From a virus, in the IMG/VR virus record IMGVR_UViG_3300021963_000567, positions 1-26,384 of that record: DNA of 26,384 nt, one strand, 5' to 3'. Made by a program: the position numbers and the translations under genes. Position 1 is the stretch's first letter, and every line of letters begins with the position of its first letter. A model generated the notes under the pieces. It ran no database searches and was not told the DNA's origin. It worked only from the letters and a program-made list of their open reading frames with translations. Shown here one piece after another: positions 1-26,384 of the stretch.

Positions 1-1359
1 ACATCATCTCAACTTGATATTTCCACAAACCTAATAACAGTTAACACTTCAACACCAGCGATACGATTTGGTGGTATAGCAGTTAGAGATTCAGGTTCTT
101 TAGCAACCGGATTAACAGGTTCATTGTTGTGGGATTCACAAAATGATGTTTGGTTATACTCTAACCCATCTGGTGCAGCCTACGATGGTGGATTATTATT
201 AACTGGACCTAGAAACACAACTGGTTTAGGAAATGAAGTTGGTATCACTACAAATTATCTTTCTAAAGGTAATGGTAGCCATCATATGACCTCATCTCAA
301 ATATCAGATAATGGTACTACAGTATCTATACCTGGTAATCTATCAGTTACTAATGGTATAACAGGATCACTATTTGGTACCGCAAGCTGGGCTACAAATT
401 TTGTGTCTGCTTCTAACTACGTTTTAAATAATCAAACTAGTTCAATGACTGTTGGTACTGCTTCTAAAGTAGCAGGAGGCACAACAAACTATATACCATT
501 ATGGTCTGATAGTACAACATTAGGATCTAGTGTTTTTTATCAAAATAGCAACAATATAGGTTTAGGTACTGTATCCCCAAATACTACACTACATATATCA
601 GCATCTTCAGCTCAGCCTCTATTAAACATAGAAAATGCTACTCCTACTGGGTATACTAATATGCGTTTTACAGGCACAGGAAGAAAATATATAATAGGTG
701 TTGGTAATGATAGTGAGACTCTTTTTGGTATAGCTAATGACTTTTTCCTTTATGATGATAATAGTGGTAATATAAGAATGGTAGTTGATCCTAATGGTAA
801 TGTAGGAATAGGAACAACATCACCAAGTTCATTATTGCAAGTAAATGGAACAGTTACAGCTAATTCCTTTATTGGTGATTTAACAGGAACAGCGGCCACA
901 GCTTCAATATTATCAAGTGACTTTGCTCCATCATTTATCACTTACTCTGGAGGTAACCAATCAAATTCTACTACAACATTAGCAGATGTTCATAGTTCTG
1001 CTGGTTGGAGTAATATTAGTACTGGATTTTATGAATTTGAAATTTATATAAATTATAACGCGGGTGCTACCACAACTGGAACTAAATTTTCTTTAAGTGG
1101 CTCAGTTACTTTTAGTTATTTAGCTTGTGATGTAGGATATAACACTGCAACTACTGATAGAGCTGCTTCTATGTTTAGAGTTTTTGATGGTGGATCAACC
1201 GCTGTTTCTTCTCAATTTTTAACTAGTAATGCTAGTATATTACAAGGTCATATTAATATCACTTCTACTGGTCAACTTCGTTTAAGATTTGCTAGTGAAA
1301 TAGCCTCCTCAGCTATAACTGTCACTGATGTATTTGGGTATTTAAGAAGACTATATTAA
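1..1359 (+). CDS. Phage tail fibre protein, 5' end outside the window
   Basis: The reading frame is open from base 1 to the TAA at 1357-1359 (452 codons seen), so the true start lies upstream; a TTG at 124 in the same frame is not a convincing start. The visible part is rich in Ser, Thr, Gly and Asn and holds fibre motifs: TGSLFGTASWA near residues 121-131, a GNVGIGTTSPSSLLQVNGT stretch near residues 268-286, and a second degenerate copy, GDLTGTAATAS, near 293-303. The last ~140 residues form a separate beta-rich domain ending in YLRRLY, which I read as a possible receptor-binding head. The GIGTTSP motif often precedes an intramolecular chaperone of the endosialidase (S74) type, but no such domain follows here. 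It probably acts in host attachment. The fibre call rests on motif recognition; the receptor is unknown. Confidence 0.8.
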   Translation, partial: TSSQLDISTNLITVNTSTPAIRFGGIAVRDSGSLATGLTGSLLWDSQNDVWLYSNPSGAAYDGGLLLTGPRNTTGLGNEVGITTNYLSKGNGSHHMTSSQISDNGTTVSIPGNLSVTNGITGSLFGTASWATNFVSASNYVLNNQTSSMTVGTASKVAGGTTNYIPLWSDSTTLGSSVFYQNSNNIGLGTVSPNTTLHISASSAQPLLNIENATPTGYTNMRFTGTGRKYIIGVGNDSETLFGIANDFFLYDDNSGNIRMVVDPNGNVGIGTTSPSSLLQVNGTVTANSFIGDLTGTAATASILSSDFAPSFITYSGGNQSNSTTTLADVHSSAGWSNISTGFYEFEIYINYNAGATTTGTKFSLSGSVTFSYLACDVGYNTATTDRAASMFRVFDGGSTAVSSQFLTSNASILQGHINITSTGQLRLRFASEIASSAITVTDVFGYLRRLY

Positions 1360-1373
1360 TTAGTTTTAAGATC

Positions 1374-1384
1374 AATATTTATAA
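1374..1384 (+). promoter_or_regulatory. AATATTTATAA motif, candidate late promoter
   Basis: An exact copy of the recurrent AATATTTATAA sequence lies in the 38-base gap after the first fibre gene, 13 bases before the ATG at 1398. Promoter function is inferred from its repeated placement before genes. Confidence 0.45.
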
Positions 1385-1397
1385 CTAAAAGTAGTTA

Positions 1398-4379
1398 ATG
1401 GCAGTTAATAATACTCAACGAAGTCAATATGCTAAAATTGCTATTCGAGCACTCAATGCTGACACAGCTTCATACTTTTCAGGATCTGTAACAGCAGTTA
1501 TAGACACTAGTTCTTTATTAATCACAGCCTCAGCTGCTGGTAACACTATTACTTTTACAAAAGGAAATGGATCAACATTTCCAGTAACAGTAGCTGGAGG
1601 AACAGGAACTCCTGGAGGATTAGACACTCAACTGCAATTTAATAGTGCTAGTGTTTTTAGTGGAAGTGGAAATCTCAGATTTGACTATGTCAATAATACA
1701 ATCCATCTAACAGGATCAATTTCAGCTTCATTAGGAGCTAATACAATTGGATTTTTTGGAACATCAAGTTGGGCTGTATCTTCTTCTCGAACTATAAGTG
1801 CATCTTATGTTTTAAGTAGTAGTTATGCTACAACGGCTAGTTATGTTTTAAATGGAGGAGGAACTGCTTTTCCATATGTAGGAATAGCTGTTATAACTGG
1901 TTCACTTATAGTATCTGGGTCTCCAAGTACTTCATCTTTTAATGGTCTTTTTCAAGTTAAAGATAGTGATGGTAAGATAACTATACAAACTGATGTTTCT
2001 ACTAATGGTGGTAGAAATTTATTTGACTATAACGCAGCAGTAGCTTTAGATTGGGGTAATAGGACATTATTTCGTAACGATGGTACAACAGCTTTAAACT
2101 GGAGTAATGGTGTTGTAAATGACACCTTTAATAATTTATCAATAGACTGGCAAAATCGAGTACTTTATGATAACCAAAACCCACCTACAGCTTCATTAGA
2201 CTGGAGTAATAGACAATTATATTACCCTAATGGAGATATAGCTGTAAATTATAGTGATAATTATAATTTTGTTATAACTGGATCAACTACTTCAACTTTA
2301 GGATTCACAGGTAGTTTATTTGGTACATCAAGTTGGGCTGAGTCTGCTTCTCAAGCTATAAGTTCAAGTTATAGTTTAAGTAGTAGTTATGCTCTTAGCG
2401 CTTCATATGCTTTATCGTCATCATATAGTTTAAGCAGCAGTTATGCTTTAAGTGCCTCATACGCTTTTAATTCTACTAGTGCTTCTTATGCTCAAACTTC
2501 TTCATATGCTGTAAATTTAATAGTGTCTGGAGGATTAACTCAATTAGACTATATTGATTTTGATACTGCTTCTGCTGCTTTAATGCAAACCGCTAGACTA
2601 AAGTGGGATAATGGTGAAGGAACTTTACAATTAGGTTTAGGTGGAGGAAATATTGATCTAAATGTTGGAGAACAATTATATCAATATTGTTATAACGCTC
2701 AAGGATCACCATTAACAAAAGGTCAAGTAGTATATATATCTAGCTCTCAAGGAGGTAGAATAGCAGTTAAACTAGCATCAGCAACAGCAGAACTAGGATC
2801 AGCTAACACACTTGGTTTTGTAGCTGAAGCTATAGATACTGGAGCAGAAGGTTGGATTATGACAGAAGGTAGTTTACGAGGTGTAAACACAGCTGGATTT
2901 ACCCCAGGAGGATTAATTTATCTAAGTAGTTCAGCTGGTCAGTATACTCAAACACCCCAACAAGCTCCTTTACATGGTGTAAGACTAGGATACGCTCAAA
3001 AAATAGATAGTTCTACTGGTATAATATATGTTAAAATAGATAATGGTTATGAATTAGATGAACTTCATGATGTTAAAATAACATCAGATACTAGTGGAGA
3101 CTTACTTATTAGAAGTAGTTCTTTATGGATTAATTCAAAACAATTAACAGGTAGTTATGGATTAACAGGTAGTCTATCTTTCATAGATGGAGGAGTAACT
3201 GGATCGTTATTTGGTACTGCTAGTTGGGCTAATAGTGCTTCTCAAGCTTTAACAGCGTCATATATTACAGGATCTATATTTACAGATACTAATCCTGCTT
3301 TATCATCATCATATGCTTTAACAGCTAGTTATAGCCCTAATTTCGCTAACACAAATTTAACTTTTACAGCTAATAGAACTCACACTGGTGGGGGATTTGA
3401 ATATAGACTATTTAATAGTGGTTCAATTTTAGATTATAAAGGAGGAAATCAAATAATTAGATCTTATGATCATACTTTAGGAATAAGAGAGCCAAAAGGA
3501 GGCGGTAATTATGAAACTGCCTTTATACAAATGACAACATCCTCTTTAACAGTAGCTGTTGGAGATGAAACTAATGCTTTTTCTTTAAAACAACTTACAA
3601 TAACAACCTCTAGTTTAATAATTTCTAGTGGATTTATTGCGTATGATCCTGCTATTAATGTTAAGCTTATTGATAGTAACAATACCCTTTTATATGACAC
3701 CTTAGGTACTGGTAGTATTAGTTGGGCTAGTAGGCAATTAATTAATGGTACTGGTGATCCTTCTTTAGGATGGGATAGTTCTACTTTAATAGCTAATGAT
3801 GGATCAACTACTCACATAGATTGGAGTAACATTGGTTATATGAACTTTACAAGCACTACTGAAAGTCCTATAACACGTGTTCTTGGTATGGATAACAGTA
3901 ATAACGTTTACTGGACATCCTCAACAGCAATTGGTGGTGGAGGCTCAGGATTCCCATTTACTGGGGATGCTATAATTTCTGGTTCATTATTAATCTCAGG
4001 ATCAGGACTAATAGTAACAGGATCAATACAATCAACACAAGGTTTTACAGGTAGTTTATTTGGAACAGCTTCATATGTTAGTGGATCTATATTTACAAGC
4101 ACAAATCCTGCTTTAAGCGCTTCTTATGCATTAACAGCTAGCTATGTTGCTAATGCTACCTTCAATTCAACTTCCTCAGTTATAGGAAATGGATCAGCTA
4201 CCTCTTTTAATATAAATCATGGTTTTAATACTTTAAATCTTCATATAACTGTCTACTCAGCAAGTGGGACCTATGAAAATGTCTACCCAGATATAAGAAG
4301 AATTAATGCTAATACAGCTAGTGTTGTATTCGCAAATCCACCTACAACAAACCAATATATAGTTTATATATCACAATAA
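1398..4379 (+). CDS. Large modular tail fibre protein, 993 residues
   Basis: This is a mosaic fibre. In order it shows: an N-terminal cassette SSLLITASAAGNTITFTKG (about residues 34-52) followed by LQFNSASVFSG; a TSSWA element near 122; four DW.NR..L-type repeats (about 210-290); TGSLFGTSSWAESASQA (about 305); a run of short SSYALSASYAL repeats (315-373); a compact domain at about 433-557 starting near GSPLTKGQVVYI, a type found in many phage fibres; two more SLFGTAS elements; and a C-terminal domain (about 930-993) with FNINHGFNTLNLHITVY and VYPDIRRI, typical of fibre tips. The repeats suggest a long trimeric shaft, which is an inference. The ATG at 1398 is preceded by a candidate promoter. 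The stop overlaps the next ATG by one base (TAATG), suggesting coupled translation. Function is probably host recognition. Confidence 0.82.
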   Translation: MAVNNTQRSQYAKIAIRALNADTASYFSGSVTAVIDTSSLLITASAAGNTITFTKGNGSTFPVTVAGGTGTPGGLDTQLQFNSASVFSGSGNLRFDYVNNTIHLTGSISASLGANTIGFFGTSSWAVSSSRTISASYVLSSSYATTASYVLNGGGTAFPYVGIAVITGSLIVSGSPSTSSFNGLFQVKDSDGKITIQTDVSTNGGRNLFDYNAAVALDWGNRTLFRNDGTTALNWSNGVVNDTFNNLSIDWQNRVLYDNQNPPTASLDWSNRQLYYPNGDIAVNYSDNYNFVITGSTTSTLGFTGSLFGTSSWAESASQAISSSYSLSSSYALSASYALSSSYSLSSSYALSASYAFNSTSASYAQTSSYAVNLIVSGGLTQLDYIDFDTASAALMQTARLKWDNGEGTLQLGLGGGNIDLNVGEQLYQYCYNAQGSPLTKGQVVYISSSQGGRIAVKLASATAELGSANTLGFVAEAIDTGAEGWIMTEGSLRGVNTAGFTPGGLIYLSSSAGQYTQTPQQAPLHGVRLGYAQKIDSSTGIIYVKIDNGYELDELHDVKITSDTSGDLLIRSSSLWINSKQLTGSYGLTGSLSFIDGGVTGSLFGTASWANSASQALTASYITGSIFTDTNPALSSSYALTASYSPNFANTNLTFTANRTHTGGGFEYRLFNSGSILDYKGGNQIIRSYDHTLGIREPKGGGNYETAFIQMTTSSLTVAVGDETNAFSLKQLTITTSSLIISSGFIAYDPAINVKLIDSNNTLLYDTLGTGSISWASRQLINGTGDPSLGWDSSTLIANDGSTTHIDWSNIGYMNFTSTTESPITRVLGMDNSNNVYWTSSTAIGGGGSGFPFTGDAIISGSLLISGSGLIVTGSIQSTQGFTGSLFGTASYVSGSIFTSTNPALSASYALTASYVANATFNSTSSVIGNGSATSFNINHGFNTLNLHITVYSASGTYENVYPDIRRINANTASVVFANPPTTNQYIVYISQ
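2341..2519 (+). repeat. In-gene SSYALS/SASYAL short tandem repeats
   Basis: Serine/alanine/tyrosine units such as SSYSLSSSYALSASYAL repeat about eight times within the 993-residue fibre. The DNA is also repetitive (aagtagtagttatgct-like units), so recombination could change the copy number in frame. Such low-complexity stretches probably form shaft segments. Confidence 0.7.
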
Positions 4380-4522
4380 TGGCACAGTTTTTAACAGATA
4401 TACAATTTATATCTACAAGTTCAATAGATACTCCTGAATCTGGATTTGTGACAGTATATATGAATACTGATGGATATTTATACGCGAAATTTCCTGATGG
4501 ACAACAAGCTAGGTTAAGTTAA
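4379..4522 (+). CDS. 47-residue mini-protein resembling a bare fibre N-terminal module
   Basis: The ATG overlaps the TAA of the preceding fibre gene (TAATG) and the frame runs 47 codons to TAA at 4520-4522. The product starts MAQFLTDIQFISTSSIDTPE and ends with FPDGQQARLS. It aligns with the first ~46 residues of the two following glycine-rich proteins: a leading M-x-[KQ]-[FIL]-L, a Ser/Thr stretch, TP.[ST]G, then a [VI]Y....YLY/IYF segment and a short Asp/Gly-rich end. It therefore looks like the shared N-terminal module standing alone, perhaps a small baseplate or fibre-base plug, or the remnant of a fibre that lost its adhesin. The overlap with the previous stop supports real translation. 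Its role is unknown. Confidence 0.65.
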   Translation: MAQFLTDIQFISTSSIDTPESGFVTVYMNTDGYLYAKFPDGQQARLS

Positions 4523-4528
4523 TATGTT

Positions 4529-5671
4529 ATGAGTAAAATATTAAAAAGTTTACAGTTTGTCACACAATCTGCTTCACCAAGTACTCCTAGTACTGGTACT
4601 GGAGCTATATTTGCTAGTGGTAGTAGTATTTATTTTGAAAATACTTCTGGTACTGTTTTTGATCTAGCAGCTTCTAATGGTCGTATTGTTGTTCAATCAT
4701 ACACAGGTTCAACTACTGGAGCAGATGTAACTTATACTTGGACCAAAGAGCCTAATTTAAAATATTTAGAAATATGTTGTATAGGAGGAGGAGGTGGTGG
4801 AGCTAGTGGAAGAATTACTAATGTGAATGCTCAAGCTGGTAGTTCTGGTGGTGGTGGTGGTGCTATTGTGTGGCAACTAATTGAAGCAAATCGTTTATCA
4901 TCATCATATACAATTACTGTGGGAGCTGGAGGTACCCCTGGATCAGCAAGGATAACTAATGGTGCTGTACAAACTGGATCAGTAGGAACATCAGGAGGTG
5001 ACACATCATTTGGTTCTTTAGTTATTGCTGATGGTGGACAAGGTGGTCAAATTGCCGCTAATGGAGGTACAGGACTTGTTGTTGCATTTGGTGGTAGTTA
5101 TGCTAATTGTGTTCCTTCATTTGGCCCATGGGCTATAAATGGTGTGACATCTGGTTGGGGTACTACAGATGGTGCTACAAATTTTGCACCTCGTGCAGCA
5201 TTAAATCGCGCTACTAATCCTCCAAACTCATCAAACGCAGTAGTCGCTAATTCAAGTTCATGGGGAAATGGAGGAGCTGGAGGAGGTGCGGGGGCTAGTC
5301 GTACAACTGCATTAATTATTGGAACATCAGGATCTGGTGTCATTGTTACAACTAATGCCGGAGCACCAGGTGCTAACAACGCAACTGGTGTTGGTAGTAA
5401 TGGAGCTAGTGGCTCAAATAACCTTTTTGGTAATTTTTTATTACGATACTCAGGTAGTACTAACCTATCTAATTTTGGATTAGGATCAGGTGGTGGTGGA
5501 GGAGGTGGTGGTACAACAGGTGGTGGTAATGGAGGTAACGCTGGGTATTATGGAGCAGGAGGTGGAGGAGGTGGTTTACTATTTGGATTAGGATCAGTAT
5601 TAACTCCATCATCTTCAGGTGCTGGAGGTTCTGGATCTTCTGGATTATGCTTATTAATCGAATATTATTAA
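4529..5671 (+). CDS. Glycine-rich adhesin-like tail protein, copy 1 (380 residues)
   Basis: The N-terminal ~46 residues match the module of the preceding mini-ORF and of the next gene. The body (about 85-375) is extremely glycine-rich, with runs such as IGGGGGGASG, SSGGGGGA and GSGGGGGGGG spaced by hydrophobic beta-type segments (YTITVGAGG, DTSFGSLVIADGGQGG). It ends GLCLLIEYY. This matches the glycine-rich domain found in many phage tail proteins. By analogy with gp38-type adhesins of T-even phages, whose glycine-rich motifs pack as polyglycine II helices and carry variable receptor-binding loops, I infer a receptor-binding tip protein; sequence homology to gp38 itself is not claimed. The gap to the mini-ORF is six bases, and the next gene is a paralogue. 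Confidence 0.72.
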   Translation: MSKILKSLQFVTQSASPSTPSTGTGAIFASGSSIYFENTSGTVFDLAASNGRIVVQSYTGSTTGADVTYTWTKEPNLKYLEICCIGGGGGGASGRITNVNAQAGSSGGGGGAIVWQLIEANRLSSSYTITVGAGGTPGSARITNGAVQTGSVGTSGGDTSFGSLVIADGGQGGQIAANGGTGLVVAFGGSYANCVPSFGPWAINGVTSGWGTTDGATNFAPRAALNRATNPPNSSNAVVANSSSWGNGGAGGGAGASRTTALIIGTSGSGVIVTTNAGAPGANNATGVGSNGASGSNNLFGNFLLRYSGSTNLSNFGLGSGGGGGGGGTTGGGNGGNAGYYGAGGGGGGLLFGLGSVLTPSSSGAGGSGSSGLCLLIEYY

Positions 5672-5677
5672 AAATAT

Positions 5678-6850
5678 ATGCCTAAATTATTAAATACTAC
5701 TTCACTAGTGACTATGTCATCTGCTACACCAGAAGGATTAGGTTATGGTAATGTTTACGCTAGTAGCAGTAAAATTTATTTTACATCATCTTTAGGTAAT
5801 TTTGATTTAACAGATTCTAAAGGTTATATTATTGTGCGTGAATATCTTACTGGAGCAACTACAACATGGTTACCTCCTGCAAATGTAAAATATGTGCGTA
5901 TATTAGCTGTTGGTGGGGGTGGAGGTGGAGGAGGAGGCTCTAAACGAAATGGTGCAACACCAGCTGCTAATTCATCAGTAGGAGGAACTGGAGCAGCTGG
6001 TGGAAATATAGTGATGATTACATACCCTGGTGATTACTTTACTAGACCCTCATATACAGTAACTGTAGGTGCGGGTGGTAATGCTGGACCAGGTAATACT
6101 TCAGCGGCGGGAGGAAATGGAACTGTAGGCTCAAATGGTGGAACTACTAGTTTAGCTAGTGGTAGTATTATACTAATTAGAGCTGGAGTTAGTGCGGTTG
6201 CTGAAAATAATCGTGGGAATGGAGGAAATGATAATGATAATTTTGTAGTTGGAGGTTTATCAAATGGTGATGGATGTATCCCATCTAATACACCTTACGT
6301 TATACCAAGTTGGTATGGTGGTCATTGGGGTAATCTCCTAACTGGGAACGCGGGAAACCCAACATATATTAGTAATGGTCAAACACCTGTCACTAGTGCT
6401 GATGCAGTAGGCACTTTTTCACATGCCATGAACGGCCAACGTGGCACAGCGGCTGGAGGAGCTGGAGGAGGTATTCGTACTACTGCTTCATTAACTCGTG
6501 CTGGTTCAGGATCAGGAGTTATTGTGAATGGTGTTATATCAGGTACTGGGTCACCTGGAGTAGCAGGTACAGGCAATGCTGGTTCAGATGGTGTAGCTGA
6601 CTTGTTAGATATTATGAATTTATTTTATTTTTCTGGCAGTAATAGTATCACATCATCATATGGCCTTGGTTCAGGTGGATGTGGAGGAGCATCAGGGAAT
6701 TTAACAGGTACTATTGGTGGTGGAAAAGGAGGAGATGGTGCGGACATAGGTGCGGGGGGTGGTGGTGGTGGAGCAGCGACTGGATCTTCAAATGCTGGAA
6801 ATGGAGGTACAGGAGGTGATGGTTATATGGCTATTATAGAATATTATTAA
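5678..6850 (+). CDS. Glycine-rich adhesin-like tail protein, copy 2 (390 residues)
   Basis: This is a full-length paralogue of the preceding gene: the same N-terminal module (PKLLNTTSLVTMSSATPEG, then VYASSSKIYF), a VKYVRILAVGGGGGGGGG strand, a YTVTVGAGGNAG strand, RTTAS..RAGSGSGVIV, YGLGSGGCGG, and a C-terminus YMAIIEYY matching LCLLIEYY of copy 1. The segments between the glycine runs (for example residues 170-270) differ strongly between copies, as expected for receptor-facing loops. Tandem duplication followed by divergence is the simplest explanation. It starts at an ATG seven bases after the previous stop, with no obvious ribosome-binding site. Confidence 0.72.
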   Translation: MPKLLNTTSLVTMSSATPEGLGYGNVYASSSKIYFTSSLGNFDLTDSKGYIIVREYLTGATTTWLPPANVKYVRILAVGGGGGGGGGSKRNGATPAANSSVGGTGAAGGNIVMITYPGDYFTRPSYTVTVGAGGNAGPGNTSAAGGNGTVGSNGGTTSLASGSIILIRAGVSAVAENNRGNGGNDNDNFVVGGLSNGDGCIPSNTPYVIPSWYGGHWGNLLTGNAGNPTYISNGQTPVTSADAVGTFSHAMNGQRGTAAGGAGGGIRTTASLTRAGSGSGVIVNGVISGTGSPGVAGTGNAGSDGVADLLDIMNLFYFSGSNSITSSYGLGSGGCGGASGNLTGTIGGGKGGDGADIGAGGGGGGAATGSSNAGNGGTGGDGYMAIIEYY

Positions 6851-6868
6851 TAAAAATAATTTATAAAA

Positions 6869-7084
6869 ATGGAAAAACGTTATTGGTTTGTAATAAAAGA
6901 CAATTATGTAATTAATTATATCATTTGGGATGGTGTAACTCCATATGTATATCCCTTTCCTCATGATTATCTTTTAGAAGATATTGAAGGATTTGGTGGT
7001 ATAGGTGATTGGTATGAATCATCTGAAAGCATTTTTTACCGCCCAGTAGGGAAAACACCTCCTGACTTTCCAGGTGTTATTTAA
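6869..7084 (+). CDS. Small tail-fibre-associated protein (71 residues)
   Basis: The short acidic, aromatic-rich product contains VINYIIWDGVTPYVYP and a GIGDWYESSESIFYRP segment, followed by a proline-rich tail. A NVINI.VWDG ... GIGW.Y....F.PP pattern is recognisable in small proteins encoded beside phage fibre genes, sometimes called fibre accessory or assembly proteins. Its exact role is unknown. The leader has an AATTTATAA stretch eight bases or fewer upstream of the ATG, a weak variant of the recurrent promoter-like motif. Confidence 0.6.
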   Translation: MEKRYWFVIKDNYVINYIIWDGVTPYVYPFPHDYLLEDIEGFGGIGDWYESSESIFYRPVGKTPPDFPGVI

Positions 7085-7094
7085 ATATGTATAA
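7084..7094 (+). promoter_or_regulatory. AATATGTATAA, one-mismatch copy of the candidate promoter
   Basis: It differs from AATATTTATAA at one base. It overlaps the last base of the preceding stop codon and lies 12 bases before the ATG at 7107. The mismatch makes it less certain than the exact copies. Confidence 0.3.
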
Positions 7095-7106
7095 TAAAAT
7101 CACAAT

Positions 7107-9245
7107 ATGGCATTAGTACTAAGATCAGTTAAAGGTTCAAAACTTAATATACCTGAAATGGATGGAAACTTACTTTATTTAGTTTCCACATTATCAGCTT
7201 CTCTTATACAAGTAACAGGATCATCATTTTCTGCTCCAAATACTTCTATTACTGGAGCGTATTTTAAAGGAAACGGAAGTGCGTTAACAAATGTAGCAGC
7301 CGCTGGATCTAACACACATATTCAATATAATAATAGTGGTGTATTAGGAGCAGAAGCTGCTTTTGCATATAATGCTAGCACTAATACTTTAACAGTAGAT
7401 AATATTGTAGCTGCTGATTTACAGATAGATAAAGCAATTGACACTAGTAATGGTTATTTATTAGATGGAAGTAATTTAACTTCTGTTAATTGGAAAAACA
7501 GAACTTTAAGATACACAGGTGGTACCACAGCTGTAGATTGGACTACAGATAATAGACTTATATTAAGTGGTTCTCAAATGGCTATGAAAGGTTTAGCTAA
7601 TACAGTCCAAGCTAATCTATTGTCTATAGACTTAAACACAGGTAGACTTTATTATATGCCTACCTCATCTATTGTTACTTCTACATCTTCATTATTAATT
7701 ACTGCTTCTGCCGCTAGTAATGATATAACTTTTACAAAAGGTGATGGCTCAACATTTAACATTACAATTGATACAGGATCAGGAGGAGGAGGTGGAACAC
7801 CTAGCGGCCCATTATATTCTATTCAGTTTAATAGTGCGAGTATATTTAGTGGCAGTCAATATTTTATTTTTAATAATGACTCTTCTAGTTTACAACAAGG
7901 TTATCAAGTGACAGCTTCTGGACTTTATTCTCATGCTGAAGGTTCAAGTTCTATAGCTTCAAATATTAGTTCTCATGCTGAAGGATTTTTAACAACAGTT
8001 GGTGTGTATGGTTATTTAGTAACTTCTGCTACTTATGATAGTGGTAATAATAATACTATAGTAGTATTAGATAGCATATATGGAGATGTCACAACCCCTA
8101 ATGCTAATTTTATATTAATAAGAACTAATAATAATATTTGGACTACTTTAAGTAATGGAGGTAATAGTTACGCTTATGATGGTACTAACACTAGAATTAC
8201 TATACCTGGAATTGCTACAACTTTTATTAGTTCTAACAGTGTTATATATTTAAGCAACTCAGGTGGTACTTCACTACAATACCAACCTTTAAATGCTAAT
8301 CAGTTATCTAACGCTATTTATTCTCATGCTGAAGGTAGAAGTACTTATACTCTTGGTATAGCATCTCACGCTGAAGGATTCCGCACTATGGCTATAGGTG
8401 ATTATTCTCATGCTGAAGGAAACAGCACCAGAGCTACATCTATTTACGCACACTCTGAAGGAAACAGTACTAGAGCCTCAGGCTCATACTCTCACGCTGA
8501 AGGCTACGGTACAGTATCCTCAGGTCAACATTCTCATGCTGAAGGTAGCAATACATGGGCGGCTGGCCCCTCTTCTCACGCTGAAGGAAATGCTACTGTA
8601 TCATGGGCTCAATACTCTCATGCTGAAGGTTATGGTACAGTAACCTCAGGATCTTGGTCTCATGCTGAAGGCAATTCCACAACAACCTTAAACTCATATT
8701 CACATGCTGAAGGAGTTTTAACAATCGCTTCAGGCTCTTATTCTCATGCTGAAGGAGATAATACAACAACTATAGGACAAGCTTCTCACGCTGAAGGATT
8801 AGGTACTATAGCTCAAGGTAACAATTCTCATGCTGAAGGACAATTAACTCTAGCTCAAGGAAATCAAAGTCATGCTGAAGGATTTTTTACTACAGCTTCA
8901 GGTCAATATTCACACGCTGAAGGTTATAGCACACAAGCAATAGGAGAGGCTTCTCATGCTGAAGGATTAGGCACAGTAGCAGAAGCTAATTATCAAACCG
9001 TAGTAGGCCAATATAATGATTATGCTAGTAATACTAGCCCATTTGTTGTAGGATATGGAACTGATGATAGTAATAGAGCAAATGCTTTTGAAGTTACTAC
9101 TAATTCTTCTATTATAGTAGCTACTCAAAGCGCCGCCCCAGGATGGACAGGTAAAGAAGGTGAAATGGTTCCTGTTAAAAATGGAGGTAATTATTACATC
9201 TATGTTTATATAGGTGGAGCTTGGAAATCAGCTTCATTAGCTTAA
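7107..9245 (+). CDS. Tail fibre with SHAEG (YadA-head-like) beta-roll, 712 residues
   Basis: The N-terminus carries the fibre motif VKGSKLNIPEMDGNLLYL (about 8-25), then FKGNGSALTNV (about 53-63), an NW.NRTLRY element (about 130), and a cassette TSSLLITASAASNDITFTKG (about 192-211) shared with the 993-residue fibre. Residues 274-301 hold two 14-residue SHAEG repeats; residues 302-404 are an unrelated insertion; residues 405-628 hold sixteen SHAEG repeats with exactly 14-residue spacing. The end has YQTVVGQYN, FVVGYGTDDSNRANAFEV and a C-terminal PGWTGKEGEM...YIYVYIGGAWKSASLA, typical of fibre C-termini. SHAEG repeats resemble the left-handed parallel beta-roll of YadA-like trimeric adhesin heads. 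Expected role: trimeric fibre in host binding. Confidence 0.82.
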   Translation: MALVLRSVKGSKLNIPEMDGNLLYLVSTLSASLIQVTGSSFSAPNTSITGAYFKGNGSALTNVAAAGSNTHIQYNNSGVLGAEAAFAYNASTNTLTVDNIVAADLQIDKAIDTSNGYLLDGSNLTSVNWKNRTLRYTGGTTAVDWTTDNRLILSGSQMAMKGLANTVQANLLSIDLNTGRLYYMPTSSIVTSTSSLLITASAASNDITFTKGDGSTFNITIDTGSGGGGGTPSGPLYSIQFNSASIFSGSQYFIFNNDSSSLQQGYQVTASGLYSHAEGSSSIASNISSHAEGFLTTVGVYGYLVTSATYDSGNNNTIVVLDSIYGDVTTPNANFILIRTNNNIWTTLSNGGNSYAYDGTNTRITIPGIATTFISSNSVIYLSNSGGTSLQYQPLNANQLSNAIYSHAEGRSTYTLGIASHAEGFRTMAIGDYSHAEGNSTRATSIYAHSEGNSTRASGSYSHAEGYGTVSSGQHSHAEGSNTWAAGPSSHAEGNATVSWAQYSHAEGYGTVTSGSWSHAEGNSTTTLNSYSHAEGVLTIASGSYSHAEGDNTTTIGQASHAEGLGTIAQGNNSHAEGQLTLAQGNQSHAEGFFTTASGQYSHAEGYSTQAIGEASHAEGLGTVAEANYQTVVGQYNDYASNTSPFVVGYGTDDSNRANAFEVTTNSSIIVATQSAAPGWTGKEGEMVPVKNGGNYYIYVYIGGAWKSASLA
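8319..8990 (+). repeat. Sixteen 42-bp in-frame repeats encoding SHAEG units
   Basis: Sixteen consecutive 14-codon units begin at 8319 with no insertion or deletion. Each has [YAHSWNQ]-S-H-A-E-G followed by about eight variable residues (one unit reads AHSEG). The core tctcatgctgaagg is nearly constant at the DNA level while the rest varies. Two further units lie at 7926-8009, before an insertion. This is coding repetition, not a CRISPR array. Confidence 0.9.
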
Positions 9246-9257
9246 TAAAAAGAAAAT

Positions 9258-9268
9258 AATATTTATAA
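9258..9268 (+). promoter_or_regulatory. AATATTTATAA motif, candidate late promoter
   Basis: An exact copy in the 34-base gap after the SHAEG fibre gene, 11 bases before the ATG at 9280. It may start a sheath/tube transcript. Confidence 0.45.
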
Positions 9269-9279
9269 TAAAATAAAAA

Positions 9280-9528
9280 ATGGAAACAAAAGTTTTAACT
9301 CAAGAAGAGATTACAAAATTAAAAAACATTCAACAAGAAAGATTTTCGTTAATTGATAAATTTGGTGTTATTGAAATTCAATTTCAAGAATTAGAGTCAC
9401 GTAAAAAACAATTGATTACTGAATATCAAACATTAAAACAAACTGAAGATCAATTAGCAAATCAGTTACAAGCTAAATATGGAGATGGAACAATCAATAT
9501 AGAAAAAGGAGAATTCATAAGTATTTAA
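9280..9528 (+). CDS. Small coiled-coil protein upstream of the sheath gene (82 residues)
   Basis: The product is charged and mostly helical: LTQEEITKLKNIQQERFSL followed by IEIQFQELESRKKQLITEYQ and a KQTEDQLANQLQAKYGDG end. Leucine and isoleucine spacing is compatible with heptads from about residue 5 to 65. It ends with GTINIEKGEFISI, a tail I recognise from small hypothetical proteins in tail clusters of marine phages. There is no enzymatic motif. Its place just before the sheath gene suggests a virion or assembly role, which is inference only. Confidence 0.65.
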   Translation: METKVLTQEEITKLKNIQQERFSLIDKFGVIEIQFQELESRKKQLITEYQTLKQTEDQLANQLQAKYGDGTINIEKGEFISI

Positions 9529-9545
9529 TTTTTGAATTCTTCCAA

Positions 9546-9556
9546 AATATTTATCA
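9546..9556 (+). promoter_or_regulatory. AATATTTATCA, near-copy of the candidate promoter
   Basis: It matches the recurrent motif at ten of eleven bases and lies 27 bases before the sheath ATG at 9584, in the gap after the coiled-coil gene. Confidence 0.4.
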
Positions 9557-9583
9557 ATAAACCCAAATAATAACTTAAAAACA

Positions 9584-11278
9584 ATGGCAGAAATTTTATT
9601 ATCCCCAGGCGTTCTACAAAGAGAAACAGATACCTCTTTTATCGCCGCGCAGCCACCTGCATTAGGTGCCGCTATTATAGGCCCAACGGTTAAAGGACCT
9701 GTGGGCATTCCAGTAACTGTTACTTCTTATACTGATTTCGTCAATCGTTTTGGCGATGTGTTAATTAGTGGTAGTAATACTTATTCGTATTTCACTTCAA
9801 TCACAGCTTATAATTACTTCCAAAATGGTGGACAAGCATTATTAGTAACAAGAGTAGCTACAGGTTCATACACACCTGCTACTTCATTTGTTTCTAGTAG
9901 TACCGGAGTAGCTTTCACTGTAGCTACTATATCTGAAGGTATTATTATGAACAGCTCTAGCTCTATAGATGCTAATGGATCTTTATTAAGTGGATCTATC
10001 AATAATATTCGTATTGAAGTAGTTGGTACTAATACTGGATCAGGAACATTTAGTTTATATGTTCGTCAAGGTAATGACTCAACAGCTAACCCTATTATTT
10101 TAGAAACATGGACTAACTTATCAATGGATCCATTAGATAATAACTATGTAGCTAAAAGAATTGGTGACTATCAATTTATTCAAACTACAATTGATGGTAC
10201 AGCTACTTTACAAGTGGTTGGTACTTATCCTAATAAATCACGTTATATTAGAATAAATGAAGTATTAAAACCAACACCTCAGTATTTAGCAGGTGGTGTA
10301 GCTAATTCAGTTTATACAGGCTCTATTCCAACTCCACAATCTCAATCTTTTAGTGGTGCTACTGGTACTGTTAAAGCTGGAGCTAATTTTTATGACTCAG
10401 CTAGTGGAAACAATACTCAAGGTTTAGATGCTGGTTGTTACACAGATGCAATTGAATTATTAGCTAGTGCTAATGATTATCAATTCAATGTATTAGTAAC
10501 CCCAGGTTTAAATTATCAAGATCATAGCACTACACTTGATACTATTATCACCAACACTAAAGAAAGAGGTGATAACATCTTTGTAATGGATTTAGGTAAA
10601 TACGGAGCTTCACCATCAGAAGTAATTAATGAAGCATCTACAATAGATACCTCATATGCTGCTTCTTACTACCCATGGGTTCAAACTCTTGACCCAGCTA
10701 CTGGAAAATACATTTGGTGCCCACCATCAGCTATGATTCCTGGTGTGTATGCGTTTAATGATAGAGTAGCTGAACCATGGTTTGCTCCTGCTGGTATTAA
10801 TCGTGGCGGTTTAGGAAATGTAATTCGCGCTGAAGTTAAGTTAGCTCAATCAACTCGTGATAACTTATACCAAGGCAAAGTTAATCCATTAGCCACATTC
10901 CCAGGTCAGGGTGTTGTAGTATATGGTCAGAAAACATTACAATCAGCTGCTTCAGCTCTTGATCGTATTAATGTTCGTCGTTTGTTAATTGCTCTTAAGA
11001 GACAAATTGGTCAAATTTCCAATGCGTTAGTATTCCAACAAAATACTGCTGCTACAAGAAATAGCTTCTTATCTCAAGTTAATCCATATCTTGAATCAGT
11101 ACAACAACGTCAAGGTTTATATGCGTTCAAAGTAATTATGGACGAGTCGTTAAACAATGCCGCTGTAATTGACAGAAATGAATTAGTAGGTCAGATTTAC
11201 TTACAACCAACTAAAACAGCTGAATTCATTTATATTAACTTTAACATAACTCCAACAGGTGCTACATTCCCTGGATAA
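9584..11278 (+). CDS. Contractile tail sheath protein (gp18-like), 564 residues
   Basis: The sheath subunit surrounds the tube and contracts to drive it through the host envelope. The N-terminus LLSPGVLQRETDTSFIAAQP, then IIGPTVKGPVGIPVTVTSYTDF...FG, is the classic sheath start, followed by NYFQNGGQALLVTRV (about 75-89). The C-terminal domain also fits: INVRRLLIALKRQIGQISNA (about 464-483), FQQNTAATRNSFLSQVNPYL, a NNAAVIDRNELVGQIYLQPT segment and a final PTGATFPG. The length is close to T4 gp18 (about 660 residues), with a somewhat smaller variable middle. The start is supported by the conserved N-terminus and an A-rich leader without Shine-Dalgarno. The tube gene follows after 46 bases, the usual order. 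Confidence 0.95.
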   Translation: MAEILLSPGVLQRETDTSFIAAQPPALGAAIIGPTVKGPVGIPVTVTSYTDFVNRFGDVLISGSNTYSYFTSITAYNYFQNGGQALLVTRVATGSYTPATSFVSSSTGVAFTVATISEGIIMNSSSSIDANGSLLSGSINNIRIEVVGTNTGSGTFSLYVRQGNDSTANPIILETWTNLSMDPLDNNYVAKRIGDYQFIQTTIDGTATLQVVGTYPNKSRYIRINEVLKPTPQYLAGGVANSVYTGSIPTPQSQSFSGATGTVKAGANFYDSASGNNTQGLDAGCYTDAIELLASANDYQFNVLVTPGLNYQDHSTTLDTIITNTKERGDNIFVMDLGKYGASPSEVINEASTIDTSYAASYYPWVQTLDPATGKYIWCPPSAMIPGVYAFNDRVAEPWFAPAGINRGGLGNVIRAEVKLAQSTRDNLYQGKVNPLATFPGQGVVVYGQKTLQSAASALDRINVRRLLIALKRQIGQISNALVFQQNTAATRNSFLSQVNPYLESVQQRQGLYAFKVIMDESLNNAAVIDRNELVGQIYLQPTKTAEFIYINFNITPTGATFPG

Positions 11279-11293
11279 GAGAATAGCTGATTA

Positions 11294-11304
11294 AATATTT
11301 ATTA
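11294..11304 (+). promoter_or_regulatory. AATATTTATTA, near-copy of the candidate promoter
   Basis: It matches the recurrent motif at ten of eleven bases, in the sheath-tube gap, 20 bases before the tube ATG at 11325. An extra promoter here would suit the high demand for tube protein. Confidence 0.4.
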
Positions 11305-11324
11305 ACAAATAAAAACAAAATACA

Positions 11325-11813
11325 ATGGCAATTATAGATGCAAATGACATGTTTTTTACAGCGTTTGAACCGAAACAAGCAAACCGATTTATCCTGTACG
11401 CTGATGGAATCCCTAGCTATATGATCAAAGGCGTTAGCGCTGTAACATTAACGCAAGGTGAAGTAATTTTGAACCACATCAACATCTTACGTAAAGTTAA
11501 AGGTAAGAGTGTTTGGGGTGACGTTACAATGACCTTGCATGATCCAATCACTCCATCTGGAGCTCAAACAATTATGGAATGGGTTCGTTTATCACATGAA
11601 TCAGTAACAGGTAGAGATGGTTACTCTGACTTCTACAAGAAAGATTTAGTAATCAATGCTTTAGGACCTGTTGGTGATGTCGTTGCTGAATGGGTACTTA
11701 AAGGCGCGTTCGTTAAAGATGCTAACTTCGGTGAATATAACTGGGATACTGAAAATACTGCTATCAACATCACCATGACATTAGCTATTGATTACGCTAT
11801 TTTAAACTTCTAA
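11325..11813 (+). CDS. Tail tube protein (gp19-like), 162 residues
   Basis: This is the inner tube subunit that stacks on the baseplate inside the sheath. The 162-residue length matches T4 gp19 (163). Features typical of the T4_gp19 family are NRFILYADGIPSYMIKGVSA near residues 21-40, VKGKSVWGDVTMTLHDPI (about 58-75), MEWVRLSHESVTGRDGYSDF (about 84-103), DLVINALGPVGDVVAEWVLK and an end NITMTLAIDYAILNF. Codon use is noticeably less AT-biased than in the fibre genes, as expected for an abundant protein (an impression, not computed). It lies between the sheath gene and an intrinsic terminator. Confidence 0.95.
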   Translation: MAIIDANDMFFTAFEPKQANRFILYADGIPSYMIKGVSAVTLTQGEVILNHINILRKVKGKSVWGDVTMTLHDPITPSGAQTIMEWVRLSHESVTGRDGYSDFYKKDLVINALGPVGDVVAEWVLKGAFVKDANFGEYNWDTENTAINITMTLAIDYAILNF

Positions 11814-11833
11814 TTTTTAGAACCTATAAATTT

Positions 11834-11870
11834 AAAAAGGAGTTCACAAAAAAATGTGGACTTCTTTTTT
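11834..11870 (+). terminator. Rho-independent terminator after the tube gene
   Basis: A 14-base-pair stem pairs 11835-11848 (AAAAGGAGTTCACA) with 11855-11868 (TGTGGACTTCTTTT), including two G-U pairs, around an A6 loop, and leads into a T run. It would end the sheath/tube transcript before the gp26-like gene. The A run before and the T run after could also let it work in both directions. Confidence 0.85.
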
Positions 11871-11875
11871 CTTTA

Positions 11876-11886
11876 TATATTTATAT
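11876..11886 (+). promoter_or_regulatory. TATATTTATAT, candidate promoter just after the terminator
   Basis: It contains ATATTTATA, five bases after the terminator T run and 34 bases before the ATG at 11921. A promoter is expected right here to restart transcription, which strengthens the promoter reading of the recurrent motif. Confidence 0.45.
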
Positions 11887-11920
11887 CCGACAAATAAAAA
11901 TGTTATATTAAAAATTATTT

Positions 11921-12655
11921 ATGGAAAACAAATTAAACATCCCAACAGAAGTTATTGAGTTACCTTCAAAAGGTATAATCTACCCAGAATCAAGTCCTCT
12001 ATCAAGTGGTAAAATTGAAATGAAATATATGACCGCTAAAGAAGAAGACATTTTAACTAACCAGTCTTATATCCAAAAAGGAACAGTGTTAGACGAATTA
12101 ATTAAATCACTTATTATGACACCAGGTGCTAAATTTGAGGATTTAATTGTAGGAGATAAAAACGCTTTATTAGTAGCCGCTCGTATTTTAGGTTATGGTA
12201 AAGATTACACTTTTACTTATGATGGTGAAGAGCAAACAGTTGATTTATCACTTATTGAAAATAAGCCTTTAGATGAAGAATTATTTGAAAAAGGAGTAAA
12301 TGAATTTTCTTATACTCTTCCATCAACAGGTACTGAAATCAAATTTAAACTTCTTACAGGTGTTGATGAGAAAAAAATTAATGCTGAATTAGAAGGAATT
12401 AGAAAAGTAAACAAATTTGCTTCTCCAGAATTATCAACTCGATTGAAGTATATGATTATCTCTGTTAATGGTAACACAGATACTAAAACCATTAGAGAAT
12501 TTGTAGATAACCATTTGTTAGCGCGTGATTCTAGAGCATTTAGAGAATATATTAAGAAATTCCAGCCCGACGTGGATTTGACCTTTTTTCCCGACGGGAG
12601 CGACTCAAAAGTTGACATTCCCGTTGGACTTAAGTTTTTTTGGCCTGACGCTTGA
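11921..12655 (+). CDS. gp26-like baseplate/tape-measure chaperone, short form (244 residues)
   Basis: The N-terminus IPTEVIELPSKGIIYPESSP, then GKIEMKYMTAKEEDILTNQ and LIKSLIM, is characteristic of the T4_baseplate (gp26-like) family. The middle has DKNALLVAARILGYGKDYTF, and the C-terminus reads VDIPVGLKFFWPDA before TGA at 12653-12655, an ending I recognise from relatives. T4 gp26 acts in hub assembly together with the tape measure; the position immediately before the tape measure also matches lambda G and other tail chaperones. The last ~70 bases overlap a second open frame, entered by a +1 or -2 shift. The start follows a terminator and a candidate promoter; no Shine-Dalgarno is visible. 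Confidence 0.85.
   Translation: MENKLNIPTEVIELPSKGIIYPESSPLSSGKIEMKYMTAKEEDILTNQSYIQKGTVLDELIKSLIMTPGAKFEDLIVGDKNALLVAARILGYGKDYTFTYDGEEQTVDLSLIENKPLDEELFEKGVNEFSYTLPSTGTEIKFKLLTGVDEKKINAELEGIRKVNKFASPELSTRLKYMIISVNGNTDTKTIREFVDNHLLARDSRAFREYIKKFQPDVDLTFFPDGSDSKVDIPVGLKFFWPDA
12582..12655 (+). other. Probable programmed frameshift window (+1 or -2)
   Basis: Only here are both the gp26-like frame and the next frame open: the second frame has a TGA at 12579-12581 and the first ends at 12655. Two slippery candidates lie inside: T6 at 12584-12589, read TTT TTT CCC, and T7 at 12635-12641, read AAG TTT TTT TGG. At the T7, Phe tRNA can re-pair on TTT after a +1 or a -2 slip, and translation continues as GLTLEVAKQYRV. 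A plain -1 slip would hit TGA at once, so +1 or -2 is required. Confidence 0.65.
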
Positions 12656-12926
12656 GGTAGCCAAACAGTATAGGGTTAACTTATTCACTCAAATACACCA
12701 GATAGTATTTCATGGCCAGGGTGGTTATGACTGGAATACAGTTTATAACATGCCTATTTGGCTTAGAAAATTCACATTCCATCAGATGAATACTTATTAT
12801 GAAGAACAAAATAAGTCTCAATCTGGTGGAGATATGAATTCTCAAATTAGTCAAATTAAGAGTGGTAAAGTACAAATACCTGAGCATTTTAGAGGAAAAT
12901 TAAATCACAAAGCTCCAAAGTATTAA
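12612..12926 (+). CDS. Frameshift partner of the gp26-like protein (gp51/T-like extension)
   Basis: The frame is open from 12582 to TAA at 12924-12926. There is no ATG before 12750, which falls inside the conserved part (YNMPIWLRKFTFHQM), so independent initiation would need a TTG (12612 or 12624), unlike every other gene here. The product, from about FFGLTLEVAKQYRVNLFTQI through HGQGGYDWNTVYNMPIWLRK to a lysine-rich end, resembles small proteins encoded after gp26-like genes in T4-like phages; an equivalence to T4 gp51 is suggested, not shown. I infer it is made as a C-terminal extension of the gp26-like protein, in the manner of lambda gpGT, and binds the tape measure. The given start is nominal. 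Confidence 0.65.
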   Translation: MTFPLDLSFFGLTLEVAKQYRVNLFTQIHQIVFHGQGGYDWNTVYNMPIWLRKFTFHQMNTYYEEQNKSQSGGDMNSQISQIKSGKVQIPEHFRGKLNHKAPKY

Positions 12927-12935
12927 TATTTATAA
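12925..12935 (+). promoter_or_regulatory. AATATTTATAA motif, candidate late promoter
   Basis: An exact copy that overlaps the TAA of the preceding frame by two bases and lies 15 bases before the tape-measure ATG at 12951. Confidence 0.45.
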
Positions 12936-12950
12936 CATATACTTTATAGC

Positions 12951-15900
12951 ATGGCATTAAATCCTAAAGAAGCACAAGAATTAGCGAAGTTACTAAGAGA
13001 AATCGAAACGTTATCTAGAAGTTTAGGTAAAAATATTGATTTATCAGCTTTTAGTGATTTAGAAAAATCAGCTTATGCTATTAGAGCTACTGTTAAGAGT
13101 TTAAGAAATGAATTTAAATCGCTTAATAGTGATTTAGATGATCTTGTTGACACCTTTGGAGATTTAGTTAAAAAAATTAAGTCTGCTGAAGAAGGAAGTA
13201 AAAAAACTATTAAAGTCTTTGACGGATTCAATGATATAGCTCGTAAAATATATGACCATCAAAGAGGTTATAATGAGTTAAGTGAGGATGATGCTGATTT
13301 ATTAGTCACAAAATTAAAAAATCAAAAGAAAAGACTAGAAGATCTACAAAAACAATTAAAGTTAGAAGAAGATCACTTTGAGAAAAAGAAAAAAGACAAC
13401 ACTCTTACTCAAGATGCTTTAGATGAAATTAATGATAAAATTAAAGAAAATCAAAAAGCTCAAGAAAAAATAAATGATCTTTTATCTGACCAAAATGATG
13501 AATATAGTACTTTACTTTCAAAAGCTAAAAGTATACGCCAACAGCAAGAAAATCTCCAAAAAGCATTTGGTTTAAGTGGAGCAGCTATTGATGGTGTAGG
13601 TAAAGCTTTTAATAAAATAGGTTTAGGTAGTTTAGCTGATCAATTAGGCCTTGATAAAGCTAAAGCTAAAATGAAAGACACCGCTGATCGAATTACTGAC
13701 GGTGGTAAGAAAGGAGCCCATCTTGTAACCCAATTCAGAGTTTTAGGAGCAGGTATGGGTTCTTTAGGTAAATCTATAATGAAAAACCTAACTGATCCTT
13801 TAGTCTTAGCAGGAATAGCAGCTAAAGCAGTATCAACAGGAGTAGGTTTAATTAAAAAAGGTTTTTCACTACTGAAAGGAGGCATTAGCTCAGTAGTAGG
13901 TTTTGTTCAAAAACTATGGGGAATGGCAGACCAATTCGCTGCTGTCTTCGAAAAATACGCTAAAGCTGGTCAGTTCGCAGCCCAAAACTTCAGTGCTATG
14001 GGAGCGGGAATTGGCAAAATAACCAGTGGTTTAAACGCCGCTGCCGCCGCTGACCCATTTATGCGAGTAGCAGAAGCTGGTCCCGCACTTAAAGCAATAG
14101 TAGACGGTGTAGGTATATTCAAGGCTAATATGACAAAATCTACAAAAGAAGCTCATGACTTCTCTTATTGGCTAGGATACTCAGCTGATGAAACAGGTAG
14201 ACTTTACAGATTATCAGCTACTAATAATAAAACAATGACTGATACCTCAGCTGAAATGAGGGCTCAAGGTTATTTGTTAAATAAACAGCACAAAACTTCT
14301 TTAGATCTTAGAAAAGTAGAAAAAGTTGCTCTCTCATCTAGTTTAGCTACTAACGCTACTTTAAAAAATAATACTAAAGCTTTATTTGAAGCCTCATTTT
14401 ACGCTACCAAATTAGGTATGACTTTAGATGAAATGAGAGCTAGTGCGGCTGGAGTATTAGACTTTGAATCAAGCATATCGGCCCAATTAGAATACCAAAC
14501 TTTATCTGGAAAAGAACTTAATTTAGATGCTCTTCAACAAGCTACTGCTGCCCATGATACAGTGGGTATAGCTAGAGAAATGAATAAGTTGGTAGAAGAA
14601 CATGGTGCAGGTTTATTAGAGAATAAGTTTATTGCTGATTCTTTTGGTAAAGCATTAAATGTAAGTGGTGATAAAGCGTTGGAGATGTATGAAAACATAA
14701 GACTTGCTAACCAATTAGGAGAAGACCAAGCTGATGTTGAAGCGACCATCGCAAGGATGATGAAAGAACAAGGTATCTCTAGAGAGGAAGCTGCTAAAAG
14801 AATATCAAAACAAGATATAGCTAATTCATTAGCTGCCTCTAAAAGAGCAGAAGCCATGTCTCGTGCTTTAGAAGATTTTAGAGATTACATGGCTACAAGA
14901 TTGTGGCCATTATTTAGAGCAGTATTCAGCCCAGCTAACATAAAGATGTTCATGACTGTAATAAGCGGTATGAGACCTGTATTTGTTGAATTAGGTAAAG
15001 CAATTACTGCTTTCTTCTCACCTAAGAGCGCAGGGGCAATGACTGATGTTCTTAAAAACGATGTTATGCCTGCTATATTAGACTTAGCTAAAATGCTAAC
15101 TGAAGTAGCAGGTGGTGCTGGTGAAACTCTTTATAATATAATTAAATCTATAGGACCTGTTATTAAAACAGATGTTATACCTATAGTAAAATACTTAGGC
15201 GGTATTATTAAAGAACTAGCCCCTACAATAGGAATATTAGTTAAATCCTTAGCTGGAGGAGTAGTTAGTATACTTAAAAAAGTAAATGAAAATAAAGAAG
15301 AGATAAAAGAATTTATTGTAACTATAGCTAATAAACTTAAAGACGTTTTTGATTTTATTAGTGGCCATTTGAAAGAAATAGGAATGGCTGTTTTAGCTTT
15401 AAAAGGTTTTAGCATATTAAAATCCTCAGGTGTATTTGAACTTGTTAAAATGGCAGCTGGGGTAGCTAGATTAGGTAGAGGAGCCAATCCTTTATCTCCA
15501 TTGTTTGTTAAAGACACATCAGGTATGGCGTCAGGAGATAAATGGAAAAACTTACTTTCATTTGGTTTAGCAGGAAATAAAGGAAAAGGTGGTGCTTCAC
15601 CAACAACCGCAGCCACATCTACAGTATCTACAATAAAATCTACTTTAGGTGGAGCAATGGAACGAGGATCATCTCCTATGAATCCTTTATTTGTTAAAGA
15701 TGTAAGCAGTATTGGAGGAGCAGGAGTAGCTAAAGATGTAGCAGCATTAAAATCAGCTAACCCAGGAATGACCTCATCAGCAGCATTAAATCAAATTCGT
15801 GGGGGATTTGGAGGGGGTGCTTCCGCAGCTGGAGCCGCTGGAAGTGCTGGTGGTGCTGCTAGCAATATTGCTGGAGCCGCTGGAGGAGCTAGTAGTGTCG

Positions 15901-18797
15901 CTGTCCCTAATGGAGCTGATAAAGCTGGTAGTAAACTAGGACAATTTGGTAAAACAATGGGAAATGCAGCTGGAGATTTACTAAAAGCCGCTGCTGCTAT
16001 ACTCATAATAGCTGGAGCTTTATATGTAGCTGCTAAAGCATTCCAAGAATTTGCTTTAGTTGATTGGGAAGACATTGGAAAAGGAATTGTAACTTTAATA
16101 GCATTAGGAGGCGCAGTTTTTCTTCTTAGTAAATTTTTAGGCAATGGACAAGTATTAGTAGCCTCAGCTGCTATGCTTATAATGGCTGGAGCGTTATGGG
16201 TTATGGGTAAAGCTATACAAGAATTTACAAATTTAGAACTTGGTGATTTAGCATTAGCAACTGGAGCTTTACTAGTACTAACAGGTGTAATGCTTGGATT
16301 AGGAGCAGTTATGATGTCTGGAATTGGAGCAGCGGCTTTTTTTAGTGGTGTAGCTGCCTTATTAGCTATGGGAGCAGCATTATTTGTTGTAGCCGCTGGA
16401 TTAGATGCCTTAATAAAAGTTGTTGGGGGAGGTAGATTAGAGACTTTAGGTACTGACTTAGGTAAAGGTCTTGAAGATTTAACAACAGGATTAAAAGATG
16501 TTAAATTTGATGAATTAGAAAGTGTGTTTGAAGGCATAGAAGATGCTTTTGATGAATTAGATGTAGATGATCTTTTAGCCTTTAGTGAACTAGCCGGAGC
16601 CAGTTTAGCTGGCGCAGCTCGAAACTTATTGAATGGAATCCAAGAATTAGCTAAATTAGACACAAACTCAGAAACTTTAAAAATAGATAAAGGAGAGTTC
16701 TCATCAAAATTAGCGGCGTATTTTGAACAATTAGAAGGTGTATTTGATGAAGTAGAAGATGCTATTGATGAATTAGATATAGATAATCTTATTAAATTTG
16801 CTGACCTAGCTGGAAAAAGTATATCATCTGCTGTTCGCTCTTTATATAGAGGTATAGAAGAGATGGGAAAATTTAAAATTGAAGGAAAATCATCTTCTGA
16901 AGTTATACATACATTAGCCCAAGTAGAGCTTATTGTTGATGAATTTGAAGATGTTCTTGGTGAATTAGATTTTGACCAACTAGAAAATTTTAGTAAAATG
17001 TCATCATCTGGATTAGTGACAGCCGCTTCAGTCCTTAAACAAGGGATTGAAACAATGCAAAAAGAACTCCCAGGTATGGTTATTAATGAGGATCAATTAA
17101 AGAAAGTTCAAGAATCATTTATAAAACTTACAAAAACTTTTAATGTCTTAAGACTTGATAATATCACTAAATTCGCTGAATTATCTAAATCTGGGTTAGA
17201 AGATGCTGCTTTAAAGTTTAAAACAGCTATTGAAACATTAGGTAATATGACTTTTGATGTTTCAGAAGAGAGCACTGAAAAGATTAAAACAGCATTTAAA
17301 ACCCTTTCAGAAACATTTACATCATCAGGATTAGATAATATTATTAAATTTGCTGAATTATCTAAAGGCGATTTAGTAGGAGCAGCTACTAATTTTAAAT
17401 TAGGTGTAGAAGCCTTTGCTAATCTTACTTTCGCGGCTATTGCCCCAGATAAGCAAAAAGCTATGACTGATGCATTTGCTCAATTTGACGCTGTTATAGG
17501 TACATTATCAATGGATAATATACTTAAATTCGCTGAGTTAGCTAAAAGTAGTCTAGCTAATGCTGCTACTAACTTCCAATCCGGTGTAAATTCTCTTAAT
17601 CAAATAGGAGCATCAATGAAAGATGCTGACTTCTCAGGCATTAAAAACTTACAAAAACCAATTGAGGAATTACAATTAGCTTTTGGAGGAGCTGATTCAA
17701 AGATATTTGATTTTTTAAATAGTTTTGCTAAATTAGAATTAAAAGATTTTGATAAAAAAACAACTGATTTTAAAAATGCTATAACTAAAATTAATGAATT
17801 AGGCAACAGTTTTTATACTATGGGACCTGTCCAACCAGGTACAGAAGAAGCTAATCCGTTTCAAGGTATTCAAGATATGTTTGAAGACTTAAATGACGCG
17901 TTAGGAGGAGGTATTGCTAGTGTGACAGATTTCCTGTCAAAAGATTTCTCTGGTCTAGATAAATCAGTAAGTGGATTTATAAAAGGTATAAAAAGATTAA
18001 CTTCAACAGATGAGAAAGAAGGACTTGGAAAACCAGACATGAGTGTTATTAAACAATTCTTTACAGACTTATCTACAGTATTTGCTGGAACAAATTTAGA
18101 AGCATTTACTGCTTTTGCTGAAGGTAATTTTGAAAAACTTCCTAAAAATACATCATTACTTAAACAAGGAATGGATAGCATAAACGCAATCACAGTAAGT
18201 GATGCTCTTGCTCAATTAATTAATCTATTACCACAATTTAGTTCTCAACTTAATTCTTTAGGTAGTTTTGATTCAACTAAAATAATAACATTATCAGAAG
18301 CTATATGTAAATTATATGAATCATTAAATAAATTTAATGAAACCTTAACTAATCTTAAAGGAAATGATATTAGTTCTTTATTAAGTTCTATAACTAGTTT
18401 AAATAGTGCTTTAGCTAATATTAAATCAACAGCAGGAAGCCAGATGCAGTATGGAGTTCCTTTAATGCAAGATGGTGTTATTCAAGTTCAAGACAGTAAT
18501 CTTAACCCTAACGGTGGTTTAGTTATTTCTAAATACCAAAAAGGACAATTACAACCTGTAGCTCAAGGTATTAAAGAAGACAATGTTTATTTAACACCTA
18601 ATAGACCTTCATCTGGAGGTGGTAGTACTACTGTAACTCAAGATAATTCTCAAGTAGTAGCCGCTATACAAGCATTAACAGCTGCTATAACTAATAGTAA
18701 TAAAGAAGTAGCTATTAACTTAAACGGTCAAACTGTAGGTAAACTTATTGTTCCTACAATAGTAGAAGAAGTGAAAAAACAAGCTGTTAATCTTTAA
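12951..18797 (+). CDS. Tail tape measure protein, 1948 residues
   Basis: By far the longest gene, it follows the chaperone pair, the usual place for the tape measure that fixes tail length and is ejected into the host. In order: a charged coiled coil (about 5-205); Gly/Ala-rich and amphipathic helices (206-330); a helical domain with many Ala/Leu (330-700); a low-complexity region holding a duplicated NPLSPLFVKD / NPLFVKD block (about 846 and 907) and an Ala-Gly-Ser stretch (about 952-983); a strongly hydrophobic region (about 1004-1160) with four or five potential membrane helices such as AAAAILIIAGALYVAAKAF; about ten degenerate 60-71-residue repeats (about 1190-1800); and a C-terminal domain with QDGVIQVQD and NLNGQTVGKLIVPTIV. 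The hydrophobic block could help cross the inner membrane. Large minus-strand open frames here are composition shadows. Confidence 0.92.
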   Translation: MALNPKEAQELAKLLREIETLSRSLGKNIDLSAFSDLEKSAYAIRATVKSLRNEFKSLNSDLDDLVDTFGDLVKKIKSAEEGSKKTIKVFDGFNDIARKIYDHQRGYNELSEDDADLLVTKLKNQKKRLEDLQKQLKLEEDHFEKKKKDNTLTQDALDEINDKIKENQKAQEKINDLLSDQNDEYSTLLSKAKSIRQQQENLQKAFGLSGAAIDGVGKAFNKIGLGSLADQLGLDKAKAKMKDTADRITDGGKKGAHLVTQFRVLGAGMGSLGKSIMKNLTDPLVLAGIAAKAVSTGVGLIKKGFSLLKGGISSVVGFVQKLWGMADQFAAVFEKYAKAGQFAAQNFSAMGAGIGKITSGLNAAAAADPFMRVAEAGPALKAIVDGVGIFKANMTKSTKEAHDFSYWLGYSADETGRLYRLSATNNKTMTDTSAEMRAQGYLLNKQHKTSLDLRKVEKVALSSSLATNATLKNNTKALFEASFYATKLGMTLDEMRASAAGVLDFESSISAQLEYQTLSGKELNLDALQQATAAHDTVGIAREMNKLVEEHGAGLLENKFIADSFGKALNVSGDKALEMYENIRLANQLGEDQADVEATIARMMKEQGISREEAAKRISKQDIANSLAASKRAEAMSRALEDFRDYMATRLWPLFRAVFSPANIKMFMTVISGMRPVFVELGKAITAFFSPKSAGAMTDVLKNDVMPAILDLAKMLTEVAGGAGETLYNIIKSIGPVIKTDVIPIVKYLGGIIKELAPTIGILVKSLAGGVVSILKKVNENKEEIKEFIVTIANKLKDVFDFISGHLKEIGMAVLALKGFSILKSSGVFELVKMAAGVARLGRGANPLSPLFVKDTSGMASGDKWKNLLSFGLAGNKGKGGASPTTAATSTVSTIKSTLGGAMERGSSPMNPLFVKDVSSIGGAGVAKDVAALKSANPGMTSSAALNQIRGGFGGGASAAGAAGSAGGAASNIAGAAGGASSVAVPNGADKAGSKLGQFGKTMGNAAGDLLKAAAAILIIAGALYVAAKAFQEFALVDWEDIGKGIVTLIALGGAVFLLSKFLGNGQVLVASAAMLIMAGALWVMGKAIQEFTNLELGDLALATGALLVLTGVMLGLGAVMMSGIGAAAFFSGVAALLAMGAALFVVAAGLDALIKVVGGGRLETLGTDLGKGLEDLTTGLKDVKFDELESVFEGIEDAFDELDVDDLLAFSELAGASLAGAARNLLNGIQELAKLDTNSETLKIDKGEFSSKLAAYFEQLEGVFDEVEDAIDELDIDNLIKFADLAGKSISSAVRSLYRGIEEMGKFKIEGKSSSEVIHTLAQVELIVDEFEDVLGELDFDQLENFSKMSSSGLVTAASVLKQGIETMQKELPGMVINEDQLKKVQESFIKLTKTFNVLRLDNITKFAELSKSGLEDAALKFKTAIETLGNMTFDVSEESTEKIKTAFKTLSETFTSSGLDNIIKFAELSKGDLVGAATNFKLGVEAFANLTFAAIAPDKQKAMTDAFAQFDAVIGTLSMDNILKFAELAKSSLANAATNFQSGVNSLNQIGASMKDADFSGIKNLQKPIEELQLAFGGADSKIFDFLNSFAKLELKDFDKKTTDFKNAITKINELGNSFYTMGPVQPGTEEANPFQGIQDMFEDLNDALGGGIASVTDFLSKDFSGLDKSVSGFIKGIKRLTSTDEKEGLGKPDMSVIKQFFTDLSTVFAGTNLEAFTAFAEGNFEKLPKNTSLLKQGMDSINAITVSDALAQLINLLPQFSSQLNSLGSFDSTKIITLSEAICKLYESLNKFNETLTNLKGNDISSLLSSITSLNSALANIKSTAGSQMQYGVPLMQDGVIQVQDSNLNPNGGLVISKYQKGQLQPVAQGIKEDNVYLTPNRPSSGGGSTTVTQDNSQVVAAIQALTAAITNSNKEVAINLNGQTVGKLIVPTIVEEVKKQAVNL
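16525..18370 (+). repeat. About ten degenerate 60-71-residue repeats in the tape measure
   Basis: Units share F...E..[FL]..L..DN[IL]..FAEL[SA]...L..A[AT]..[FL]..GI..L. Examples are DELDIDNLIKFADLAGKS, LRLDNITKFAELSKSGL, SGLDNIIKFAELSKGDL and LSMDNILKFAELAKSSL. Unit starts fall near residues 1192, 1263, 1324, 1388, 1447, 1507, 1571, 1641, 1701 and 1761. The last four have diverged most. Confidence 0.7.
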
Positions 18798-18814
18798 TAA
18801 TTATCAAGCTGTTA

Positions 18815-18825
18815 TATATTTATAA
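18815..18825 (+). promoter_or_regulatory. TATATTTATAA, candidate late promoter before the baseplate genes
   Basis: It matches the recurrent motif at ten of eleven bases, in the 51-base gap after the tape measure and 23 bases before the ATG at 18849. The later baseplate genes have overlaps or gaps of at most five bases and no copy of the motif, suggesting one operon from here. Confidence 0.42.
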
Positions 18826-18848
18826 TAAACCTTAAAACATTACATAAC

Positions 18849-19178
18849 ATGGGAATTTTAGAAAGACTTAAAAGAGAAGGATCACTTCTTACCGCTTTTG
18901 ATGGAGAAACACCTCCCCAAGCGATATTTCCAGATCCATTGGATTCATCAAATTCAGATTTATCAGCATATAAAGGTCTTAGACCTCCTCAAAATCCATT
19001 AGCAACACAACAATCTAAGTTGTTATGGCCTTATTCTATTGATGGAGGTGATGCGGTTCAAGTTCGTGCTGATTATCAATTATACGCTGGTAGTCTTGGA
19101 GGTAATCTTCCTTTACCATCTCAATTAGACATGGGAGCTGTAACACCACCACGATATCTTGACAATTTACCTGAATAA
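18849..19178 (+). CDS. Hypothetical protein between tape measure and baseplate genes (109 residues)
   Basis: I do not recognise this family. The product starts MGILERLKREGSLLTAFDGE, is proline-rich (PPQAIFPDPLDSS, GLRPPQNPL) and has a conserved-looking middle LLWPYSIDGGDAVQVRADY before LPLPSQLDMGAVTPPRYLDN. It has no signal peptide or membrane segment. It ends four bases before the next gene and lies downstream of a candidate promoter, which suggests translation coupled to the 658-residue protein and a baseplate or tail role. Confidence 0.6.
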   Translation: MGILERLKREGSLLTAFDGETPPQAIFPDPLDSSNSDLSAYKGLRPPQNPLATQQSKLLWPYSIDGGDAVQVRADYQLYAGSLGGNLPLPSQLDMGAVTPPRYLDNLPE

Positions 19179-19182
19179 ATGA

Positions 19183-21159
19183 ATGGGGTTAATAAATCTA
19201 TCAACAAACTTAAAATCACTACCTTATGGTAGAGATAGATTTGGAGGCGGTTCCAGTAATCAGCCTTACATAACAACCCCTATACCTGATGTTTATAATC
19301 CTGGGTCTTATGATTTTATCTTAAGACAAGGAGCTCTCCAAGGTGTAAACTTAAATGATTTACCAGGAGCTGTAGGGATTATTAGACAAATTAGTGGTAT
19401 TACTGATTCTGAGAATTTAACTACTGATGCTCTTCGCATTAGTAAATTTCTTACTGATCCTACAAACCCAGCTGGTCAACTTTTTATCACTAAACAAACT
19501 CTTCTAGAAAGACAAAGTGTAAAAATACCAGGTGGGTTTGGTAGGTTTTACAACCCAAATAATACCATAGCTCAAATTAATAATATCTCTTATGGTATTC
19601 ATTTAAATAAGCAAGGTATTGATGGTACTAATCTTAGTTATGCTCAAGGTGGATTATTTGGATATTATAATTTCACATTAAGGAATGATCTACAAGGTGA
19701 TAATCGATTATCACTGTTATATGAAACTAAAATAGGTAGTAAAAATTTAGGACTTGTTCAAAGACTTGTAGGTGAATTTGATATAAGTGGCCAAGATAAT
19801 TATTCTATATTTTATAATGGTGGTCCTGACTCTGTAGGAGGTATTGGTATAACTCGTATAAAATTAGCTGGTAATGGTGTTTATTCTTCTAGAGATAGGA
19901 CAAACACTTATAAATTATCTGGTCAAAAATATATAACTGACAGCGTGAATGAAAGCAATAATGTTTTCACTTATGACGCTGATCTTCTTAGAACCCAAAA
20001 TGATGGGAAAACAGCTTATACTGCTCCTAGTAAAGTAATATCTGTTCTTAAAAATACATCAGTTATTACTGACTATAGAAAAACTATATCTAACCAAAAC
20101 CCAAGTTCTAAGATTATATCTACACCCTATGAAACATTTAATAGGGAAAATACTTACGGAATTAGTGCTACATCATATACAGTTAATAGAAAAAACCCAA
20201 ACCTCCCATTAAAAGCTGACTTTGTAAATGCTTCAATAATCCCAGCTGGAACTGATGAGACAAATCCTAGTTTAATAGAACTTAAAGATAAAGATTTAAT
20301 ATCTTTTTATTTCCAAGTTATAAATCCGTCTGTTAAAGATAATAAACCTGAATATCTATTTTTTAGAGCTTATGTAAATAACTTATCAGATAGCTTTAAA
20401 GCTGATTGGTCAAACTACAAATATGTAGGTAGAGCTGAAAATTTTTATAAATATGGTGGATTTGGTAGAGATATTCAATTATCATTTACCATATATGCTC
20501 ATTCTAGAGCAGAAATGTTACCATTGTATTCTAAAATAAATAAACTAGCGGGTGTAACAGCCCCAGTATACTCACCAAGAGGTTTCATGATGGGTAATAT
20601 TCTTAAAATTACAGTTGGAAATTACTTTAATCAAGTACCAGGTATTATGACTCAATTAAGTTTAAAACCTAATTTTGAAGGAGGATGGGATATTAATAGA
20701 GATGATAATGGAACTCCATTATCACAACTAAGTTCAACACCATCAGCAACAGGAGAAGTTTATACAAATGTAGGACAGTTACCTAGAATGATTGATGTTG
20801 ATATGTCGTTCACACCAATTCATGACTTTACACCTAGATATAATGTATCTTTCATTAACAATAAACCATACCAGCCTCCTGTTGGTGAAGGTGTTGATGA
20901 ACCTAGTGGGGTTACTACAGGAAATTCTCAACCAATTAATGCTGAAAATGCTTTACCTACACCTGTAGCGCCATTTTTTGATATAAATAGAATTCTTACA
21001 GGTACATCCCCAAATTCATCAGTAACACCACCTCTAATAGCTGGAGGAGCTCCATTAGAAAACACAGCTGATTTAACTCCACAACAACTTACTTTAACTG
21101 ATACAGCTGATCAAATTACTAGTAATGATTTTGATGATTTATTCAGTGAAAATGAATAA
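19183..21159 (+). CDS. Probable baseplate structural protein (658 residues)
   Basis: No specific family name can be given with confidence. The N-terminus has LPYGRDRFGGGSSNQPYITT; the middle is Asn/Ser/Tyr-rich; and the C-terminal third holds a block that looks like a phage baseplate domain: YKYGGFGRDIQLSFTIYAHS, SPRGFMMGNILKITVGNYF, PGIMTQLSLKPNFEGGWDIN and QLPRMIDVDMSFTPIHDFTP. Patterns like LP..IDV..SF.PIHDF occur in baseplate or tube-initiator proteins of contractile-tail phages, so a role near the tube-baseplate junction (like T4 gp48/gp54) is possible, on context only. Of two nearby ATGs, 19183 opens the long frame; the one at 19179 is in another frame. A Ser/Pro/Thr-rich acidic tail follows residue 585. 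Confidence 0.65.
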   Translation: MGLINLSTNLKSLPYGRDRFGGGSSNQPYITTPIPDVYNPGSYDFILRQGALQGVNLNDLPGAVGIIRQISGITDSENLTTDALRISKFLTDPTNPAGQLFITKQTLLERQSVKIPGGFGRFYNPNNTIAQINNISYGIHLNKQGIDGTNLSYAQGGLFGYYNFTLRNDLQGDNRLSLLYETKIGSKNLGLVQRLVGEFDISGQDNYSIFYNGGPDSVGGIGITRIKLAGNGVYSSRDRTNTYKLSGQKYITDSVNESNNVFTYDADLLRTQNDGKTAYTAPSKVISVLKNTSVITDYRKTISNQNPSSKIISTPYETFNRENTYGISATSYTVNRKNPNLPLKADFVNASIIPAGTDETNPSLIELKDKDLISFYFQVINPSVKDNKPEYLFFRAYVNNLSDSFKADWSNYKYVGRAENFYKYGGFGRDIQLSFTIYAHSRAEMLPLYSKINKLAGVTAPVYSPRGFMMGNILKITVGNYFNQVPGIMTQLSLKPNFEGGWDINRDDNGTPLSQLSSTPSATGEVYTNVGQLPRMIDVDMSFTPIHDFTPRYNVSFINNKPYQPPVGEGVDEPSGVTTGNSQPINAENALPTPVAPFFDINRILTGTSPNSSVTPPLIAGGAPLENTADLTPQQLTLTDTADQITSNDFDDLFSENE

Positions 21160-21164
21160 TAAAA

Positions 21165-21464
21165 ATGAATAGATATAGAGACATACCTATAATTCAAACC
21201 CCAACTGGTATAAAATATCGTAGAGATAATAAATACCCTCGAATTCCTTTATCTTTTAATGATATTTATGTCATATCAGCCGAAGGTGATAGATTTGATT
21301 TATTAGCAAATCAATATTATGGGGATCCTTCATTGTGGTGGGTTATATCAATAGCTAATGAGCAAATACCTCAAAACTCATTATATTTACCCCTCAATAC
21401 TCAAATAAGAATTCCCGCTAATCCCTCAGCTGTGATAACAAGTTATAACAGATTAAATTCTTAA
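21165..21464 (+). CDS. LysM-like baseplate protein (gp53 / tail protein X type), 99 residues
   Basis: The core IYVISAEGDRFDLLANQYYG followed by DPSLWWVISIANEQIP and LPLNTQIRIP is a LysM-type fold signature: a Y.v..GDr.d.lA..yyGd..lWw.Ia.aN....p..l..Gt.l.iP pattern. LysM-like domains occur in small baseplate proteins such as T4 gp53 and P2 gpX, where they bind peptidoglycan or act as structural glue around the hub. The gene begins five bases after the preceding stop and ends two bases before the next start, placing it firmly in the baseplate operon. The start ATG has a purely A/T leader. Confidence 0.82.
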   Translation: MNRYRDIPIIQTPTGIKYRRDNKYPRIPLSFNDIYVISAEGDRFDLLANQYYGDPSLWWVISIANEQIPQNSLYLPLNTQIRIPANPSAVITSYNRLNS

Positions 21465-21466
21465 AT

Positions 21467-24400
21467 ATGGCCATTTTAGGGGAAAGTTTTAAACCATGGG
21501 TTATTAAACAAATTAATGTTCGTCAAGACAAATTATCAGCTCGTAATAAAGATACAGATTTATTAAAATATCTAACATCAAGAACAGCTTTTTTAAGACT
21601 GACATCAGGTGTAGATATATCTGAAGATTTATTAACTTATTATAAAGATTATCTTCCTGAGGGATTTGCTACTAATGTTAAAGGAAATGAATTAGCTAAA
21701 CAATATGTTTTAGAAGCAGCTCGATTTAGACCCCCAGGAAATACTATAGATGATCCTCTTCAATTTACCTCAGGTATAGGGTACAACAACATAAATAAAT
21801 CATCATATGGATTTTTATCAGACCCTAATTATGGTTTAGTTCCACCTCCAGGTATAACAATGGCTTCGGTTAAGTCATTGAATAGAGGTACAATTCGAGA
21901 AGCTAGTATTCAACTTGTTTGTCATAACCTTTACCAATTAATAATCATTAATATTTTATTCTTAAAATTAAAATATTCTTTATTATTAGAATGGGGTCAT
22001 ACAGTTTATTATGATAATGAAGGAGAGTTAAAACAAGACTATGATATACCTAATTTATCACCTGGTTTCTTAGATGGAGAATATGATCAAATTTCGCTTT
22101 TAAAAACAATAGCTATACAACGACAGTTATCTAATGGAAATTATGATGCCTTTTTTGGTTTAGTGAAAAACTTTGAATGGCAAGCTGAAGAAAATGGAAG
22201 TTACACAATAACTATCTCAGCTATATCTACAGGTGATGTTATAGAATCTTTAAAAATTAATACTGATTTTAATCCTAATACAGCTGGAGCTACTCCTTCA
22301 TTTAATAAATCAACTCTTCATAAAATAATAGGTAAAACTAAAGATATAATTGGTTCACTTAAATATGTACATGGATATAATGATGGAAATTCTCCTGATA
22401 GGTTAAACACTTTAGCTTTTACAGCTAAAGCAGGAAATATAGTTAATAACAGATATAATTATAGGGATTATAATGATAATGATGAAATAATCACAAATGG
22501 AACTGGTAGCTCAATGTTAGCTGATAAAGAAGGTTTTAAAGCTTCTTTTCCTAATCTTCAAGTAACCCAAACAAAATATGGTAAAAGTGTATCTAATGAT
22601 CAATACTATATAAAATTAGGTACTTTTCTTAGACTAATGGAAGCTTTTACTTTATTCTATGACAATAAAAAAGTAATTATAACAGAAGATAACCAAAGAT
22701 TAGGATCACCTCCTGTATTCTTTTTAGATCATGATTTTGATAAGCATGATTGTTTAACTTTACCTGATCAAGTTACAACTGACCCAACAGTAGCTTTGAT
22801 ACCATTGACTCAACCTGATGCAACTACAGTGACCAATGTTGATAAATATCAAATTCATAAATTCCCTGTAATAGGTAAACAAGGACTCAAAAAATATACA
22901 ACTGATCCAAACAACTCAGAAGCATATATTTTAGATAGACAAAATACTACATCAACATCAGTATTAGTAAGAAAAAATGCTACTCCTATCCCTACTGGAC
23001 AAGCGTATGATAGTTTTGAAGCTGCTTGGAATGCTTTAGGATTTACTGGTAATCAACGAAAAGAAACTTACGCTTGGGTAGATTCTAATGAATCAAATCA
23101 AGGTATTGAATGGGTATTTGGTGGCGGTACCTCAAAAGTTGATTTAGCTGCTCAAACTAGTTTAGATACTTTATGGACTAATACTCCTGAAGGAGGAGGA
23201 GGTAAACTTTTAGATTGGACTACATGGTCAAGCAGAGTTATAAAAATAGCCCCAACAATAGATCCACCAACTCCATCTTTTGATGACACTAAAATAGGTA
23301 ACAAGGCAGATAATAATCTTCAACCAGCTGATCTTAGACCGGGTGTTTCTAAAAGAATGATTAAAAAAGTAACAACTAAAACTGAAACAGGAAACTCAGG
23401 CACATTAAAAGATATAAGTTTATCTTTTAGAACAGAAGATAAATATATAGGAAAAACAATGCATATATATGTTAATATTCAACATATAGTTAATGTTTTA
23501 GATGATACTATAGAAGAAGATGGAACTGTTCCATTACTTCCATTTTTAAATAAATTATTAAGTGATATAGGAACTGCTTTAGGATCTATTAATAAATTTG
23601 ATTTAGATTATGATGATGAAACTAATACTTTTTCTGTTGTTGATGCGGCTGTAGTACCTTTAAAATATGCTAAAGAATTTGGAAATTCTATGGCTAAATT
23701 TAATATAAATGCTCTTAATCCTGGGGCGATAGGAGGTTCAAAAAATAATATTATAGGAGCTGGAGGTAGTTTTATAACTAACTTTTCTTTAAAAAGTGAA
23801 ATATATTCATCAATAGGTAATGCTATAGCTTTAGGAGCCCAATCAGGAAATAATGAAGGAGCACCTCCAGGTTCTAATGCCTCAGGTATTAGTAAAATGA
23901 ATGAAGGTATTATAGATAGATTAATGACTGAAAAAACTAATAAGATTGTAACAATCTCTCCATTTTCTTCTTCTTTTACTGACGCTACAACTAAAAGTTT
24001 TTTTGAGGATTATGTTTTTAAATTAAAAGCTACTGAAGCTGCTGGTGGATTAACTCCTGAAGATATTGATTTTTATAAATCATATGTTGTTGATATCTAC
24101 CAACATGATTTAGGGTTTTTAACCAACAATACAGGTAGTAAACTTCCTGGATCAGGATTTATACCTTTAAATCTCCAATTAACAATGGATGGTTTAAGTG
24201 GATTAATTCAATATCAAACATTTGAAATATCAGAGAATGTTTTACCTCCTGAGTATTATAAAAAATTAAGATTTATAACTACTACTATCGAACATAAAAT
24301 TAGCGCTGATAAAGGATGGGAAACAACTATTAGTACTTTAGGAGTACCTAGATCTAATGATATAACAAAAGCTTCTATTAGTAATGATGATCTAGAAAGA

Positions 24401-25039
24401 ATTAACCAAACTAAAGTAACTGAAACAGTAGACACAAACCCAGAAGATTATGATGAAGTAATTTTGACCGATCCACCACCACCATCAACTCCAACAGAAA
24501 ATGAATCTAAACCAGGTACAACTAAACCATATATAGTTATAGGTGACTCAGGAAGTCCCACTATAAAAAGTTTCGCGAAAAAATCTGAATTAATTGGGGA
24601 CCAAGAAGGTGAAAAAAATCTATGGAAAGTAGGAGAAGACATAAATTGGTTAATCACAGCTTTAAAATCATTCTCTCCATCACCGGATGTGAAAATAGTA
24701 TTTGTTAGTATTGGTACTAATGGTGGATTTGGTAGTAGTAGCAAATTAGCTAACGCGTTAATGTCTGGATTAAAAGAAAAATTCCCAAATGCTAAGTATG
24801 CTTTTGTACAAGGAACTTGGGGTTGGGGCTATTTATCTGAGGAAAAGAATCCTGGGAAAGGATTTGATAAAGTAGAAACACCAAAAATAGTGACTAGTTT
24901 TTATAATCAGTTTAAAGATTTAGGAGCTATTATTATTGAACCTCCTATTGGTTATAGTACTACACATCCAAATAGAAAAACACCAACATTCCCTAAAATT
25001 GGTGAAGAAATGAATAGACTTATAGCTTTAAATAAATAA
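21467..25039 (+). CDS. Large baseplate hub-like protein with C-terminal SGNH-hydrolase-like domain (1190 residues)
   Basis: The N-terminal ~300 residues have the look of a phage hub domain: VPPPGITMASVKSLNRGTIR, EASIQLVCHNLYQLIIINIL, LLLEWGHTVYYDN, FFGLVKNFEWQAEENGSYTI and DVIESLKI. A second block (about 645-800) has YIGKTMHIYVNIQHIVNVLD and FLNKLLSDIGTALGSINKFD. A third (about 880-985) precedes a proline-rich linker (about 1003-1020). The last ~170 residues resemble an SGNH hydrolase: VIGDSG with Ser1028 (block I), VSIGTNGG with Gly1083 and Asn1085 (block III-like), and STTHP with His1167 (block V-like, without the usual Asp three residues before His). I infer a tail-borne esterase or lytic activity on envelope glycans. 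Hub assignment is moderately sure, hydrolase activity less so. The stop overlaps the next ATG by one base. Confidence 0.72.
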   Translation: MAILGESFKPWVIKQINVRQDKLSARNKDTDLLKYLTSRTAFLRLTSGVDISEDLLTYYKDYLPEGFATNVKGNELAKQYVLEAARFRPPGNTIDDPLQFTSGIGYNNINKSSYGFLSDPNYGLVPPPGITMASVKSLNRGTIREASIQLVCHNLYQLIIINILFLKLKYSLLLEWGHTVYYDNEGELKQDYDIPNLSPGFLDGEYDQISLLKTIAIQRQLSNGNYDAFFGLVKNFEWQAEENGSYTITISAISTGDVIESLKINTDFNPNTAGATPSFNKSTLHKIIGKTKDIIGSLKYVHGYNDGNSPDRLNTLAFTAKAGNIVNNRYNYRDYNDNDEIITNGTGSSMLADKEGFKASFPNLQVTQTKYGKSVSNDQYYIKLGTFLRLMEAFTLFYDNKKVIITEDNQRLGSPPVFFLDHDFDKHDCLTLPDQVTTDPTVALIPLTQPDATTVTNVDKYQIHKFPVIGKQGLKKYTTDPNNSEAYILDRQNTTSTSVLVRKNATPIPTGQAYDSFEAAWNALGFTGNQRKETYAWVDSNESNQGIEWVFGGGTSKVDLAAQTSLDTLWTNTPEGGGGKLLDWTTWSSRVIKIAPTIDPPTPSFDDTKIGNKADNNLQPADLRPGVSKRMIKKVTTKTETGNSGTLKDISLSFRTEDKYIGKTMHIYVNIQHIVNVLDDTIEEDGTVPLLPFLNKLLSDIGTALGSINKFDLDYDDETNTFSVVDAAVVPLKYAKEFGNSMAKFNINALNPGAIGGSKNNIIGAGGSFITNFSLKSEIYSSIGNAIALGAQSGNNEGAPPGSNASGISKMNEGIIDRLMTEKTNKIVTISPFSSSFTDATTKSFFEDYVFKLKATEAAGGLTPEDIDFYKSYVVDIYQHDLGFLTNNTGSKLPGSGFIPLNLQLTMDGLSGLIQYQTFEISENVLPPEYYKKLRFITTTIEHKISADKGWETTISTLGVPRSNDITKASISNDDLERINQTKVTETVDTNPEDYDEVILTDPPPPSTPTENESKPGTTKPYIVIGDSGSPTIKSFAKKSELIGDQEGEKNLWKVGEDINWLITALKSFSPSPDVKIVFVSIGTNGGFGSSSKLANALMSGLKEKFPNAKYAFVQGTWGWGYLSEEKNPGKGFDKVETPKIVTSFYNQFKDLGAIIIEPPIGYSTTHPNRKTPTFPKIGEEMNRLIALNK

Positions 25040-25596
25040 TGCCTTACGTACCTAAAAATAAAATCCAATCTGGTTTATTTGCTAATTTATCAACTCCACC
25101 TTATTTTAAAGATAAAAAAGGAGTTAGATACACAGGTGAATATTACAAACTATACAATGGTAAATTTTTTTCAGGAAAAGGACCTAACGATCCTAATACT
25201 AGTGAAATTTTTAAAATTGAAGACATTAGAGATCCTAGCCCAAGTTATATCACATCCCCTAAAGAATCAATACCTAGTCTTCTTTCAGTAAGTGTTCCAA
25301 CACCTCAAGATTATAAAAATGGGTTTTTTACTCGTTATTTTAGTGTTAAAAGAAATCAATATTTGTATTTTGAAATAAATAAAGACACATATAATAAGTT
25401 TCAACAGAAAAATAATAATGTGCCTTGGCAACTATATAGAGTTTTTTCTTTTAAATGGGAACTAACAGGGGATGTAAATAAAGTAGCTCAAATTAATAGA
25501 GATGTTACGTTGTTAACTGAAAAAAATGAAAAAGCATTTGGTTTAGGAAAACACTTAAAAGAAAACTGGACTCAATATTATAAAGAAAATCCTTAA
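25039..25596 (+). CDS. Conserved hypothetical phage protein downstream of the hub gene (185 residues)
   Basis: The product starts YVPKNKIQSGLFANLSTPPY and continues VRYTGEYYKLYNGKFFSGKG, then DYKNGFFTRYFSVKRNQYLY and VPWQLYRVFSFKWELTGDVN, ending with LGKHLKENWTQYYKENP. I recognise this pattern (Y.GYYHK.Y.G..ftGK.P, RYF.kr.n, W.ltG....v...Nr...L.ek) as a common uncharacterised protein beside baseplate genes in marine myovirus contigs. No catalytic motif, signal peptide or membrane segment is visible. Overlap of its ATG with the hub stop (TAATG) implies coupled translation and a tail or baseplate role. Confidence 0.7.
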   Translation: MPYVPKNKIQSGLFANLSTPPYFKDKKGVRYTGEYYKLYNGKFFSGKGPNDPNTSEIFKIEDIRDPSPSYITSPKESIPSLLSVSVPTPQDYKNGFFTRYFSVKRNQYLYFEINKDTYNKFQQKNNNVPWQLYRVFSFKWELTGDVNKVAQINRDVTLLTEKNEKAFGLGKHLKENWTQYYKENP

Positions 25597-25641
25597 CTTG
25601 GCCTTTAGAAATTCTTAATTATATTAATATTAATAAAGGTT
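25597..25641 (+). promoter_or_regulatory. Leader between the structural and replication genes
   Basis: The gap holds CCTTTA (25602-25607) and TAAAGG (25634-25639), which can pair and would cover the only Shine-Dalgarno-like site before the polymerase gene. AATATTAATAA at 25626-25636 is a one-mismatch copy of the recurrent promoter-like motif. No T-run terminator is present. All of this is weak, given the AT-rich composition. Confidence 0.25.
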
Positions 25642-26384
25642 ATGTATTATATAATTGAGAGCCAATATCAGTTTGAAGAGTTTGTTCAACAGCAAACAAA
25701 TAGATGTTTTGTTGAGTTAATCCTTAATCATGATTTAGTTCATCCTGCTCTTAATAATGTTTCATTGGTTTATATTAGACCTGAAGACGATAAGAAAGGA
25801 TATATAATTCCTATTTCTCATAATGAATCATTTTCTATACCTTTTATTCAAGTAAGAAAATTAATAGCTAGTTATAAAGAAGTATATGTTAGAGATAAAA
25901 AAACAAGCATGTACTTCTTAAATAAAAAGAATTTAATACATGCTCCTATCAATACAGAGAACTTATCATTTTCTATTTATGACTATTATCATAGACAATA
26001 TCCAAACAGGAATGATGTTAATAAATTTATTCCTATAGCTAAACATTATGAACGTTGTGAAGAATATTTTAAATATATAAACTTCATCCCACAATCTGAG
26101 TTTTATAATAAAGCAATAGAGTTATTTCATATTATAGAATCAAGTGGTATTAATGTGAATACAGCGCTTATAGATGATTATTTTACACCAAACAATACCC
26201 TCCATTCAATAAAAAACAATACAATATACTCACAGTATAATGTAGATACTACAACTAAAAGACCATCAAATAGATTTAATGGAATCAACTTTGCTGCTTT
26301 ACCTAAAGATAAAAGCAGACAATCATTTATATCTAAAAATGGAAAACTAATTGATATTGATATTGATTCTTATCACCCAACTTT
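25642..26384 (+). CDS. Family A DNA polymerase, 3' end outside the window
   Basis: An ATG at 25642 opens a frame that stays open to the window end (247 codons). The last ~45 codons carry the start of a polymerase A palm: VDTTTKRPSNRFNGINFAAL, then KDKSRQSFISK and GKLIDIDIDSYHP, where Asp242 aligns with the catalytic motif A aspartate (as in DYSQIE of Pol I) and the TTxRPSN.FNGIN.AAL segment is typical just before it. The N-terminal ~110 residues look like a degenerate DnaQ-type exonuclease domain (CFVELILNHDLVHPALNN, then GYIIPISHNESF) lacking the usual D-x-E metal ligands. It would replicate phage DNA. It starts 45 bases after the structural genes, marking the structural/replication boundary. 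An AAAGG lies five bases upstream of the ATG, the best Shine-Dalgarno-like site in the window. Confidence 0.8.
   Translation, partial: MYYIIESQYQFEEFVQQQTNRCFVELILNHDLVHPALNNVSLVYIRPEDDKKGYIIPISHNESFSIPFIQVRKLIASYKEVYVRDKKTSMYFLNKKNLIHAPINTENLSFSIYDYYHRQYPNRNDVNKFIPIAKHYERCEEYFKYINFIPQSEFYNKAIELFHIIESSGINVNTALIDDYFTPNNTLHSIKNNTIYSQYNVDTTTKRPSNRFNGINFAALPKDKSRQSFISKNGKLIDIDIDSYHPT

Follow-up and report, generated by a model that had tools for sequence, protein, structure and literature searches.

How the second of two overlapping reading frames lying between the tail tube and tape measure genes of this virus comes to be translated is the question raised by the locus described here. The window, meaning the whole analysed stretch of 26,384 nt (IMGVR_UViG_3300021963_000567), has ORF1 and ORF2 placed in succession between the tube and tape measure genes, as in lambda G/GT, with these features:

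11325 to 11813, + strand: tail tube protein, gp19-like, directly upstream of the pair (phrog_4542, E 1.9e-20).
11921 to 12655, + strand: ORF1, gp26-like (PF12322, T4_baseplate), a putative short tail assembly chaperone, lambda G-like (from PF12322, phrog_150 and predicted fold).
12582 to 12926, + strand: ORF2, a gp51-like C-terminal domain in the +1 frame (from IMG/VR homologues and a gp51 profile match).
12584 to 12590, + strand: TTT TTT C(CC) where the overlap begins, a possible second, subclade-specific +1 slip site (from cluster association and synonymous constraint).
12635 to 12641, + strand: T7, the proposed slip site, read in frame 0 as TTT TTT T(GG) (from UUU_Y conservation).
12642 to 12649, + strand: GGCCTGAC, a dual-coding stretch (from WPD codon bias in frame 0 and GLT in +1).
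12653 to 12655, + strand: TGA stop of ORF1, itself not a shift signal (its identity and distance vary in relatives).
12951 to 18797, + strand: tape measure protein, directly downstream of the pair (phrog_4372 and phrog_58, tail length tape measure).

We consider it highly likely, on comparative sequence grounds, that 11921-12926 is a single recoded tail-assembly-chaperone locus in which a +1 slip joins ORF1 to the gp51-like ORF2. More generally, in a large T4-like phage family, mostly of Bacteroidota, the ribosome very probably slips +1 at a T-run near the end of this tail-assembly gene.

Frame 0 at 12632-12655 reads AAG TTT TTT TGG CCT GAC GCT TGA, and the first-pass annotation had correctly placed the end of ORF1 at 12655, the opening of the other frame at 12582 and the T7 run at 12635-12641. 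The ORF2 frame opens right after a TGA (12579-12581) and, as had been pointed out, has no ATG before its conserved block, the first being at 12750; TTG codons are found at 12612 and 12624. Between the tube (11325-11813) and the tape measure (12951-18797) there is a gene pair arranged as in G/GT, ORF2 overlapping ORF1 in a different frame and having no separate start apart from those TTG codons. A +1 shift at the T-run gives 94 open codons, while a -1 shift runs for only 2 codons before a TGA, ending almost at once as had been predicted. After a +1 shift, reading of ORF2 would resume at GGC 12642, with the expected junction ...VGLK-FFGLTLEVAK..., and GGCCTGAC would be read as GGC CTG AC(N) (GLT) instead of the frame 0 (T)GG CCT GAC (WPD). 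Among the ORFs checked, in-frame TTT TTT T occurs only at 12635 and 25165; the second run (25165-25171) is located within an ORF at 25039-25596, and a 70-aa ORF overlaps there in another frame.

ORF1 matches PF12322 at 26.9 bits, above the curated cutoff of 24.5, and the family is matched by 40 of 72 ORF1 relatives at E 0.01; a further match is phrog_150 (baseplate hub, E 4e-10). The two ORFs were modelled separately. The ORF1 model (pLDDT 94) has an N-terminal domain whose first two PDB matches, both modest over 80-89 residues, are YqbN (3klu, Z 5.3) and the HK97 tail assembly chaperone (2ob9, Z 4.8); among viral models, it matches T4-like baseplate hub assembly proteins. The predicted N-terminal domain weakly resembles tail assembly chaperones. 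For ORF2, the fold search returned nothing significant; its homologues in IMG/VR reach 64% identity and its profile matches cyanophage gp51 (E 2e-5, prob 77).

Direct profile comparison between ORF1 and T4 was not significant, so that their relation depends on Pfam and on intermediates: ORF1 with the SP-15, LIS04, GXN1 and RM378 proteins (prob 99.8), these with cyanophage gp26 (95.1), cyanophage gp26 with T4 gp26 (95.8) and T4 gp26 with residues 4-200 of T4 gp51 (98.8). PF12322 covers residues 1-201 of T4 gp51, and the tail encoded in the -1 frame of cyanophages matches T4 gp51 197-253 (prob 97). At the position of ORF2, the annotations of immuto, SP-15 and RM378 carry truncated or start-shifted hypothetical genes (L162 4854-4964, L340 3312-3431, L165 3701-3877).

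Scans of IMG/VR with ORF2, with ORF1 and with the ORF1 of immuto, Mel-JY01, LIS04 and RM378 collected several hundred loci. In this pooled set, at 327 of the 328 loci where a second ORF is detectable it occupies the +1 frame relative to the gp26-like gene, and the same arrangement is found in the cultured phages immuto, Mel-JY01, RM378, SP-15 and LIS04. Long T-runs are error-prone, which would suit a pseudogene or a sequencing artefact, but an arrangement shared by several hundred contigs and by cultured phages leaves this explanation practically no room; conservation excludes it. Eleven GTDB contigs, mostly binned with Flavobacteriales, were found later and had not been used in forming the rule: nine of the nine with a detectable ORF2 have it in +1, and TTT TTT T is present in all 10 that hold the site. 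A +1 programmed frameshift joining gp26-like and gp51-like frames before the tape measure, as the first-pass annotation proposed, is still the best reading, and the homologue comparison that it suggested, of T-run and relative frame, has come out in its favour.

At the site itself, UUU is followed by U or C, with the +1 ORF open, in 326/326 scorable sites, compared to 12.6% of Phe codons elsewhere in ORF1. This UUU_Y count is a matter of consistency rather than proof, since the amino acids F-F/L-W largely imply it, and the T's alone are weak evidence because TTT codons are common here (79% of Phe codons). Stronger signals are that CCT and GAC are forced, that the +1 frame is open, that some loci have no start codon and that the site decays where the two ORFs are separated. 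In the 123 distinct T7-type sites, the 14 consecutive bases T7GGCCTGA are invariant save for single exceptions at both G's, position +15 (a +1 wobble position) is nearly random, and variation upstream tracks frame 0. Within the window group the Pro codon is CCT in 126/126 (expected 38%) and the third base of the Asp codon is C in 122/126 (expected 21%), both being minority choices elsewhere in ORF1. Translation of both WPD (frame 0) and GLT (+1) would predict such a bias; judged by these codon choices, both frames are constrained at GGCCTGAC. Taken as a whole, the sequence comparison confirms the observation as real and far beyond chance.

Upstream, the three codons before T7 show a third-base bias that exceeds the demands of frame 0. 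The codon before the T-run (window 12626-12634 region) ends in C in 100/126 relatives against 21 expected, the Gly codon two before the run is GGA/GGG-rich in relatives, and neither coding frame fully accounts for the upstream biases.

The two ORFs could also be separate genes, ORF2 being expressed without fusion by internal initiation (e.g., at TTG 12624) or by termination-reinitiation. TTG or GTG is present upstream in the +1 frame at most loci, the window included, and a TTG at -11 in 102 of the 123 T7-type sites would serve this purpose, as would the ATG owned by ORF2 in one locus (L018) and by cyanophage gp51. However, the -11 TTG is a consequence of frame 0 Ile/Val-Gly codons, and separate genes would not need a conserved +1 register. 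Moreover, scanning from the last +1 stop to 12 codons past the site, we found 44 of 243 distinct sites to be without ATG, GTG or TTG in the +1 frame, many of them having a +1 stop 2 nt ahead of the T-run; ordinary internal initiation is therefore unavailable at those loci. We regard separate genes as improbable. An ATG of its own for the second gene was one of the observations named beforehand as speaking against a frameshift, and it was encountered only in L018, with an endonuclease gene between the ORFs, and in lineages with a -1 relation.

In L018, a GIY-YIG/NUMOD ORF (2347-2964) separates ORF1 from ORF2. Its site reads AGT TTC TTT TGG CCC GAT, in which SFFWPD is kept and TTT, CCT and GAC have changed synonymously, and relatives at 81-84% identity retain the TTTTTTTGGCCTGAC signature. 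This decay fits a release from dual-frame constraint, although as a single case, and the locus shows that expression of ORF2 apart from ORF1 can occur. No Rfam match to a group I intron was returned for L018. A second NUMOD3/DUF559 ORF (550-1401) is found between its tail tube gene and ORF1, so two homing-endonuclease-like insertions flank the chaperone gene.

The sequences show that the frame relation is conserved, that the codons permit slippage, that both frames are under selection and that start codons are missing at some loci, and ribosomal slippage is what we infer as the cause. The direction had been left as +1 or -2, and of the two -2 is disfavoured. A T7 run permits both -2 ribosomal slippage, as in Mu, and RNA-polymerase slippage, with products one Phe different from or identical to that of a +1 slip, but TTT CTT TGG, TTT CTA TGG and TTC TTT CGT, which lack both a homopolymer and cognate -2 re-pairing, still go with +1. 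Slippage of either of these kinds is accordingly very improbable in our view. In addition to these three (the last from GXN1), the sites observed were TTT TTT TGG, TTT TTT TAC, CTT TTT TGG, TTT TTT AGT (LIS04) and TTT TTT CAC (SP-15). As variants without a T-run speak against -2 and transcriptional slippage, we favour +1 ribosomal slippage of tRNA-Phe at UUU_Y.

Other signals were considered and rejected. The ORF1 stop is TGA, TAA or TAG among relatives, at varying distance from the site, which rules out a prfB-like shift at the stop codon. A shift at CCT was set aside as well: the forced +1 Leu codon fits a slip upstream of CCT, and RM378, GXN1 and LIS04 have no CCT. A -1 slippery heptamer (X XXY YYZ) does not suit the locus, as it would call for a second ORF in the -1 frame, which in the window closes after two codons. 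RNAalifold gave no consensus structure up- or downstream of the site, hence no conserved RNA stimulator was found; an upstream hairpin (ATCCC-AATT-GGGAT) has one covarying pair but, lacking a consensus structure, is not claimed.

With a +1 slip of tRNA-Phe as the preferred reading, most ribosomes would terminate at TGA 12653 and release the short chaperone. In a minority, peptidyl-tRNA-Phe on the UUU of UUU UUU UGG would slip +1 and pair anew with the UUU that overlaps it; these ribosomes would read on through GGC CUG ACG ... into ORF2, and their product would be a fusion protein of roughly 334 residues ending in a gp51-like helical tail. On the model of lambda gpG/gpGT, the tape measure protein may be coated by the short form, and tail tube subunits may be recruited by the rare long one; slippage efficiency and this division of labour are proposed here in the same conditional sense.

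The T7 run remains the proposed slip site, though within the subclade of the window it is perhaps not the sole one. There, the +1 frame opens (12582) two bases before an upstream TTT TTT CCC (12584-12592), and between that site and T7 it is open in 90% of subclade sequences, compared to 27% expected from synonymous shuffles. Synonymous constraint climbs from codon -15, right after the upstream site, while Mel-type relatives present no such constraint upstream of the T-run. Clusters at 80% identity are +1-open in 28/28 cases with the upstream site and 30/62 without (Fisher 2e-7), an association that weakens in coarser clusters (p 0.001 at 70% and 0.18 at 60% identity). The +1-open excess, the constraint and the cluster association together make a second slip site possible in this subclade. 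Shifting there might even take place mainly at TTT TTT C (12584-12590), or be shared between the two sites, with FF-PTGATQKLTFPLDLSFFGLT... replacing FF-GLT. We hold this to be rather unlikely, albeit the most credible alternative: the association is partly phylogenetic, and the upstream site is missing from many relatives, several of which have +1 stops between its position and the T-run. The T-run by the ORF1 end is the only candidate slip site common to all. Given the upstream TTG/GTG codons and the excess of open +1 frames (0.90 vs 0.27), either initiation or an upstream slip can contribute in the window subclade.

Lambda-type G/GT frameshifting is called widely conserved in long-tailed phages, T4 excepted (PMC5009743). 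T4-like chaperones have been identified since, some T4-like phages having a short gene and a fused gene (Vladimirov et al. 2022, as cited in PMC10885494), and poly-T -1 signals are mentioned for T4-like phage chaperones in PMC12846349. T4 shares the PF12322 family with the window ORF1 but employs a short gene plus a fused gene and no frameshift, where here +1 joins adjacent ORFs: in T4 (L332, NC_000866; 4480-5229 and 3803-4429) gp51 consists of a gp26-like domain (1-201) and the gp51 tail, permanently fused, beside a short gp26. In the cyanophage, KVP40 and Aeromonas 65.2 type, gp26 likewise ends in Phe-Phe codons at the gp51 junction, before further tail genes, yet gp51 follows U UUU UUC in the -1 frame. 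A -1 relation behind U UUU UUC or a T-run was found in 83/83 cyanophage-type loci (KVP40 included), plus 65.2 and SRB7757. These loci are consistent with the poly-T -1 signal mentioned in PMC12846349. In the -1 lineages (L333-L335, L338, L339, L342-L421, L422, L424) an in-frame U UUU UUC or T7 marks the end of gp26; the gp51 part of Aeromonas phage 65.2 is unannotated.

Similarly, the chaperones of lambda (gpG/gpGT), P2 and Mu pair a short protein with a frameshifted long one between tail tube and tape measure, but by -1 or -2 slippage and in non-homologous sequence. In bacteria, UUU_Ynn is described as having a particular tendency to shift +1, even where no stop codon follows, and the influenza shift cassette is UCC_UUU_CGU (PMC5009743). 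As in YopN-TyeA and this cassette, and in prfB with its CUU_U, the P-site tRNA would here slip +1 on a U-rich codon. GXN1 has UUU_CGU as in the influenza cassette; unlike prfB, with its A-site stop codon, the A-site codon here is mostly UGG.

The proposed link between gp26/gp51 and lambda G/GT is thus sound but already published (via PMC10885494 and PMC12846349), and what looks new is the +1 use in this chaperone family, its direction differing by lineage at the same Phe-Phe codons. We found no description of +1 use in the T4-like chaperone family in the literature searched, in which the 2022 claims are represented second-hand. Probably, then, the Phe-Phe pair of one chaperone family serves +1 shifting at UUU_Y in phages of Bacteroidota, Microcystis, Rhodothermus, Bacillus, Listeria and Streptococcus, and -1 shifting at U UUU UUC in cyanophages and phages of Vibrio, Aeromonas and the Desulfovibrio group, with gene duplication in T4 and one subclade with two tandem +1 sites.

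T4-type chaperones would therefore apparently use +1 frameshifting even though T4 is counted as the exception, which would also explain the unannotated or mis-started gp51-like ORFs in immuto, SP-15, LIS04 and RM378. The loci would constitute a large natural collection of UUU_Y +1 sites that lack a stop codon, and the family may offer a natural series for comparing the direction of the shift and the cases in which duplication or a mobile gene has taken its place.
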